The position numbers and the translations under genes were made by a program. From the NCBI RefSeq assembly GCF_018861045.1, contig NZ_JAHKQJ010000007.1, positions 248,001 to 312,000 on the forward strand: DNA of 64,000 bases. The letters are read 5' to 3'. Positions 1 through 64,000 of this stretch are shown here, piece after piece; the stretch's first letter is position 1; every line of letters begins with the position of its first letter. This DNA is from Octadecabacter sp. B2R22. GTDB lineage: Bacteria; Pseudomonadota; Alphaproteobacteria; Rhodobacterales; Rhodobacteraceae. The notes beneath the pieces are model-generated. The model worked only from the letters and a program-made list of their open reading frames with translations, was not told the origin of the DNA and ran no database searches.

Positions 1-215
1 GCCTTGATGGCGAAGCGGAAGGCACAATCGAAGCGGCCGTTGAGGGCAAACGCGACCGTGCAATTGCGCTGGTCCTAGGGGCCGAAGGGCCGGGATTGCG
101 TGAAAAGACCAAAGAAACATGTGATGCCTTGGTGAAGATCGACTTTGCGGGCGAGTTCGGGTCCCTCAACGTGTCAAACGCCGCTGCCGTCGCTCTTTAT
201 GCGAGCCGTGGTTAA
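1..215 (+). CDS. rlmB: TrmH/RlmB-type 23S rRNA 2'-O-methyltransferase, C-terminal end
   Basis: This is the 3' end of a gene that starts before the window; it is read in the frame beginning at base 3 and ends with TAA at 213-215. The last 70 residues carry the two C-terminal SPOUT motifs of the SpoU/TrmH family: GAEGPGLR (SAM-binding knot) and SLNVSNAAAVALY (motif 3). Family members methylate a ribose 2'-OH in rRNA or tRNA. The motif spacing fits RlmB (G2251 of 23S rRNA) best, but the N-terminal substrate-binding domain lies outside the window, so a tRNA-specific TrmH relative cannot be excluded. Confidence 0.85.
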   Translation, partial: LDGEAEGTIEAAVEGKRDRAIALVLGAEGPGLREKTKETCDALVKIDFAGEFGSLNVSNAAAVALYASRG

Positions 216-230
216 AGGTCGGACCCAGTT

Positions 231-542
231 ATGCCCGTCCGTAAGATAGCAACCTGTTGTTACTGTGGGACCCGCGCCGCGCTGGTCTTTTCTGGCGAAG
301 GGCGCCATGAATTGAGCTGTTCCAGCTGTGGTGCGCCGCTTCATGATCTCAAAATGTTACCGAAACAGGCTGTGCAGACGCGTTCTGCCGAACCAGCCAA
401 ACCGCGGCGAAAACCCAAAACAACCCATCCAAAGCAGCCCCATCCACGCCCCCGTAAGGTGGAAAAGCGCAGGAAACGCAAAGGGTTATGGTACAAGATC
501 GCCGAAGAGATTTGGGACGACATCGAAGATATATTTGATTGA
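231..542 (+). CDS. Small zinc-ribbon protein, function unknown
   Basis: 103 residues, starting 16 bases after the methyltransferase stop, with a purine-rich AAGGTCGG before the ATG. The N-terminus has two cysteine knuckles (CCYCG near residue 9 and CSSCG near residue 30), the layout of a zinc ribbon. A strongly basic Lys/Arg/Pro-rich middle (about 45-85) follows, then an amphipathic acidic tail ending in WDDIEDIFD. The basic stretch suggests nucleic-acid or ribosome contact, but that is inference. Small proteins of this kind recur in Rhodobacterales without an assigned function. The short spacing suggests co-transcription with the methylase. Confidence 0.7.
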   Translation: MPVRKIATCCYCGTRAALVFSGEGRHELSCSSCGAPLHDLKMLPKQAVQTRSAEPAKPRRKPKTTHPKQPHPRPRKVEKRRKRKGLWYKIAEEIWDDIEDIFD

Positions 543-645
543 AACAATTGCTCTCGCTTGGTCACGAGGAGGCGAGGTGGGTTCTTTTGGGGCGCGGATT
601 GCGCCAAATATGAACCAACGCAATTGATTTAATTGGAGGTTTGCG

Positions 646-1101
646 ATGCTGACCCGACGCACTCTTTTGGCCGCAACGGCCGCTGCCCCTTTGGCTGTTC
701 TGTTTAACCGCCCGGCTATGGCCGCCGAACCGGAGGTCTTTTCGGACGGCGGGTTTGCCATTCGGGGCGCTGATCCCGTCGCCTATTTCACCCAAGGCGC
801 ACCGGCACAGGGCGATCCTGCCAACGCCGTGATGTGGCGTGGCACGACATGGCAGTTCGCCTCAGCCGAGAACATGGAACAGTTCATGGCCAACCCAGAA
901 ACCTACGCGCCGCAATATGGTGGCTACTGCGCCTTTGCGATGTCAAAGGGTTCGATCGCATCTTCCGTGCCCGAAGCGTGGACCGTGCATGATGGTAAAC
1001 TTTACCTCAACTACTCGGTCAATGTGCGCCAAGTGTGGTCCGAAGACATTCCGGGCAATATCGAGCTTGCGAACGGGTATTGGCCCACGATCTTAGGCTA
1101 G
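646..1101 (+). CDS. Secreted YHS-domain protein
   Basis: 151 residues. The N-terminus MLTRRTLLAATAAAPLAVLF looks like a Tat-type or Sec signal peptide (RR-T-L-L followed by an Ala-rich stretch), with cleavage probably after AMA near residue 27. The mature part is a YHS domain: IRGADPVAYF near 38-47 and YGGYCAFAMSKG near 91-102. YHS domains are small putative metal-binding modules found alone or fused to metal pumps; the periplasmic role is not established. The ribosome site GGAGG lies 8 bases before the ATG (TTGGAGGTTTGCG). The gene is followed by a structured 3' region and an intrinsic terminator. Confidence 0.85.
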   Translation: MLTRRTLLAATAAAPLAVLFNRPAMAAEPEVFSDGGFAIRGADPVAYFTQGAPAQGDPANAVMWRGTTWQFASAENMEQFMANPETYAPQYGGYCAFAMSKGSIASSVPEAWTVHDGKLYLNYSVNVRQVWSEDIPGNIELANGYWPTILG

Positions 1102-1105
1102 ATCA

Positions 1106-1183
1106 CGTTTTCCTGATCTGTTCTACTTTTACGGAAAAACGTTCCTATATCTTAATCAGGAAACGAAGACTGGAACCCTTCGT
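1106..1183 (+). other. Structured 3' region behind the YHS gene
   Basis: Two inverted repeats precede the terminator. The outer one pairs CGTTTTCCTGAT (1106-1117) with ATCAGGAAACG (1155-1165). The second pairs ACGAAG (1163-1168) with CTTCGT (1178-1183). With the terminator hairpin at 1213 they could form a three-stem 3' UTR or a small RNA of roughly 140 nt. No separate promoter is convincing, so this is a structural observation only. Confidence 0.35.
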
Positions 1184-1212
1184 TTCGTCTCACTGTCCCT
1201 CGTTCCGCACTT

Positions 1213-1242
1213 GCGCCCGCACTTTGATGCGGGCGCTTTTTT
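1213..1242 (+). terminator. Rho-independent terminator
   Basis: Perfect 8-bp stem GCGCCCGC (1213-1220) / GCGGGCGC (1229-1236), an 8-nt loop, then six T. It closes the transcript of the YHS gene and separates it from the CoA-binding gene at 1272. Confidence 0.9.
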
Positions 1243-1271
1243 GTTTGAAGAAACAGAGTTAGGGTAGCGAC

Positions 1272-1736
1272 ATGTATAGCGATGATCATCTGAAAGACGT
1301 CCTGCAACGCGCCAAAACGGTGGCCGTGGTCGGGGTGTCAGCGAACCAAGTGCGCCCGAGCTATTTCGTGGCGCGTTACCTTAAGCGGCGGGGGTTGCGT
1401 GTCGTGCCCGTGAACCCGGGATTGGCGGGGCAAAAGCTGTTTGACGAAACAGTTTACGCATCGCTGAGCGATATTCCCTTTGATGTGGATTTTGTCGATA
1501 TCTTTCGACGCTCAGATGCCGTGCCTGCCATCGTGGATGAGGCATTGGCCAAATGGCCCAACCTACAGACGATCTGGATGCAAATCGGCGTTGAACACGC
1601 TGAGGCCGCAGCAAAAGCACAGGCGCGGGGTGTAACCGTCATCCAGAACCGCTGTCCGAAGATCGAATATCAAAGGTTGTTTGGTGAATTGCGCATGGGT
1701 GGGTTCGCCACCGGCGTCATTTCGTCAAAACTTTAG
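1272..1736 (+). CDS. CoA-binding domain protein, YccU family
   Basis: 154 residues, a single CoA-binding Rossmann-like domain of the YccU type. Seen: the nucleotide-binding turn VAVVGVSANQVRPSY near residues 18-32, PVNPG near 46, and the conserved VIQNRCPKIEY near 125-135. The start ATG follows GGGTAGCGAC. Family members bind CoA in structures, but the physiological role is unknown. The gene lies alone between a terminator and the convergent Dabb gene, whose stop is 3 bases away. Confidence 0.85.
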   Translation: MYSDDHLKDVLQRAKTVAVVGVSANQVRPSYFVARYLKRRGLRVVPVNPGLAGQKLFDETVYASLSDIPFDVDFVDIFRRSDAVPAIVDEALAKWPNLQTIWMQIGVEHAEAAAKAQARGVTVIQNRCPKIEYQRLFGELRMGGFATGVISSKL

Positions 1737-1739
1737 CCG

Positions 1740-2030
1740 TTAATCGAGCCGTAAATCCGCGGCCACCCGGATGTCACGCAGTGGGCGAACAAGGCGGATG
1801 CTTTCTGCATAAAGCGGGTGGGCTTTATATGCGGCGAGGGCCTCTTCGTCCTTGATGTCGGCCATGACCACGAAGTCAGGGTGGGGGCCCGGAATTTCAT
1901 CAAGGTTAAGGTTGCGATGCACCGCGAAGCTTTCGGCGTGAGGGTTGTCTTTCAAAACCCAAAGGCCTGCTTCGATGGTATCAAGATCATTGGGATCAAT
2001 GGCCGAGAAAAAGGCGATATGGCGGATCAT
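1740..2030 (-). CDS. Dabb (stress-responsive A/B barrel) family protein
   Basis: 96 residues with the Dabb-family layout: N-terminal MIRHIAFFSA strand, a central FAVHRNLNLDE segment, then HPDFVVMADIKDEEALAAY and a C-terminal KAHPLY segment. Dabb domains are dimeric ferredoxin-like alpha-beta barrels; some are enzymes, most are unassigned. Its ATG overlaps the hisE stop by 4 bases (ATGA), so it is translationally coupled to the end of the his transcript. No histidine-pathway function is known for it. Confidence 0.85.
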   Translation of the reverse strand: MIRHIAFFSAIDPNDLDTIEAGLWVLKDNPHAESFAVHRNLNLDEIPGPHPDFVVMADIKDEEALAAYKAHPLYAESIRLVRPLRDIRVAADLRLD

Positions 2031-2329
2031 CGGCTGGCCTTTTCGGCAATGCCGGATTGGGCGGTGCGATTTGCCAGCTCTGCCTCGATATCATCGAGCG
2101 TCACCCCATGCGCCGCGCACATGACCAACAGGTGATACATCACGTCCGCTGCCTCAGATGTCAGTCGGGCTTTGTCGCCTTTGGTGGCTTCAATAATGGC
2201 TTCCACGGCTTCTTCGCCGAATTTCTCGGCGGCTTTGTCGGGGTTCGCCAATAGCTTTGCGGTCCAGCTTTCGCTTGGGTCAGCGCCAACGCGGGCTGCA
2301 ATCGTCTGGGCGAGGTTTTTTACGGACAT
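2027..2329 (-). CDS. hisE: Phosphoribosyl-ATP diphosphatase HisE
   Basis: 100 residues, the normal size for free-standing HisE. It hydrolyses phosphoribosyl-ATP to phosphoribosyl-AMP and pyrophosphate, step 2 of histidine synthesis. Seen: the Mg-binding helix KFGEEAVEAIIEA near residues 36-48 and the second helix SEAADVMYHLLVM near 58-70, both typical of the all-alpha MazG-like fold. It sits one base downstream of hisF and overlaps the following Dabb gene. The next-step enzyme HisI is not in the window. Confidence 0.95.
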   Translation of the reverse strand: MSVKNLAQTIAARVGADPSESWTAKLLANPDKAAEKFGEEAVEAIIEATKGDKARLTSEAADVMYHLLVMCAAHGVTLDDIEAELANRTAQSGIAEKASR

Positions 2330-2330
2330 A

Positions 2331-3089
2331 TCAGGGCCTTACTGGGACGCCAGCGGCGGCCATATGCGCCTTGGCTTGGGGAATCGTGTAGGTTCCGAAG
2401 TGGAAGATCGAGGCAGCCAAAACAGCGGATGCGCCGCCTTTTGTGACACCCTCAACGAGGTGATCCAGCGTGCCGACACCGCCAGACGCGATAACGGGAA
2501 TGTTGACCGCATCGGTCACCGCTTTGGTCAGTTCCAGATTGAAACCGGATTTTGTGCCGTCGTTGTCCATGGCCGTCAGCAGGATTTCCCCTGCGCCTTT
2601 GGCTTCGGCGGTTAGGGCGAATTCAACAGCATCAATGCCAGTGGCGCGGCGCCCACCGTGGGTAAAGATTTCCCATTTTCCGGGGGCCACGGTTTTGGCG
2701 TCAATGGCGCAAACGATGCACTGGGACCCGAAACGCAATGCGGCCTCGGTCAGCACATCAGGATTGGCCACAGCAGCCGAGTTGAACGACACCTTATCCG
2801 CCCCCGCCAACAGCAGCTTGCGCACGTCTTCATGGGTGCGCACGCCGCCACCGATTGTCAGCGGCATAAAGCAGGCCTCGGCGGTACGGGTTGCCAGATC
2901 ATACATGGTGCCGCGGTTTTCTTCGGTCGCCATGATATCGAGGAAACAGAGTTCGTCTGCGCCTGCGTCATTATAGGCGATCGCGCTTTCGACGGGGTCG
3001 CCGGCGTCCACGATATCAACGAAATTCACGCCTTTGACCACGCGGCCATTGGCGACGTCCAGACAGGGGATGATGCGGGTTTTTAACAT
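2331..3089 (-). CDS. hisF: Imidazole glycerol phosphate synthase cyclase subunit HisF
   Basis: 252 residues from the ATG at 3089; the open frame extends 50 codons further upstream but the family always starts [12 protein letters not shown]. HisF is the (beta-alpha)8 barrel that, with HisH, converts PRFAR and ammonia to IGP and AICAR. Catalytic Asp are in [13 protein letters not shown] near residue 11 and in [12 protein letters not shown] near 130. Phosphate-binding glycines are seen in [12 protein letters not shown] and [11 protein letters not shown]. It is followed after 1 base by hisE. Confidence 0.96.
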
Positions 3090-3130
3090 GGCGCTGGTGT
3101 ACGGCCTTTGGTGTAAAAGGAAAAGGGGGC

Positions 3131-3589
3131 TTACCCCGCGCGGGACACGCGGCGCAGGGCATTTCGGGCAATCAAGATATGAAACGGTAGGATCGCCGCA
3201 AGGTAGAGTTTCCCGCCCCAGTTGTGTGGCGACACCCACGTAGCAAGGCTTACTTGGCCGTCCTTGGACAGAACCGAGACGCGAAAGTTCAGGTGTTTGT
3301 CGTTGAACCCCGCAATAACCTCCTGCGCGGTTTCGCTTTCTATCGGAAAGATCCCTGCCTTATCGGCGGCTTCAGGACCGTCATTGTCGAGCCCAAACGG
3401 GGCTGTCACGATCCCTCGGATCACCAAAAGATACTGCGCCCATTTGGGGAAGTCTGTAATAATTTCAGAGGCCTGACGGGGGGGCATGTTGGACGCCACT
3501 GAGTAGCAATCCAGGAAGTCACCGGTTTCATGGCGGGCATGAAGTGCGCTCTCAGCAGGAAGGTGGATCTTTTGAACACGGTTGGTCAT
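3131..3589 (-). CDS. DUF2867 family protein
   Basis: 152 residues resembling DUF2867 proteins: a central [14 protein letters not shown] segment near 46-59, a FGLDNDG loop, and the C-terminal [13 protein letters not shown] helix. No signal peptide is obvious. The family is described only as a domain of unknown function related in fold to lipid- or polyketide-binding proteins. It lies 41 bases upstream of hisF on the same strand, so it probably shares a transcript with hisF-hisE-Dabb. Confidence 0.7.
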
Positions 3590-3743
3590 CGGGTTGGTCC
3601 CTAAATGTTACTCAACTGGAGTGTTGCCGCGTTCAGGGCCGTGGGCAATCGCCCAAAACGCCGCGGCTGTTGTGCCCTTCACGCAACCGTGAGTGTTGTC
3701 GCTCATGGCTTGCTTCTAGGGTGCACCCAGAAGGAGATCACAC

Positions 3744-4190
3744 ATGAAAAATTATCTACTTACGGCAGCGGCAGTTCTTGGATTGGCAGTTCAGCCTTTG
3801 ATGGCGGAAACCGTCGAAAAGACGAGTACTTTGAACGTGGAAGACGCGATGGACGCCTTGGAAAATGCGGTGACGAATGCGGGCGCAACTGTTTTTGCCC
3901 GCGTGGATCATTCACAAGGCGCGGTGTCCATTGAGATGGAATTGCCCGATGCGCAGTTGTTGATTTTCGGCAATCCGATGATCGGCACACCCGTCATGCA
4001 ACAAGATCTGCGCGCGGGACTGGTCCTGCCGCTGCATGTTTTGATCTATAACAACAATGGTGAAACCACGATCCGCTTTGAGGATGCAGGCACATTGTTT
4101 GAAGGTTTGGATGTAGCTCCGGACGCTCCGTTTATTGAACGGATTAATGGTGCGTTGAACGGTTTGACCAATCAGGCCACAGGCGGCTAA
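3744..4190 (+). CDS. Secreted DUF302 protein
   Basis: 148 residues. A Sec signal peptide (MKNYLLTAAAVLGLAVQPLMA, cleavage near 21) is followed by a DUF302 fold: TLNVEDAMDALENAVTNAGATVFARVDHS, then LLIFGNPMIGTPVMQ and LVLPLHVLIYNNNGETTI. DUF302 proteins are small periplasmic or membrane-linked proteins without a settled function. The ribosome site AAGGAG lies 9 bases before the ATG. The gene stands alone on the plus strand inside the minus-strand his cluster and ends in its own terminator. Confidence 0.88.
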   Translation: MKNYLLTAAAVLGLAVQPLMAETVEKTSTLNVEDAMDALENAVTNAGATVFARVDHSQGAVSIEMELPDAQLLIFGNPMIGTPVMQQDLRAGLVLPLHVLIYNNNGETTIRFEDAGTLFEGLDVAPDAPFIERINGALNGLTNQATGG

Positions 4191-4202
4191 GCCACCAAAA
4201 TA

Positions 4203-4230
4203 CGGCCCCCAAGGGAGCGGGGCCGTTTTT
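4203..4230 (+). terminator. Rho-independent terminator of the DUF302 gene
   Basis: CGGCCCC (4203-4209) pairs with GGGGCCG (4219-4225), followed by five T. It lies 13 bases after the DUF302 stop. Confidence 0.88.
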
Positions 4231-4273
4231 ACGCCGAGAAACCCCAAGACACCACGACCGCAAACGGGCGGGC

Positions 4274-4990
4274 TTACGCGAGCGTTTCGAGCGCCTGCTT
4301 TAGATCAATGGCACCATCATACAAGGCACGTCCAGAAATCGCGCCCGAAATCACGCCAGTCGCTTTGAGCGCCTCAAGATCAGCCATAGACGACACGCCA
4401 CCTGACGCGATGACTGGAATATCGACTGCACGGGCTAAGGCTTCGGTGGCGGCGATATTGGGGCCCTTCATGGCGCCGTCGCGCATGATGTCGGTGTAGA
4501 TGATCGCCGAAATGCCCGCGTCTTCGAACGATTTGGCAAGGTCTGTGACCTGCACATCAGTCTCTTCCGCCCAGCCTTTGGTCGCGACAAACCCGTTGCG
4601 CGCATCAAGGCCAACAGCCACATGACCGGGGAATTCTTTTGCAGCTTCGCGCACGAGGTCAGGGTTTTCCACCGCCACAGTGCCAAGGATCACGCGCTGT
4701 AGGCCGCGATCAATCCAACGTTCGATGGTTTTCATGTCTCGAATGCCGCCGCCAAGTTGCGCGGGCACCTTACAGGCCTTCAGGATCGCCTCAACCGGGG
4801 CGGCGTTTACGGGTTCGCCTGCAAAGGCCCCGTTCAGGTCAACCAGATGCAGCCACTCACAACCGGCCTCAACGAACTCAAGCGCCTGCGCGGCAGGGTC
4901 GTCGTTGAACACTGTGGTTTGGTCCATGTCCCCATGCACCAGTCGCACGGCTTGTCCGTCTTTGAGGTCGATAGCAGGGTAGAGGATCAT
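4274..4990 (-). CDS. hisA: ProFAR isomerase HisA
   Basis: 238 residues from the ATG at 4990; upstream in-frame codons are not family-like. HisA opens the ribose of ProFAR to give PRFAR. Seen: [17 protein letters not shown] at the start with the catalytic Asp, [16 protein letters not shown] near 80, the second catalytic Asp in [14 protein letters not shown] near 170, and [13 protein letters not shown] near 200. All belong to the HisA/HisF half-barrel family, and the sequence is clearly HisA rather than HisF. It is separated from hisF by the opposite-strand DUF302 gene. Confidence 0.96.
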
Positions 4991-5150
4991 AGCAGTGCCT
5001 TTCACGTGTTTGGCCGCTTTATGCACGGGTGAGCAGGGGATGCAACGCACGGTGCGTTTCAGCGCAGACCCGTTGCGACCCTACGTTATCCTTGAACAGA
5101 ATCGCCCAAGCCCTGCAAACTGCGTCCAATCTCAGGGAGGAGATATCAAA

Positions 5151-5537
5151 ATGAAGACTATCGCACTTACACTTGCGGCGACGCTGGGTTTCGCTGGCGC
5201 GGCGTTTGCTGATCCACTGGAAGGCAATTGGCGCACACCTGCGGACGACAATGGCAACTCTGGCATCGTCAACGTCGCACCTTGTGGCGCGGCGCTTTGC
5301 GGCACGCTGACACAAGCATTCGACGGCAATGGGGCCGCTATGCAATCCGCAAATATTGGCCGTCAGATCATCTTTGATACGACACCGAATGGTGGTGGCG
5401 AATATCGTGGGCAAGTTTGGTCCCCTGACCGTGACAAGACCTACAACTCGCGCCTGCAGTTGAACGGCAATACCTTGTCCGTGTCAGGCTGCGTTCTGGG
5501 CATTTGTCGCGATGGCGGCACGTGGACACGCAACTAA
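5151..5537 (+). CDS. Secreted DUF2147 protein
   Basis: 128 residues from the ATG at 5151, preceded by the strong ribosome site GGGAGGAG 7 bases upstream. A signal peptide ends at AFA near residue 21. The mature DUF2147 domain begins DPLEGNWRTP and carries two disulfide-type Cys pairs: CGAALCG near 44-50 and CVLGIC near 117-122. DUF2147 beta-barrels are periplasmic and of unknown function. It stands alone on the plus strand between hisA and hisH and has its own terminator. Confidence 0.9.
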   Translation: MKTIALTLAATLGFAGAAFADPLEGNWRTPADDNGNSGIVNVAPCGAALCGTLTQAFDGNGAAMQSANIGRQIIFDTTPNGGGEYRGQVWSPDRDKTYNSRLQLNGNTLSVSGCVLGICRDGGTWTRN

Positions 5538-5588
5538 AGCGTCACGTTAGGATCGTCCTTTAGGGATTTGATAAGACTCTTTGAAGTC

Positions 5589-5618
5589 GCGCTTGGATTT
5601 CTCCGAGCGCGGCTTTTT
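5589..5618 (+). terminator. Rho-independent terminator of the DUF2147 gene
   Basis: GCGCTTGGA (5589-5597) pairs with TCCGAGCGC (5602-5610) with one G-T pair, followed by GGCTTTTT. It abuts the hisH stop at 5619, so the two convergent genes are packed without spare sequence. Confidence 0.8.
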
Positions 5619-6257
5619 CTATGGCGCCCATTTCAGGAAGTTTGCAATCATCCGCAAACCAGCATCTTGGCTTTTCTCGGGGTGGAATTGCATCCCGATG
5701 ATATTGTCATGACCAACGATCGCAGTGATGTCGCCAGCGTAGTCACAATGGGCCAAACGTTGCTTTGGGTCGCCCATTTGCATAGCCCATGAGTGGACGA
5801 AATAGGCGTGATCCCCTGTCGCAATACCGTCCAGAACCGGATGCGGTATGTCGATGACCAGATCATTCCAGCCCATGTGGGGCACGGGGAAGGTCGGATC
5901 GCTTGGTGTGATCCTTCTGATCTCGGCGTCAATCCAGCCAAAGCCGGGTGTTTCTTCGTATTCGAAACCGCGTTTGGCCATCATCTGCATGCCAACACAA
6001 ATGCCAAGGAAAGGCACGGCGCGGGTTTCAACCGCTTCGACGATGGCTTCGGCCAGACCGGAGATCCCGTGCAATTCGTCCTGACAGTGGGGGAACGCGC
6101 CATCACCAGGCAAGACGATACGCGTCGCGAGACGCACCACATCAGGGTCGCCGGTGACAACAACGTCGCCCGCGTCGGTTTCCAGCGCCATGCGTTCAAA
6201 CGCTTTTTGGGCGGAGTGAAGGTTGCCGCTGTCGTAATCGATCAGAACCGTTGTCAT
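5619..6257 (-). CDS. hisH: Imidazole glycerol phosphate synthase glutaminase subunit HisH
   Basis: 212 residues from the ATG at 6257 (MTTVLIDYDSGNLHS, the usual family start; the longer open frame overlaps hisB and is rejected). Class I glutamine amidotransferase that feeds ammonia to HisF. Catalytic Cys lies in FLGICVGMQMM near residue 84. The His/Glu of the triad are in MQFHPEKSQ near 194-202. It begins 4 bases after hisB ends, so the two are co-transcribed. Confidence 0.96.
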   Translation of the reverse strand: MTTVLIDYDSGNLHSAQKAFERMALETDAGDVVVTGDPDVVRLATRIVLPGDGAFPHCQDELHGISGLAEAIVEAVETRAVPFLGICVGMQMMAKRGFEYEETPGFGWIDAEIRRITPSDPTFPVPHMGWNDLVIDIPHPVLDGIATGDHAYFVHSWAMQMGDPKQRLAHCDYAGDITAIVGHDNIIGMQFHPEKSQDAGLRMIANFLKWAP

Positions 6258-6261
6258 GGCG

Positions 6262-6849
6262 TTACAGCGCGCCTTTAGTGGACGGGATCGCATCCGATTT
6301 ACGAGGATCGGATTCAACAGCAACACGCAACGCACGGGCCACGGATTTAAACGCAGCCTCGACGATGTGGTGGCTGTTAAATCCGTGCAAACGGTCGATG
6401 TGCAACGTGATGCCGCCGTGTGTGGCGAGCGCTTGAAAGAACTCGCGCACCAATTCGGTGTCAAACGTGCCGATCTTGGCAGTAGGAATATCCAAGTTGC
6501 AGATCAAATAGGGGCGTGCGGACAGATCAAGCGCACAGCGGATCTGTGCGTCGTCCATCGCAAGGTGGCAGTCGCCATAGCGGTTGATGCCGCGCTTATC
6601 GCCCAGTGCTTCGACCAAGGCTTGGCCAATGGCAATGCCCACGTCCTCAACAGTGTGGTGGTCATCAATGTGCAAATCGCCCGTGGCGCGCACGGTCATG
6701 TCAATCAGGCTGTGACGCGACAATTGATCCAGCATGTGGTCAAAGAAACCAACGCCTGTTTGGTTGTCATAGACCCCGGTTCCATCGAGGTTCAGTTCCA
6801 CAGAAATATCTGTTTCAGCGGTCTTCCGGCTGATTGTTGCGCTGCGCAT
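6262..6849 (-). CDS. hisB: Imidazoleglycerol-phosphate dehydratase HisB
   Basis: 195 residues, the monofunctional dehydratase length (no phosphatase domain as in E. coli). It removes water from IGP to give imidazole acetol phosphate. Metal-binding histidine clusters are visible: [13 protein letters not shown] near 36-48, [11 protein letters not shown] near 63-73 and FNSHHIVEA near 157-165. It is the first gene of the his run on this strand; the 62-base gap upstream to the next gene probably holds or follows its promoter. Confidence 0.96.
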
Positions 6850-6911
6850 AATTCCAGTCCCTTAGGTTCAGCGCCCTTATAGGCCGCGTTTGGGCCTTCG
6901 GGCAACCGCCA

Positions 6912-7622
6912 TCAAATGGCCTGCAACAGTCGGGCTTTGCGACGGTTTTCTTGTTTGGATGCGTGGGTGATCGTGCTGAGTTGGTCTTTGGCCGCTTCTG
7001 CCTTGCCTTGCCCCATCAAGAACTCGGCGAGGTCCATAATAAGCGCAGGACGCCCGCCTGAAACCTTGATCGCGCGTTTGAACCACGCTTCGGCACGCGC
7101 ATCTCCGGCTTGGGCCAGCGTTTTGGCCATAACCCGCATCGGCGCTGGTGAATTCGGTACGTCCTTGGACCATTCATGAGCGGCCTGAACGGCCCCCATA
7201 TGATTGTCTGTCGCGCTATGAGCACGGATCCGCAGCCCGTACATGCGCGAACGATGTCGGGCATCTTGTGGGCGCCCCTTGAGCGCTGCCAAGGCTTGTG
7301 CTGGTTCGTCGTTCACCATGTGCAGCGTAGCCGCCAAGCATCCTTGCGGGTCGTCAGCCAGCGGCAAAGCAATTACTGCAACATCAGGGCGTTCTGCAGC
7401 GATGCAACATTCCACAAAGACGGCCGCGATCTGTGGGTCGGCACAGACATCCGTGTTGTCACGGATCGCTTCGAACCCAATTCTTGGGCGTTGGCGATAC
7501 TCATCCAGCTTTTCGCGCACCTCTTGGATGTCAGTCCCTTGATCGGGGTTGAATGTCGCGTCTGGTTTGGCGTCTGATACGTGCATCGTTGCAATAGGCA
7601 TGTCGTGTCCTGCTAGGGTCAT
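6912..7622 (-). CDS. TPR-like protein of unknown function
   Basis: 236 residues, alpha-helical and Ala-rich, with degenerate tetratricopeptide-like repeats (for example MRVMAKTLAQAGDARAEAWFKRAIKV near 160-185 and LIMDLAEFLMGQGKAEAAKDQL near 195-216). No signal peptide or catalytic motif is seen. ATG at 7622 has AGGAAA just upstream; ATG at 7601 is an alternative with AGGA. It lies upstream of hisB on the same strand but the 62-base gap and unrelated content leave operon membership open. Confidence 0.7.
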   Translation of the reverse strand: MTLAGHDMPIATMHVSDAKPDATFNPDQGTDIQEVREKLDEYRQRPRIGFEAIRDNTDVCADPQIAAVFVECCIAAERPDVAVIALPLADDPQGCLAATLHMVNDEPAQALAALKGRPQDARHRSRMYGLRIRAHSATDNHMGAVQAAHEWSKDVPNSPAPMRVMAKTLAQAGDARAEAWFKRAIKVSGGRPALIMDLAEFLMGQGKAEAAKDQLSTITHASKQENRRKARLLQAI

Positions 7623-7722
7623 TGTTTCCTGTCACCAAACAAATCGTTTCGGTGTGACGGGAATGGGGCAGGAGTTTGGTTATTGGCGGGTAATGGTTTG
7701 AGCAGAATAAGGACGTACCATA

Positions 7723-8316
7723 ATGAAATCTGAGTTTTGGGATGTGCCGCAGGGCAAAATCGCCGCCGTGGTTACGCATTTGCAGATGTTTGAGAGGCCC
7801 GCCGAACGCCCGGCTCACTTTGATGCGGGGACATTGATCGCCCACGTCACACCTGACCTTGAGTGGTATCGCGATCTGTTCACGCGGGTCGGCGGACAGG
7901 ACTGGCTTTGGTTTTCGCGCCTCGGGATGAGCGACGATGAATTGGCAGCGATTCTGAACGATCCGGCAAACCAGATATATTCTGTGACTGTTGATGGCCG
8001 CGATGTCGGGATGCTTGAGCTGGACTTTCGCATCGCTGGTGAATGCGAGATCGGCTATTTTGGACTGATCGCCGATATGGTCGGAACGGGGGCAGGGCGC
8101 TGGTTGATGGAGCAGGCCCTGAGCAAGGCATGGGCCGAGCCGATCACGCGACTGCACGTCCACACCTGCACGCTAGATAGTCCACAAGCCCTGCCGTTCT
8201 ACGTCCGAAGCGGGTTCACAGCCTTTAAGCGGGAAATCGAAATTGCGGATGATCCTAGGCTTGTGGGCGCCTTGCCAAAAGACAGTACCCCGCAATTGCC
8301 GATCATTCCTGAATAA
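7723..8316 (+). CDS. GNAT family N-acetyltransferase
   Basis: 197 residues. The acetyl-CoA-binding core of the GNAT fold is seen in the second half: VGMLELDFR near 92-100, then IGYFGLIADMVGTGAGRWLMEQAL near 108-131 (the Q/R-x-x-G-x-G/A loop appears as MVGTGAG), and TLDSPQALPFYVRSGF near 150-165. The substrate is unknown. The N-terminal 80 residues are typical of the protein-acetyltransferase-like members of Rhodobacterales. The C-terminus stays in frame to 8316. Confidence 0.88.
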   Translation: MKSEFWDVPQGKIAAVVTHLQMFERPAERPAHFDAGTLIAHVTPDLEWYRDLFTRVGGQDWLWFSRLGMSDDELAAILNDPANQIYSVTVDGRDVGMLELDFRIAGECEIGYFGLIADMVGTGAGRWLMEQALSKAWAEPITRLHVHTCTLDSPQALPFYVRSGFTAFKREIEIADDPRLVGALPKDSTPQLPIIPE

Positions 8317-8345
8317 TCAAAACCGGAGCGTTTCAGACCCACCAA

Positions 8346-8374
8346 AGCAAAAAGGCCACCCGAGGGCGGCCTTT
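8346..8374 (-). terminator. Terminator behind tRNA-Gly (works mainly on the minus strand)
   Basis: AAAGGCC (8351-8357) pairs with GGCCTTT (8368-8374). On the minus strand the stem is followed by a run of T (plus-strand A at 8349-8353), so it ends the tRNA transcript; on the plus strand it could also stop the GNAT message. Confidence 0.7.
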
Positions 8375-8404
8375 GCACTTCCAGCTGGGTGAACTGGATC
8401 GAAA

Positions 8405-8479
8405 TGGAGCGGGCGAGGCGATTCGAACGCCCGACCCTAACCTTGGCAAGGTTATGCTCTACCCCTGAGCTACGCCCGC
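8405..8479 (-). tRNA. tRNA-Gly (anticodon GCC)
   Basis: A 72-nt cloverleaf plus encoded CCA read on the minus strand. The acceptor stem pairs GCGGGCG with CGCCCGC. The D arm is GCTC-AGGGGTA-GAGC. The anticodon stem-loop AACCT-TGCCAAG-GTT carries GCC (plus 8445-8447). The T arm contains GTTCGAATC, and CCA is encoded at 8405-8407. It decodes GGC/GGT glycine codons. No integrated element is attached to its 3' end. Confidence 0.96.
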
Positions 8480-8574
8480 ACCGTTTCGTGAGGCAGCATT
8501 TACAAAGTCGCGCGGGACCCCGCAAGAGGAAAAAACGTAATTCGCGAACCTTTTTGTGAAAGCTTGGGAAAACC

Positions 8575-8952
8575 TCAGAAAACAAGAATAATCAGAGCCA
8601 AAATACTCAGCAGATAAGACGCCAGCGTCAGCATCATTCCGGATTGGCGCATCGCCATGATGGGTGGAGAGGCCGAAAACCCGTACCCATGCACTATGCG
8701 CCCCGCCAAAAGGGTCACACCGATCAGGTGCAAAAGCGGGGCATAGCCATTCTGGAGTTCGACCAGTGCCATCAGCAGCACCCCAAAAGGCGCATACTCC
8801 GCACAATTGGCCTGCGCGCGCATACGTTTCATCAGGCTTTTGTTCCCGTGATCCCCAAGGCCAATCTGATGGGCACGGCGGTACAAGATAACCCGAGCAC
8901 TGAGTGCGATGAAAACAATGGCGACGAGAGCGGCGTAAAGACCAGTGATCAT
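8575..8952 (-). CDS. MAPEG family membrane protein (paralog 1)
   Basis: 125 residues with four membrane segments (about 1-22, 50-68, 72-92, 102-125) and the MAPEG core: KRMRAQANCAEYAPFGVLLMALVE near 41-64 and LLAGRIVHGYG near 80-90. MAPEG proteins are small integral-membrane proteins of eicosanoid and glutathione metabolism in animals; bacterial versions are mostly unassigned. A second copy lies at 11859-12248. It stands alone between the tRNA and the DUF481 terminator. Confidence 0.88.
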   Translation of the reverse strand: MITGLYAALVAIVFIALSARVILYRRAHQIGLGDHGNKSLMKRMRAQANCAEYAPFGVLLMALVELQNGYAPLLHLIGVTLLAGRIVHGYGFSASPPIMAMRQSGMMLTLASYLLSILALIILVF

Positions 8953-8986
8953 GGGAGGCTCCGATAATTAAGGTGACGCCAAACAT

Positions 8987-9017
8987 GAAAGAGGCGGCTG
9001 CTTGATGCAACCGCCTC
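8987..9017 (-). terminator. Rho-independent terminator of the DUF481 gene
   Basis: Stem GAGGCGGCTGC (8991-9001) / GCAACCGCCTC (9007-9017) with a 5-nt loop; on the minus strand it is followed by TTTC. It lies 26 bases after the DUF481 stop. Confidence 0.8.
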
Positions 9018-9042
9018 TTCCTGCAAACGCGAGTTGTTTCGT

Positions 9043-9855
9043 TTAGAAGTTGTAAACGAGGGAAACGCCGTATGTGTTGTCAGTGCTGGCCAGGCCTGCT
9101 TCTGGCTCTGTGTGGTATTCGGTTACCAAGGATGTACGCAGTGCCAGAACTTCTGTCATTGCCACGTTAAGGCCCAAATCGTTGTAGACCACAGTATCGC
9201 TATCAGACGAGATGATGTCAGTATCCATGGTGACAGCCAGTGTCTCGTTGAGCTGGTTGGAATACGCGGACCCGATTGTGATCGCGCCTTCGTCCAAATC
9301 GTCAGCAGAGCTTAGATCTGCAACGCGGTATCCGATACCACCCTGAACGGCCCAGTATGTCTTGGCTGTGTCATAGATGCGGTAACCGGCCCCGAAGCCG
9401 AGAAAGTTGTCGGATGTGTCCAGCGGAATGCTTTCAACGCTACCTTGCAGTGTTGCGAAGCCGTAGTAGGACGTGCCGAGGTCACGTGTATATTCCAGAT
9501 CGTACAACAGGCTGTCTTCGTCTGTTGTGCCGTCATTTTCGGAGAACAGATAGCTCAACTGTGCTGTGTAGCCGTTTGTGCCATCGTAATAGCCCAAGTC
9601 AGCGCCGATGCCGATGGAGGAGCTGTCTGTGTTGCCGGATGTTGCAGACCCTTGCAGGGACATGGAGCCGTCAAAGCCCAATGCGCGGCCTGTGTTGCCG
9701 AACGTGCTGACGTCGCGGTCAAAGTCATCTGCGATGTTTTCGGCCAGCTGTTCGTTGCGTGTATCAACGGCGCTGTCGCCGAATGTCTGGGCAGTCGCGC
9801 CAGTCGCAAGAATGGACAGTGCTGTGCCCGCGAAGAAGAGTGTCGTATTTTTCAT
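9043..9855 (-). CDS. DUF481-type outer-membrane beta-barrel protein
   Basis: 270 residues. A Sec signal peptide (cleavage after TGATA near 22) precedes a mature protein of alternating short strands rich in Gly, Ser, Asp and aromatic residues, ending in the outer-membrane signature YGVSLVYNF with terminal Phe. This is the pattern of the DUF481/YdiY family of putative outer-membrane proteins that assemble through Bam. No ligand can be proposed. The sequence of the coding region uses Thr/Ser/Asp-rich acidic loops, as expected for a marine bacterium. It has a long, structured upstream region. Confidence 0.85.
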   Translation of the reverse strand: MKNTTLFFAGTALSILATGATAQTFGDSAVDTRNEQLAENIADDFDRDVSTFGNTGRALGFDGSMSLQGSATSGNTDSSSIGIGADLGYYDGTNGYTAQLSYLFSENDGTTDEDSLLYDLEYTRDLGTSYYGFATLQGSVESIPLDTSDNFLGFGAGYRIYDTAKTYWAVQGGIGYRVADLSSADDLDEGAITIGSAYSNQLNETLAVTMDTDIISSDSDTVVYNDLGLNVAMTEVLALRTSLVTEYHTEPEAGLASTDNTYGVSLVYNF

Positions 9856-9881
9856 TGTTTTCGTTCCTTCAATGCATTGTT

Positions 9882-9900
9882 GCGCACGGGAGAGGTGCGC
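9882..9900 (-). promoter_or_regulatory. Hairpin in the DUF481 leader
   Basis: GCGCAC (9882-9887) pairs perfectly with GTGCGC (9895-9900). On the minus strand its loop reads CTCTCCC, resembling but not equal to the CCTCC loops of the RNA array at 20.7-21.0 kb. It would lie in the 5' leader 27-45 nt before the start codon. Its role is unknown. Confidence 0.35.
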
Positions 9901-10322
9901 TGTGTAGGAGACCTATGAGCCACCTGAGAGAGAAACGAGGGGGAAAAGAAACGGTTCCATAACACTCCCGTTTTTGTGAACTCGTTGTGATCTTTCGAGA
10001 GCGTGAAAGGTGCTTTAAGGGGGCTGCTTGGCGGCTCGGTTTCTTTGGTAAAGGTAAAATAAAGTATATTAAAAATAGTACCTTATGTGCATTTATCGCC
10101 GTGATGGGTCATGGTTCGTAGGTGGATTCTTGCCAGCCATCTGGTCAAAAAATGTGCACTTTGGTCGAGCAAGAATAGGCGGATTACCTCCATCTTTTGG
10201 GGGGTAGTCGGCGGAATGTTTCTCACGGAAATTGGGTGTCGCTACGGCAGGCTGGACCGAGTGAATGGTGTTGGAGGATGTGCGGCGTCTGGCCGAACGA
10301 AGAATCGTCAATCCGGGTGGTA
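9901..10322. other. Intergenic region with AT-rich segment, no gene seen
   Basis: About 420 bases between the DUF481 leader and the VOC gene stop. No open frame here resembles a protein. An AT-rich stretch at 10041-10095 contains the inverted repeat AAGGTA (10051-10056) / TACCTT (10079-10084), and is the best place for the DUF481 promoter. The rest shows nothing I can support. Confidence 0.5.
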
Positions 10323-10706
10323 CTAGGCGAACTCGATCAAATCCCAGCGGTTGCCGAAAGGATCATTGAAAACCGCGACAGTACCGTAGGGTTCATGGCG
10401 TGGCTGTTCCTCGAATGTGATGCCGTTGGTTGTGAACGCGGCGTAGTCGCGGGCGAAATCGTCCGTCTCGAGAATCAACCAAACACGCCCGCCGCCTTGG
10501 TTGCCAATGGCCGCGATCTGTTCTGGCGTCGAAGCCTTTGCGATCAAGAACGCGGTTTCAGCCCCTTTTGGTGCCACTTTGACCCAGCGTTTGTGGCCCT
10601 GATCCGTGTCTTCCAGCAGATCAAACCCCAGCTGGTCGACAAAGAATGCGATGCCAGCTTCATAATCCGGCACGAGGATTGAGAGTGTCGACAGTCGTTG
10701 GTTCAT
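10323..10706 (-). CDS. VOC (glyoxalase/bleomycin-resistance fold) protein
   Basis: 127 residues with the paired beta-alpha-beta-beta-beta layout of the vicinal oxygen chelate superfamily: LSILVPDYEAGIAFFVDQLGF near 8-28 and YGTVAVFNDPFGNRWDLIEF near 107-126, the latter with the conserved F-x-DPFGN-x-W-L motif. The first metal-binding His of glyoxalase I is not present in the opening strand, so enzymatic activity is uncertain. Its ATG overlaps the stop of the preceding reductase by 4 bases, showing translational coupling. Confidence 0.88.
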   Translation of the reverse strand: MNQRLSTLSILVPDYEAGIAFFVDQLGFDLLEDTDQGHKRWVKVAPKGAETAFLIAKASTPEQIAAIGNQGGGRVWLILETDDFARDYAAFTTNGITFEEQPRHEPYGTVAVFNDPFGNRWDLIEFA

Positions 10707-11773
10707 TGTGGGACCCTCAAGGCGATCTTTCCGACGTGGGTTTTGGCTGCGAAGGCGTCTTGCGCGGCGTGGATATCCCGTAGGTCATAAGTGGCCGCAA
10801 TTGTAGGGCGTAGCTTTCCGGCCTGCACATAGCCGATCAGATCCGAAAACACGGACGCGGGTTGGTAGGTGCTGCCAAACAACGTCAGATCGTTCAGGTA
10901 AAGCGTGCGCAGGTCGAGTTCGACCATCGGCCCCGCAATCGCGCCCGACGTGACATAGCGCCCGCCACGTTTCAGGCATTCCAAAAGGGCAGGCCAAGAC
11001 GGGCCGCCGACAAGGTCGATTACGACGTCAAAGTGGTGTTTGGGCAGTTCTGTGTCACGCCCCACAGTGTTCTTTGCACCGAGAGCGCGAACGGCGTCGG
11101 CTTTGCTGTCTTGTGTCATGGCCGTCACGTCAGCCCCGCGCATTGCGGCAAGCTGAACCGCCGCGGCCCCGACACCGCCGGACGCGCCAGTTATCAGCAC
11201 GGTTTCCGCCCCGACCGATGCGCGCTGCAACATACCTTCTGCTGTGGAAAACGCACAGGGGATGGTCGCCCATTCAAGATCGCTCAGGCTGTCGTCAACG
11301 CGAAAGGCTTCGGCGTCAAAGGTCTTGGTGTATTGCGCAAAACCGCCATTGTGCTCGGACCCGAAGGTGTCGGTGATAAACGGTTGATTGCCTGATCCAG
11401 TAGATTGCATCGCGCGCACGATCACCCGCTCGCCAATGCGCGACGGGTCCACATCGGACCCGACAGCAACAATATGACCGCAGCAATCCGCGCCTTGGAT
11501 CAGCGGAAAGTTCAGCGGTGTTCCGGCCCAGCCCCCATCATCAGCATCCATATCGCCCACCGCATCGGTCGCGCCTGTAACCGTCTTGGAATACCAGCCA
11601 ATCCGCGTGTTGATATCAGTGTTGTTCACCGCCGCCGCTGCGACCTTGATCACGACCTCATTGGCGCCCGCCACAGGCACAGGAAGATCATCGCGCCAGA
11701 CCAGCATTTCGGGGCCACCATGCCCAAGCGTGGCAACGCCAGACATTGTTTTGGGAAGATCGTGCTGGGTCAT
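10703..11773 (-). CDS. Medium-chain (MDR) alcohol dehydrogenase/quinone-oxidoreductase-like protein
   Basis: 356 residues. An N-terminal GroES-like domain (about 1-160, with AAAVNNTDINTRIGWYS and LIQGADCCGHIVAVG) is followed by a Rossmann domain with the NADP loop ITGASGGVGAAAVQLA near 194-209. The VNNTD and GADCCG motifs replace the Cys/His zinc ligands of true alcohol dehydrogenases, so a zinc-free quinone-reductase-type enzyme is likelier. Substrate unknown. Paired with the VOC gene through a 4-base overlap. Confidence 0.88.
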   Translation of the reverse strand: MTQHDLPKTMSGVATLGHGGPEMLVWRDDLPVPVAGANEVVIKVAAAAVNNTDINTRIGWYSKTVTGATDAVGDMDADDGGWAGTPLNFPLIQGADCCGHIVAVGSDVDPSRIGERVIVRAMQSTGSGNQPFITDTFGSEHNGGFAQYTKTFDAEAFRVDDSLSDLEWATIPCAFSTAEGMLQRASVGAETVLITGASGGVGAAAVQLAAMRGADVTAMTQDSKADAVRALGAKNTVGRDTELPKHHFDVVIDLVGGPSWPALLECLKRGGRYVTSGAIAGPMVELDLRTLYLNDLTLFGSTYQPASVFSDLIGYVQAGKLRPTIAATYDLRDIHAAQDAFAAKTHVGKIALRVPQ

Positions 11774-11858
11774 TAGAGCCTCTTGTGCGCAAGTAGGGGG
11801 GATATGTGCGATCTAAGCACAGATCACACGCCATTCCAGCGCCAAAATCAGCAAAGGC

Positions 11859-12248
11859 CTAGAAGATCGCGTGCGTCACAAGGCCAAGTGAGGTCAAGAT
11901 CATCATCAGATAGGTCAGCCCCATCCCCACGGATCGGCCAAACGGCCAAGGCGTGGAACGCGTCAGGGCAACCCCGTGCAAGACACGGCCGACCAACAGC
12001 ATCACCCCTAAACCGTGGACGGCAAAAACAGGTGCGCCCTGAACTTCGACCAAAGCCAAAAGGATAAGGCCAAGTGGAATATTTTCGCCTGCATTCCCAT
12101 GCGCCCGCATCCGCCGTTGCAAAGGTTTGTCGTCACCATCCCCTAGGCTGACCCCAGCAGCAAAACGCCCTTGGATCACGCGCCATGACAGCGCGAGATA
12201 AAGCATCGCCAAGAGGCCAGCGTAGAGGGATGTGAGTGTCAGCATCAC
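11859..12248 (-). CDS. MAPEG family membrane protein (paralog 2)
   Basis: 129 residues, four predicted membrane segments, and the MAPEG core QRRMRAHGNAGENIPLGLIL near 44-63 followed by LLVGRVLHGVAL near 85-96. It is related to the copy at 8575-8952 but clearly diverged. Its ATG overlaps the pyc stop by 4 bases, so it is made from the pyc message; a functional link with pyruvate carboxylase is not known. Confidence 0.88.
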   Translation of the reverse strand: MMLTLTSLYAGLLAMLYLALSWRVIQGRFAAGVSLGDGDDKPLQRRMRAHGNAGENIPLGLILLALVEVQGAPVFAVHGLGVMLLVGRVLHGVALTRSTPWPFGRSVGMGLTYLMMILTSLGLVTHAIF

Positions 12249-15200
12249 TCCAACTCAATCAACAGGTCTTTGGCGTCAATCTGCCCACCCGCCTGAACAT
12301 GCACAGCTTTGATCACTGCGTCGCGCTCTGCGTGGATACCCGTTTCCATCTTCATTGCTTCGATGGTCAGCAACAGATCGCCTTCTTTGACCTCTTTACC
12401 GACAGTCGCGGCAACCGTGGCCACAACACCCGGCATTGGCGCACCAATGTGGTTTTCGTTGCCAGCTTCGGCCTTAGGGCGCTGTTGGGTTGAAGATGTG
12501 ACCGCACGGTTTGGCACACGGATCGTGCGCGGCTGACCGTTGAGTTCGAAGAAGACTTTGACTTCACCTTCTTCGGTGGTCTCTGACACGGCCTGAAGAC
12601 GGATTTCCAAGGTCTTTCCTGGGTCGATTTCAGCCGAGATTTCTTCGGAAGGTTCCATACCATAGAAGAACGTCTTCGTTGGCAGTGTGCGAACAGGGCC
12701 ATATGTCTCGTGGCGTTCTGCGTAATCGGTGTAGACCTTTGGGTACATCAGGTAACCGTTCAGGTCTTCGTTATCGATCGTTGCACCGTCCAGTTTTTCG
12801 GACAGTTCTTTACGAACAGCTTCCAGATCCACTGGTTTCAACGATTTGCCAGGACGCTCGAGGTTCGGCTTTTCGTCTTTCAGGACCTTTTTGATGATTG
12901 TGTCTGGGAAGCCGCCCGGAGGCTGGCCCAAATTACCGCGCATCATGTCGATCACGGAGTCAGGGAAGGAGACGTCAGTTTCTGGGTCTTCGACCTGTTC
13001 GCGTGTCAGGTTCTGGCTGACCATCATCAACGCCATGTCGCCAACCACTTTGGAAGATGGCGTAACCTTAACGATATCACCAAACATCTGGTTCACATCC
13101 GCATAGGTCTGGGCGACCTCATGCCAGCGTTCTTCAAGACCCAAGGATCGTGCCTGCGCCTTGAGGTTGGTGAACTGACCACCTGGCATCTCGTGCAGGT
13201 AAACCTCAGAGGCAGGGGCCTGTAGGCCGGATTCAAACGGTGCATAGTGGGCGCGCACAGTTTCCCAGTAGTTCGAAATCTCGCGGATTGCAGAGATATC
13301 CAAGCCCGTGTCACGTTCAGTGCCTTTCAGTCCTTCAACAATAGAGCCCAACGTCGGTTGGGATGTGTTGCCAGAGAAGCTGTCCATCGCCGCATCAATA
13401 CAATCAACACCCGCAGCCGAGGCCGCAAGAACCGTGGCGATTGCAGCGCCAGATGTGTCGTGCGTGTGGAAATGGATCGGCAATCCGACCTCTTCTTTCA
13501 GTGCTTTGATCAGGGCGGTCGCGGTGTTGGCCTTCATCAAGCCTGCCATGTCCTTGAGGCCCAGCACATGCGCGCCGGCCTTTTCCATCTCTTTGGCCAT
13601 CGCGACGTAGTATTTCAGGTCATACTTAGACTGGTCAGGGTCCATCATATCGCCCGTGTAGCAGATCGTGCCTTCACAGACCTTTTCCGCCTTGATGACG
13701 GCGTCCATCGCGACGCGCATGTTTTCTACCCAGTTCAGGCTGTCAAACACGCGGAACACATCTACGCCGGACGTGGCGGCTTGGCGCACGAATTCTTGCA
13801 CGACGTTGTCAGGGTAGTTGGTATAGCCAACCCCGTTGGACGCCCGCAAAAGCATCTGCGTCATGATGTTTGGCATCTTTTCACGGATGTCGCGCAGACG
13901 CTGCCATGGGCATTCCTGCAAGAACCGGTAGGCCACATCAAACGTCGCACCGCCCCAGCATTCCATTGAAAACAGGCCAGACATGTTCGCCGCATACGTC
14001 GGCGCAACGCGGATCATGTCCACGGAGCGCATACGCGTCGCCAGCAAGGACTGGTGACCGTCGCGCATCGTTGTGTCGGTAATCAGCAGTTGCTTCTGGT
14101 CACGCATCCAGTCCGCCACGGCTTCGGGGCCGAACTGGTCAAGGATCTGCCGCGTGCCGGGAGTATTGTCTTTGGTCCGTGGCGCAGGGGCCTTGGGTGG
14201 CAAAGCATCCGCACCCGGTTTGGCGCGGCCTTGAGTTTCTGGGTGACCGTTCACGGTAATATCCGCGATGTAGGTCAGGATTTTTGTCGCACGGTCACGG
14301 CGCGCCTTGAAGTTGAACAGCTCGGGTGTCTCGTCGATGAACTTGGTGTGGTATTCGTAATTCAGGAACGTCGGGTGCTTCAGAAGATTCTCAACGAAAG
14401 CAATGTTTGTGCTGACGCCGCGAATGCGGAATTCGCGCAATGCGCGGTCCATGCGGGCAATCGCAGCTTCGGGCGTCGGCGCCCATGCGGTCACTTTGGT
14501 CAACAAGCTGTCGTAGTAACGGGTGATAACAGCGCCGCTATAGGCCGTGCCGCCATCCAAACGAATGCCCATGCCGGTTGCCGTACGGTACGTCCCAATG
14601 CGGCCATAGTCTGGGATAAAGTTGTTGGTTGGGTCTTCTGTGGTGACACGGGTCTGCAACGCATGGCCATCCAGTTTGACGTCATACTGGGATGCACAAC
14701 CTGTGGCTTCGACCAAGGATTTGCCTTCGGCAATCTTGATCTGCGCCTGTACGATATCGATGCCGGTAACTTCTTCGGTAACAGTGTGTTCCACCTGAAC
14801 GCGCGGGTTTACCTCAATGAAGTAAAACTCACCGCTGTCCATATCCATCAGGAATTCGACTGTACCAGCGCATTCGTAATTGACGTGTTCGCAGATTTTC
14901 TTACCCAAGTTACACAGCTGTTCGCGCTGGGTGCCCGACAGATACGGGGCAGGGGCGCGTTCGATAACTTTTTGGTTGCGGCGTTGAACGGAACAATCCC
15001 GTTCCCACAGGTGGTAAATCGCGCCGTGGCTGTCGCCGAGGATTTGTACTTCTACGTGACGGGCCCGCACGATCATCTTTTCAAGGAAACCCGCGCCGTT
15101 ACCAAACGCAGCTTCAGCTTCGCGGCGCCCTTCAAGCACTTTCTCTTCCAGCTCGTCCTCGGAATTGATGGCGCGCATACCGCGACCACCGCCACCCCAT

Positions 15201-15688
15201 GACGCCTTAAGCATCAACGGGTAGCCAACTTCGGCCGCCTGCTTTTTGATCTTGGCCATATCATCGCCAAGAACATCAGTTGCCGGAATAACTGGGACGC
15301 CTGCGTCTACCGCGACATCGCGCGCGCTGGCTTTGTCACCCAACATGCGCATTGTTTCAGCCTTTGGGCCGATGAACTTGATGTTGTTGGCTTCGCATGC
15401 GTCTACAAAATCAGGGTTCTCTGACAGCAGGCCATAACCTGGGTGGATCGCATCTGCGCCACACTCAAGCGCGACGCGAATAATTTCTTCAATGCTGAGA
15501 TAGGCAGCGACCGGACCCAATCCCTCGCCGATGCGGTAGGCTTCGTCCGCTTTGAAACGATGCAATCCCAGCTTGTCTTCTTCGGCATAGACGGCGACCG
15601 TCTTTTTACCCATTTCGTTAGCGGCCCGCATGATGCGGATGGCGATTTCACCCCGGTTTGCGATCAGGATTTTCTTAAAGTCGGCCAT
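12245..15688 (-). CDS. pyc: Pyruvate carboxylase
   Basis: 1147 residues, the full single-chain alpha4-type enzyme that makes oxaloacetate from pyruvate, bicarbonate and ATP. N-terminal biotin carboxylase (about 1-460): IANRGEIAIRIMRA, ATP-grasp loop WGGGGRGMR, and EVNPRVQVEHTVTEEVTG. Carboxyltransferase barrel (about 535-820): DTTMRDGHQSLLATRMR and metal-site HFHTHDTSG. C-terminal biotinyl domain with the modified Lys in EAMKMETG near 1110. No frameshift or missing motif. It is divergent from uvrD across a 190-base gap. In Rhodobacterales the enzyme is a main anaplerotic route. Confidence 0.98.
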   Translation of the reverse strand: MADFKKILIANRGEIAIRIMRAANEMGKKTVAVYAEEDKLGLHRFKADEAYRIGEGLGPVAAYLSIEEIIRVALECGADAIHPGYGLLSENPDFVDACEANNIKFIGPKAETMRMLGDKASARDVAVDAGVPVIPATDVLGDDMAKIKKQAAEVGYPLMLKASWGGGGRGMRAINSEDELEEKVLEGRREAEAAFGNGAGFLEKMIVRARHVEVQILGDSHGAIYHLWERDCSVQRRNQKVIERAPAPYLSGTQREQLCNLGKKICEHVNYECAGTVEFLMDMDSGEFYFIEVNPRVQVEHTVTEEVTGIDIVQAQIKIAEGKSLVEATGCASQYDVKLDGHALQTRVTTEDPTNNFIPDYGRIGTYRTATGMGIRLDGGTAYSGAVITRYYDSLLTKVTAWAPTPEAAIARMDRALREFRIRGVSTNIAFVENLLKHPTFLNYEYHTKFIDETPELFNFKARRDRATKILTYIADITVNGHPETQGRAKPGADALPPKAPAPRTKDNTPGTRQILDQFGPEAVADWMRDQKQLLITDTTMRDGHQSLLATRMRSVDMIRVAPTYAANMSGLFSMECWGGATFDVAYRFLQECPWQRLRDIREKMPNIMTQMLLRASNGVGYTNYPDNVVQEFVRQAATSGVDVFRVFDSLNWVENMRVAMDAVIKAEKVCEGTICYTGDMMDPDQSKYDLKYYVAMAKEMEKAGAHVLGLKDMAGLMKANTATALIKALKEEVGLPIHFHTHDTSGAAIATVLAASAAGVDCIDAAMDSFSGNTSQPTLGSIVEGLKGTERDTGLDISAIREISNYWETVRAHYAPFESGLQAPASEVYLHEMPGGQFTNLKAQARSLGLEERWHEVAQTYADVNQMFGDIVKVTPSSKVVGDMALMMVSQNLTREQVEDPETDVSFPDSVIDMMRGNLGQPPGGFPDTIIKKVLKDEKPNLERPGKSLKPVDLEAVRKELSEKLDGATIDNEDLNGYLMYPKVYTDYAERHETYGPVRTLPTKTFFYGMEPSEEISAEIDPGKTLEIRLQAVSETTEEGEVKVFFELNGQPRTIRVPNRAVTSSTQQRPKAEAGNENHIGAPMPGVVATVAATVGKEVKEGDLLLTIEAMKMETGIHAERDAVIKAVHVQAGGQIDAKDLLIELE

Positions 15689-15825
15689 TATTGGGTCCTC
15701 TGTTTTGCACTTGCAGCAATAAAATCGATATTTTCCGAAGTGTAAACTGGTTGATACTGGGTATTTAGCGCTAACCGCTTTTTGCGTTGCGGCGACGAAA
15801 AATTCAAACCGATAGTTGTGTTTGC

Positions 15826-15840
15826 GAACATAGCGCGAAC
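15826..15840. promoter_or_regulatory. LexA-type SOS box upstream of uvrD
   Basis: GAAC (15826-15829), 7 bases, GAAC (15837-15840), that is GTTC-N7-GTTC on the other strand. This direct repeat is the LexA operator described for Rhodobacter sphaeroides, different from the palindromes of other bacteria. It lies 43 bases before the chosen uvrD start, where a repressor could block transcription. Whether LexA binds here is inference. Confidence 0.7.
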
Positions 15841-15882
15841 ATGGGCTTTTCTTGGCGGGGCATTAACGCTAGATTACCCGTC

Positions 15883-18303
15883 ATGAGCAGTTATTCCGAC
15901 GAAGACGCCTTTGAGGCCGCAGCAGCCCCGCAACAAGCAGGCGGGCAATCCCTTTCACAACGGGCGATGGGCGCACGCGCGGCCCCCTATCTGGATGAGC
16001 TGAACCCGGCCCAACGCGAAGCCGTCGAAACGCTGGATGGACCTGTCTTGATGCTCGCGGGTGCCGGAACCGGTAAAACAAAGGCGCTGACCTGCCGCAT
16101 TGCGCATCTCTTGGTGACGGGCAGGGCGCAGCCCAACGAAATTCTCGCGGTGACGTTTACCAACAAAGCGGCGCGCGAAATGAAGAATCGTGTGGGTGCT
16201 CTGATGGGCCAAGCCGTTGAAGGCGTGCCATGGTTGGGCACCTTCCACGCCATCTGTGTGAAACAACTGCGTCGCCACGCGGAACTGGTGGGCCTGAAAT
16301 CCGGTTTCACTATTCTGGATACCGATGATCAGCTTCGCCTGCTGAAACAACTGGTCCGCGCCGCTGAGATTGATGACAAACGCTGGCCTGCACGCATGTT
16401 GGCGGGAATTATTGACGGCTGGAAAAACAAGGCATGGACGCCGAGCCAAGTGCCCGTCGCCGAAAGCAGTGCCTATGACGGCAAGGGCATTGAGCTGTAT
16501 GCCGCCTACCAACTCCGCCTTAAAGAACTGAACGCCTGCGATTTCGGTGATCTGCTTTTGCATATGGTGACGATCTTTCAGACCCATCCAGACGTGCTGC
16601 AGCAGTATCAACGCTGGTTCAAATATATCCTTGTGGACGAATATCAGGATACCAACGTCGCCCAGTACCTTTGGCTGCGTCTGTTGGCGCAAAGCCACAA
16701 AAACATTTGCTGTGTCGGGGATGATGACCAATCCATCTACGGTTGGCGCGGTGCAGAAGTCGGCAACATCTTGCGGTTCGAAAAAGACTTTCCCGGCGCC
16801 CATGTCGTGCGTCTGGAACAAAACTACCGCTCGACGGGCCACATCCTTGGTGCCGCGGCGGGCGTGATTGACGCCAACAAGGGCCGCCTTGGCAAGACCC
16901 TGTTCACCGATGGTGAAGACGGCGATCAAGTGCGCCTGATCGGTCATTGGGACGGCGAAGAAGAGGCTCGCTGGATCGGTGAGGAAATCGAATCCATGCA
17001 ACGCGGCACCCGTGGCAATCCACCTTTGCCGTTGAATGGTATGGCGATCCTTGTGCGGGCTTCGCACCAGATGCGTGCCTTTGAAGATCGCTTTCTGACC
17101 ATCGGTTTACCATACCGCGTCATCGGTGGTCCGCGTTTTTACGAACGTTTAGAAATCCGCGATGCCATGGCCTATTTCCGGCTGGCGGTGTCGCAAGACG
17201 ACGACCTTGCGTTTGAACGCATCGTTAATACTCCTAAACGCGGGCTGGGTGACAAGGCCGTGCAAACGATCCAGACAACCGCCCGTGCAAACGGGGTCAA
17301 CCTGATTGAGGGCGCGCGTCTTTGTGTCGAAGGGGCCTTGATAAAGGGGAAGGGCGGCAATGCCCTGCGCGAGCTGGTGCAGGGGCTGGATCGCTGGCAC
17401 CGCCAATTGCACGACGAAGCCGATACGCATGTCGAGATGGCCGAAGTGATTCTAGATGAATCCGGCTACACGGGCTTTTGGCAGAACGACAAAACACCCG
17501 AAGGTCCGGGGCGGTTGGAAAACCTGAAAGAACTCGTCAAGGCATTGGAAAATTTTGAAAACCTGCAAGGGTTTCTCGAACATGTGTCGTTGATCATGGA
17601 CAACGCGCAGGAAGAAGAAGACGACAAAGTTACCATCATGACGCTGCACGCGGCCAAGGGCCTCGAATACCCTGCGGTGTTCCTGCCCGGTTGGGAAGAC
17701 GGGCTGTTCCCGTCGCAACGCAGTATGGATGAAAGCGGGCTAAAGGGCCTCGAGGAAGAACGGCGCTTGGCCTATGTCGGCATCACGCGGGCCGAGGAAT
17801 GGTGCACGATTTCGTTCACCGCCAACCGCCGCGTTTACGGTCAATGGCAAAGCCAATTGCCGAGCCGTTTCATTGACGAGCTGCCAGAAGAACATGTCGA
17901 AGTGCTCACACCGCCCGGCCTTTATGGCGGTGGTTATGGTGCCGCAGGGATGGGCGGTATGTCCGCCCAAGCCAACCCCGCCAGCGACGGCATGCACTCG
18001 AACCTGCACGAGCGCGTCGCCAGTGCGGATGTCTACAACTCCCCCGGTTGGCGCCGCCTGCAACAACGCAGCCAACAACGCCCCGTCAGCCAACCCAAAG
18101 AGAGCCGCAACATGGTGATCGATATGGCCGCGACCAGTTCGTTCACCACGGGTGATCGGGTGTTCCATCAAAAATTCGGCTACGGCGAAGTGATGGAGAT
18201 CGAAGGTGACAAGCTTGTCATCCAGTTCGACAAAGCGGGTGAGAAAAAGGTCGTGGCGAAATTCGTCGTTGATGCTGACGCGGCCAGTGACGTGCCATTC
18301 TGA
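15883..18303 (+). CDS. uvrD: UvrD/PcrA/Rep-type ATP-dependent DNA helicase
   Basis: 806 residues from the ATG at 15883 (MSSYSDEDAF); in-frame ATG codons at 15787 and 15841 give non-family extensions. Superfamily 1A 3'-5' helicase used in nucleotide excision and mismatch repair. Helicase motifs in order: Q-motif LNPAQREAVE, Walker A AGAGTGKT, TFTNKAAREM, Walker B DEYQDTN, motif III GDDDQSIYGWRGAE, motif IV QNYRST, motif V LHAAKGLEYPAVFLPG, motif VI EERRLAYVGITRAE. The C-terminus has the Tudor-like GDRVFHQKFGYGEV segment for RNA polymerase contact. A LexA-type repeat lies upstream; no clear Shine-Dalgarno sequence is seen. Confidence 0.96.
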   Translation: MSSYSDEDAFEAAAAPQQAGGQSLSQRAMGARAAPYLDELNPAQREAVETLDGPVLMLAGAGTGKTKALTCRIAHLLVTGRAQPNEILAVTFTNKAAREMKNRVGALMGQAVEGVPWLGTFHAICVKQLRRHAELVGLKSGFTILDTDDQLRLLKQLVRAAEIDDKRWPARMLAGIIDGWKNKAWTPSQVPVAESSAYDGKGIELYAAYQLRLKELNACDFGDLLLHMVTIFQTHPDVLQQYQRWFKYILVDEYQDTNVAQYLWLRLLAQSHKNICCVGDDDQSIYGWRGAEVGNILRFEKDFPGAHVVRLEQNYRSTGHILGAAAGVIDANKGRLGKTLFTDGEDGDQVRLIGHWDGEEEARWIGEEIESMQRGTRGNPPLPLNGMAILVRASHQMRAFEDRFLTIGLPYRVIGGPRFYERLEIRDAMAYFRLAVSQDDDLAFERIVNTPKRGLGDKAVQTIQTTARANGVNLIEGARLCVEGALIKGKGGNALRELVQGLDRWHRQLHDEADTHVEMAEVILDESGYTGFWQNDKTPEGPGRLENLKELVKALENFENLQGFLEHVSLIMDNAQEEEDDKVTIMTLHAAKGLEYPAVFLPGWEDGLFPSQRSMDESGLKGLEEERRLAYVGITRAEEWCTISFTANRRVYGQWQSQLPSRFIDELPEEHVEVLTPPGLYGGGYGAAGMGGMSAQANPASDGMHSNLHERVASADVYNSPGWRRLQQRSQQRPVSQPKESRNMVIDMAATSSFTTGDRVFHQKFGYGEVMEIEGDKLVIQFDKAGEKKVVAKFVVDADAASDVPF

Positions 18304-18420
18304 TAAGTTTAGACAAGTCGTTCGAAATATTAGCTCAAGCTTTCAATAGATTAAGGCCCGCCGTTTAGCGCGTCTTCATTGCCCTGCCTTAACCCTCGCT
18401 CTGTGGAATGAGGTGGGAAA

Positions 18421-19464
18421 ATGGCTTATACAATATACGCATCGGACAATGAGTTCGCTGCCAGCACGGGTGACAACGTTAACAGCGGTGCCGGAATCAG
18501 CACGTTTGATTATCCGCCGACGGCGACGAAAAACCTGACGATTAGCTCGTATGACGGGGACGATAGCCCAACTGTCTTTTCTGTCGGCGATACCTATGAA
18601 ATCAGCTGGACAGGCATGGGCGGCGGGCAAGACCCGATCCAGTTTTCCGTCATTCGCTCCGACCCTATTAGCTATGAGGGGCAAGATGGCCATGCGGTCG
18701 TTTTCGAGGGCACGGATGAAGACGGCGACCCTGTTCACCTTGTCTGGTCCCCCGGGATCGATCTTGAAGACTGGTATTTCGACAATTTCTCGGGCGGGGA
18801 ATCCCCGGGGTTCTACACAACCGACCAGAATGCGGCCGAACAGTATCAATATGTCTGTTTCGTGAAGGGAACCCACATCGCGACCCCCGGTGGCATCACA
18901 CGGGTTGAGCACCTGAAGGCGGGCGACCTCGTTTTGACGCTGGATCATGGGCCGCAACCACTGCGCTGGATAGGGCAGCGCAAGATCAGCGGGCGCTATG
19001 CTATGGCCCCTGTGGTGTTTGAACCCGAAGCACTGGGAAACGCCCTGCCACTTTGCGTTTCACCCCAACACAGAATTTTAACGCAGTCTTGGAAGGCGGA
19101 ACTTATGTTTGGCCATGACGAGGTGCTGTTGCCGGCGCGCGCCTTTGTTGGGCAACCCGGGGTGACGCAAACGCCTGTTGATCGGGTGACCTATGTGCAC
19201 TTGCTATTTGATCGTCATGAAATCGTGCTCGCCGAGGACGTCGCCTGCGAAAGCCTGCTTTTGGGTGAAATGTCGATGAACGTTTTGCGCGCACCCAGTG
19301 ACGACGCGACGGCAGAAGCAGGGGCGCTTTTCCCTGATGTGCTGTCCATGGTCGATCTGCACGGCATGAAGGCCGCGCGCCCAGTGCTGCGGATGAAAGA
19401 GGCACAGGCTATGATGGAGCATATTCCGCCTCCGGTTATGCGACCGCTCGAGTGTCTTTTGTAA
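18421..19464 (+). CDS. Hint-domain protein (hedgehog/intein-type) with N-terminal beta-rich region
   Basis: 347 residues. The N-terminal 145 residues are acidic, rich in Asp, Gly, Ser and Thr, and likely beta-structured. From Cys146 (CFVKGTHIATPGG) a Hint domain follows, with EHLKAGDLVLTLDHGPQPLRWIG near 164-186 and the LCVSPQHRIL block near 212-221 containing the conserved His. This is the Hint_2 type common in Rhodobacterales exported proteins. Cys and His needed for N-S acyl shift are present, but there is no C-terminal extein, so splicing cannot occur; self-cleavage is possible. No Sec signal is seen; such proteins are often associated with type I secretion, which is inference here. Ribosome site GAGG. 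Confidence 0.85.
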   Translation: MAYTIYASDNEFAASTGDNVNSGAGISTFDYPPTATKNLTISSYDGDDSPTVFSVGDTYEISWTGMGGGQDPIQFSVIRSDPISYEGQDGHAVVFEGTDEDGDPVHLVWSPGIDLEDWYFDNFSGGESPGFYTTDQNAAEQYQYVCFVKGTHIATPGGITRVEHLKAGDLVLTLDHGPQPLRWIGQRKISGRYAMAPVVFEPEALGNALPLCVSPQHRILTQSWKAELMFGHDEVLLPARAFVGQPGVTQTPVDRVTYVHLLFDRHEIVLAEDVACESLLLGEMSMNVLRAPSDDATAEAGALFPDVLSMVDLHGMKAARPVLRMKEAQAMMEHIPPPVMRPLECLL

Positions 19465-19488
19465 CGCCTAACCTGTTTGGCATGGCCG

Positions 19489-20121
19489 CTAGGTTGCAGA
19501 CGTAAACAGGTTTGGGAAAACCAATGGGATCAGCGTGGCGATCAGCAGGGCGGCCATGGTCCAATTGAAAGCCCGCAGGCGCGCCGGTGACGTCAAGAAC
19601 CGCCGCATTTGTTGGCCGAGAACTGTCCAAATGGTTATCGAGGGGAAGCTCACCATGAAAAAGGCCAGCGTCACGATCCCAACGGCCAACAGTGATCGCG
19701 TGCCGTCCGCATCCGTCGCAAATCGGGTGATCGCATAAACGGCCATGGACCATGCTTTGGGGTTGACCCATTGGAAGGCGGCGGCCTGCAAAAATGTGAT
19801 TGGACGCCCTCCGGTCTGGGGCGCATCCGGAAGTTTTGGCGCTGCAGTGCCAATCTTATAGGCCAACCACAGCAAATAGGCGACTGAAACGACCTTAAGT
19901 GTTTGATCGACAACCGGAAATGCATCGAAAACTTGCATCAACCCAAGACCAACAAGCGCGATCATTGTTGGGAACCCTATGGTGATCCCGAACATATGCG
20001 GCAGCGTCCGCCGCAACCCGAAATTTGCGCCCGACGCGACCAGCATCGCGTTGTTCGGCCCCGGCGTAACGGTTCCGACGAATGCAAAACTGATGAGGGC
20101 AATAAAGGTTTCAAATGACAT
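19489..20121 (-). CDS. LysE/RhtB-type amino-acid exporter
   Basis: 210 residues with about six membrane segments and the LysE family start: FIALISFAFVGTVTPGPNNAMLVASGANFG (PGPN motif near residues 21-24) and the second signature WVNPKAWSM near 118-126. Members export amino acids or homoserine lactones to control internal pools. It is divergent from an Lrp/AsnC regulator across a 72-base gap, the usual layout in which the regulator senses the amino acid and switches on the exporter. Confidence 0.92.
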   Translation of the reverse strand: MSFETFIALISFAFVGTVTPGPNNAMLVASGANFGLRRTLPHMFGITIGFPTMIALVGLGLMQVFDAFPVVDQTLKVVSVAYLLWLAYKIGTAAPKLPDAPQTGGRPITFLQAAAFQWVNPKAWSMAVYAITRFATDADGTRSLLAVGIVTLAFFMVSFPSITIWTVLGQQMRRFLTSPARLRAFNWTMAALLIATLIPLVFPNLFTSAT

Positions 20122-20146
20122 ACTGCGATTTTATGCGAAGGATGAC

Positions 20147-20159
20147 GCAATGTAATTGC
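20147..20159. promoter_or_regulatory. Candidate Lrp-like operator
   Basis: The palindrome GCAAT-GTA-ATTGC (5-3-5) lies in the middle of the 72-base divergent region between the exporter and its regulator. Lrp/AsnC proteins bind short AT-rich palindromes in such places. Only one clear site is seen. Confidence 0.4.
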
Positions 20160-20193
20160 ATAGTTGTGACGAAACTCCTTAAGTTCACAATAT

Positions 20194-20646
20194 ATGATGG
20201 ATATTGACCCGATAAATGCTCAGATATTGCGCGCGCTTCGCATCGATGGGCGGATCAGCAACTTGGCCTTGGCAGACAAGGTGGGGCTGTCGCCGTCTGC
20301 CTGTCTGCGACGTGTTCATGATCTCGAACGTCGTGGAGTGATTACGGGCTATCGCGCCCAACTGGATCCTGCACAAACTGGCAAAGCCTACGTGGTCTAT
20401 GTGGCTGTTGGCCTTGCTGAGCATTCCAAGGCCGCGCAAGAGGGTTTTGAGGTTGCGATGGCGCGTTTCGATGAGGTGACCGAATGCCACAACATCGCCG
20501 GAGCCTTTGAATATTTGCTACGGGTCGAGGTGGCAGACCTGCCTTCCTACAAGACGTTCCATACGGATAAATTGGGCACAGTTCCCCATGTCCGATCTAT
20601 CACAAGCCATATGGTCATGGGGTCGCCCAAAGACACCCGCGCTTGA
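20194..20646 (+). CDS. Lrp/AsnC family transcriptional regulator
   Basis: 150 residues. N-terminal helix-turn-helix: DPINAQILRALRIDGRISN, then LALADKVGLSPSACLRRVHDLERRGVI (about 22-48). The C-terminal RAM/AsnC ligand-binding domain covers about 65-145 (VAVGLAEHSKAAQ, TECHNIAGAFEYLLRVEVADL). Two ATG codons in tandem open the gene (20194 and 20197), with no strong ribosome site. It probably controls the divergent LysE-type exporter and itself. It converges on the RNA array whose terminator is only 34 bases away. Confidence 0.92.
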   Translation: MMDIDPINAQILRALRIDGRISNLALADKVGLSPSACLRRVHDLERRGVITGYRAQLDPAQTGKAYVVYVAVGLAEHSKAAQEGFEVAMARFDEVTECHNIAGAFEYLLRVEVADLPSYKTFHTDKLGTVPHVRSITSHMVMGSPKDTRA

Positions 20647-20669
20647 CGCTCACAACAGTAAGTTGCCGA

Positions 20670-20711
20670 AAACAAAAAAGCGACGAAACCCTGGGAGGAG
20701 GATTTCATCGC
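20670..20711 (-). terminator. Terminator of the DUF1127/CcsR-like transcript (also hairpin 8)
   Basis: On the minus strand GCGATGAAA (20703-20711) pairs with TTTCGTCGC (20680-20688), with CCTCCTCCC in the loop, and is followed by six T (20674-20679). The last element of the array thus keeps the CCTCCTCCC loop and doubles as the intrinsic terminator of the whole unit. Confidence 0.85.
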
Positions 20712-20726
20712 CTTTGTGGTGGGTCA

Positions 20727-20744
20727 GCCTGTGGGAGGACAGGC
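20727..20744 (-). ncRNA. CcsR-like hairpin 7
   Basis: Perfect 6-bp stem GCCTGT (20727-20732) / ACAGGC (20739-20744) closing a bare CCUCCC loop on the minus strand. Its sequence is closest to hairpin 5 (GTGGGAGGAC core on the plus strand). Confidence 0.8.
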
Positions 20745-20759
20745 GGCCCAGTCTAGCTT

Positions 20760-20811
20760 GATCAAGTGCGGCGATGTCAGGGAGGAGGAAAGACATCGCC
20801 GCGTCTTGATC
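20760..20811 (-). ncRNA. CcsR-like hairpin 6
   Basis: Perfect 11-bp stem GCGGCGATGTC (20768-20778) / GACATCGCCGC (20792-20802) with CCUCCUCCC in the loop, plus an outer 7-bp stem GATCAAG (20760-20766) / CTTGATC (20805-20811). It is the counterpart of hairpin 3. Confidence 0.88.
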
Positions 20812-20814
20812 TAT

Positions 20815-20846
20815 GCGCTTTCCCCGTGGGAGGACGGTTAGAGCGC
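20815..20846 (-). ncRNA. CcsR-like hairpin 5
   Basis: Inner stem CCGT (20824-20827) / ACGG (20834-20837) around CCUCCC, and outer stem GCGCT (20815-20819) / AGCGC (20842-20846). It is the counterpart of hairpin 2. Confidence 0.78.
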
Positions 20847-20853
20847 GATCACA

Positions 20854-20883
20854 GGGCGGCTTCTGGGAGGAAGAAAAGCCCCG
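20854..20883 (-). ncRNA. CcsR-like hairpin 4
   Basis: Stem GGCTT (20858-20862) / AAGCC (20876-20880) with CCUCCC in the loop. The weakest stem of the set; counterpart of hairpin 1. Confidence 0.65.
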
Positions 20884-20900
20884 ATCCTTGTATTCTTTGA

Positions 20901-20951
20901 GATCAAGAACGGCGGTGTCAGGGAGGAGGAAGACACCGCCGTGTCTTGATC
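20901..20951 (-). ncRNA. CcsR-like hairpin 3
   Basis: Perfect 10-bp stem CGGCGGTGTC (20910-20919) / GACACCGCCG (20932-20941) with CCUCCUCCC in the loop, and outer stem GATCAAG (20901-20907) / CTTGATC (20945-20951). Several differences from hairpin 6 are compensatory, so pairing is kept. Confidence 0.88.
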
Positions 20952-20954
20952 TGT

Positions 20955-20992
20955 GCACCCGACCCCTAGGGAGGAGAAGCGGGGTTAGGTGC
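20955..20992 (-). ncRNA. CcsR-like hairpin 2
   Basis: Stems GCACC (20955-20959) / GGTGC (20988-20992) and ACCCC (20962-20966) / GGGGT (20981-20985), with CCUCCC in the loop. It is followed by GCGATCAC as in hairpin 5. Confidence 0.8.
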
Positions 20993-20997
20993 GATCA

Positions 20998-21029
20998 CGA
21001 TGCGTCTAAAGGGAGGTAAAGCCGCATCG
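20998..21029 (-). ncRNA. CcsR-like hairpin 1 (nearest the DUF1127 gene)
   Basis: Perfect 7-bp stem CGATGCG (20998-21004) / CGCATCG (21023-21029) with CCUCCC in a long loop. It begins 13 bases after the DUF1127 stop codon. Confidence 0.78.
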
Positions 21030-21042
21030 ATTCCGGTATTTC

Positions 21043-21279
21043 TTATGCTTCGCCGTAAGCAGCCTCACGAGCGATTGTGTTCAACTGGCTCTTGTGCAGG
21101 CCAAGGTCGTTCAACTCGCGAGTTGTCAAAGACTGAAGCTCAGCCAGTGTGGAGTTATATACGCGGCGCTGTTCCATCTTTGTGCGGATGGACTGGACCA
21201 AGCCAGAAGCGAATGTGCGGGCGTTGGAAACTGCTTGTGCGTTACCAGCGGAAAAATTTGTGTCAGTAGCGTGTGCCAT
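21043..21279 (-). CDS. DUF1127 protein, CcaF1-like
   Basis: 78 residues from the ATG at 21279 (MAHATDTNFS); a longer open frame upstream is not coding-like, and AGAAAAGAGA precedes this ATG. The C-terminal half holds the DUF1127 core YNSTLAELQSLTTRELNDLGL with basic residues upstream (RTKMEQRR). In Rhodobacter sphaeroides the protein encoded in the same place (CcaF1) is an RNA-binding protein that affects CcsR maturation and RNA turnover. Position directly before the CCUCC-loop array makes the same role likely here. A hairpin and a candidate RpoH-type promoter lie upstream. Confidence 0.9.
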   Translation of the reverse strand: MAHATDTNFSAGNAQAVSNARTFASGLVQSIRTKMEQRRVYNSTLAELQSLTTRELNDLGLHKSQLNTIAREAAYGEA

Positions 21280-21301
21280 CTTTAGTCTCTTTTCTAAGTC
21301 G

Positions 21302-21318
21302 GCCCCGAACTCCGGGGC
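21302..21318 (-). promoter_or_regulatory. Leader hairpin of the DUF1127 gene
   Basis: Perfect 6-bp GC stem GCCCCG (21302-21307) / CGGGGC (21313-21318) with a 5-nt loop, 22 nt before the DUF1127 start. It could protect the 5' end or mark a processing site. No T run follows on the minus strand. Confidence 0.4.
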
Positions 21319-21354
21319 TTTCTGCTCTAGCGCCGTATTGCGCCTTCCTGATTG

Positions 21355-21383
21355 AAAATAGGCAATTGCTGCAGGTGCACAAT
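21355..21383 (-). promoter_or_regulatory. Candidate RpoH-type promoter for DUF1127-CcsR
   Basis: Read on the minus strand: ATTGTGC (21377-21383), 13 bases, GCCTATTTT (21355-21363), compared with the heat-shock sigma consensus CTTGAAA-N13-CCCCATNTA. The match is partial (TTG, then C, C, A, T, T). A start near 21348 would give a leader of about 69 nt. Confidence 0.4.
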
Positions 21384-21405
21384 CCCCCCGATGCTCAATG
21401 CCGCT

Positions 21406-21420
21406 ATGCAGAAACTGCAT
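21406..21420. promoter_or_regulatory. Inverted repeat between divergent promoters
   Basis: ATGCAG-AAA-CTGCAT is a perfect 6-3-6 inverted repeat lying between the two candidate promoters. It could be an operator; no regulator is known. Confidence 0.3.
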
Positions 21421-21429
21421 GGTTAATGT

Positions 21430-21458
21430 CTTGAAACTGTTGCGTTTAGCGCCATCTA
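21430..21458 (+). promoter_or_regulatory. RpoH (sigma-32)-type promoter upstream of mrp
   Basis: CTTGAAA (21430-21436, perfect -35), 13 bases, CGCCATCTA (21450-21458) against CCCCATNTA. This is a near-consensus heat-shock promoter pointing to mrp, with a predicted start near 21465 and a leader of about 97 nt. Confidence 0.6.
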
Positions 21459-21561
21459 AGGGATCGGACGTAGGGTCACCCTTAAAATTGCACAAAACTT
21501 CATCGTTGTTGTCCTGACGTCAGGCAGTTTAAGTATCCACTGAACTCAGGCAGGTGAATCC

Positions 21562-22659
21562 ATGACGCAAAATAATGAAACTATTCTGGCGGCCCTTAAG
21601 ACGATTGGTTTGCCTGACGGCGGTGATTTGGTGTCCCGCGACATGATCCGTGCCTTGCAGGTACAGGGCGACTCGGTCCGTTTCGTAATCGAAGCGCCAG
21701 ACGCGGCTACGGCTGGCCGTATGGAACCCATCCGCCAAGCGGCGGAAATGATCGTTTCAAAAATGGATGGCGTGTCTTCTGCATCCGTTGTGCTGACAGC
21801 GCCAACGAACGCTGGTACGTCAAACCAGCCGCCACCACCTGCGGATAAGACGCCGCCGAATCTGACCATTGGTCGTCATCCGACGCCACAAGCCGGACCA
21901 GAAGGTGTGCCAGGTGTGAAACGGATCATTGCCATTGGGTCCGGTAAAGGCGGGGTGGGTAAATCAACTGTCTCCAGCAACCTTGCGGTCGCTTTGGCCA
22001 AGCAGGGGCGCAAAGTTGGCCTGTTGGATGCCGATATCTACGGGCCAAGCCAGCCGCGCATGATGGGGGTCAGCAAACGCCCTGCATCCCCTGACGGCAA
22101 AACCATCATTCCCCTGCAAGCGCACGGCGTCACGATGATGTCCATTGGTCTTATGGTTGACCCCGCAAAGGCCGTTGTCTGGCGTGGTCCTATGTTGATG
22201 GGTGCGTTGCAACAGATGCTGACGCAGGTTGAATGGGGTGAACTGGATGTCCTGTTGGTCGATCTGCCGCCCGGTACCGGTGATGTGCAGTTGACGCTTT
22301 GCCAGAAAACCGCATTGACGGGGGCTATCGTTGTTTCGACACCGCAGGATGTGGCTTTGCTTGATGCGCGTAAGGCGCTCGACATGTTTAACACGCTTAA
22401 AACCCCTGTGCTGGGGCTGATCGAAAACATGTCTACATATATATGTCCCAGCTGCGGCCACGAGGCACATCTATTCGGCCATGGTGGCGTTGCCAAAGAA
22501 GCAGACGCGATTGATGTGCCGTTCCTTGGTTCACTGCCGATTGATCTGGATACACGGTTGGCTGGTGATGCGGGTACACCAATCGCGGCGGGCGACAGCG
22601 ATATGGCGCAGGCCTACGCGGTACTCGCTAAACGTCTGATTGATGGTGGCATGAGTTGA
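21562..22659 (+). CDS. apbC: Mrp/ApbC-type iron-sulfur cluster carrier ATPase
   Basis: 365 residues. An N-terminal MIP18/DUF59 domain (about 1-80) is followed by a deviant Walker A P-loop [11 protein letters not shown] near 131-141, Walker [12 protein letters not shown] near 232-242, and the cluster-binding CPSCG near 298-302. Mrp/ApbC proteins hold and transfer [4Fe-4S] clusters to target enzymes in the cytoplasm. The ribosome site GCAGGTG precedes the ATG. A near-consensus RpoH-type promoter lies upstream, consistent with stress induction of Fe-S repair. Its stop overlaps the next gene. Confidence 0.93.
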
Positions 22660-23132
22660 TACGCCGCGCCACAGATGCCGATTGGCCCGCTATCTGGGCC
22701 ATTCTGGAACCTGTGTTTCGCGCGGGCGAAACCTATGCGGTGGATCGCGACATATCCGAGGGCGCCGCAAAGGCAATCTGGATGGACGCGCCCGCCGCTA
22801 CCTTTGTTGCGGACGACGGCAAGGTTTTGGGCACCTACTATATAAAGACCAACCACGCGGGCGGCGCGCGCCATGTCTGCAACTGCGGCTACGTTACAGC
22901 AGCAGCGGCTCAGGGCAGGGGCATCGCGCGTGCGATGTGTACCCATTCCCTTCATCAGGCCAAAGATCTCGGCTACCGCGCAATGCAGTTCAATCTTGTG
23001 CTGGCGTCCAATGTCGGCGCTGTGGCGCTTTGGCAAAAATTGGGGTTCGACATCGTCGGCACGTTGCCGTCTGTCTTTGATCATCCGAAGCTTGGCTTCG
23101 TTGATGCGCACATCATGTGGAAGACACTCTGA
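22656..23132 (+). CDS. GNAT family N-acetyltransferase
   Basis: 158 residues starting at TTG 22656, which overlaps the mrp stop by 4 bases (TTGA). GNAT core: [15 protein letters not shown] near 49-63, then [26 protein letters not shown] near 73-98 with the acetyl-CoA loop QGRGIA, and [15 protein letters not shown] near 116-130. The substrate is unknown. Translational coupling to mrp through a weak TTG start suggests low-level co-expression. Confidence 0.88.
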
Positions 23133-23453
23133 CGGGGAGGGCGGTTTCGCATTCTTGGGAAACCATGGCACTTAACCGCCAATCCGAATCAAGTTTACTA
23201 AATCGGACGGATTCACGCCGTGGAATCGTGTCTAGAGCAAGATTCTTGCCCCTCGTATGGTGGTTTTTGGGGGATTCGGCAAAAATTCTGGGAAAGTCTG
23301 GAACTTTTTTTAACGCGGCTTGAGTGACTACATCTTGTGCCTGCTTGGGTTTCACTAACAGCATTTTGCTCAATCTCGGTGGTTTCGGCACAAAGTCTTG
23401 TGTTCAATGGACCCTGAAAACACCATCTAGTACCATGAAGTCCCAGAAAGTAC
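23133..23453 (+). other. Long non-coding region upstream of the division cluster
   Basis: About 320 bases without a credible gene. Three TTCTGGGA-like segments occur: TTCTTGGGAAACC near 23152, TTCTGGGAAAGTC near 23289, and on the other strand TTTCTGGGACTTC near 23437-23449. MraZ proteins of other bacteria bind clusters of TGGGA-type repeats upstream of mraZ, but the spacing here is irregular. The stretch after GNAT contains no obvious terminator. Confidence 0.4.
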
Positions 23454-23482
23454 TTGGCGGACCATGAATTCCCGTGCATACA
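23454..23482 (+). promoter_or_regulatory. Candidate housekeeping promoter of the mraZ leader
   Basis: TTGGCG (23454-23459), 17 bases, CATACA (23477-23482). The -35 is good and the -10 weak. A start near 23490 would give a terminated leader of about 215 nt, close to the size reported for UpsM in Rhodobacter. Confidence 0.4.
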
Positions 23483-23489
23483 TGATGAC

Positions 23490-23703
23490 AAGAAGACGGG
23501 CAGACAATACGGGGCACCAAACGACCCCACCGACACTAAGAAAACTTAGGTCAGGTTTCATACAGGCACCCAAATTCTTGAACGAAGAGATCCGGCGCGC
23601 GAGCGAGCAGACATCCCCCCAGGTGGCGCGCGCAGCTGGACAGCCCGCAAAGCGGGACGAGGGCGGCGGATTGATCAGTGGCAGCAGATCAATCCGCCGT
23701 TTT
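23490..23703 (+). ncRNA. upsM: UpsM-like leader RNA of the division cluster
   Basis: In Rhodobacter sphaeroides a very abundant small RNA, UpsM, is made when transcription from the mraZ promoter ends at an intrinsic terminator in the long mraZ leader; its level and processing by RNase E depend on the StsR RNA and link division-gene expression to growth phase. The same layout is seen here: a long leader, a 12-bp terminator at 23665-23703, and mraZ 52 bases further on. The 5' end is estimated from the promoter candidate; sequence conservation with UpsM could not be checked. Confidence 0.65.
23665..23703 (+). terminator. Strong intrinsic terminator in the mraZ leader
   Basis: Perfect 12-bp stem GGCGGATTGATC (23665-23676) / GATCAATCCGCC (23687-23698), 10-nt loop, then GTTTT. 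It stands before, not after, the division genes, so it must be read through in part or regulated. Confidence 0.92.
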
Positions 23704-23754
23704 CCGTTCTAAACCAAGTTTTTATCGGGGGACGAGTGAGGGAGCCGCGGGACA

Positions 23755-24258
23755 GTGGGTCTGAGTTTCAGAGGCGAATTCAACCAAAAGGTTGACGGAA
23801 AGGGGCGCATGTCGATCCCCGCCGATTTTCGTTCTGTGCTTGCAGATGGCGATCCGCGATGCCCCGAAAATCCTCTCCCGCGTATGGTCGTCTTGCACGG
23901 CACTCACCTGAAAGATTCAATCCACGCCTATACGATTGAGGCGATGGAAGAGATTGAAGAGGGCATCAAGGCCTTGCCGCGTGGCTCTGAGGCCCGCAAG
24001 CGCGCAAGCCGGATGATCCTTGGTAAGTCATGGGACACCGAAGTTGATAAAGATGGGCGCATCGTTTTGCCCCAGCGCCTTCGCCAGCAGATTGGTCTGA
24101 CAGGCGAGGCCACGATGGTTGCCATGGGCGACTTCTTTGAAATCTGGAATGCCGAGACCTACGCCGAAGCCGAGGCTGCCGAAGCTGCCGCGATGGAAGA
24201 AGAATTCGACGGTGATTTCGATCCGCTTTCCCTGATCTACCCGCCAGGGTCTGAATAG
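23755..24258 (+). CDS. mraZ: Transcriptional regulator MraZ
   Basis: 167 residues starting at GTG 23755, with a purine-rich GAGGGAG upstream. Two SpoVT/AbrB-type swapped-hairpin DNA-binding repeats are visible: FRGEFNQKVDGKGRMSIPADFR (about 5-26) and SWDTEVDKDGRIVLPQRLR (about 92-110). MraZ forms rings and binds upstream of its own operon, usually as a repressor. The C-terminal acidic Ala/Glu tail (about 135-160) is longer than in E. coli, as usual in alphaproteobacteria. Its TAG is followed immediately by the rsmH ATG. Confidence 0.96.
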   Translation: MGLSFRGEFNQKVDGKGRMSIPADFRSVLADGDPRCPENPLPRMVVLHGTHLKDSIHAYTIEAMEEIEEGIKALPRGSEARKRASRMILGKSWDTEVDKDGRIVLPQRLRQQIGLTGEATMVAMGDFFEIWNAETYAEAEAAEAAAMEEEFDGDFDPLSLIYPPGSE

Positions 24259-25236
24259 ATGGAGAAAGCTGCCGCCTCTCCCCCACATATTCCCGTATTG
24301 ATCGGGCCGCTCGTTGCGGCCTGTTCGCCTGTTCAGGGCACGTGGCTTGATGGCACATTTGGTGCTGGCGGTTATTCCAAGCAACTGCTGGACGCAGGTG
24401 CCACGAAGATTATCGGCGTTGATCGTGATCCTGATGTTTTCAAAAACGCACAATGGGCGGTCGATGACCCGCGAATTGAGCTTGTAGAAGATACATTTTC
24501 CAATCTTGATGCGATTGCATCCAATTTAGACGGGGTCGTTCTCGACCTTGGGGTTTCGTCCATGCAGCTTGATCAAGCGGAGCGTGGTTTTTCATTCATG
24601 AGGGACGGTCCGCTGGATATGCGGATGGGACAGGAGGGACAAAGTGCAGCTGACATTATCAATGAAGCAAGCGAAACCGATCTTGCTGACATTCTATTTA
24701 CGTATGGGGAAGAACGTGCGTCGCGGCGTATTGCCCGTAAAATCGTCGCAGAACGTGATCGTGAACCTATTACCACCACGCTCCGCCTCGCGAAGCTGAT
24801 TGAGAGCTGCTTGCCGCGCTCCAAACCAGGGCAAAGCCATCCAGCAACGCGAAGCTTTCAGGCGATCCGCATCGCTGTGAACGACGAATACGGTCAACTT
24901 GCCGAAGGGCTAGAAGCCGCAGAACGCGCGCTGAAACCTGGTGGGCATCTTGCGGTTGTGACGTTCCATTCCGTTGAGGATCGCATGGTCAAACGGTTCT
25001 TGCAGCAACGTGGCGGCGGCACCGGAAACGCCAATCGCTATGCCCCTGCAATCGAAGCCGTAAAACCAGCGTTCGATATACTCACCAAAAAAGCCGTTGG
25101 CCCTGATGAGGCCGAACTGGAGCAAAACCCGCGCGCGCGCTCTGCAAAGCTGCGTGTTGCACGTCGCACCGATGCCCCAGCAGGGCCGGTCGATCGCAAT
25201 AAACTCGGTATGCCGCAGCTGAAAGGCCACAGGTAA
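24259..25236 (+). CDS. rsmH: 16S rRNA (cytosine-1402-N4)-methyltransferase RsmH (MraW)
   Basis: 325 residues. It methylates N4 of C1402 in the 16S decoding centre using SAM. Seen: [13 protein letters not shown] near the start, SAM-binding [13 protein letters not shown] near 33-45, GVDRDP near 54, and the catalytic-domain segment [20 protein letters not shown] near 94-113. [17 protein letters not shown] near 231-247 closes the fold. No gap after mraZ and a 1-base overlap (TAATG) with ftsL show tight coupling at the head of the division cluster. Confidence 0.97.
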
Positions 25237-25613
25237 TGCGTTCTATTTTTTACATTTTGTCGGCAATGATTGTCATTGGGCTGGGCTATTGGGCCTATCA
25301 CGAGAACTATGAAACGCAGGCCTCATTGAAAGATGTGCGCAGTTTGCACCGCCAGATTGGTGCGGCGCATGAACGTTTGAATATTCTTGAGGCCGAATGG
25401 GCCTATTTGAACCGTCCCGACCGTCTGCGCGACCTTGCCGAGCTGAACTTTGACCGTCTTGGTCTTTTGCCGCTGATGCCGGATGCGTTTGGGCGGGTCG
25501 AACAGATCGCCTATCCGACAGGTATCGTCTTTGACATCGCCAATTCCGTGACCGTTTCGTCTGACAACGCGCCGCTCCTTGATACTCAATTGCCCGTGGA
25601 ACCTTCACAATGA
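25236..25613 (+). CDS. ftsL: Cell division protein FtsL
   Basis: 125 residues, a bitopic inner-membrane protein: one membrane segment at about 4-20 (FYILSAMIVIGLGYWA), then a coiled coil (about 28-55) in the periplasm with LHRQIGAAHERLNILEAEWAYLNRPDRLRDLAEL, the alphaproteobacterial FtsL pattern. It works with FtsB and FtsQ to activate FtsWI. No ftsB is in the window. It overlaps ftsI by 4 bases (ATGA). Sequence conservation in this family is low; the identification rests mainly on position, topology and the coiled coil. Confidence 0.92.
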   Translation: MRSIFYILSAMIVIGLGYWAYHENYETQASLKDVRSLHRQIGAAHERLNILEAEWAYLNRPDRLRDLAELNFDRLGLLPLMPDAFGRVEQIAYPTGIVFDIANSVTVSSDNAPLLDTQLPVEPSQ

Positions 25614-27403
25614 TCCGCACACCTCTTCGCCCGCTTGCCCGTATCTTGAAAGCCCGCGATCAAGGGCAAAACCCTGATGCAATCGAGGCCGAGAACATCA
25701 GGCTGCGCCATGAGGATGACCGAGACCGTGACCGCACCCGCGCCGAAGGGCGTCTTCTGGTTATGGGGATCGCGTTCTTTTGTGCATTTGTGGTGATTGG
25801 TGCGCGTATGGGAACATTGGCGGGCTCGGTTCCAGAGGAGCCAACTGCGCAAGCCTCTGGCTCGCCGATTGTTGGTCAGCGCGCTGATATCATTGATAGA
25901 AATGGTCGTGTTTTGGCGACCAACCTCGACACGCACAGCCTTTATGCGCAAATTCCTGACATGATTGATCCACAAAAGGCGGCGACTGATCTGGCTGCGA
26001 TTTTCCCTGAACTGGATGCCGAAGAACTGCTTGAGGACTTCACAGGCCAGCGCCGTTTCCTTTGGATCAGACGTGAAATTTCCCCAGAACAGATGCAAGC
26101 CGTGCACGACATCGGCGATCCTGGCTTGTTGTTTGGACCACGTGAAATGCGCCTTTACCCGAATGGGTCCGTTGCCGCGCACATCCTTGGTGGCGCGACC
26201 TATGGCCGTGAAGGCGTGAACAGCGCCGAAGTTGTTGGCGTCGCTGGTGTTGAGAAATACTTCGATGATTTCCTGCGTGACCCCGCCAACGAAGGCGCGC
26301 CGCTGGAATTGTCCATTGATCTAACTGTGCAAGCCGCAAGTGAACGCGTGTTGCAGGGCGGCATGATGCTGATGTCTGCAAAAGGCGCGTCCTCTGTGTT
26401 GATGGATGTGCACACTGGCGAGATTGTTTCGATGGTGTCGCTGCCAGACTTTGACCCCAATAACCGCCCGCGTGTTCTGACGGCTGCGGATGGGGCAGGC
26501 GATCAGTCTGATAGCCCCCTGTTTAACCGTGCGGTGCAGGGTGTTTACGAGCTGGGCAGTGTGTTCAAAATCTTCGCCACAGCACAGGGCATGGAACTTG
26601 GTTTGATCAATGCCAATACGATGATCAATACGCGTGGACCGCTGGAATGGGGCCGTTTCCGTATCCGTGATTTCCATGATTACGGCGCTGAACTGACTGC
26701 GACGGATGTGATTGTTAAATCCTCCAACATCGGCACAGCCCGCATCGCTATGATGATCGGTGCTGAACGTCAGCGCAGTTTCTTGGAAACCCTCGGTTTC
26801 CTTGAGGCCACGCCGGTTGAAATGGTCGAGGCCCCGACAGGCCGCCCTCTGCTTCCGCCCAACTGGTCTGAAATTTCAACAATGACAATCTCTTATGGAC
26901 ACGGGCTAAGCTCCTCTCCGGTGCACCTTGCGACGGCGTATTCCAGCCTGTTGAATGGTGGGTATCGTGTAGAACCAACCCTGATCCGTCAGGACGGCCC
27001 TCAGCACGGTGAACGGATCGTAAGCGAATCCGTTTCAGCGGCTGCGCGTAACATGTTGCGGGCGGTTGTGGATCGCGGAACGGCATCCTTTGGGGATGTA
27101 GCGGGCTACGAGGTTGGCGGCAAAACCGGTACAGCCGACAAACCGCGCCCCTCTGGCGGCTATTATGACGATCGCACAATCGCGACCTTTGCCAGCGTAT
27201 TTCCTGCGTCCGATCCGCAATATGTATTGATTGTAACGCTCGATGAGCCCTCAGTTGACGCCTTGGGCGAAGAGCGCCGCACAGCAGGTTGGACGGCCGT
27301 TCCCGTCGCCGCTGAGATGATCCGCCGCGTGGCGCCTTTGCTTGGGATGCGACCGGACGTTGAAACCAGCACGCCAACAGGTGTAACACTGACCTCAAAC
27401 TAG
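25610..27403 (+). CDS. ftsI: Division-specific peptidoglycan transpeptidase FtsI (PBP3)
   Basis: 597 residues. Cytoplasmic tail, one membrane segment near 46-64 (LLVMGIAFFCAFVVIGARM), a PBP dimerisation domain (about 80-240) and a transpeptidase domain. The penicillin-binding motifs are complete: SxxK as GSVFKIF near 311-317, SxN as KSSNIG near 370-375 and KTG as GGKTGTAD near 504-511. It cross-links septal peptidoglycan with FtsW as the polymerase. The Ala/Thr-rich C-terminus is unremarkable. Confidence 0.97.
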   Translation: MIRTPLRPLARILKARDQGQNPDAIEAENIRLRHEDDRDRDRTRAEGRLLVMGIAFFCAFVVIGARMGTLAGSVPEEPTAQASGSPIVGQRADIIDRNGRVLATNLDTHSLYAQIPDMIDPQKAATDLAAIFPELDAEELLEDFTGQRRFLWIRREISPEQMQAVHDIGDPGLLFGPREMRLYPNGSVAAHILGGATYGREGVNSAEVVGVAGVEKYFDDFLRDPANEGAPLELSIDLTVQAASERVLQGGMMLMSAKGASSVLMDVHTGEIVSMVSLPDFDPNNRPRVLTAADGAGDQSDSPLFNRAVQGVYELGSVFKIFATAQGMELGLINANTMINTRGPLEWGRFRIRDFHDYGAELTATDVIVKSSNIGTARIAMMIGAERQRSFLETLGFLEATPVEMVEAPTGRPLLPPNWSEISTMTISYGHGLSSSPVHLATAYSSLLNGGYRVEPTLIRQDGPQHGERIVSESVSAAARNMLRAVVDRGTASFGDVAGYEVGGKTGTADKPRPSGGYYDDRTIATFASVFPASDPQYVLIVTLDEPSVDALGEERRTAGWTAVPVAAEMIRRVAPLLGMRPDVETSTPTGVTLTSN

Positions 27404-27439
27404 GATCGGTGGGCTGGACCACCAACCACGAGGGCAGCC

Positions 27440-28936
27440 ATGAGCAACGACACAACCCCAAAGACAATGGCGCTATCTGCCCTTGGCCTGCGTGCCCAAG
27501 GTGGGCGCAATCCTGAAATAACATCCCTGACTGTGGACAGCCGCGAGGTGCGTGAAGGCACGTTGTTCTTCGCGCTTCCGGGCAGCACGGTGCATGGCGG
27601 CGAGTTTATTCAATATGCGCTGCGCATGGGGGCGGCGGCCGTTTTGACCGATGCCAAAGGTGCGGAAATCGCAGCGAAAGAACTGGCCGACAGTGATGTT
27701 GCATTGGTCATTGCAGAAGACCCACGCGGCGCTTTGGCACAAACCGCCAGCCTGTGGTTCGGGGCGCATCCCGCAACCATGATGGCCGTGACGGGCACCA
27801 ATGGTAAAACGTCCGTGTCCACATTTGCGCGCCAAATCTGGATCGAAATGGGATTGTCTGCGGTTAACCTTGGCACCACGGGTGTTGAGGGCGCATGGAC
27901 CCATCCGCTTAAACACACCACACCTGAACCCATCACGCTGCACCGCACTTTGGCCGAAGCCAAAGCGAACGGCATCACCCATGTCGCGATGGAGGCATCG
28001 TCCCACGGGTTGGATCAGCGCCGTCTGGATGGTGTTGTGCTGTCAGCGGCGGGGTTCACCAACTTCACCCAAGACCATCTGGACTATCACCAAACCTTTG
28101 AGGCTTATTTTGACGCCAAAATGGGCCTGTTCACGCGCCTGCTTCCTGAGGATGGCGTGGCTGTAATCAATATCGATGACCCAAAAGGGCCTGAGGTCGT
28201 GAGCATCGCCGAAGCCCGTGGGTTGGAGGTGATCACTGTCGGTCGCAGAGATGACGCGCGCTTACGTTTGACGGCGCAGCGCTTTGACGCGACGGGGCAG
28301 GAAATCCTGTTTGATTGGCAGCGCGGCAGCCACAAAGCACGCCTCAACCTGATCGGCGGGTTCCAAGCCGACAACGTTTTGCTGGCTGCTGGATTGGTCA
28401 TTGCCGCAGGTGGTGATCCAGAAGAAGCCTTTGACACGTTGCCCTACCTGACCACCGTGCGCGGACGCATGCAGCATGCAGCGACCCGCAAAAACGGCGG
28501 GTCGGTTTTTGTGGATTACGCCCATACACCTGATGCGGTGGCGACCGCCCTGAAGGCGATGCGCCCGCATGTGATGGGCAAATTGATTGCGATCGTGGGG
28601 GCGGGGGGCGACCGCGATGCGTCCAAACGCCCGCTGATGGGGGCCGCTGCTGCGGAACATGCTGACGTGGTCTTTGTGACCGATGATAACCCGCGTTCCG
28701 AAGACCCAGCCACCATCCGAGCCGCTGTCATGGAAGGCTGTCCTGATGCGATTGAGGTTGGTGATCGCGCCGAAGCAATCTTGCGCGGTGTTGATGCGCT
28801 TGGACCTGGTGATGCGCTTTTGATTGCAGGCAAGGGCCACGAAAGCGGACAGATCATTGGCGATGATGTGCTACCCTTTGACGACGTGGAACAAGCAAGC
28901 GTCGCAGTCGGCGCCTTGGATGGAGATTTGCTATGA
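27440..28936 (+). CDS. murE: UDP-MurNAc-tripeptide synthetase MurE
   Basis: 498 residues. Adds the third amino acid to UDP-MurNAc-L-Ala-D-Glu. Seen: VDSREVREGTLFFALPG near 33-49, ATP loop VTGTNGKTSVSTF near 117-129, and DDNPRSEDPATI near 415-426. The DNPR motif is the specificity mark for meso-diaminopimelate, so this organism has standard Gram-negative peptidoglycan. The carbamylated-Lys region is intact. It starts 36 bases after ftsI and overlaps murF by 4 bases. Confidence 0.97.
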   Translation: MSNDTTPKTMALSALGLRAQGGRNPEITSLTVDSREVREGTLFFALPGSTVHGGEFIQYALRMGAAAVLTDAKGAEIAAKELADSDVALVIAEDPRGALAQTASLWFGAHPATMMAVTGTNGKTSVSTFARQIWIEMGLSAVNLGTTGVEGAWTHPLKHTTPEPITLHRTLAEAKANGITHVAMEASSHGLDQRRLDGVVLSAAGFTNFTQDHLDYHQTFEAYFDAKMGLFTRLLPEDGVAVINIDDPKGPEVVSIAEARGLEVITVGRRDDARLRLTAQRFDATGQEILFDWQRGSHKARLNLIGGFQADNVLLAAGLVIAAGGDPEEAFDTLPYLTTVRGRMQHAATRKNGGSVFVDYAHTPDAVATALKAMRPHVMGKLIAIVGAGGDRDASKRPLMGAAAAEHADVVFVTDDNPRSEDPATIRAAVMEGCPDAIEVGDRAEAILRGVDALGPGDALLIAGKGHESGQIIGDDVLPFDDVEQASVAVGALDGDLL

Positions 28937-30357
28937 TCCTTTGGACCTCGGCAGATGCTGCGAAAGCGACAGGCGGAAGCCCCGCCGTAAAATGGGACGC
29001 GTCGGGTGTTTCTATTGATACCCGTACGATTGCACAGGGTGATTTGTTTGTCGCGCTCAAGGCGGAACGCGATGGCCATGACTTTGTGAAAATGGCGTTG
29101 GAAAAGGGCGCTGCAGCGGCCCTTGTGACCCATCGCCCTGACAACGTGCCAGACGATGCGCCGCTGCTGATTGTTGCCGATGTCTTAAAGGCGCTCGAAG
29201 CACTCGGGCAGGCGGCGCGGGCGCGCACCAATGCCAAGGTTCTGGCGATTACGGGATCTGTCGGCAAAACCTCAGCCAAGGAAATGGCCCGCACTGTTCT
29301 GTCGCGCCAAGGCCGGACCCATGCCGCTGAGGCGTCTTATAACAACCACTGGGGCGTGCCGCTGACGCTGGCACGGATGCCAAAGAATACCGAATTTGCT
29401 GTGATCGAAATCGGCATGTCCAACCCCGGTGAGATCGCGCCGCTCGCCCGCATGGCACGCCCTGACGTAGCAATGATTACAACGGTCGCCGCCGCACACC
29501 TCGAAGCCTTTGACGACATCACAGGAATTGCTCGCGAAAAAGCTTCAATTATTGACGGGCTGACCTCAAACGGCGTGGCCGTTTTGAATGCCGACACGGA
29601 AACCAGCGCGGTGCTGCAAAACTACGCGTCCAAACGCGAAGTGCGTCAGGTGCTGTTCGGGCAAATGTCGCGCACGTGGGAATTGGAACATGTGTCCTTG
29701 GCCGAAGGTCAGACGCTGGTTCAGGCCAATACCCCGAACGGGCCGTTGATGTTCAAACTCTCCACTGCGGGGCGCCATTTTGCGATGAACGGGCTGGGCA
29801 TTCTGGCGTCTTGCGATGCCATGGGCGCTGATCCAGTCCAAGCGGCGCTTGATCTCGGCCAATGGGCACCGCCCGAGGGACGCGGAACCCTTGAAACCGT
29901 GACGATAGATCCGGCGACCCAAGGCGAAACCTTGGCGCTATTGGATGACGCATTTAACGCGAACCCGACATCATTGACGGCTGCGCTTGAGGTTCTCGCG
30001 TCATACACACCGCGTGACAATGTGGGCCGCATCGTAAAGGGCCGCCGCGTGGCGATCTTGGGCGACATGCTGGAACTGGGCAGCAATGAAATGGAGATGC
30101 ACTCAGGTGTTGCTGATGATCCGTCCATTCCGGCGCTGCACCTCGTTCATTGTGCGGGACCACGCATGCGTCACCTTTACGATGCTTTGCCGGAAGGCCA
30201 GCGCGGCGAATGGGCCGAAACCGCGGCTGAGTTGTCAGCCCGCGCATCACAGCTTGTGGATAGTGGCGATGTTGTGCTGGTGAAGGGCTCAAAAGGATCA
30301 AAAGTCAGCCTTGTCGTTGACGCCATCCGCAAACTGGGGCATCCCGATACGCTCTAG
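28933..30357 (+). CDS. murF: UDP-MurNAc-tripeptide:D-Ala-D-Ala ligase MurF
   Basis: 474 residues. Adds D-Ala-D-Ala to the tripeptide precursor. Seen: VSIDTRTIAQGDLFVALK near 26-43, ATP loop ITGSVGKTSAKEM near 105-117, EASYNNHWGVPLTL near 130-143 and LLDDAFNANPTSL near 335-347, all characteristic of MurF. The substrate comes from the ddl gene further down the cluster. Overlaps murE by 4 bases. Confidence 0.97.
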   Translation: MILWTSADAAKATGGSPAVKWDASGVSIDTRTIAQGDLFVALKAERDGHDFVKMALEKGAAAALVTHRPDNVPDDAPLLIVADVLKALEALGQAARARTNAKVLAITGSVGKTSAKEMARTVLSRQGRTHAAEASYNNHWGVPLTLARMPKNTEFAVIEIGMSNPGEIAPLARMARPDVAMITTVAAAHLEAFDDITGIAREKASIIDGLTSNGVAVLNADTETSAVLQNYASKREVRQVLFGQMSRTWELEHVSLAEGQTLVQANTPNGPLMFKLSTAGRHFAMNGLGILASCDAMGADPVQAALDLGQWAPPEGRGTLETVTIDPATQGETLALLDDAFNANPTSLTAALEVLASYTPRDNVGRIVKGRRVAILGDMLELGSNEMEMHSGVADDPSIPALHLVHCAGPRMRHLYDALPEGQRGEWAETAAELSARASQLVDSGDVVLVKGSKGSKVSLVVDAIRKLGHPDTL

Positions 30358-30410
30358 CGGTTGCCTCGCAACCGACATGATATAGTAGCGCACAAAAAGG
30401 GTTCTCGCAT

Positions 30411-31493
30411 ATGTTGTATTGGCTAACGGCACTTTCTGATGGTGGCGATGTCTTTAACTTGTTTCGCTACATCACATTTCGTGCCGGTGGGGCCTTTCTG
30501 ACAGCGCTGATTTTCGGCTTTGTTTTTGGGCCGAGCCTGATCCGTGTTTTGCGCAAACGCCAAGGCAAAGGTCAGCCAATCCGTGATGATGGCCCAGAGA
30601 CCCATTTCGCCAAAGCTGGCACACCCACGATGGGCGGCTTGCTTATTGTGGGGGCATTGCTGACCTCAACCCTTCTTTGGGCGCGTTGGGATAACCCTTT
30701 TGTGTGGATGGTGCTGTTTGTCACAATGTCCTTTGCGCTGATCGGGTTCGCCGATGATTACGCCAAGGTTTCCAAGCAGAATACAGCTGGTGTGTCAGGC
30801 AAATTGCGCCTGCTTCTCGGGTTTATCGTTGCAGGCATTGCGTCCTATTGGGCCGCACAATACCACCCCGACGGCCTTGCCTATCAACTGGCGCTGCCCG
30901 TTTTCAAAGATACGCTGATTAACCTTGGCTTCCTGTTTATCCCGTTTGCGATGATCGTCATCGTGGGCGCGGCCAACGCGGTCAACATGACCGACGGGCT
31001 TGATGGGCTTGCGATTATGCCAGTCATGATCGCCGCGGGCACATTCGCCGTGTTTGCCTACTTCGTCGGGCGTGTCGATTTTACGACTGAATTGGGCCTC
31101 CACTATGTGCCGGGGACGGGCGAATTAGCCATCTTCGCAGCGGGCCTCATTGGCGGCGGTTTGGGTTTCTTGTGGTACAATGCGCCACCTGCGGCGGTGT
31201 TCATGGGCGACACTGGGTCGCTTGCTTTGGGCGGCGCGCTTGGTGCTATCGCTGTCGCGACAAAGCACGAAATCGTTCTGGCGATTGTTGGCGGCCTTTT
31301 CGTTCTCGAAGCTATGTCCGTCATCATCCAAGTGCTATATTTCAAGCGCACAGGAAAACGCGTCTTCCTGATGGCACCGATCCACCACCACTACGAGAAA
31401 AAGGGCTGGGCAGAACCCCAGATCGTGATCCGTTTCTGGATCATTTCCCTCATCCTCGCGGTGATTGGTCTGGCCACGTTGAAGGTGCGCTAA
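30411..31493 (+). CDS. mraY: Phospho-MurNAc-pentapeptide translocase MraY
   Basis: 360 residues, ten membrane segments. Transfers phospho-MurNAc-pentapeptide to undecaprenyl phosphate, forming lipid I. Catalytic acidic motifs: GFADDYAKV near 113-121, [10 protein letters not shown] near 193-202 and [15 protein letters not shown] near 264-278. The UDP-binding [11 protein letters not shown] loop is near 323-333. Opens the membrane stage of wall synthesis. The cluster is then interrupted by an opposite-strand gene, its stop only 5 bases away. Confidence 0.97.
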
Positions 31494-31497
31494 GCCC

Positions 31498-31926
31498 CTA
31501 AACGGGGACGTTCCATTCGTCGTCATCCTCTTCTTCTAGATCGGCCCTGGCCGTGACATCACGCTGCGAAAGCCAAGCCTCGGCCTCGGCCTCTTGATCA
31601 GACGCAAAGGCTTTGATGGTCAGCCCGGGGATGATCGCGCCTTCGACTTCGGCCGCCGTGCGCACCCAAGCGATGTCTGTGACAACAGCGCAGACATCAA
31701 AGTGATGGATCACTTTAAACAGCTTGGGCAGGCGCAGCATTTCAGCGACCAAGGCCCCGCCAGTCGGCATGGAAAATGACGGAATCTTATACATCATCAC
31801 GCCGTTTTTGATGTCTTTGGATTTCTCGACCAGATCATCCAGCGCAAGGGCCATCATGTCACCGTCCAGAACGGCGCTCAGTTCAATATCGAGACGGTTA
31901 AGGGTCGTTTTGTGGATCGTTAGCAT
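31498..31926 (-). CDS. STAS/SEC14-like (SpoIIAA-like) protein
   Basis: 142 residues resembling the SpoIIAA-like family: LDGDMMALALDDLVEKSKDIKNGVMMYKI near 20-48, ALVAEMLRLPKLFKVIHHFDVCAVVTDIAWVR near 59-90, and AFASDQEAEAEAWL near 106-119. The C-terminus is very acidic (LEEEDDDEWNV). These proteins fold like STAS or Sec14 domains and may bind nucleotides or lipids; the function is unknown. It stands alone on the minus strand inside the division cluster, convergent with mraY and divergent from murD. Confidence 0.8.
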   Translation of the reverse strand: MLTIHKTTLNRLDIELSAVLDGDMMALALDDLVEKSKDIKNGVMMYKIPSFSMPTGGALVAEMLRLPKLFKVIHHFDVCAVVTDIAWVRTAAEVEGAIIPGLTIKAFASDQEAEAEAWLSQRDVTARADLEEEDDDEWNVPV

Positions 31927-32095
31927 CGGTTACCTCCTGTTGGTTCCTTTGGAGTCTACTAGCCCGCGATCTTGGTGGCCTTGATGTCGAACAAAGGAAC
32001 CACATTAGTTCTATGCGGTTTTTAGCGTTAACCTGTCTTGCGTCGCGCACCCGTGCGCGGCACTCTGCGGCGAGTTTGGAAAAGGGCGCTAAATC

Positions 32096-33490
32096 ATGAT
32101 TCCAGTGCAGGGATATTCTGGCAAGACCGTTGCCGTTTTGGGTCTTGGCCGCTCAGGGCTGGCCACTGTTGCCGCCTTGCAGGCAGGCGGCGCTGATGTG
32201 GTGGTTTGGGACGATAGCCCAGATGCGCAAACCAAAGCAGATGATGCGGATGCGACCCTGCGCGACCTCACGAAGCCCAATGCCTATAAGGACGTGGCTT
32301 CGTTAATCACCAGCCCCGGCATTCCGCATCTCTACCCTGAACCACACCCAGCGATCGCGCGCGCCATGGCCGAAGGCTGCCCTGTGGACAATGACATCGG
32401 GCTGTTCTTTCGCAGTTTCGCGACCTCCGAGTGGGACAACTTCGAAACCATCCCCAAAGTCATCGCCGTGACCGGCAGCAATGGCAAGTCCACGACCTCG
32501 GCGCTGATCCATCATATTCTGGAAGAAGCCGGCAGGCCGACACAGCTGGCGGGCAACATCGGACGCGGGGTTTTGGACATCGACGAAGCCCATGATGGCG
32601 AAGTCATCGTTTTGGAACTCAGCAGCTACCAAACGGATCTTGCGCGGTCTTTGACGCCAGATGTGGCTGTGTTTACGAACCTGTCGCCTGACCACCTTGA
32701 TCGTCATGCGGGCCATGGGGGTTATTTCGCCGCCAAACGTCGCCTGTTTTCCGAAGGTGGTCCTGATCGTGCCGTGATTGGCATTGATGAGCCCGAGGGC
32801 CTTTATATCGCCAACCAGATGTCCGAAGGACCAACCGATGATCGCGTCATCCGCGTGTCGTCCGGTCAAAAGCTTGGCGGTGACGGCTGGAATGTTTTTG
32901 CCCGCAAAGGGTTCCTGAGCGAAACACGCAAAGGACGGCAGGTGGCCTCGATTGATCTGCGCGCCATCGCTGGATTGCCCGGTGCGCATAATCACCAGAA
33001 CGCCTGTGCGGCCTTTGCTGCCTGCCGCAGTCTTGGCATCGGGCCGCGTGTCATTGAACAAGCTCTGCACAGTTTTAAGGGTTTGCCGCACCGCAGCCAG
33101 TTGATCGCTGAACGCGATGGGGTGCGGTTTGTGAATGACAGCAAAGCCACCAACGTCGATTCCGCGGCCAAAGCATTGGCGGCTTTTGATAAGATCCGCT
33201 GGATCTGTGGCGGCTTGGAAAAAGAGGGCGGCCTTGAGGCCCTGTTGCCTGCGCCGACTGTCGTGAAAGCCTATGTGATTGGGCGGGAGGCTGGGGCCTT
33301 TGCCATGAAGCTTAAGGGTCTCGATGTAGAAGTCTGCGGCGATATGGCGACGGCTGTGGCAAAGGCCGCAGCAGAGGCGCAGACGGGCGAGACCGTTCTG
33401 TTGGCGCCTGCTGCGGCATCGTTTGATCAGTACAATAGCTTTGAGACACGTGGCGATGATTTCGCAGAACAGGTCGCCAAATCGCTCTAG
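32096..33490 (+). CDS. murD: UDP-MurNAc-L-Ala:D-Glu ligase MurD
   Basis: 464 residues. Adds D-glutamate to UDP-MurNAc-L-Ala. Seen: N-terminal UDP-binding [17 protein letters not shown] near 9-25, ATP loop [14 protein letters not shown] near 124-137, ELSSYQTD near 175-182, and [17 protein letters not shown] near 344-360. The ATG follows GAAAAGGGCG. A 170-base gap upstream, after the minus-strand STAS gene, gives room for a promoter, so the second half of the cluster may be separately transcribed. Confidence 0.97.
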
Positions 33491-33765
33491 GCGGTTCGCC
33501 GTTTCCATATCTGCCGCGGCTTGGATTTTTGCGCCTTTAGGTGTTTCTTAAGCTCGGTATACCCGCCGACTTTTACGCCATCGATTATGATCAGTGGCGT
33601 CGTGGCGACGCGGTGTTTGTCTTTAAAATCGTCCGTTTCGCGGCGCGTACGAAGGATGTGTTCTTCTATTTCGAACCCGTTGTCGCGCAATAGGTCGCGT
33701 GCAGCGGTGCCGTAACCGCATGTGTAGTTGGGCAGGTCCATACGGTGCAAAGTTGCTTTGGGCAT
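33487..33765 (-). CDS. Glutaredoxin-fold protein with altered active site
   Basis: 92 residues with the glutaredoxin pattern: [35 protein letters not shown], then the cis-Pro [20 protein letters not shown] near 54-73. The active site is C-G-Y-G instead of C-P-Y-C: the first Cys is kept, the second is Gly and the Pro is Gly. It could therefore act only as a monothiol protein. The stop overlaps murD by 4 bases on the opposite strand, so the two converge. Confidence 0.85.
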
Positions 33766-33861
33766 TTCGTGTTTCCATTCTCAGCCTGTGGTCTTGAACT
33801 GATAAAGGAGGGGACAGGCCCAAAAGCAAGCCAACGAGAAGTCACATTGGTGTGCTTAGTG

Positions 33862-35043
33862 TTACGAGTTCTGTGCAATCGCAGTGCCCGCAGCATAGCC
33901 CGATGACCATGCCCACTGGAAATTATAGCCACCAAGCCAGCCCGTAACGTCCACGGCTTCGCCAATGAAATACAGGTTGGGATGCGCTTTGGCTTCCATG
34001 GTTTTGGACGAAAGCCCGTTCGTGTCCACGCCGCCCAATGTGACCTCGGCGGTGCGGTAACCTTCCGTGCCTGAGGGTTTCAGGGACCAGTTGCGCAAAG
34101 CTGCCGTCAGCTCATCTATGCGGGCGTCCGACAAATCCCCCGTATTGCCGCTCAGGGTGAGGTCGGCCGAAAGGAAATCGATCAGTCGGGAGGGGAGGTA
34201 TTTCGCCAACGTTGTGCTCAACGCTTTGCGACCTTCCTGCGTGCGGTCCGTTTTCAACGCGGTCGCAAGATCAATGTCCGGTGACAGGGCCACGGTGATG
34301 TCTTCGCCTTCGCGCCAATAGCTTGAGGCTTGCAATACGGCGGGGCCGGACAGGCCGCGATGGGTGAACAGCAGAGCCTCGTCAAAACTGGTTCCGTCGG
34401 TCGTGATCACGCGGGCGGGGGCCGCCACACCGGCGAGGGGTTTGAATTTTTCATCCGAAAAGGTGAAAGGGACAAGCGCCGCGCGGGTCTCGCTCATGCT
34501 TAGCCCGAACTGGGTTGCAATATCATAGGCGATCCCCGTAGCCCCCATCTTCGGGATGGATTTCCCACCGGTGGCCACGACGAGGGACTTTGCCTGAACG
34601 GTATGAACCTCTCCTTTGCGTTTCAGGGCGACGTGGAAAACCTTACCGTCGTGGCGGATATTGCCAATGGTCGTATTCAGCCAGAGTTTCGCATTCGGTG
34701 CCATTTCGGCCAGCAGCATCGCGATGATGTCTTTGGCGCTGTCGTCACAAAACAACTGGCCCAGCGTCTTTTCGTGCCATGCGATGCCGTGGCGATCCAC
34801 AAGCTCAATGAAATCCCATTGCGTATAGCGCGCCAACGCTGATTTCGCGAAATGCGGGTTCTGGCTGATGAAATTGGCGTGGGTGGTGCCAAGATTGGTG
34901 AAGTTGCATCGCCCACCACCGGAAATACGGATCTTTTCACCTGCCGCCTTTGCGTGATCGATTACCAAAGTTTGTGGCCCCGCGTGTGCGGCACAGTGCA
35001 ATCCAGCGGCGCCCGCGCCAAGAATAAGGGTGTTTACTTGCAT
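33862..35043 (-). CDS. BaiN/HI0933-type FAD-dependent oxidoreductase
   Basis: 393 residues from the ATG at 35043 (MQVNTLILGAGAAGLHCAA); the open frame begins earlier but the FAD-binding GxGxxG must sit at the N-terminus. Seen: LILGAGAAGL near 6-15, KIRISGGGRCNFTN near 37-50, VVATGGKSIPKMGATG near 159-174, and YFIGEAVDVTGWLGGYNFQWAWSSG near 362-386. The family (YhiN, HI0933, BaiN) is flavoproteins with mostly unknown substrates. It interrupts the division cluster on the opposite strand and is divergent from ftsW. Confidence 0.92.
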   Translation of the reverse strand: MQVNTLILGAGAAGLHCAAHAGPQTLVIDHAKAAGEKIRISGGGRCNFTNLGTTHANFISQNPHFAKSALARYTQWDFIELVDRHGIAWHEKTLGQLFCDDSAKDIIAMLLAEMAPNAKLWLNTTIGNIRHDGKVFHVALKRKGEVHTVQAKSLVVATGGKSIPKMGATGIAYDIATQFGLSMSETRAALVPFTFSDEKFKPLAGVAAPARVITTDGTSFDEALLFTHRGLSGPAVLQASSYWREGEDITVALSPDIDLATALKTDRTQEGRKALSTTLAKYLPSRLIDFLSADLTLSGNTGDLSDARIDELTAALRNWSLKPSGTEGYRTAEVTLGGVDTNGLSSKTMEAKAHPNLYFIGEAVDVTGWLGGYNFQWAWSSGYAAGTAIAQNS

Positions 35044-35182
35044 GGCTCTCAGGTGCCTTGAAATCACGAGCAACGCAAGGGTGGACAAAATTCCCCTCAT
35101 TTCACTGGAATCGTGAACGTTTTAGGGTTACAGATTGAAACAGACCCGGAAAACGGGCGAACAGAGGCAGTAGGTAGTAACC

Positions 35183-36349
35183 ATGACAGAGATGGTTTTC
35201 GGAGCGATCCCCGTGCAATCGGGCGATCCGGTTCTTCCACGTTGGTGGCGGACCGTTGATAAATGGACGTTGTCGTGCATTTTGGCGTTGTTTGGCATTG
35301 GCCTGTTGCTTGGGTTGGCCGCGTCGCCGCCCTTGGCTGCTAAAAACGGGTTTGAACCTTTCCACTATGTACAACGTCAGGCGTTCTTTGGAGCGATGGC
35401 GATTGTTGTCATGTTTGTCACGTCGATGATGTCCCCGACTTTGGTGCGGCGTTTGGCCGTTCTTGGGTTTTTGGGGGCGTTTATTGCGCTTGCTGGTTTG
35501 CCTTTTTTCGGCACAGACTTTGGTAAAGGCGCGACGCGCTGGTATTCGCTTGGATTTGCGTCTGTTCAGCCATCCGAGTTCCTGAAGCCTGGATTTATTG
35601 TTGTTGCCGCATGGTTTATGGCCGCGAGCAAGGAAATCGGTGGACCTCCGGGGAAAACCTATTCGTTAATTCTGACCGTTGTGATCGTGTTGATGTTGGC
35701 CATGCAGCCTGACTTTGGCCAATCCGCGTTGATCTTGTTTGGCTGGGGCGTGATGTATTTCATTGCAGGCGCGCCGATTGTTTTGCTGGTCGGGATTGCC
35801 GGTATCGTGGTTTTCGGCGGCACAGTTGCCTATTCTAATTCCGAACACTTTGCGCGACGCATTGATGGGTTCTTGAACCCTGATGTCGACCCGACAACAC
35901 AGCTTGGCTATGCCACCAATGCCATCCGCGAGGGCGGGTTCTTTGGAGTTGGTGTTGGAGAAGGGCAGGTCAAATGGTCCCTGCCTGATGCACATACAGA
36001 TTTTATCATCGCGGTTGCGGCCGAAGAATACGGGCTGATTTGCGTGCTCGCGATTATCTTTCTTTATGCGACGATTGTTGTGCGCTCACTGATGCGTTTG
36101 ATGAAAGAACGCGATCCGTTCATTCGTTTGGCTGGGTGCGGGTTGGCCTGCATCGTTGGCGTACAAGCGATGATCAACATGGGAGTTGCAGTCCGTTTAC
36201 TGCCAGCCAAAGGCATGACATTGCCTTTCGTCAGCTACGGCGGGTCGTCCGTAATCGCATCGGCCATCGCCGTCGGTATGCTGTTGGCGTTCACACGGAC
36301 ACGGCCACAGGGCCAGATCGGTGACATTCTACTGAGACGAGGACGCTAA
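35183..36349 (+). CDS. ftsW: Septal peptidoglycan glycosyltransferase FtsW
   Basis: 388 residues, ten membrane segments, SEDS family. FtsW polymerises glycan strands from lipid II at the septum with FtsI. Seen: [21 protein letters not shown] near 116-136 (with the conserved QPSE), [14 protein letters not shown] near 249-262, [13 protein letters not shown] near 272-284, and [17 protein letters not shown] near 337-353. The stop overlaps the murG ATG by one base (TAATG). Confidence 0.97.
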
Positions 36350-37443
36350 TGGCCGATCCACTATTGATTATCGCAGCGGGCGGCACGGGCGGACATATGT
36401 TCCCCGCGCAAGCATTGGCTGAAGCCATGCTGGAACGCGGCTGGCGGGTAAAACTGTCCACGGATGCCCGTGGCGCGCGCTATACCAGTGGCTTCCCCCA
36501 TGCTGTTGAAATCGAACAAGTCGGGTCTGCCACTTTTGCGCGCGGCGGTATTGCGGCCAAGGCACTGGTCCCATTTCGCATTATTGGCGGTGTTGCGTCT
36601 GCTGTCGTAAAGATGCTGCGCGATAAGCCGCGTGTTGTTGTCGGCTTTGGTGGCTATCCAACTATTCCCGCAATGTCGGCGGCGTGGGTGCTGCGTAAGC
36701 CCACAATGATCCATGAACAAAACGGCGTGCTGGGGCGCGTGAACAAGATTTTCTCAAAGCGCGTGAACAAAGTTGCTTGCGGCACGTGGCCGACAACCTT
36801 GCCAGACGGTGTGGACGGTGTGCCCGTCGGCAACCCCGTGCGCGGTGCAATTTTGGAACGGGCAGGGGCTGGTTATATCGCACCGGGGGACTATCCGATG
36901 TCGATCCTTGTGATGGGCGGAAGCCAAGGTGCACGCATTTTGTCTGATGTAGTTCCACCTGCGATCAGCGCGTTGCCAAGCGGAATTCGCCGTAACATTC
37001 GGGTGTCTCATCAGGCGCGCGAAGAAGACCTCGCGCGCGTGGCGCAATACTATGCGGACGAAGGCATCCCCGCGGACGTTCAGACTTTCTTCAACGACGT
37101 GCCGACGCGCATGAGCGAAGCACAGTTGGTCGTGACACGGGCAGGGGCGTCATCAATTGCCGATCTAAGTATCATCGGTCGCCCGTCCGTTTTGGTGCCC
37201 TACGCCGCAGCCGCGTCCGACCACCAAACCGCCAACGCCAAACAGTTGGTAGAGGCAGGCGCATCTGTGATGGTCACGGAGGCTGATCTGCATGTGGACA
37301 GCCTGTCAGACCAGATCGCAACCATTTTGGCCGATCCAACTCTGGCCCTTCGAATGTCACAAGCAGCCCTAAGCTGCGGCAAGCCTGATGCGACACAAAC
37401 ACTCGTGGATATGACGCTGGAATTGGCCACACCAGCACCGTAA
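36349..37443 (+). CDS. murG: Lipid II synthase MurG
   Basis: 364 residues, GT-B glycosyltransferase at the inner face of the membrane. Adds GlcNAc to lipid I. Seen: [20 protein letters not shown] near 7-26 (G-loop 1), [15 protein letters not shown] near 98-112, [12 protein letters not shown] near 122-133, [12 protein letters not shown] near 188-199, and [11 protein letters not shown] near 263-273. Coupled to ftsW by a 1-base overlap. Ends 34 bases before the chosen murC start. Confidence 0.97.
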
Positions 37444-37477
37444 AAAAGTAAGAAGCAGTATGGACGGAAATCCCATC

Positions 37478-38875
37478 ATGAACTCAGCAACGAAACTCCC
37501 ACTCGACGTAGGTCCGATCCATTTTGTTGGGATTGGTGGCATTGGCATGTCCGGTATTGCCGAGGTTTTGTTGTCCCATGGGTATATCGTGCAGGGGTCC
37601 GACCTTAAGGAAACCCCGATCACGAAACGGCTTAAGAAACTTGGCGCTTTCGTGTTTGTCGGCCAGTCAGCCGAGAACATCGCCGACGCAGAGGTTGTAG
37701 TGATCTCAAGCGCAATCAAACCGGGCAACCCAGAACTGGACGAAGCTCGTCGACGTGGTCTTCCGATTGTTCGCCGTGCTGAAATGCTGGCCGAACTGAT
37801 GCGTTTGAAATCCAACATCGCCGTCGCGGGGACGCACGGAAAAACGACCACCACGACGATGGTCGCAGCCCTGCTGGATGGTGGCAATTTCAACCCGACT
37901 GTCGTGAACGGCGGCATCATTCACGCTTATGGATCCAACGCCCGTGTGGGCGATGGCGAATGGATGGTCGTAGAGGCAGACGAGTCCGACGGCACATTCA
38001 ACCGCTTGCCCGCAACCATCGCAATCGTGACCAATATCGACCCTGAGCACATGGAACACTGGGGCACGGAAGAAAACCTGCACCGCGGTTTCTATGATTT
38101 TGTGTCCAACATTCCATTCTACGGCTTGGCTGTCTGCTGCACCGATGACAGTGATGTTCAGGCCTTGGTTGGTAAAATCACTGATCGCCGTGTGGTGACG
38201 TATGGGTTTAACGCGCAGGCTGATGTTCGAGCGACGAACCTGACGTATAAGAACGGTGTCGCGCATTTCGACGTGGTTTTGCAGAACGAAGACTTGGTAA
38301 TTGAAGACTGTGCCTTGCCAATGCCCGGTGATCACAACGTGTCCAATGCCTTGTCGGCCATTGCCGTTGCGCGCCACCTTGGAATGAAACGCGAAGAAAT
38401 TCGCGCTGCATTGGCAAGCTTTGGCGGCGTGAATCGTCGCTTTACGCGCGTGGGCGAAGTCGATGGGGTGACCATTATCGATGACTATGGCCACCACCCG
38501 ACCGAGATTACCGCAGTGCTAAAAGCCGCGCGCCAAGCCTGTGACGGGCGCATCATCGCCGTGCACCAACCGCACCGCTATACCCGTGTCCATCACCATT
38601 TTGACGATTATTGTGCCTGCTTTAATGACGCAGATGTTGTCGCAATTTCCGAAGTCTTCGCCGCCGGTGAAGAGGTGATTGAAGGCGCAACACGCGATGA
38701 TCTTGTCGCTGGATTGATCCGCGCGGGCCACCGTCACGCCCGGGCGATCACCGACGAAGATGATCTCGTCCGGTTGGTCAAAGAGCAAGCCAAGTCGGGC
38801 GATATGGTCGTTTGCCTTGGAGCGGGTTCTATTTCTACATGGGCCAATGCTTTGCCTGAGAAGCTTAAGGCGTGA
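37478..38875 (+). CDS. murC: UDP-MurNAc:L-Ala ligase MurC
   Basis: 465 residues from the ATG at 37478 ([12 protein letters not shown], the usual start in this order); an ATG at 37460 would add six residues. Adds L-Ala to UDP-MurNAc. Seen: [17 protein letters not shown] near 13-29 (UDP site), ATP loop [14 protein letters not shown] near 115-128, [11 protein letters not shown] near 169-179, and [10 protein letters not shown] near 334-343. The HQPHRYTRV segment near 362-370 is also typical. The stop overlaps a GTG start of the next small gene by 4 bases. Confidence 0.96.
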
Positions 38876-39099
38876 CTTATGAATGGCTGATCCTTGGGGC
38901 GATTGTCGTCGTTTCCGTTCTGCCTATGATCAAATGGCTTCGCCGCCTGTTATGGGCGTTCATGATCGCCTTTGTCGGGATGTTGCTGGTTCATATGCAG
39001 CATAATCCGGGCGAGGCGACGTTGGCACTGGGTGCAATGGGGGGCGGTTTGATGTTTGCGCGCCCTATTCGTCGTTTGGTATTTGCGGGATTGGCATGA
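38872..39099 (+). CDS. Small membrane protein between murC and murB
   Basis: 75 residues from GTG 38872, which overlaps the murC stop (GTGA). It is almost wholly hydrophobic: segments near 5-20, 26-42 and 50-62, with a basic Arg cluster between them (KWLRR). Similar to the short proteins that follow, but without a clear DUF2484 match. The translational coupling to murC argues that it is real. Function unknown. Confidence 0.6.
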
Positions 39100-39102
39100 T
39101 GG

Positions 39103-39131
39103 GGATCGAATTGGCTGCGCCAATCCGATCC
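39103..39131 (+). repeat. Intergenic hairpin, first half of a composite element
   Basis: GGATCGAATTGG (39103-39114) pairs with CCAATCCGATCC (39120-39131) over 12 positions with one mismatch and a 5-nt loop. It stands back to back with the terminator-like hairpin at 39133. Confidence 0.6.
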
Positions 39132-39132
39132 G

Positions 39133-39170
39133 GCGAGGGGCCAGCCCCTCGCGCTCCCCGAGGTATTTTT
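39133..39170 (+). terminator. Terminator-like hairpin inside the division cluster
   Basis: Perfect 8-bp stem GCGAGGGG (39133-39140) / CCCCTCGC (39145-39152), followed after 12 bases by TATTTTT. The distance between stem and T run is long, so termination may be partial. Confidence 0.5.
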
Positions 39171-39183
39171 GAAACAAAGGCAA
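39160..39183 (+). repeat. Dispersed intergenic repeat, copy 1
   Basis: A 24-base segment beginning GAGGTATTTTTGAAAC is repeated exactly, on the other strand, at 57014-57037. Short elements of this kind are common between genes in Rhodobacteraceae. Confidence 0.7.
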
Positions 39184-39202
39184 AGGCGGAAGGTCGATCG
39201 GC

Positions 39203-39457
39203 ATGAGTTGGTCTATTGCTATAGCTGTTGCGTGGGTTTTTGCGGCAACTGGAACCGCGTTGTTGCCGATGCGACGGCAGTATGTGCCCGGGGTGATGTT
39301 GTTAATTATGGCCCCCGTTCTGATTGTATGGCTTGGGTTTGATTTCGGCTGGGGGTGGAGCTTTGCGGCACTTGCAGCGTTTGTGTCGATGTTTCGTAAT
39401 CCGCTTAAATATCTGTTTGCGCGTGCGCGTGGGCTAAGACCGGAGTTACCGAAGTGA
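39203..39457 (+). CDS. DUF2484 membrane protein (paralog 1)
   Basis: 84 residues, three hydrophobic segments (about 4-22, 29-46, 50-64), starting MSWSIAIAVAWVFAATGTALLPMRRQY. The family DUF2484 is found almost only in Rhodobacterales and almost always beside murB/murC. The C-terminal FRNPLKYLFARARG is basic and probably cytoplasmic. Position suggests a role near precursor synthesis, but none is known. The next gene starts inside its stop. Confidence 0.85.
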   Translation: MSWSIAIAVAWVFAATGTALLPMRRQYVPGVMLLIMAPVLIVWLGFDFGWGWSFAALAAFVSMFRNPLKYLFARARGLRPELPK

Positions 39458-39708
39458 TGGCAGTTGGATTAGGGTTTTTGTGGCTGATAACGGCCAATGT
39501 GCTGGCTTTGTTGCCGAGCAAAGACAACCATTGGCGGCGCGCCTATGTGTTGATCGGGATTGGCATCCCTTTGTTGGGGTATATCACCTATTCAAACGGG
39601 CCTTGGATCGGTCTGTTGTTTTTGGTTGCTGCCTGCAGCGTGCTGCGCTGGCCTGTCATTTATTTGACCCGTTGGGTGCGTCAGGTGTTCAGCCGCGCAA
39701 ACGGGTGA
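39454..39708 (+). CDS. DUF2484 membrane protein (paralog 2)
   Basis: 84 residues from GTG 39454 (overlapping the previous stop as GTGA) or ATG 39457. The same size and topology as the previous gene: LGFLWLITANVLALLPSKDNHWRRAYVLIGIGIPLLGYI, then a Leu/Ala segment and a basic FTR-type tail (YLTRWVRQVFSR). Shared pattern A-N/T-x-L-A-L-L-P with paralog 1 points to tandem duplication. Lies 36 bases upstream of murB. Confidence 0.85.
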   Translation: MMAVGLGFLWLITANVLALLPSKDNHWRRAYVLIGIGIPLLGYITYSNGPWIGLLFLVAACSVLRWPVIYLTRWVRQVFSRANG

Positions 39709-39744
39709 CTTGGCAGAGCTGGTGTGTCGCGTTAAACGGGCCCC

Positions 39745-40680
39745 ATGATGTTGACTGATTTACCCGATGCGCGTGGGGTTTTGACCCCGAACCGAGACCT
39801 TTCCAGCCTGACGTGGATGCGTGTGGGCGGGCCTGCAGATGTATTGTTCCAACCCGCTGACGAAGACGACCTAAGCGCGTTTTTGGCGGCGCTTCCTTCT
39901 GAGGTTCCGGTATTTCCAATGGGTGTCGGGTCCAACCTGATTGTCCGTGACGGTGGCGTGCGCGGTGTCGTTATTCGCCTCGGGCGCGGTTTCAACGGGA
40001 TTGAATTTGACGGTGATGTTGTGCGGGCAGGGGCCGCCGCGCTGGATGCCCATGTCGCCCGGAAGGCCGCGAGCGAAGGGTTAAACCTGACATTCCTGCG
40101 CACGATCCCCGGATCCATTGGTGGCGCTGTGCGTATGAATGCGGGTTGTTACGGCGATTACGTTGCGGATGTGCTGCAAGGTGTTCGCGTGATCTTGCGC
40201 GATGGCACGGTGCAAACCCTCTCAGCCGCCGAGCTTGATCTGCAATATCGCTCATCATCGCTGCCAGATGGCGCGGTGATTGTATCCGCCACACTGAAAG
40301 CCCCGCGCGAGGATGCCGCTGTGCTTGAGGACCGTATGGCGGCGCAGCTCACCAAGCGCGATGAAACGCAACCGACCAAAGACCGCACTGCAGGCAGCAC
40401 ATTCCGCAATCCGGCTGGATTTTCCAGCACAGGCGCGGCGGATGATGCGATGGATTTGAAGGCGTGGAAGGTCATTGATGACGCTGGAATGCGCGGCGCG
40501 ACCCGTGGTGGTGCTGTCATGAACACCATGCATTCTAACTTTCTAACCAACGCGGGCGGTGCCACTGCGGCGGACCTTGAAGGACTTGGCGAAGATGTCC
40601 GAAAAAAGGTTTACGAAACCAGTGGATTAACGCTAGTATGGGAAATCATGAGGGTCGGTGAACCGGCCCCGAAAGACTGA
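39745..40680 (+). CDS. murB: UDP-N-acetylenolpyruvoylglucosamine reductase MurB
   Basis: 311 residues. FAD enzyme that reduces the enolpyruvyl group to make UDP-MurNAc. Seen: [15 protein letters not shown] near 28-42, [20 protein letters not shown] near 60-79 (FAD loop), [20 protein letters not shown] near 122-141, and [14 protein letters not shown] near 213-226 (catalytic Ser). The ATG follows AACGGGCCCC, a weak ribosome site, so it may depend on coupling. Confidence 0.96.
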
Positions 40681-40778
40681 TCCCCTATAATGGATCATCG
40701 TCCCATAGGCGGGGGCGCTAAAAAAGACGGTAAAGTAAGCAAAAGACAGGCCAAAAAGGCTTGCGAAAAGGCGGTAGT

Positions 40779-41693
40779 GTGTCGAGCAGGACACCCAAAA
40801 CAGTGGCTGTGCTATTGGGCGGCCCTTCGGCTGAACGAGAGGTCTCTCTTAGTTCGGGTAAAGAATGTGCGGCTGCTTTGCAGGTCGCAGGTTTCGACGT
40901 GGTCGAGATTGATGCGGGCGCTGATCTTGTCGAGCAGCTGAAATCCGCCAAGCCTGATGTCGTGTTTAATGCGTTGCACGGTCGTTGGTGCGAAGATGGC
41001 GTTGTGCAAGGCGTGCTGGAATGGCTGCGCCTGCCGTATACGCATTCCGGGGTTCTGGCCTCTGCTATGTCCATGGATAAACAAAAGACCAAAGATATTT
41101 ACCGCGCGGCAGGGCTGCCGTTTGTGGATAGCGTTTTGGCGACCAAAGCACAGATCGAAGCGGATCACGTGATGGCGCCGCCTTATGTGGTGAAACCGTT
41201 TGATGAGGGGTCCAGCGTTGGCATTTACCTCGTCCACGAAGCCGCAAACGGCACACCAAAGATTGCACCTGAATTGCCTGACGTCATGATGGTCGAAGCC
41301 TACGCGCCAGGCCGCGAGCTGACGACGGCTGTGATGTCTGATCGCGCCTTGACCGTGACGGATATTATCGTCGATGGCTGGTACGACTACGAAGCAAAAT
41401 ACGGTGACGGCGGATCAAAACACGTCCTGCCAGCTGATATTCCGTCCGAGATTTTCGACGCCTGTATGGACTACGCCCAACGTGCCCATGATGCACTGGG
41501 ATGCCGTGGGTTAAGCCGCACAGATTTCCGCTGGGATGAAACCCGTGGCTTGGATGGCTTGATTTTGTTGGAGACAAACACGCAGCCCGGTATGACGCCA
41601 ACGTCGCTTGCCCCCGAACAGGCGGCCCATTGCGGCATCAGTTTTCCTGCCTTGATGACTTGGATGGTGGAGGACGCGTCATGCGATCGTTAA
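40779..41693 (+). CDS. ddl: D-alanine-D-alanine ligase Ddl
   Basis: 304 residues from GTG 40779 ([24 protein letters not shown], the family start); an in-frame TTG at 40761 would add six residues. ATP-grasp enzyme making the D-Ala-D-Ala used by MurF. Seen: [14 protein letters not shown] near 14-27, [14 protein letters not shown] near 136-149, [13 protein letters not shown] near 248-260, and [19 protein letters not shown] near 270-288. Separated from murB by about 100 bases with nothing else recognisable. Confidence 0.95.
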
Positions 41694-42559
41694 AGGCATC
41701 TCGCCCGGACCAGCCGCGCCGTGATCCGGCGCCGTCGCGTTGGGGCTACCGCTACCAGCGTTTGATGTTGACGCCGGGTTTCCGCAAGTTAGTCAAGGTT
41801 GGGCTTCCGGCGCTTGTAGTTTGTGGTCTGGTTGCCGGTTGGGGCGCACGAGAAGCGAACCGCCAAATGGTGGCTGACGCCTACAACGACATGAAGACGC
41901 AGATCCAACAGCGCGATGAGTTCATGGTAAAGGTCATGGCTGTGGATGGCGCTGACGAAACCCTAAGCGCGGATGTGCGTACGGTTCTGCCAGTAGAATT
42001 CCCTGTGTCGAGCTTTGACCTCGACCTCGAAGAGATGCGTCAGACGGTTGCCGCTTTGCCCGCTGTGGCGGATGCAACCTTGCGTGTGCGCCCCGGTGGG
42101 ATTTTGCAGGTCGGTGTGACTCAACGCCAACCGGTAGCAGTGTTTCGCGGACCTGATGGGTTGAAACTGATTGATGTCGAGGGCGTTCTTATTCAAGCGA
42201 TCGTCGCACGTGCGGATCGTTCGGACTTGCCCCTTATTACAGGCGATGGCGCGCGCGATTTCTTAAGCGAAGGCCTTGAGATTTATCGGGTCGCTGGACC
42301 GTTGCTGCCGCGTATGCGGGGCGTTGTTCGTATGGGCGAACGTCGTTGGGATGTGATCCTAGAATCCGGCCAACGCATTTTGTTGCCAAACGCAGACCCG
42401 GTGATTGCATTTGAACGGGTGGTTGCCCTGAACCAAGCGCAGGATCTTCTTGAACGCGATGTCGCTGTTGTCGACATGCGCAATCCAACCCGCCCCACAA
42501 TTAGAATGAACGAGCAGGCCGTGACGAATTTACGTCAAACAAGCGCCCCACAAGAGTAA
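41681..42559 (+). CDS. ftsQ: Cell division protein FtsQ
   Basis: 292 residues from ATG 41681, 13 bases inside the ddl end, with AGGA upstream. Topology: basic cytoplasmic tail, one membrane segment near 39-57 ([17 protein letters not shown]), then a periplasmic POTRA domain (about 88-155: [34 protein letters not shown]) and the beta domain. FtsQ recruits FtsB/FtsL and links early and late division proteins. Sequence identity in this family is low, but the POTRA pattern and position between ddl and ftsA are decisive. Confidence 0.95.
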
Positions 42560-42574
42560 GAATAGGTAAAGAAC

Positions 42575-43909
42575 ATGAGAGACCTCTATCAATCCCAGCG
42601 GGCCATGCGGAATATGCGTCAGGCGGCCATGCAGCGCGGCGTGGTGGCGATTTTGGATGTCGGGTCCTCTAAGATTGCCTGCCTTGTGTTGCGTTTTGAT
42701 GGGCCGGAACAGTTTGGCGATGCCGACGGTGTTGGGTCTATGGCTGGGCAATCCAGCTTTCGCGTGATTGGCGCGGCGACGACGCGGTCCCGCGGCGTAC
42801 GCTTTGGCGAAGTTGACGCCATGGCAGAAACAGAACGCGCAATTCGCACGGCTGTTCAAGCGGCACAGAAGATGGCGAACGTACGTGTCGATCATGTGAT
42901 TGCGTGTCTTAGCGGTGGCCGTCCTCGCTCTTATGGGCTTGATGGGCAGGTTGATGTGATGGGGCAGGTGGTCACCGAAGGCGACATCGGCCGTGTCTTG
43001 GCTGAATGCGAAGTTCCAGATATCGGCGAAGGCCGTGAAGTTTTGCACGCACAGCCGATCAACTTTGCTTTGGACAACCGAAGTGGTCTTGCTGACCCGC
43101 GCGGTCAGATCGGTCAAAGCCTGACGACAGATATGCACCTGATGACGGTTGAAGACAGCGTGTTGGAAAACCTGCTGTATTGTATCAAGCGCTGCGATCT
43201 TGAACTCGCAGGGATTGCGTCATCGGCCTACACGGCTGGTATTTCGTCCCTTGTTGAAGATGAACAGGAACTTGGTGCGGCATGTATTGATATGGGGGGC
43301 GGTTCGACCGGTATCTCCATCTTTATGCGCAAACACATGATTTATTCGGATTGTGTGCGCATGGGCGGTGACCACGTAACATCCGACATTTCCATGGGCC
43401 TTCAGGTTGCGCCTGCCATGGCGGAACGGATCAAAACATTCTACGGCGGCGTTTTGGCGACGGGCATGGATGATCGCGAAATGATCGAAGTCGGCAGTGA
43501 CACTGGTGACTGGGAACGTGATCGCCGCACCGTTAGCCGTGCCGAATTGATCGGCATCATGCGCCCACGTGTAGAAGAAATCCTCGAAGAGGTCCGCGTT
43601 CGTCTGGACGCAGCAGGGTTTGAACACCTTCCAAGCCAGCAAATCGTCCTGACAGGTGGCGCGAGCCAAATTCCAGGGCTTGATGGTTTGGCGACTAAAA
43701 TCCTTGGCCAGCAAGTGCGCCTTGGTCGCCCGTTGCGTGTGCAAGGTTTGCCACAAGCGGCGACAGGATCAGCGTTTTCTGCTGCAGTCGGGCTCAGCCT
43801 TTTTGCAGCACATCCGCAAGACGAATGGTGGGATTTCGACATTCCCGCCGAAAAATACCCAGCACGATCGTTCAAGCGCGCAGTGCGTTGGTTCAGGGAA
43901 AACTGGTAA
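42575..43909 (+). CDS. ftsA: Cell division protein FtsA
   Basis: 444 residues, actin-like ATPase that ties FtsZ to the membrane. Seen: VAILDVGSSKIACLVLR near 25-41 (phosphate 1), FRVIGAATTRSRGVRFGEV near 62-80, ACIDMGGGSTGISIFMR near 234-250 (phosphate 2), and LTGGASQIPGLDGLA near 356-370. The C-terminus FKRAVRWFRENW is an amphipathic membrane-targeting helix. The start has a 32-residue Met/Arg-rich N-terminal extension compared with E. coli, typical of the order. Confidence 0.97.
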   Translation: MRDLYQSQRAMRNMRQAAMQRGVVAILDVGSSKIACLVLRFDGPEQFGDADGVGSMAGQSSFRVIGAATTRSRGVRFGEVDAMAETERAIRTAVQAAQKMANVRVDHVIACLSGGRPRSYGLDGQVDVMGQVVTEGDIGRVLAECEVPDIGEGREVLHAQPINFALDNRSGLADPRGQIGQSLTTDMHLMTVEDSVLENLLYCIKRCDLELAGIASSAYTAGISSLVEDEQELGAACIDMGGGSTGISIFMRKHMIYSDCVRMGGDHVTSDISMGLQVAPAMAERIKTFYGGVLATGMDDREMIEVGSDTGDWERDRRTVSRAELIGIMRPRVEEILEEVRVRLDAAGFEHLPSQQIVLTGGASQIPGLDGLATKILGQQVRLGRPLRVQGLPQAATGSAFSAAVGLSLFAAHPQDEWWDFDIPAEKYPARSFKRAVRWFRENW

Positions 43910-43941
43910 ATCACTGGTCCTACGGGTCCAGCACTACGCAA

Positions 43942-43976
43942 GATTTCGCCGATACCCCCATATACGGCGGAAAATC
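43942..43976 (+). other. Imperfect hairpin in the ftsA-ftsZ gap
   Basis: GATTTCGCCG (43942-43951) pairs imperfectly with CGGCGGAAAATC (43965-43976). The 202-base gap between ftsA and ftsZ is the natural place for a separate ftsZ promoter, but I found no convincing -35/-10 pair. Confidence 0.3.
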
Positions 43977-44111
43977 ACGACCGAGGGCCCATATTTTGCG
44001 GTTTTTTGGTACTTTGGACGTGACCCATGGGGAAGAGGCCGTTAAGGTCCTGTAAAAGTATATTGAAGAACGCTCGGTGGGACGGGCCAACACAGACAGG
44101 CGGACAGCACA

Positions 44112-45680
44112 ATGACATTGAACCTTTCTATGCCCGGACAGGAAGAACTTAAGCCACGTATCACCGTATTTGGTGTTGGCGGCGCAGGCGGCAACGCAGT
44201 GAACAACATGATCGAAGAAGCACTGGAAGGTGTTGAATTCGTTGTTGCAAACACTGACGCGCAAGCACTGCAGCAGTCGCGTTCTGATGCGAAAATTCAG
44301 ATGGGCGTGAAAGTAACCGAAGGTTTGGGTGCTGGTGCACGCGCAACTGTAGGTGCTGCCGCAGCCGAAGAATCAATCGAACAAATCGTCGATCACCTTG
44401 CTGGCGCACACATGTGCTTCATCACGGCGGGTATGGGCGGGGGCACCGGTACGGGTGCTGCTCCGATCATCGCACAGGCAGCCCGTGAACTTGGTGTTCT
44501 GACCGTTGGTGTTGTTACCAAGCCGTTCCAGTTTGAGGGCGGCAAGCGCATGAAGCAAGCTGACGAAGGCATCGAAGCCCTTCAGAAGGTTGTCGACACG
44601 CTGATCATCATTCCAAACCAGAACCTGTTCCGTCTTGCGAATGAAAACACAACATTCACCGAAGCCTTCTCCCTTGCAGATGACGTTCTGTACCAAGGTG
44701 TTAAAGGCGTGACAGACCTGATGGTCCGTCCGGGTCTTATCAACCTCGATTTTGCAGACGTTCGCGCCGTAATGGACGAAATGGGCAAGGCGATGATGGG
44801 TACAGGCGAATCCGAAGGTCAGGATCGTGCGGTTCAGGCGGCTGAAAAAGCCATCGCCAACCCACTTCTGGACGAGATTTCCCTCGAAGGCGCACGCGGC
44901 GTGTTGATCAACATCACAGGTGGCTACGACCTGACGTTGTTCGAACTCGACGAAGCAGCCAACAAAATCCGTGAAAAGGTCGATCCAGAAGCCAACATCA
45001 TCGTTGGTTCCACGCTGGATACTGGCATGGAAGGCAAAATGCGCGTGTCTGTTGTTGCAACGGGTATCGACGCTGTCGCGAAAACAAACGACATGCCTGT
45101 GCCACGCCGCCCAATGGCCGCACCATTGACGCAGCACGTAACAGCGGAAGCAAAAGAAGAAGCACCAGTTGCTCCGGTTGCTGCTGAAGTGGCTGTGGAA
45201 GCTGCGCCAGAACGGTCTTTGTTCGACGAAACAGCCGCCGCACCTGCACCAGCGCCAACGTTTGATGCACCTGCAGCAGCCGCTGCCGCTGAATCCGACC
45301 TGCCGCCAGCCGCGTATCAACCACGCGCGGAACCAGCAGAAATCGAAGCGCCGACAGACGCATTTGTTGCGCCACAGCGTCCAGCAGTTGGCACTCCAAG
45401 CCAGGAAACACTGGATCGTTTGCGTACAGCTGCAGCGCGTTCCGCACCAGCAGCCCCAGAAATGGCAGCTGCTGAGTCCGAGGACGAAGCAAAGCCACGT
45501 ATGGGCGGGCTTAACAGCTTGATCAGCCGCATGACGGGCCACGCTGAAGGCGGCGCAAAAGAACGCCCACAGCCACCAGTTGCGACACTTCGTGAAGAAG
45601 CGCCAGCACCTGCAGCAGAGGTCGATCCAGACCAAGAACGCATCGAAATCCCTGCGTTCTTGCGTCGTCAGGCCAACTAA
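44112..45680 (+). CDS. ftsZ: Cell division GTPase FtsZ
   Basis: 522 residues, the tubulin-like protein that forms the Z-ring. Globular domain (about 12-320): [13 protein letters not shown], tubulin signature [12 protein letters not shown] near 110-121, and T7-loop [11 protein letters not shown] near 215-225. A long Ala/Pro/Glu-rich linker follows (about 335-500), then the conserved tail [11 protein letters not shown] that binds FtsA. Length and linker are as usual for alphaproteobacteria. A strong terminator follows the gene, ending the division block. Confidence 0.98.
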
Positions 45681-45713
45681 GATCCATGTGACGTCAGGTC
45701 ACAATTTATAACG

Positions 45714-45749
45714 AAGGGCCGCCCAGCTGTGAAACTGGGCGGCCCTTTT
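45714..45749 (+). terminator. Rho-independent terminator behind ftsZ
   Basis: Perfect 11-bp stem GGGCCGCCCAG (45716-45726) / CTGGGCGGCCC (45735-45745), then TTTT. It separates the ftsZ message from lpxC. Confidence 0.93.
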
Positions 45750-45901
45750 CTGTTTAATAACAGGGGCTTGCTGCGGCGCGGCGAAATGATCAGCATTATC
45801 GCGCCTGAATGTAACAAACATGTTTCAGAACGTTGCAAACTGTGTGTTGAGGGAAAGGACTGTGGGTCTTAGGACATTATCAACCAATAAAGGCTTTGAC
45901 C

Positions 45902-46822
45902 GTGCAGACGACTGTAGACTCCATAGTGGCATTTGAAGGCAAGGGGCTCCACCTCGGGGAACCTGTGTCTGTTGTCGTGCGCCCTGCACCAGCAGACTAT
46001 GGTATCGTCTTTCGCCGCACAGACGTGGATGTAGCCGACGCTGACGTTCCTGCGCTGTGGAACAATGTCATTGTCTCGCCTTTGAACACACGTATCCAGA
46101 ACGCCGCTGGAACATCCGTTTCCACAATCGAACACATCATGGCCGCTTTGGCGGGCTGTGGGTTGCACAACGTCCTGATCGAAGTGTCCGGCCCAGAAGT
46201 GCCAATCCTAGACGGATCGGCTGCTGAGTTTGTCGAAGGGTTCTTGCGGGCAGGGGTCCGCACCCTGAGCGCTCCACTGCGCGTTATCGAAATTCTCAAG
46301 CCCGTGACTGTCAAAGTGGGCGACGCTGTTGCGCGCCTTGATCCGTCTGACACGCTTCATATCCGGTTTGAGATTGATTTCGCGGATCGTGCCATTGGGC
46401 ACCAGACGAAAACCCTGAACATGGCCAATGGCGCGTTCGTTCGCGAACTTTGCGACAGCCGCACGTTCTGCCGCTCTTCTGATGTGGATGCCATGCGTGC
46501 ACAGGGCTTGGCCCTTGGCGGCACATTGGAAAACGCGGTCGTTGTTGATGGTGCAGACGTATTGAGCCCGGGTGGCCTACGTCACTCTGATGAAGCTGTA
46601 CGCCATAAGATGTTGGATGCATTGGGTGATTTGTACACCGCTGGTGCGCCAATTCTCGGTCTCTATACGGGGTCCAAGGCAGGCCACGCTGTGACGAATG
46701 CCTTGCTGTGCGCCTTGTTTGAAGATCCTGATGCTTGGGGTTGGGCAGACGTAGATGCCCGCACAGCGGCGCGTCTTCCGGGTGTTGGTTTGCGCTGGTC
46801 CGACCTTCCTGATGTGGCGTAA
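45902..46822 (+). CDS. lpxC: UDP-3-O-acyl-GlcNAc deacetylase LpxC
   Basis: 306 residues from GTG 45902 (MQTTVDSIVAFEGKGLH), with AAAGG 8 bases upstream; a TTG at 45896 is too close to the ribosome site. Zinc enzyme for the first committed step of lipid A. Zn ligands: His in TIEHIMAALAGCG near 77-89, and the second His/Asp pair in RHSDEAVRHKMLDALGD near 225-241. Catalytic VPILDGSAAEF near 100-110. It has its own upstream region after the ftsZ terminator. Confidence 0.96.
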   Translation: MQTTVDSIVAFEGKGLHLGEPVSVVVRPAPADYGIVFRRTDVDVADADVPALWNNVIVSPLNTRIQNAAGTSVSTIEHIMAALAGCGLHNVLIEVSGPEVPILDGSAAEFVEGFLRAGVRTLSAPLRVIEILKPVTVKVGDAVARLDPSDTLHIRFEIDFADRAIGHQTKTLNMANGAFVRELCDSRTFCRSSDVDAMRAQGLALGGTLENAVVVDGADVLSPGGLRHSDEAVRHKMLDALGDLYTAGAPILGLYTGSKAGHAVTNALLCALFEDPDAWGWADVDARTAARLPGVGLRWSDLPDVA

Positions 46823-46959
46823 AGCCACTCATTCGAGCCATCCATTTCTCAATCGTGATCAGCTAGACGCAAAAGGCGTTTTGCACCCCAATATTGTGTG
46901 CTAGACAAAGCCAACCGAAACCTATTTTTCGGACAATAATCGTAAACGGGGGCGCCTCC

Positions 46960-47817
46960 ATGTCGGGTCGCAGCAGCATTGCAAAACTTCGGATGGGTCT
47001 GGCAACAGGCGTCCTTGCGCTTGGTCTCTTGTCCGGGTGCGGCGCTCTCTTTGAGCCGGGCGTTGATGCGAATCTTGAGGTCTATTCAGCGCAAGAGATT
47101 TTCGAACGCGGTGAGTTTGAACTCGAACGCGGACGTGGCGACGATGCGGCGTTCTACTTTGGTGAAATCGAACGCCTTTATCCCTATTCTGAATGGGCCA
47201 AACGGGCGTTGATTATGCAGGCGTTTGCCTATCATCGTAACGAAGATTACCCCAATTCCCGCGCCGCAGCGCAACGCTACATCGATTTTTACCCCGTGGA
47301 CGAAGACGCAGCCTACGCACAATACCTGCTGGCGCTCTCCTATTATGATCAAATCGACGAAGTTGGCCGCGATCAGGGCCTTACGTTCCAAGCCTTGCAG
47401 GCGTTGCGCGTCGTAATCGAACGCTATCCTGACACTGAATATGCACGTTCGTCTGTACTGAAATTCGACCTCGCCTTTGACCACCTTGCCGCCAAAGAGA
47501 TGGAAATCGGTCGTTACTACATTAAACGCGATCATTTTGCAGCGGCGATCAATCGCTTCCGTATCGTGGTTGAGGACTTCCAGACGACGTCCCACACCCC
47601 AGAAGCGCTTCACCGTTTGGTCGAATCTTATCTCTCATTGGGTTTGGTCGAAGAGGCACAGACCGCTGGTGCGATCCTTGGATTCAACTACCAGTCAACT
47701 GAATGGTACGAGGAAAGCTACGCCTTGTTGACAGGTCAGGGGCTTGAGCCGATCTCGATCGGTGACAACTGGTTGTCCGCGATTTACCGCCAGATGGTGC
47801 GCGGCGAATGGCTGTAA
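46960..47817 (+). CDS. bamD: Outer-membrane assembly lipoprotein BamD
   Basis: 285 residues from the ATG at 46960. Lipoprotein signal with lipobox LLSGC (Cys about 25), so it is lipidated and anchored to the outer membrane. Then five TPR units (about 40-260): SAQEIFERGEFELERGRGDDAAFYFGEIERLYPYSEWA is repeat 1. BamD is the essential partner of BamA in inserting beta-barrel proteins. It may assemble the DUF481 protein of this window among others. Position after lpxC and before recN is conserved in the order. Confidence 0.95.
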   Translation: MSGRSSIAKLRMGLATGVLALGLLSGCGALFEPGVDANLEVYSAQEIFERGEFELERGRGDDAAFYFGEIERLYPYSEWAKRALIMQAFAYHRNEDYPNSRAAAQRYIDFYPVDEDAAYAQYLLALSYYDQIDEVGRDQGLTFQALQALRVVIERYPDTEYARSSVLKFDLAFDHLAAKEMEIGRYYIKRDHFAAAINRFRIVVEDFQTTSHTPEALHRLVESYLSLGLVEEAQTAGAILGFNYQSTEWYEESYALLTGQGLEPISIGDNWLSAIYRQMVRGEWL

Positions 47818-47853
47818 AAAGCGGTCAGCACATAGACCGTTCCTTGGTGTAAT

Positions 47854-49512
47854 ATGCTGCGTCACTTAGACATCCGAGACATGCTTATCATTGACCGGCT
47901 GGAACTTGCGTTTCAGCCGGGTTTGAATGTTCTCACCGGTGAGACAGGCGCGGGTAAGTCTATCCTATTGGATTCGCTCGGTTTTGTTCTTGGTTGGCGT
48001 GGACGTGCCGAACTGGTGCGCCAAGGGGCCGAGCAAGGCGAAGTCATTGCCGAGTTCGAATTGCCGGAAGATCATCGAGCTTGGGCAGTGCTTAACGAAG
48101 CTGGTTTCACCTATGATGATGCGTTGATCCTACGACGGATCAACACGAAGGACGGTCGCAAGACGGCATGGATCAATGACCGTCGGGTGAGTGGCGAAAT
48201 CCTGCGCGCGGTGTCGGAAACCTTAGTGGAACTGCACGGGCAACATGACGACCGTGGATTGCTGAACCCACGTGGCCACAGGATTTTGCTTGATGATTTC
48301 GGCAGCCTGTCAGGCCGTTTGATCAAGGTTCGTAAAGCTTGGCGAACCTTGTCTGACGCTCGAAAATCGCTTGCCGCGGCCGAGGCATTGGTCGCTGAAT
48401 TGCAGGCCGAAGAAGAGTTCTTGCGTCACGCAGTTGCCGAGCTGGACGGGCTGTCCCCCGAGGCCGGTGAGGATGAAAGCCTGGATAAGCAACGTCGCCG
48501 AATGCAGGCTGCTGAGAAGATCGGTGAAGATATTTCCAAGGCGCATCAGGCACTTGGCCTCAACGGAGCCGAAGGCAACCTAGGCGATGCGGCACGTTGG
48601 CTCGCGGATGCTGCAGGCGAAGCCGAGGGCACGCTTGAAGGGCCTCTGGCGGCGCTTGATCGCGCGATGGCAGAACTCAGCGAAGCGCAGGCCGGTGTTG
48701 AAAGCTGTATAGATGCATTGGCGTTTAATCCGATGGAGCTTGAGCAAATCGAAGAGCGTTTGTTCGCCATTCGTGGTTTGGCCCGAAAACACAACGTTCT
48801 GCCGGATGAGCTTGGTGTTTTCGCTGATGGGCTACGGGACCGATTGGCGACGCTGGATCGCGGCGCGACTGATTTGGTAGACCTTTCCGTAGAAGTAAAA
48901 GCCGCACAATCGACGTATGACGCCGCCGCGAACGATCTAACTGACGCACGCCGCAAGGCCGCTGTGAAATTGGACAAAGCGATGGCAAAAGAATTGGCCC
49001 CGCTCAAAATGGAACGCGCCGTGTTCCAAACTCAGATCTCTGAAATAACGGCGGGACCAGACGGCGTAGACGATGTGGCGTTTTCCGTAGCCACAAATCC
49101 CGGCGCGCCTTCTGGCCCCATCGGTAAAATCGCATCGGGCGGTGAATTGAGCCGGTTCTTGTTGGCGCTCAAAGTGTGTTTAACAGGAACAGATTCGGGC
49201 CTGACCCTCATCTTTGATGAGATTGATCGCGGAGTAGGCGGGGCCACAGCGGATGCCGTCGGACGCCGTTTGTCTCAGCTGGCGCAGCAGGGGCAGGTGC
49301 TTGTCGTGACCCACAGTCCGCAAGTTGCCGCACTTGGGGATCATCATTGGCGCGTTGAAAAACGTCAAACCAAAGAGACGACGCTTTCGACAGTGATCGG
49401 GCTGGAAGAAACGGATCGTGTCGATGAAATCGCGCGCATGCTAAGCGGTGATCGCATCACCGACGAAGCGCGTGCAGCTGCGATCGCTTTGTTGACGGCG
49501 CAATCCGCGTAA
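47854..49512 (+). CDS. recN: DNA repair ATPase RecN
   Basis: 552 residues, SMC-like ABC ATPase for double-strand-break repair. Walker A GETGAGKSILLDSLGF near 29-44, coiled coil (about 150-380), ABC signature ASGGELSRFLLALK near 427-440, Walker B LTLIFDEIDRGVGG near 453-466. The start is 36 bases after bamD with little space for a promoter. I looked for a GTTC-N7-GTTC LexA box upstream and did not find one, so SOS control is not supported here. Confidence 0.95.
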   Translation: MLRHLDIRDMLIIDRLELAFQPGLNVLTGETGAGKSILLDSLGFVLGWRGRAELVRQGAEQGEVIAEFELPEDHRAWAVLNEAGFTYDDALILRRINTKDGRKTAWINDRRVSGEILRAVSETLVELHGQHDDRGLLNPRGHRILLDDFGSLSGRLIKVRKAWRTLSDARKSLAAAEALVAELQAEEEFLRHAVAELDGLSPEAGEDESLDKQRRRMQAAEKIGEDISKAHQALGLNGAEGNLGDAARWLADAAGEAEGTLEGPLAALDRAMAELSEAQAGVESCIDALAFNPMELEQIEERLFAIRGLARKHNVLPDELGVFADGLRDRLATLDRGATDLVDLSVEVKAAQSTYDAAANDLTDARRKAAVKLDKAMAKELAPLKMERAVFQTQISEITAGPDGVDDVAFSVATNPGAPSGPIGKIASGGELSRFLLALKVCLTGTDSGLTLIFDEIDRGVGGATADAVGRRLSQLAQQGQVLVVTHSPQVAALGDHHWRVEKRQTKETTLSTVIGLEETDRVDEIARMLSGDRITDEARAAAIALLTAQSA

Positions 49513-49821
49513 GGTTGCAAAAGTAATATTTCCAGACATTTTTGGCGAGTAAACGCTGCTAGTTTGTAGCAAAAACAAAAGCGACCGATGGATGTTTAAC
49601 GCTCTAATACCCGCGTCATTGCCATCCATCGGCCGAAATATGCGCCGGTTGCCCGACTGATCTGAAAAAGTTGCATTGCGCGTAAACGCTTTACAACGGC
49701 TGAAAACGAATTCTGTGCTGGTCAGCAATTTTGAAAAAATGTCCGTTCAATGGAATCAGGTTAACCAAATGGTCAACTTTCCGCTTACCCCAAATAGGGT
49801 AAATCGACGGAAAACCATGAA
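49513..49821. other. Intergenic region between recN and the LuxR-type gene
   Basis: About 310 bases without a gene. It contains the 10-bp inverted repeat described next, a GGTTAACC palindrome (49759-49766) and TTACCC/GGGTAA (49785-49802), just after the stop of the minus-strand gene. No terminator with a T run follows recN on the plus strand. Confidence 0.5.
49570..49632 (-). terminator. Candidate terminator of the LuxR/hydrolase gene
   Basis: CCGATGGATG (49585-49594) and CATCCATCGG (49623-49632) are a perfect 10-bp inverted repeat with a 28-nt loop. On the minus strand it is followed by TTTTGTTTTT (49570-49581). The loop is long for a classical terminator. Confidence 0.45.
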
Positions 49822-51591
49822 TTACCGGTCCTTTAGGAAGGGTGCCATGCGATCCAGAACCTGTTGCCACTTGGAAAAGAACAACAATTGGCCGCCGTCA
49901 GGGAAGACATCAAACACAATCCAAGGATAGTCTCGGCGAAACTCTGCAAGGGTTTCCGGTGGCGTTTGCGGGTCCTGTAAACCGTTCATCAAGATCAGTG
50001 GAATCTGATCTTTGAACGCTAGAACGGATTCAGTCCAATCAGTCGTCTCGTGGGCGATAACCTCGCGGGCAAAGGCGTCATGGGCGCTGTGTTTGTCTGA
50101 TAACGCCACTTCGGACCCCACGACGAGCGCTTCGAGCGCTTCGACATCGGCAATCGTGGTCATGTCGGCGTCGGATTTGCCGTAAACCGCGTGAAGAAAC
50201 CCTTGTTTCCCGAGACGTTTGGCCAAAGCAAAGCCCGCTTTAACCATGAACGGCAGCAAGTGCGGCGTATATCGTGCCCCCGCTAGGATAAAGCGGTGCC
50301 ATTTATCCATTCGGTCGTATTGCTCGGAGCGGGTGAGAGGAAGAACGCCCGCACACGCCACGAGGGCAGTTAGCCGACCGGGGTGAAACACGTTGAATTG
50401 CGCGGCGATATGACTATCGCCCCCAAGCGTCAGGAATGGCGCGGCATCCACACCCAAGTGATCCAGCAGGGCCGCATAATCATCGCAGAGTTGGGGCACA
50501 TAAGGCGTCCGTTTGGGCAATGATGTTGAATGCCCGTACCCTGCGCGTATCGGGACAATAACTTTGATGCCGCGGCGTTCAGCCTCGGCTTCGGCTTTGG
50601 CGGGCCAGCGAACTAAACCGTAATCCAAAGGAGAGTAGACCAGTGGAACCCCGTCTGGATCACCCAGTATGAGATAATCCATCCGCCGCCCGTCAACCAA
50701 ACTCAGCGTTTGAAACGGGCGCGGTTCTAACGCGCCATACCCTTGAGATATATCTTCAGCGGTGTCCGAGATTGACGTGGAATACTGCGCGATTTCCATG
50801 GTCGAAAGCGTCAGTCGCACGAGCTCTGATTGGCTGCGGGTTTCTGTCTTTGCCATGATCGATTTCAGTTGGGCGCGGATCGTATCGACACTGCGGCCAC
50901 GCGCTTCTGAGATTTCCTGTAGGGTCTGGCCCTCGGTGAGGGCGCGGACAACCTCAGATTCAACGGGGGTAAATTCGAACGCCGCGCGAAGCATCTCACT
51001 GAACCCGCTTGGCCATTGAATCGCTGATGAAATGACCATGACGTAGGGGGCGGCGTTTTCTGCACGTACAACGCGCAAATGAAACAGGATGACCCGCTCA
51101 CTGACTTTCAGGCGGCCCCGTAACACCAGCGGTTCGTCACGATTGGCAGACAGCAAACGGCCGATATGGTGGGTGAGCTGTTCTACGTCACCATCACCCA
51201 GAACCAGATCTGACAACTTAGTACCTGCACGCAGGTTCAAAAGCTGGGTCGCACTGTCATTGGCCGTGATGACATTCATGTCGCGATCCACAGCAAAGGC
51301 AGCGGACCTGTCGATCTTATCCAGAACCGCCTGCGGGCCACGTTGATCGGATGGCTCATCCGCCGAGAGAACGCGGTCCAGCACTTGGCCGGCGCGTTCG
51401 ACATGTCCAGTTAGGTAATCAAGTTTGAGGATCGGCGAGGATTGCGCTGCTGTTTGGCTTCGCTGGGGGGCGATCATTGCTTCCCAGTGATCCAAAAGAG
51501 CCTCATAACGAGAGGGATCTACGGCCACCTCATAAAGGCGGTCGATCATCTCATCGGACGGGAGCTGAGGTGTTTTATCGTCTTGTGGCAT
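49822..51591 (-). CDS. LuxR-type regulator fused to an alpha/beta-hydrolase domain
   Basis: 589 residues in one frame. N-terminal PAS-like region (about 85-190: AAFAVDRDMNVITANDSATQLL). LuxR-type helix-turn-helix near 205-262 (FTPVESEVVRALTEGQTLQEISEARGRSVDTIRAQLKSI). Then an alpha/beta-hydrolase fold (about 300-589). The nucleophile elbow reads GGDSHIA (Ser393) and an acidic residue is at Asp540 in GLQDPQTPPE, but the place of the catalytic His reads PDGGQLLFF, with Gln568. The hydrolase part may therefore be a ligand sensor instead of an enzyme. Cytoplasmic; no signal. Targets unknown. Confidence 0.85.
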   Translation of the reverse strand: MPQDDKTPQLPSDEMIDRLYEVAVDPSRYEALLDHWEAMIAPQRSQTAAQSSPILKLDYLTGHVERAGQVLDRVLSADEPSDQRGPQAVLDKIDRSAAFAVDRDMNVITANDSATQLLNLRAGTKLSDLVLGDGDVEQLTHHIGRLLSANRDEPLVLRGRLKVSERVILFHLRVVRAENAAPYVMVISSAIQWPSGFSEMLRAAFEFTPVESEVVRALTEGQTLQEISEARGRSVDTIRAQLKSIMAKTETRSQSELVRLTLSTMEIAQYSTSISDTAEDISQGYGALEPRPFQTLSLVDGRRMDYLILGDPDGVPLVYSPLDYGLVRWPAKAEAEAERRGIKVIVPIRAGYGHSTSLPKRTPYVPQLCDDYAALLDHLGVDAAPFLTLGGDSHIAAQFNVFHPGRLTALVACAGVLPLTRSEQYDRMDKWHRFILAGARYTPHLLPFMVKAGFALAKRLGKQGFLHAVYGKSDADMTTIADVEALEALVVGSEVALSDKHSAHDAFAREVIAHETTDWTESVLAFKDQIPLILMNGLQDPQTPPETLAEFRRDYPWIVFDVFPDGGQLLFFSKWQQVLDRMAPFLKDR

Positions 51592-51639
51592 TCGAATCCT
51601 ACTTTACCCGACGGTAGCAGGCCGTTGATTGCGCGTCAC

Positions 51640-53016
51640 TCACCCGTTAGAGCGCACCATCTTTCCGGGGTTGAGGATATTATGGGGGTCCATTGCACGT
51701 TTGAGCTGACCCATCACATCCCAACCTGCACCATGTTCGTCCGCCATATAGGTGAGTTTCCCCATGCCAACGCCGTGTTCCCCCGTGACAGTTCCGGACA
51801 TGTCCAAGGCACGTTTGGCCATGCGCGCTGAAAGGTCCTGTGCGACTTGGCGTTCCTCGGCGCTTTCGGGATCAATCAAAAGAATAGCGTGAAAATTACC
51901 ATCCCCGACGTGGCCCAAAATGGGGGCGGTGATTGAAGATGCCTCTACATCCGCTTGGGTTTCTTGAACCGCTTGCGCCAGTCGGCTTATGGGGACACAG
52001 ACGTCGGTGACGATTGCGGTGGCACCCGTGCGTGATGCCAGAATGGCCCAATAGGCGTGATGGCGCATGTGCCAAAGGCGATTGCGGTCTTCGGTCTTGC
52101 TTGCCCATTCAAACGAGGTGCTGCCAAAGTCCTCAGCGATTTCGGCGAACCGTTCAGCCTGTTCTGCAACGCTTGCGTCGGTGCCATGGAATTCGACCAT
52201 AAGATGGGGCGTTTCTGGATAGGCGGTTGAGGAATAGGCGTTCACGGCGGCCACGCTGGCGGCGTCCAAGAACTCGATCCGTGCCATGGGGATGCCCATG
52301 GCAATGGTCGCTGTAACGGCATCTACGGCTGCGTCGATGGTTCCAAAGGCGCAGGTGGCAGCGGCGGTGGCTTCGGGCTGGCCCTGAAGTTTCAGGGTGA
52401 GTTCGGTGATCAGGCCCAATGTGCCTTCGGCGCCAACCATCAGAGCCGTCAGATCATAGCCCGCACTGGATTTTCGTGCGGCACTGCCTGTTCGGATGAT
52501 CCGCCCATCTGCTAACACGACCTCAAGCGCCATAACGTTGTCGCGCATGGTTCCATACCGCACCGCGGTCGTGCCGCTGGCGCGTGTTGACGCCATGCCG
52601 CCAAGCGACGCATTGGCCCCGGGATCAACTGGAAAAAACAGCCCCGTCGCACGCAAGTCTTCGTTCAGGGCCTCTCGGGTGATGCCGGGTCCGACACGGA
52701 CACACATGTCTTCGGCTTGGACCTCGATCACCTGCGCCATGTCGCGAAAATCCACGGCAATGCCGCCTTGAACGGCCAAGGTATGGCCCTCAAGAGATGT
52801 ACCCGCGCCGTAGCCAATGACAGGACAGCGGTGCTCATTACAGATCTTTACGATGGTTGAGACGTCTTCAGCATTTCGTGGATATGCCACGGCATCTGGC
52901 GGTGTTGGGGCAAAGTGGGTCTCTGATTGGCCATGGGCGGCCAAATCGGACTTGGACAGCGACAGCCGATCGCCTAACACTGGTGTAAGCGCACGAAGTG
53001 CGGCGTCAATGGACAT
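51640..53016 (-). CDS. FAD-linked oxidase, D-lactate dehydrogenase type
   Basis: 458 residues from the ATG at 53016 (MSIDAALRAL); the open frame continues upstream but overlaps the divergent gene region. FAD_binding_4 domain (about 40-215: PVIGYGAGTSLEGHTLAVQGGIAVDF, then VDPGANASLGGMASTRASGTTAVRYG) and FAD-oxidase C domain (about 220-455, with GHVGDGNFHAILLID and TVTGEHGVGMGKLTYM). Pattern of D-lactate dehydrogenase (cytochrome) and glycolate oxidase GlcD. The substrate D-2-hydroxy acid cannot be fixed. No glcE/glcF neighbours, which favours D-lactate. Confidence 0.88.
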   Translation of the reverse strand: MSIDAALRALTPVLGDRLSLSKSDLAAHGQSETHFAPTPPDAVAYPRNAEDVSTIVKICNEHRCPVIGYGAGTSLEGHTLAVQGGIAVDFRDMAQVIEVQAEDMCVRVGPGITREALNEDLRATGLFFPVDPGANASLGGMASTRASGTTAVRYGTMRDNVMALEVVLADGRIIRTGSAARKSSAGYDLTALMVGAEGTLGLITELTLKLQGQPEATAAATCAFGTIDAAVDAVTATIAMGIPMARIEFLDAASVAAVNAYSSTAYPETPHLMVEFHGTDASVAEQAERFAEIAEDFGSTSFEWASKTEDRNRLWHMRHHAYWAILASRTGATAIVTDVCVPISRLAQAVQETQADVEASSITAPILGHVGDGNFHAILLIDPESAEERQVAQDLSARMAKRALDMSGTVTGEHGVGMGKLTYMADEHGAGWDVMGQLKRAMDPHNILNPGKMVRSNG

Positions 53017-53074
53017 GGAATTCTCCCCCTTTGGTTGCCGCGACACTAAGACAGCTTCGCACGAAGGGGAAGTT

Positions 53075-54763
53075 ATGGCGAAGCCACAAAAATCGCTGAT
53101 CGGGCAGGGGGTCGAAGACGCCCTATGTGCCTGTCGCGATGGCTGGACCGTTGTGCGCACCCGTGGTCCGTCGCAGGTGCAGTTCTGGTTCATCGCCCTG
53201 TTCGTCGGGATCGCGGCGAGTTTTGTGGCCATTGGTTTCCGGTTCGGGATCGAGAACCTGCAAGCGTGGATTTACGGGACAGATGACATCACGAACTTAC
53301 ACACCTTCGCCGCGGGGCTGGATTGGTGGTGGGTGCTGGTTATCCCGATGGCAGGCGGGCTTTTGGTTGGACTGATCCTGAACCGGTTCACGGATGATGG
53401 CCGCGTGCGCTCTGTTGCGGATGTGATTGAGGGGGCCGCCCTATATGAGGGACGGGTTGAGCGGCGCAAAGGGATCGCATCCACATTGGCGTCCTTTATC
53501 ACGCTCTCCACAGGGGGATCGACGGGTCGTGAAGGGCCGGTTGTTCACCTCGCGGCGATCATTTCAACGGGTGTTAGTAAACTGATCCGTGCGGACGGAA
53601 TTACAGGGCGCGACTTGTTAGGCTGTGCCGTAGCCGCGGCGGTGTCGGCCAGCTTTAACGCACCGATTGCTGGGGCCTTGTTCGCGCTCGAAGTGGTGTT
53701 ACGCCACTTTGCCGTACACGCCTTTGCCCCGATTGTGATTGCGTCTGTGGCAGGCACTGTGATCAACCGCCTTGTCTATGGCGATGTGACCGAGTTTTTG
53801 ATCCCGAACCAGAACGTGTTGGCGTTCTATGTTGAATTGCCTGCCTTCCTGATCCTTGGGTTGGTATGTGGGTTGATCGCCGTGGTCCTGATGCGGTCTA
53901 TCTTCTGGGCGGATTCAATCGGGAGTGCAATTCAGGATCGGGTCGGGCTGCCACGTTATTTGCGGCCCATGGTTGCCGGCACGTTGCTGGGCGCTATCGC
54001 GATCTTTTACCCCCACATCATCGGCGTGGGTTATGAAACCACGTCGGACGCTTTGACGGGCCGCCTGTTGATGCATGAGGCGATTGTTTTTGTCATCATC
54101 AAGATCATTGCCGTCGCCATCACCATGGGCGGGCGCATGGGGGGCGGGGTGTTTTCTCCAGCCTTAATGGTTGGCGCTTTGACGGGGCTTGCGTTCGGGT
54201 TTGTTGCGACTGGTATTTTCCCTGACGTCTCGGGCGAGGGGACGCTTTATGCCTTGGCTGGCATGGGGGCGGTGTCTGCCGCGGTGCTTGGCGCGCCGAT
54301 CTCGACCACGCTGATTGTGTTTGAACTCACGGGAGACTGGCAGACAGGGATTGCTGTGATGGTGTCGGTGTCATTGTCATCCGCACTGGCGTCCCGACTT
54401 GTCGATCGCAGCTTCTTTCTGACGCAACTGGAACGTCGTGACGTCCATTTGGCGGCGGGGCCACAGGCCTATCTGCTTGGCACCTTCAAAGTCGCATCGG
54501 TGATGCGCGGCGTTGACCACCCTCGCGCCGCCGACCCAGAATCCTGCACCAACCTTATCAATGAGGGCACCTACGTGTTTGAAACCATGACGCTCGATCA
54601 GGCTATGCCAATCCTCGAAGCGACCGGTTCAACATTCATTCCTGTTGTCACTGCAGCCAAAGGCGACGGGCCACCGATGTTGCGCGGTGCCCTTTTTCAA
54701 CTGGATGCTTTGCGGGCGTTTAACCGTGCTTTGGCTGCAACTGCAGCCGAAGAACATTCCTGA
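53075..54763 (+). CDS. ClC-family chloride channel/antiporter
   Basis: 562 residues from the ATG at 53075, after GAAGGGGAAG. About ten membrane segments. Selectivity motifs: GGSTGREGPVVHLAA near 148-161 with the gating glutamate Glu153, and GGGVFSPALMVGA. In the N-terminal GSGIP position the sequence differs. The C-terminal 100 residues resemble a single degenerate CBS-like region (EATGSTFIPVVTAAKG). ClC proteins carry chloride out or exchange it for protons; the presence of the gating Glu does not tell the two apart. Divergent from the D-lactate dehydrogenase gene across 58 bases. Confidence 0.92.
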   Translation: MAKPQKSLIGQGVEDALCACRDGWTVVRTRGPSQVQFWFIALFVGIAASFVAIGFRFGIENLQAWIYGTDDITNLHTFAAGLDWWWVLVIPMAGGLLVGLILNRFTDDGRVRSVADVIEGAALYEGRVERRKGIASTLASFITLSTGGSTGREGPVVHLAAIISTGVSKLIRADGITGRDLLGCAVAAAVSASFNAPIAGALFALEVVLRHFAVHAFAPIVIASVAGTVINRLVYGDVTEFLIPNQNVLAFYVELPAFLILGLVCGLIAVVLMRSIFWADSIGSAIQDRVGLPRYLRPMVAGTLLGAIAIFYPHIIGVGYETTSDALTGRLLMHEAIVFVIIKIIAVAITMGGRMGGGVFSPALMVGALTGLAFGFVATGIFPDVSGEGTLYALAGMGAVSAAVLGAPISTTLIVFELTGDWQTGIAVMVSVSLSSALASRLVDRSFFLTQLERRDVHLAAGPQAYLLGTFKVASVMRGVDHPRAADPESCTNLINEGTYVFETMTLDQAMPILEATGSTFIPVVTAAKGDGPPMLRGALFQLDALRAFNRALAATAAEEHS

Positions 54764-54770
54764 TTTGGCG

Positions 54771-55112
54771 CTATAGCTGCTCTACGGCGACGTTTGTTCC
54801 AAAGAACGCCAGATATCCTTTGATTTCGGCAACGTCTGCTTTTGGGTCTTCATAAGACCATGCCGCGTCGGCGAATGTGCCGCTCTTAGCCTCAAAGTTA
54901 TAATAGGTCGCCGTGCCTTTATGTGGGCAGACGGAATGGGTGTCTGATGTGTCAAAGAACGCCATAGAGATGTCTTTACGCGGGAAATAGATCACCGGAT
55001 CACGCCCGCCTTCCAACAGCTCAATGGCTTGGCTGGATTCACCCAAAACAGCGCCCGCAGCGCGAACGACCCAAGTGCCTGTAGCAGGCCGAATTTCAAT
55101 ATGCTTTGTCAT
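54771..55112 (-). CDS. DUF427 protein
   Basis: 113 residues from ATG 55112 (MTKHIEIRPATGTWVVRAAGAVLGE); ATG 55139 would add nine residues. DUF427 pattern: AVLGESSQAIELLEGGRDPVIYFPRKDI near 18-45, SVCPHKGTATYYNFEAKSG near 57-75 and the final AAWSYEDPKADVAEIKGYLAF. The conserved CPHKG includes Cys. The fold is a small beta-barrel of unknown function. It ends 8 bases from the ClC gene stop, so the two converge. Confidence 0.85.
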   Translation of the reverse strand: MTKHIEIRPATGTWVVRAAGAVLGESSQAIELLEGGRDPVIYFPRKDISMAFFDTSDTHSVCPHKGTATYYNFEAKSGTFADAAWSYEDPKADVAEIKGYLAFFGTNVAVEQL

Positions 55113-55203
55113 GTCGTGTGATCCCATTTCATGTGCCATGATCCCCCCGACCACGGCAGTGTATTTAAGACCCAAGTTTGAAGGTTTTGTGAGCGCTATA
55201 CGA

Positions 55204-57003
55204 CTAGAGCGGCGCGCACGCTGCTGTTAGCCATTCAAGCGCCCGCCCATCCACGCGCGGTCCAATTTTGCGCAACGTATCAGAATGATACTGATCAATC
55301 CAAGCCCGTTCGTCATCGGTTAGCTGCGTCACATCGACTAGGGTGCGATCCAACGGCACGAACGTCAGTGTTTCAAAATCCAACATGTCGCGGGCATCAC
55401 CGCCTGTTACTGGCGCAGCTTCGCGCACAGTGATGAGGTTTTCGATCCGAATGCCAAAAGCACCTTCACGATAATAGCCCGGTTCATTGGATAGGATCAT
55501 GCCTGTTTCCAACACGGTATCGGCCCGACGTGACAAACCTTGCGGCCCTTCGTGGACGGACAGATATGACCCCACGCCGTGGCCCGTGCCATGATCGTAA
55601 TCCTGTCCCGCCAGCCACAAAGGATAGCGCGCCAAAGCGTCCAGATCACGGCCCCGCACGCCTTTCGGGAACCGCACGCGACTAATCGCGATCATCCCTT
55701 GCAAAACACGGGTGTAGCAGGATTTTTCCTCGTCCCCGGTTTCACCGACGGCAATCGTGCGGGTAATGTCGGTGGTCCCATCAAGATACTGGCCACCAGA
55801 ATCCACAAGTAACAATTCACCCACATCTACAGCACGATTGGTGTCTTCGTTTACGCGGTAATGGACGATGGCCCCGTTCGGGCCTGCGCCGCTGATGGTC
55901 TCAAACGAAATATCTTGCAGTGCGTTCGTATCGCGTCGAAATCCTTCGAGCGATTTGACCACATCGATCTCGGTCAACTGGCCTTTGGGGGCCTCATCCT
56001 CCAGCCACGCCAAAAACCGCACCATCGCCGCGCCGTCGCGCAAATGGGCCTCTCGGCTGCCTGCGATTTCAACCGTGTTCTTGCGCGCCTTTGGAAGAAT
56101 GCACGGGTCAACGCCATCCACCGCCGTAACAGCCAGTTGGGGCGCATCGATTATCGAAAGCACCGCATTCGGAGTAGACGTTGGTGCGACTTGCAACGTG
56201 CCATCCAACGTTGAGATGTAGTCACCCAGATCAGCGACGCCGTGAACCGTAACATCGGCGCTCAGATGCGAGAGTGCCGCGTCATCAAACGTCGCATCAC
56301 TGAACACCGCAACTTGTCCAGCGTCGTTCAAAATCGCATAGGACTGAACCACAGGGTTGCGCGGAATATCCGTGCCGCGGATGTTCAAAAGCCAACAGAT
56401 CGAATCCGGCAATGCAATGAATGCGCGGGTGTCTTGGTCAAGAGCGGCAGCCAAACGGGTGCGTTTGCTTTCATGGCTTTCCCCTGCAAGTTCGTCTGGT
56501 TGAATACGAACGGGATTGCGGGGTGGGGCGGGGCGGTCGTCCCATATGGCATCGACCAAATTATCGACGGGCTCCAGCGTTATGCCTGCTGGGTCAAGCG
56601 CGGTCTTAAGGTCTCGGATTTGGGTGACGGTATGCAACCACGGATCAAAACCAACAACGCCGCCATCCGGCAGTTGTTCTTTCAGCCAATCAGCCAAAGA
56701 CGTTTCAGGCCAATGCACAGGTGTAAACACACCCGCGATTTGATCACGCACCTGCACGCGGTAACGCCCGTCAATGAATACGCCTGCGATATCAGATAGA
56801 ACCGCGCAAAAGCCCGCTGATCCAGTAAACCCCGTCAGCCAAGCCAAGCGTTCATCACAAGACGCAACATATTCACCCTGGTACTTGTCCGCACGTGGCA
56901 CCAGAAACCCGTCCAACTGACGCGCCTTCATTTCACCGCGCAGCGCCTTCACACGTGCAGGCCCCGTGTCGGGAGAAGAGGAAACTTCAAAGGTCTGGAA
57001 CAT
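55204..57003 (-). CDS. Xaa-Pro aminopeptidase (M24B family)
   Basis: 599 residues. Two creatinase-like N-terminal domains (about 1-300) precede a pita-bread metallopeptidase (about 320-590). It removes N-terminal residues before proline using two metal ions. Metal ligands: VDSGGQYLDGTTDITRT near 405-421 (two Asp), HGTGHGVGSYLSVHEGPQG near 484-502 (His), and NEPGYYREGAFGIRIENL near 518-535 (two Glu). Full length for the eukaryote-like aminopeptidase P1 type. Its start lies directly behind a dispersed repeat that also lies downstream of cobT. Confidence 0.95.
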   Translation of the reverse strand: MFQTFEVSSSPDTGPARVKALRGEMKARQLDGFLVPRADKYQGEYVASCDERLAWLTGFTGSAGFCAVLSDIAGVFIDGRYRVQVRDQIAGVFTPVHWPETSLADWLKEQLPDGGVVGFDPWLHTVTQIRDLKTALDPAGITLEPVDNLVDAIWDDRPAPPRNPVRIQPDELAGESHESKRTRLAAALDQDTRAFIALPDSICWLLNIRGTDIPRNPVVQSYAILNDAGQVAVFSDATFDDAALSHLSADVTVHGVADLGDYISTLDGTLQVAPTSTPNAVLSIIDAPQLAVTAVDGVDPCILPKARKNTVEIAGSREAHLRDGAAMVRFLAWLEDEAPKGQLTEIDVVKSLEGFRRDTNALQDISFETISGAGPNGAIVHYRVNEDTNRAVDVGELLLVDSGGQYLDGTTDITRTIAVGETGDEEKSCYTRVLQGMIAISRVRFPKGVRGRDLDALARYPLWLAGQDYDHGTGHGVGSYLSVHEGPQGLSRRADTVLETGMILSNEPGYYREGAFGIRIENLITVREAAPVTGGDARDMLDFETLTFVPLDRTLVDVTQLTDDERAWIDQYHSDTLRKIGPRVDGRALEWLTAACAPL

Positions 57004-57013
57004 CGCTAACCTA

Positions 57014-57046
57014 TTGCCTTTGTTTCAAAAATACCTCCGCCGGAGG
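57014..57046 (-). repeat. Dispersed intergenic repeat, copy 2, with terminator-like hairpin
   Basis: The 24-base repeat (57014-57037) reads on the minus strand as at 39160. It is preceded by CCTCC-GGC-GGAGG (57034-57046), so on this strand the element is hairpin plus TATTTTT, a small terminator behind cobT. Confidence 0.65.
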
Positions 57047-57068
57047 CCCCGCCCGCCGCAGGCGCAAG

Positions 57069-58943
57069 CTAGCCGACTTTACGCATCCCCAAGACCCGAG
57101 CGCGTTTGCGCGGGTCGGTGTCAAACAAGGACGCCAGTTGTTCTGTCATCGCGCCCGCCAGTTGTTCGACATCTGTAATGGTCACAGCGCGGTCGTAGTA
57201 ACGCGTCACATCATGGCCGATGCCAATCGCGACCAATTCAACGGCTTTGCGTTTTTCGACCATGGCGATCACATCGCGCAGGTGCTTTTCCAGATAGTTG
57301 GCAGCGTTCACCGACAGGGTGGAATCGTCCACTGGCGCACCATCAGAAATCACCATCAGAACCTTACGGGCCTCTTGGCGCGCAGTCAGGCGGCGGTGCG
57401 CCCATTCCAGTGCTTCGCCATCGATGTTTTCTTTCAGCAGGCCTTCTTTCATCATCAAACCAAGGTTATCGCGGCTGCGACGCCAAGGGGCATCGGCGCG
57501 TTTGTAGATGATGTGACGTAGATCATTCAGGCGGCCCGGATGTTGCGGGCGACCCTCAGCAAGCCATTCTTCGCGGCTGATCCCGCCTTTCCACGCTTTG
57601 GTGGTAAAGCCCAAGATTTCGACCTTGACGGAACACCGTTCCAACGTGCGCGCCAGAACGTCGGCACAAATCGCAGCAATGGAAATCGGGCGACCGCGCA
57701 TGGATCCAGAATTATCGAGCAACAGCGTCACGCAGGTATCGCGGAATTCGGTGTCTTGTTCGACCTTAAAGCTCAGCGGCGTTGTGGGATTTGCGACAAC
57801 CCGCGCCAAACGACCGGCATCCAGTATGCCTTCTTCTTGGTCAAACGACCAAGACCGGTTCTGCTGTGCTTGCAAACGGCGCTGCAACTTGTTGGCAAGC
57901 CGCGAAACCGCGCCCTTAAGGGGCTCCAGCTGCTGATCAAGATAGGCACGCAAGCGTTCCAGCTCGGCTGGTTCTGCTAAGTCTTCCGCGCCGATCTCTT
58001 CATCGTGCTCGGTGGCATAGACAACGTAATTGGGATCAGCATCCGACACGGGCTGCGGAGCGGGGGGCTCCATTGGGGCCTCGCCTTCGGGCATGTCGGC
58101 TTCTTCGGCCATTTCACTTTCAGCGGACTCGTCCATGCTGACTTGCGCTTCGGCGGCGTCTTGTTGTTCTTCTTGAGACTGCTCTGGCGTGCCTTCGGTC
58201 TCGTCTTCGTCGCCGTCGTCTTGGCCCGTGCTTTCGGGTTCTTCCTCTTCTTCGCCAGTATTGGCTTCGTCCTCGAGGTCATCGCCCATGTCGTCAGGGT
58301 CATCGCCCAACTGGTCGCCGTAGCCCATGTCTTGGATGATCTGACGTGCAAATTTGGCAAAGGCCGCTTGATCTTCGAGCGTGTCTTCCAGACCTTCCAG
58401 CGTGCCGCCTGCATTATCTTCGATAAATCCGCGCCACAGGTCCATCACATTGGCGGCACCACCGGGCATGTCACGACCCGTCGCAAGGTGGCGGATCAGA
58501 TAGCCTGCAGCGGCGGCCAAAGGCGCCTCGGACGCTTCGCGTACTTGGTCATAGCCTTTGCGCAGGGCCTCGTTGCCGATTTTGGCGTCGATGTTGCCCG
58601 CCGTGCCAGGCATATGACGCGCGCCAACGGCCTCAACCCGCGCGTTTTCCATGGCGGTGTAAAGGTCTTGCGCCAACTGCCCGTTTGGCATGTATTTCGC
58701 GGCAACCCCAGCATCATGGTATTTGTGACGCAGGGCATAGGCATCCGCCGTGCCACGCGCGATCAAAACCTCTTCGCGGGTCATCCGACGGCTGACCTGT
58801 GGCAAACGCACCGTTTCCGCCGTCGCCCCCGGAGGGTCCACGGTGAAGCTGACTGTCAATTCAGGATCATCCGCCATGACCTTGGTGGCCTCAGCGAGCG
58901 CTTTCTTGAACGGATCAGCAGGGTTATCGGTTGGCTTTTGCAT
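57069..58943 (-). CDS. cobT: Cobaltochelatase subunit CobT
   Basis: 624 residues. With CobS and CobN it inserts cobalt into hydrogenobyrinic acid a,c-diamide in aerobic cobalamin synthesis. N-terminal helical region (about 1-210), a long acidic Glu/Asp linker (about 215-315), then a von Willebrand A domain with the [15 protein letters not shown] near 412-421 and [10 protein letters not shown] near 537-546. Ribosome site AAAGGACC. A fragment resembling its own first 16 codons lies upstream at 59541-59603. CobN is not in the window. Confidence 0.96.
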
Positions 58944-59016
58944 GGTGGTCCTTTGGGCACACGTTTCGCGGCCAATCTAGTGCGCAAAGTTTAGGAAAAC
59001 CAGAGCGCGTAGACCT

Positions 59017-59397
59017 TCAAGACATCATAATTGCCGTACAGGCCCGCACCATTTGTGCAGCCCGTTGGGCGGCCCATGTGTCTTCGCGAAATGTTGCGCG
59101 TGTCAGGAGGCCCGCGTGGGCTGCTTTGGCCTCAATACGCCATGCCAAAACCTGTCTCCCTTCGTCGGGCTCCATGGTTGCGAACAGTAGATCAATCATA
59201 GCCGCGCGATGGTCTTCTGTTTGCTCTGCGTTTTCATCCGACAACAGCCATTCATGTTCCATCTGCGCCGAAAGCCGCCCTGTGCAAGATGCGAAATAGC
59301 GCAAGGGATTTTCAATATCGGCAGAGGTGGGGGCAGGGGCAATCAGCGCAAAAAACGCAAGCAGCCCGATGGGGGTATATGTTTTTATTCCGCCCAT
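59017..59397 (-). CDS. Small secreted protein of unknown function
   Basis: 126 residues. Hydrophobic signal (about 6-26, TPIGLLAFFALIAPAPTSA), then a mature part with two cysteines (YFASCTGRL near 37 and MVRACTAIM near 120) that could form a disulfide. Helix-rich, without a domain I recognise. No strong ribosome site is visible at the ATG. Lies between cobT and the duplicated cobT scrap, on the same strand. Confidence 0.65.
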   Translation of the reverse strand: MGGIKTYTPIGLLAFFALIAPAPTSADIENPLRYFASCTGRLSAQMEHEWLLSDENAEQTEDHRAAMIDLLFATMEPDEGRQVLAWRIEAKAAHAGLLTRATFREDTWAAQRAAQMVRACTAIMMS

Positions 59398-59540
59398 AAC
59401 TTATGCAAGCATGGTGAAAAGGCGCACGTCAAGTGTGCATTTTGAAAACTTTTATGGGTATTGGGTGATGTTAAGGGGAGGCGGGGTACGCAATAGGGGC
59501 AATGGAGGCAATCTCAGCCTTGTGTTGCGAGCAGCGTTTT

Positions 59541-59603
59541 CTACGAGGTCTCGGAGCGCGCTTTCTTGAACGGATCAGCCGGGTTGTCGGATGGTTTGTT
59601 CAT
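59541..59603 (-). pseudogene. Duplicated fragment of the cobT 5' end
   Basis: An ATG at 59603 opens a 20-codon frame beginning [16 protein letters not shown], against [16 protein letters not shown] for cobT. A 22-base run is identical (59558-59579 and 58898-58919). The frame ends in TAG after 20 codons. The ATG follows the stop of the next upstream gene directly (TAAATG). It is a remnant of a cobT gene start, left by duplication or insertion. Confidence 0.8.
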
Positions 59604-59987
59604 TTATCTAGACGCATCGCTTTGAATGTCGCTGATGGGTTTATCACACAATGCATTGGACCGCAGCATAACTTGGTTTTTCTGACCAACGGAAGCGCCT
59701 TCGTGGCCGAACACAAAAACCAATCCACCAATCGTTTCAGATACCGCTTCGGATCGTTGTTCTTCCCCGTTGGGGTAGAGACGCTTAAATTCTTCCATAA
59801 TCGCGGGCGCATGTGTGCGTGAGATTTCGCTCGGATAGTCCAGCAGGTCATCTCCCATAAACCACGCGGCGCAATACGCGATATGTTCTTCATAGGTCAA
59901 ATCGTAGTGTTGGGCCGAAGCATATGTCAAAGGCGCTAAGACAGCCGCGACTGCGGTAAGGAAAAGCGACTTCGTCAAAATCTTCAC
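59604..59987 (-). CDS. Small secreted protein of unknown function
   Basis: 127 residues. Signal peptide (cleavage after ASA near 25), mature part with two cysteines ([11 protein letters not shown] near 39 and [10 protein letters not shown] near 114) and a conserved-looking [10 protein letters not shown]-type helix ([13 protein letters not shown] near 64-76). Resembles the previous secreted protein in size and Cys layout, but similarity is weak. Start overlaps the cobS stop by 4 bases, so it is co-translated with cobS. Confidence 0.65.
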
Positions 59988-60973
59988 CCCAAGCTCAAGC
60001 TTGCAGCACTCTCCGGCAGTTCTTCATCAAAGCAACGCTGGTAGAACTCGGCAACCGTCTGGCGTTCCAGCTCGTCACATTTGTTGAGGAAGCTCAGACG
60101 GAACGCATAGCCGACATCTTGGAAGATACGTGCGTTTTCGGCCCATGCGATGACGGTCCGTGGGGACATGACGGTAGAAAGATCGCCGTTCATGAACGCG
60201 GTGCGCGTCAGGTCGGCGACGGTAACCATCTGGCTGATCTGCTTGCGGCCTGCCTCGGTGTTGAACGTTGGTGCCTTGGACAGGATGATGTTGGTCTCCG
60301 CATCATGGCTTAGGTAGTTCAACGTCGCGACCAAGGACCAACGGTCCATCTGGGCTTGGTTGATCTGCTGGGTGCCGTGGTACAGGCCCGTCGTGTCACC
60401 CAAGCCAACAGTGTTGGCCGTGGCGAACAGGCGGAAGTTCGGGTTTGGTGTGATGATTTCGTTCTGGTCCATCAACGTCAACTTACCGTCGGTTTCCAGA
60501 ACGCGCTGGATCACAAACATCACGTCGGCGCGGCCTGCGTCGTATTCATCAAACACAATCGCAACAGGGTTACGCAGCGCCCATGGCAAGATGCCTTCGT
60601 GGAATTCCGTAACCTGCACACCGTCTTTTAGTTTGATGGCGTCTTTACCGATCAGATCAATCCGGGAAATGTGGCTGTCTAGGTTCACACGCACACAGGG
60701 CCAGTTCAGACGAGCTGCAACCTGTTCGATGTGTGTCGATTTACCTGTGCCGTGGTAGCCCTGAACCATGACGCGGCGGTTGTAACCAAAACCGGCCAAG
60801 ATTGCCAAAGTGGTGTCAGGGTCAAACTTATAGGTCGGATCGACCTCGGGCACGCGGTCGCTGGAGCCAGCAGGAAACCCTTTGACTTTCATATCCGTAT
60901 CAATGCCAAACACATCACGAACTGAGATTTCTTCGGTTGGTTTCATCATCGGGTCTAGCGTGTTCTCGGCCAT
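59984..60973 (-). CDS. cobS: Cobaltochelatase subunit CobS
   Basis: 329 residues, AAA+ ATPase of the aerobic cobaltochelatase. Seen: Walker [16 protein letters not shown] near 73-87, Walker [20 protein letters not shown] near 138-156, sensor [18 protein letters not shown] near 179-196, and the CobS-type C-terminus [18 protein letters not shown]. CobS drives metal insertion by the CobN subunit with CobT as partner. In this window it is separated from cobT by two small genes, whereas the pair is often closer in related genomes. Confidence 0.96.
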
Positions 60974-61127
60974 GTCTGCGGGCGCCTTTATTTACAAATT
61001 GAGCGTGTCTATTCCTTATGTCGAAATGCACCATATCAAGGCCCGCCGCAAGGGGAAGGGGTGCAATGTGTGGCTTGCGCTTGTGCGTGATTATGTCATC
61101 CTTCGCTCCCATGAAGAGATTGCCCTT

Positions 61128-61670
61128 ATGACCAGCGTGCAAGACATCGAAAAGATGATCCTTCGGGTTGCCCTGCAGGACCGCAAGGCATTCGAGGCGC
61201 TTTATTCGGCGACCTCGGCGAAACTCTTTGGTATTATCTTACGTGTCTTAAAAGACCGCGCCGCTGCGGAGGATGTTTTGCAGGATGTTTACCTGCGGCT
61301 TTGGCAGGGTGGGGCTGGGACGTTTACGAGTGGGACGGCAAGCCCAATCAGCTGGCTGGCGACTGTGGCACGCAACCGCGCCATTGATCGCTTGCGACAG
61401 CTGAAACCAAGCCGCCCCCTTTCGGATGCGCCAGAAATTGCGGATGCCAAGCCGGGCCCAGAAGCTTTGGTCATGGCGGCATCTGACCGTGCGCAAATCC
61501 ATGCGTGCCTTGAAGAACTCGTGCCCGACAGGGCCGCCGCTGTGCGCGGGGCTTATTTGGACGGGGATACATATGCCGACCTTGCAGCGCGTTTTGGCGT
61601 GCCGCTGAATACAATGCGAACATGGCTGCGCCGCAGCCTCTTGAGTTTGAAAGACTGCTTGAACCGATGA
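61128..61670 (+). CDS. ECF RNA polymerase sigma factor
   Basis: 180 residues from the ATG at 61128. Region 2 (about 12-80): LQDRKAFEALYSATSAKLFGIILRVLKDRAAAEDVLQDVYLRLW. Region 4 (about 120-175): CLEELVPDRAAAVRGAYLDGDTYADLAARFGVPLNTMRTWLRRSLLSL, with the -35-binding helix-turn-helix. It is followed by an anti-sigma gene with a 4-base overlap, then fasciclin and MsrB genes, the layout of the SigK/RskA-like groups. Divergent from cobS; a promoter should lie in the 150-base gap. Confidence 0.93.
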   Translation: MTSVQDIEKMILRVALQDRKAFEALYSATSAKLFGIILRVLKDRAAAEDVLQDVYLRLWQGGAGTFTSGTASPISWLATVARNRAIDRLRQLKPSRPLSDAPEIADAKPGPEALVMAASDRAQIHACLEELVPDRAAAVRGAYLDGDTYADLAARFGVPLNTMRTWLRRSLLSLKDCLNR

Positions 61671-62374
61671 CGGATGACACCATCATTCCAGACGAAGACT
61701 TTTCCGGCGACGACGTTTTGGCGGCGGAGTACAGCCTTGGTCTGTTGGAAGCCGAGGAGATGGTGCAGGTCGCCCGTCGCGCCCGTATAGATCTGGAGTT
61801 CGGCGCCTTAGTGGAGCAGTGGCAAGATCATTTCAGCGCGCTCACCAATGAGGTGGAGCCGGTCGCCCCGCCCAAAAACCTGTTCAAAAAGATCGCCTCT
61901 GAGGCCTACCCGGACAGCCCGAAACGTATTTGGCATCAATTGGGTGTCTTGCCCGCGCTACTCGGGGCAGGCGCGGCTGCGCTTGTTCTCATTCTCGCGT
62001 TGCAGTTTGGCGTGGTGAACCCTCCTGAACCAACGGTGGCAACCTATGCCGCACGCATTGCCGCCGAGGATGACAGCCTTGTGGTGCAGGCCGCTTACGT
62101 CAATGACACTGGGACGCTCTTTGTGGAGCGCCAAGCAGGGTCGGGTGTGGCCGAGCGCTCTCACGAGTTGTGGTTGATCGCGGGCGACGACGCGCCGCTT
62201 TCCTTAGGGGTTCTGGCCGCTGATGGATCGCTTGATGAAATTACGATCCCTGCCGCGCTGCGCGATCGTCTAGAAGGCGCGACCCTTGCGATTACGGACG
62301 AACCGCTTGGCGGATCACCCACAGGCGTCGCAACGGGCGCCATTCTGGCGGCTGGTCTTATCACGGTGCTGTGA
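61667..62374 (+). CDS. Anti-sigma factor (RskA-like)
   Basis: 235 residues from the ATG at 61667, overlapping the sigma gene by 4 bases (ATGA). N-terminal sigma-binding region (about 10-75: AAEYSLGLLEAEEMVQVARRARID), one membrane segment (about 100-121, LGVLPALLGAGAAALVLILALQF), and a periplasmic RskA-type C domain (SHELWLIAGDDAPLSLGVLAADG near 165-187). It holds the sigma factor at the membrane until a signal releases it. No ZAS-type His-Cys zinc motif is seen. Confidence 0.9.
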   Translation: MTDDTIIPDEDFSGDDVLAAEYSLGLLEAEEMVQVARRARIDLEFGALVEQWQDHFSALTNEVEPVAPPKNLFKKIASEAYPDSPKRIWHQLGVLPALLGAGAAALVLILALQFGVVNPPEPTVATYAARIAAEDDSLVVQAAYVNDTGTLFVERQAGSGVAERSHELWLIAGDDAPLSLGVLAADGSLDEITIPAALRDRLEGATLAITDEPLGGSPTGVATGAILAAGLITVL

Positions 62375-62473
62375 GCCCCTGAAACATCTGAAACTTATCT
62401 CCGGCCGCTTACGTGGCTTTGGGCATCGAGGTCGCAATCACGTGACCGAAATGAACCAAACTGGAGAACTCTC

Positions 62474-63034
62474 ATGACCCTCAAGACCTTTGCAACTGCC
62501 GCTGCCCTCGCTGTAACTGCCAGCATGTCTTTCGCGGATGGACACGCGGCCAACCCGATGGTGGGCGGCGCTGAAATGCTCGCTGAAAAGAATATCATCG
62601 AAAACGCTGTGAACTCTCCGATCCACACGACACTGGTTGCGGCTGTTCAGGCGGCTGGCCTTGTGGACACGCTGTCAGGTGACGGCCCGTTCACAGTGTT
62701 TGCACCAACAGATGATGCGTTCGGTATGATTGCCGAGGGAACCCTCGCGGCCCTGCTTTTACCTGAAAATAAGGACCAGCTGACACAAATCCTGACCTGC
62801 CATGTTGTCGGTGCGGAAGTGTTTTCGGATGCGATTGGGGGTATGATCGCGGATGACGGCGGCATGCACCCTGTTGCGACGTTGGGTGGCTGTACGTTGA
62901 TGGCACAAATGAACGGCGACATGATCACGCTTACGGATGAAAATGACCGCACCGCGACCGTAACGATCGCCGATGTGGACCAATCCAACGGCGTTATCCA
63001 CGTAATCGACCGCGTAATGCTTCCCCAGCAATAA
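62474..63034 (+). CDS. Secreted fasciclin (FAS1) domain protein
   Basis: 186 residues. Signal peptide (cleavage after SFA near 21), then a single FAS1 domain: IIENAVNSPIHTTLVAAVQAAGLVDTL, the H1 motif FTVFAPTDDAFGMIAEGTLAALL near 73-95, and H2-like GVIHVIDRVMLP near 173-184. FAS1 domains mediate adhesion or protein contacts outside the cytoplasm. Its place behind an ECF sigma / anti-sigma pair suggests it is part of their regulon. Confidence 0.92.
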   Translation: MTLKTFATAAALAVTASMSFADGHAANPMVGGAEMLAEKNIIENAVNSPIHTTLVAAVQAAGLVDTLSGDGPFTVFAPTDDAFGMIAEGTLAALLLPENKDQLTQILTCHVVGAEVFSDAIGGMIADDGGMHPVATLGGCTLMAQMNGDMITLTDENDRTATVTIADVDQSNGVIHVIDRVMLPQQ

Positions 63035-63163
63035 GCGTTCGATTGATCTGAGGCATTTCCCATCCCGAGTGGCCTCAGGTCACAATCCTGTGCGCTGCGC
63101 CAAAATCTGTCCCCAAGGCGCGGCGCACCCCTTAAGATGCCCTAAATCAAGAAGGATATCGTT

Positions 63164-63625
63164 ATGAACCGCCGCACATTTTCCCTCGCTGCCCTTGCGA
63201 CTGCATTTGCCCGCCCAAGCCTCGCGGCCGAGGGCACCTTTGAAGTGACCCGCACCGATGCGCAATGGCGCGCCATGCTGACGCGCGCGCAGTACAACGT
63301 TATGCGTGAAGAAGGCACCGAGCGGGCAGGGTCTTCGCCATTGGATAAGAATTACGCCGCAGGCATCTACCACTGCCGTGGCTGCGATCAGGCGCTGTAT
63401 TCCTCCGAGCATAAGTTTGACAGCGGCACGGGCTGGCCCTCGTTTTATGACGTCTTGCCCAGTGCGATCGAAACCATGGAAGACAACCGCCTCTTCAGCA
63501 CCCGCACAGAATGCCATTGTGATCGCTGCGGCAGCCATTTGGGGCATATCTTTAATGATGGGCCGGCACCGACTGGCCTGCGCCACTGCCTGAACGGCGT
63601 CAGCCTCGTGTTCCGCGCGGCCTAA
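63164..63625 (+). CDS. msrB: Peptide-methionine (R)-S-oxide reductase MsrB, exported
   Basis: 153 residues. N-terminus MNRRTFSLAALATAFARPSLA resembles a Tat signal (RRTFS), so this MsrB probably works in the periplasm. Two zinc knuckles, CRGC near 67-70 and CDRC near 113-116, and the catalytic Cys in LRHCLNGVSL near 144. FDSGTGWPSFYD near 82-93 is the family signature. It reduces the R form of methionine sulfoxide in proteins. It follows fasciclin and completes an oxidative-stress type cluster. Confidence 0.95.
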   Translation: MNRRTFSLAALATAFARPSLAAEGTFEVTRTDAQWRAMLTRAQYNVMREEGTERAGSSPLDKNYAAGIYHCRGCDQALYSSEHKFDSGTGWPSFYDVLPSAIETMEDNRLFSTRTECHCDRCGSHLGHIFNDGPAPTGLRHCLNGVSLVFRAA

Positions 63626-63673
63626 TCACCCGCTGCACAGTCGCTCCGTAGAGTGACGGAAGCCATCTGATAG

Positions 63674-63700
63674 CCCTCGTTCAAAAACATTGAGCGAGGG
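63674..63700 (+). other. Hairpin behind msrB
   Basis: CCCTCGTTCA (63674-63683) pairs with TGAGCGAGGG (63691-63700) with one G-T pair and a 7-nt loop. No T run follows, so it is not a proven terminator. The next 190 bases contain an AT-rich stretch near 63750-63770 and no gene. Confidence 0.45.
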
Positions 63701-63896
63701 TGTTATGGGTATTAGGTCGATTGGTTTGGCGTTACCGGGCGGTGATGCGATTTTTTACTTTAAAAATAAGGCTCTACGCCGATATTAATCGTTAACTGTT
63801 CACCGTGCTGAAACAGTTCATTTCCCTATACGTCACCTGATGCCACAAGGCTGCCCCAAAGCGTCTCCATACCGGATCAACCACAATGGAGACTTT

Positions 63897-64000
63897 ATGC
63901 ATTACGGAATGCGCAGATTTAGAAAACCGACAGAAGGAGAACGCGCCCGTTTGCTGGCGTTCTTCCTGTGTGGTTTTTGTAGCGCTGGGCTGGGGTACCT
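63897..64000 (+). CDS. N-terminal part of an unidentified protein (cut by the window end)
   Basis: An open frame from ATG 63897 to the window end, with GGAG 7 bases upstream. The first 34 residues have a basic start (MRRFRKPTEGERAR) followed by a hydrophobic segment (LLAFFLCGFCSAGLGY), a signal-anchor pattern. Too short to assign. Confidence 0.5.
   Translation, partial: MHYGMRRFRKPTEGERARLLAFFLCGFCSAGLGY

Follow-up and report, generated by a model that had tools for sequence, protein, structure and literature searches.

The 3′ untranslated region (UTR) of a DUF1127 (CcaF1-type) operon in the 64-kb window (the whole stretch of DNA analysed here) probably yields a multi-hairpin anti-Shine–Dalgarno (aSD) RNA, as ccaF1–CcsR does in R. 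sphaeroides. CcsR/cuckoo RNAs are recognised by at least two adjacent hairpins carrying an aSD loop motif; here there are eight (Table 1), and we place the array, whose hairpin number is ordinary, in the known DUF1127/CcsR ('cuckoo') class as a new member. The anatomy of the array, covariation in one stem, the near-invariant loop, the DUF1127 linkage, the shared promoter block and the duplication of an A-B-C block were computed directly.

Table 1 Features of the hairpin array and the region upstream of it (window positions)
Feature	Position	Strand	Description	Evidence or remark
LysR-type box	21396..21419	−	TGCAGTTTCTGCATAGCGGCATTG	TGCA-N6-GCAT (21406-21419) overlaps TGCATAGCGGCATTG (21396-21410)
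−35 region	21367..21382	−	TTGTGCACCTGCAGCA	TTGTGCA-N2-YGCAGCA conserved
−10-like element	21356..21362	−	CCTATTT	Conserved position
DUF1127 gene	21043..21279	−	78 aa, CcaF1-like	PF06568, E 9e-10
Hairpin 1 (block A′)	20998..21029	−	CCUCCC loop	Free fold, motif site
Hairpin 2 (block B′)	20955..20992	−	CCUCCC loop	Free fold
Hairpin 3 (block C′)	20900..20952	−	Loop CCUCCUCCC	Free fold; paralog of hairpin 6 with compensating G-C/A-U changes
Hairpin 4 (block A)	20847..20886	−	CCUCCC loop, first C paired in free fold	Forced and free fold
Hairpin 5 (block B)	20815..20846	−	CCUCCC loop	Free fold
Hairpin 6 (block C)	20760..20811	−	Loop CCUCCUCCC	Free fold; covariation
Hairpin 7 (block D)	20720..20750	−	CCUCCC loop	Forced and free fold
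Hairpin 8 (block E)	20676..20715	−	CCUCCUCCC, terminator-like, then T-rich tail	Terminator scan, free fold

Between 20693 and 21016 the minus strand carries CCTCCC eight times; elsewhere in the 64-kb window, with both strands counted, the motif occurs seven times. Because the total of 15 is under the shuffle mean of 26.6, the relevant signal is the clustering of the motif. When the motif is forced to be unpaired, all eight sites fall in hairpin loops (11-20 pairs, -11.4 to -33.4 kcal/mol), with some outer pairs competing with the neighbouring hairpin. Free folding of the 368-nt array RNA recovers the identical eight hairpins; hairpin 4 then has one motif base paired, hairpin 8 three. This fold has -165.9 kcal/mol, whereas shuffles give -107 ± 5 and none of 100 is as stable (z -11.85). 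Dinucleotide shuffles of the array region (n = 500) give a mean of 0.86 motif hairpins and a maximum of 5. Shuffling the spacers around fixed motifs (n = 300) gives up to eight weak hairpins, whose summed energy of -45 ± 13 (lowest -102) compares with -159 observed. Hairpin 8 is the sole terminator-like site found in 20000-22000, a region in which shuffles average 2.0. An earlier note on this DNA had described eight minus-strand stem-loops with CCUCCC or CCUCCUCCC in the loop, the last doubling as the terminator, and on both points motif sites, folds, chance controls and the tail behind hairpin 8 agree with it. Its coordinates, 20680..21029, are also correct, and the DUF1127 gene and promoter fall outside them.

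The full nine-base motif occupies three of the eight loops (hairpins 3, 6 and 8) and the six-base CCUCCC alone the other five; the full-motif count is likewise 3 in 10 of the 14 other same-genus arrays at the main locus. Published accounts speak of similar loop motifs and lay down no strict rule that each loop must follow (PMC3927594). At the gathering threshold Rfam matched one tRNA elsewhere in the window and left the array unmatched; an Rfam match is no defining feature of CcsR/cuckoo RNAs, and Rfam may contain no model for the family. The sequence TCCTCCTCCC has four copies in the genome, three of them within the array. The fourth, outside the window (G000:C7:190299-190308; L001 1440-1580), forms a single hairpin that adjoins a gene judged phasin-like by eye and precedes a PhaR-like gene.

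Stems are variable yet kept paired, a CcsR/cuckoo feature. We aligned 22 copies (21 distinct) of the central hairpin; the window genome and its closest relative (G008) contributed two apiece, and the genus, the family and one named locus the others. For this one hairpin type, 11 of the 18 pairs have changed on both sides and 92.7% of cells are paired. None of 500 shuffles reaches any of five covariation measures, and sliding one strand of the alignment reduces pairing to 26-52%. The loop columns are almost invariant. Across the strong arrays of loci L005-L144, 733 hairpins contain 451 distinct loop-closing stems. Loss of stem pairing in close relatives had been raised in the earlier note as grounds for dropping the idea; pairing is retained.

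Hairpins 1-3 and 4-6 of the array are identical at 102 of 123 positions, with a score of 152 (control mean 82.6, largest of 500 controls 106). The first three hairpins of a five-hairpin relative (L009) match both window blocks (105/122 to hairpins 1-3 and 109/129 to hairpins 4-6), and window hairpins 7-8 match its last two (63/75). The simplest reading is that the eight hairpins are (A′B′C′)(ABC)DE, in which a block of three hairpins would have been duplicated once in tandem. Of 14 further arrays of the genus at comparable loci, seven have five hairpins, three have seven, two have six, one has three and one has eight. Eight is large within the genus only.

For the wider family we took the best DUF1127 gene in each of 31 genomes, obtaining 30 loci (G022 gave none). 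An array of at least two hairpins lies behind this gene in 20 of the 30, with a range of 2-15 and a median of 8, window included; the 20/30 proportion is biased towards arrays because the window is itself in the sample and the profile used (A1) derives from DUF1127 proteins that are linked to arrays. Seven of the ten loci that have no array are weaker matches (E 2e-13 or worse), and several genomes with no array at the best gene carry a triple-motif match elsewhere. The triple-motif pattern matches 120 of 198 family genomes. The view that the hairpin number is unusual or, as in the earlier note, expanded is not borne out, eight being the median of the 20 arrays in the family sample. The longest array found has 24 hairpins (L040, in G198). 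A blind scan of named genomes returned at least 119 stretches, 80 of them taken up as loci. Among the matches listed, and with orders assigned by us, arrays of 3-4 hairpins make up 65 of 66 in Hyphomicrobiales, and arrays of at least five hairpins 15 of 18 in Rhodobacterales; hairpin counts may be too low for arrays touching a locus edge. Five further arrays come from other or unplaced records, and L083 gave none. Nine Hyphomicrobiales loci (L084, L088, L092, L097, L102, L116, L124, L130 and L135) have two separate three-hairpin arrays with roughly 90-230 nt between them, a layout that would suit duplication of entire sRNA genes and not of single hairpins.

The earlier note placed the array directly behind a DUF1127 gene, and the PF06568 match and a gap of 13 nt between stop codon and hairpin 1 on the same strand confirm this. 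The encoded protein is 94% identical to that of G008 and 30-53% identical to the other 36 alignment rows, the R. sphaeroides row included; no close relative of it was confirmed in viral contigs. On the opposite flank a convergent Lrp/AsnC-type gene (20194-20646) stops 29 nt before the terminator. Linkage to DUF1127 recurs in family loci L035-L064, which were fetched by the motif pattern alone, without reference to DUF1127: 25 of 29 strong arrays have a DUF1127-like ORF no more than 700 nt upstream (two share one ORF) and four have none. Over all the loci examined in this way, 48 arrays have such an ORF, and in 34 of them the first motif lies 13-34 nt past its stop codon. We also examined 38 Hyphomicrobiales arrays that are not preceded by a DUF1127 gene. 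For CcaF1, RNA binding and promotion of CcsR maturation have been reported (PMC10253847, PMC8625941). A general RNA role for DUF1127 proteins is weakened by the Salmonella protein YjiS, for which RNA binding was reportedly not found, and by Agrobacterium DUF1127 proteins, which act on PhoR through protein contacts (PMC12501420). Further along the window, a gap of about 620 nt (23133-23754) precedes mraZ of the dcw cluster; R. sphaeroides is reported to have the sRNA UpsM within its long dcw leader (PMC8625941).

A block of about 75 nt before the DUF1127 start is common to genus and family genomes, and contains in order ATGCAnnnnnnTGCAT-RGCRGCATTG, TTGTGCAnnYGCAGCA and a −10-like C[CT][ACT]AT. 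We compared 80 DUF1127 loci, which are not independent because many are close relatives and which exclude L040 and L079 (upstream DNA missing), with control windows. TGCR-N6-GCAT is present in 74/80 loci and 20/1021 controls, GCATRGCRGCA in 46/80 and 3/1021, TTGTGCAnnYGCAGCA in 55/80 and 0/1021, and the TTGTG to −10 spacing in 30/80 and 0/1021. The six loci from which TGCR-N6-GCAT is absent are L011 (where the stretch is masked), L050, L074, L077, L101 and L141. In the window's own genome the 14-base box has 49 matches with at most one mismatch (2 exact), as against 5 for the reversed pattern; a 25-nt promoter pattern has one exact match, in the window, and four with 2 mismatches.

The upstream box, which the earlier note does not mention, resembles rhizobial LsrB/VtlR sites. 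S. meliloti LsrB is reported, from gel shift and mutation, to bind TGCA-N6-GCAT at -72 to -57 in the nfeR1 promoter (PMC10746234); the window has an exact TGCA-N6-GCAT, which would lie at about -70 to -57 if CCTATTT is the −10 element from which the start is placed. The VtlR motif quoted in PMC12595884 reads TGCATGGCTGCATTG when reverse-complemented, and the 15-mer TGCATAGCGGCATTG of the window differs from it by 2 mismatches. Matches to the quoted motif with at most two mismatches occur in 50/80 loci, nearly all Rhodobacterales, and in 1/569 controls. The A. tumefaciens box is given as GCAT-N3-TG-N3-T (PMC7486931), from which the window box has one change (GG for TG). Rhodobacterales largely account for both the 15-base match and the TTGTGCA block: among the DUF1127 loci of named Hyphomicrobiales only L091 is within two mismatches of the VtlR motif, and none has the TTGTGCA block. 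Among the Hyphomicrobiales arrays that have no DUF1127 gene, TGCR-N6-GCAT lies up to 220 nt upstream in 21/38, as against 5/336 control windows, and is missing in 17/38. One other locus (L238, G041:C6:20599-22682) has a run of four DUF1127 genes; the best one carries the LysR-type box upstream, and no hairpin array was found behind it. Because the box occurs there without an array, it may belong to the gene and not to the array.

The R. sphaeroides operon is reportedly transcribed from an RpoHI/RpoHII promoter (PMC10253847, PMC3320616). RpoH elements TTG and TAT are given for another gene in a legend of PMC10673084, and the window promoter has TTG and TAT at conserved places. Control of the window operon by a heat-shock sigma factor is plausible on this basis; CCTATTT would suit a housekeeping promoter aided by a LysR activator as well.

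LsrB has been called unique to the Rhizobiales, where it is in an operon with trxB (PMC11975290 section 31). Using as query the LysR-type protein that adjoins trxB in an Agrobacterium pusense genome, we found one outstanding LsrB-like protein in each of eight chosen Rhodobacteraceae genomes (39-41% identity, E 6e-68 to 9e-75), the next-best match in each genome being at 2e-35 to 1e-37. The window genome's protein (C7:842738-843598; LysR by Pfam; 39% identity, E 8e-70) is a reciprocal best match in two Rhizobiales genomes. Its DNA-binding part is identical at 48/66 positions, with LHLSQSAVSRQ for LHLSQSAISRQ, and the remainder at 64/218. The gene is not beside trxB in the window genome or in G085, which we infer below to be R. 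sphaeroides and whose counterpart lies at C4:1631577-1632437. The comparison makes it likely that the protein is an LsrB ortholog and recognises similar DNA. In Brucella, three DUF1127 genes and AbcR2 are reportedly under VtlR control (PMC12595884); literature searches, at the level of their result lists, showed no paper linking LsrB/VtlR to DUF1127 genes of Rhodobacterales. We lean cautiously towards the view that the Rhodobacterales DUF1127–aSD operons, ccaF1–CcsR included, belong to an LsrB/VtlR-type regulon, such that regulator, DUF1127 protein and aSD RNAs would constitute one ancient alphaproteobacterial module for stress and nutrients. Within it the number of hairpins, most often 3-4 in Hyphomicrobiales and as many as 24 in Rhodobacterales, would be a dosage setting free to evolve.

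Candidate targets point in the same functional direction as published ones. In the window's own genome GGGAGGA-N3-9-ATG occurs 41 times, as against 2 for the reversed pattern. We fetched 30 of the 41 sites, giving 26 ORFs of at least 100 aa, and as controls 30 of 84 AAGGAGA sites, from contigs C1 and C3 only, giving 22 ORFs. Periplasmic solute-binding proteins, by Pfam, account for 9/26 of the GGGAGGA ORFs and 0/22 of the AAGGAGA ORFs (Fisher p 0.002), at unequal cut-offs of 1e-5 for the first set and a stricter 1e-8 for the controls; one of the nine (L286) rests on a partial Pfam match. Within C1 and C3 only, the counts are 3/10 and 0/22 (about p 0.02). The reported targets of rhizobial aSD RNAs are solute-binding proteins of ABC transporters (PMC10746234, PMC8844928). 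Any CCUCC loop has many possible partners, because strong Shine–Dalgarno sites precede many genes. Inside the window, GGGAGGA stands directly before a DUF2147 gene (5135-5153; L288), a possible target of the array. Where the earlier note had the loops either titrating a protein or pairing with GGAGG leaders, pairing with leaders is the better supported; nothing was found in favour of protein titration.

Together these data suggest the following pathway. A single transcript would start near 21349, end past hairpin 8 and be cut between hairpins into short RNAs, as by RNase E in R. sphaeroides, where CcsR1-4 are reported to derive from the ccaF1 3′ UTR (PMC8625941). Their CCUCC(UCC)C loops would base-pair at ribosome-binding sites of the form GGGAGG(A) and keep many mRNAs from being translated; among these, mRNAs for periplasmic solute-binding proteins may be enriched. 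The DUF1127 protein may aid maturation or turnover, and hairpin number probably sets dosage, not new function. Transcription would probably depend both on the LysR regulator, which is LsrB/VtlR-like, and on a sigma factor of either heat-shock or housekeeping type. This explanation is supported by the positive control G085, in which gene, array and promoter block all recur, and weakened by the five loops that have no nine-base motif and by the ten of 30 DUF1127 loci that have no array.

Other readings of the array must be set against these observations. It is unlikely that the loops chiefly titrate an RNA-binding protein such as the DUF1127 protein, in the manner of CsrB/RsmZ, with mRNA pairing secondary. 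Many identical loops on one transcript do resemble a sponge, and CcaF1 reportedly binds RNA and takes part in CcsR maturation (PMC10253847); against this, the loop is exactly anti-Shine–Dalgarno, the related NfeR1, from a sister family, reportedly uses its three loops to silence mRNAs at their ribosome-binding sites, an activity that loop mutants lose (PMC10746234), and the 38 Hyphomicrobiales arrays do without a DUF1127 gene in front. The last point also bears on a somewhat more doubtful reading, in which the hairpins would chiefly protect or end the DUF1127 mRNA as a structured 3′ UTR and have no action in trans. The position directly behind the gene and the terminator-like last hairpin fit such a role, but drifting stems around a constant loop would be needless in a mere stabiliser.

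That the array soaks up other RNAs or serves as a ribosomal-subunit decoy, and does not silence chosen mRNAs, would suit transcripts with up to 24 loops, and an RNA sponge has been published for the alphaproteobacterium Caulobacter (PMC12559287), but CcsR is reported to act on flhR mRNA (PMC8307010), and we regard this reading as improbable. Hardest of all to credit is that the stretch is protein-coding or a dispersed DNA repeat. There is an open frame of 102 aa on the minus strand (20650-20958), but in the closest relative (L006, in G008), whose array likewise has eight hairpins, one-base indels shift this long reading frame and a stop appears, and TCCTCCTCCC is confined to the four genomic copies noted above; both possibilities were rejected. 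An aSD RNA derived from the DUF1127 operon remains our preferred reading.

A described class gains one member with this array, and a loop count is put right: it is the model species that has more. The array is in itself ordinary, and the part most worth attention is the LsrB-type box together with its regulator. If control by an LsrB-like regulator in Rhodobacterales is true, the literature on CcsR/CcaF1 under RpoH and that on NfeR1/AbcR/DUF1127 under LsrB/VtlR would describe one conserved circuit. The broad spread of hairpin number among related genomes offers a natural experiment on sRNA dosage.

The closest known system is the ccaF1–CcsR1-4 operon of R. sphaeroides (RSP_6037, RSs0680a-d). 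The genome G085 used for comparison has a PufL identical over 281 residues to that of R. sphaeroides. Its own PufL copy is identical to the chain of 1aig and other reaction-centre entries, which we take to be from R. sphaeroides, and we infer that G085 is this species. G085 encodes a 71-aa DUF1127 protein, the length given for CcaF1 (PMC10253847), and behind the gene it has 14 full-CCTCCTCCC hairpins, of which ten form five nearly identical units of two, besides four weak CCTCCC sites. The proposal that the window has twice as many loops as R. sphaeroides fails because CcsR1-4 counts RNAs, not loops: RS0680a comprises two stem-loops with the motif in each (PMC3927594 section 2.7), and like for like the window, with eight to the 14 of G085, has fewer. 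That the window holds the same kind of system stands, on the homologous DUF1127 gene, promoter block, loop motif and array position; the doubling does not. Both operons have a DUF1127 gene followed by aSD hairpins, the same promoter block and a final hairpin close to the transcript end, and differ in that G085 has 14 full-motif hairpins with two-hairpin units whereas the window has eight, 3 of them full-motif, with a duplicated three-hairpin block.

The cuckoo RNA family, or CIN1 (Reinkensmeier and Giegerich 2015, via PMC10253847; SmelA075/SmelA099 in PMC3927594), is described as sharing tandem CCUCCUCCC-loop hairpins, drifting stems and short DUF1127 proteins, but two, three and four hairpins are the numbers mentioned in PMC3927594, compared with eight in the window, five of which have the shortened motif. 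NfeR1 (alpha-r14) of Sinorhizobium meliloti is reported to have aSD loops and a TGCA-N6-GCAT box nearly equally far from the start; it differs in being a stand-alone RNA of three hairpins with a sigma-70 promoter, unlinked to DUF1127 in that species. The LsrB/VtlR regulon of Rhizobiales (abcR1, abcR2, vrsA, nfeR1 and DUF1127 genes) is set apart from the window, which has a predicted site, belongs to the family of R. sphaeroides and has its regulator away from trxB, but is matched by a box that resembles the quoted sites and by a reciprocal-best regulator in the window genome.
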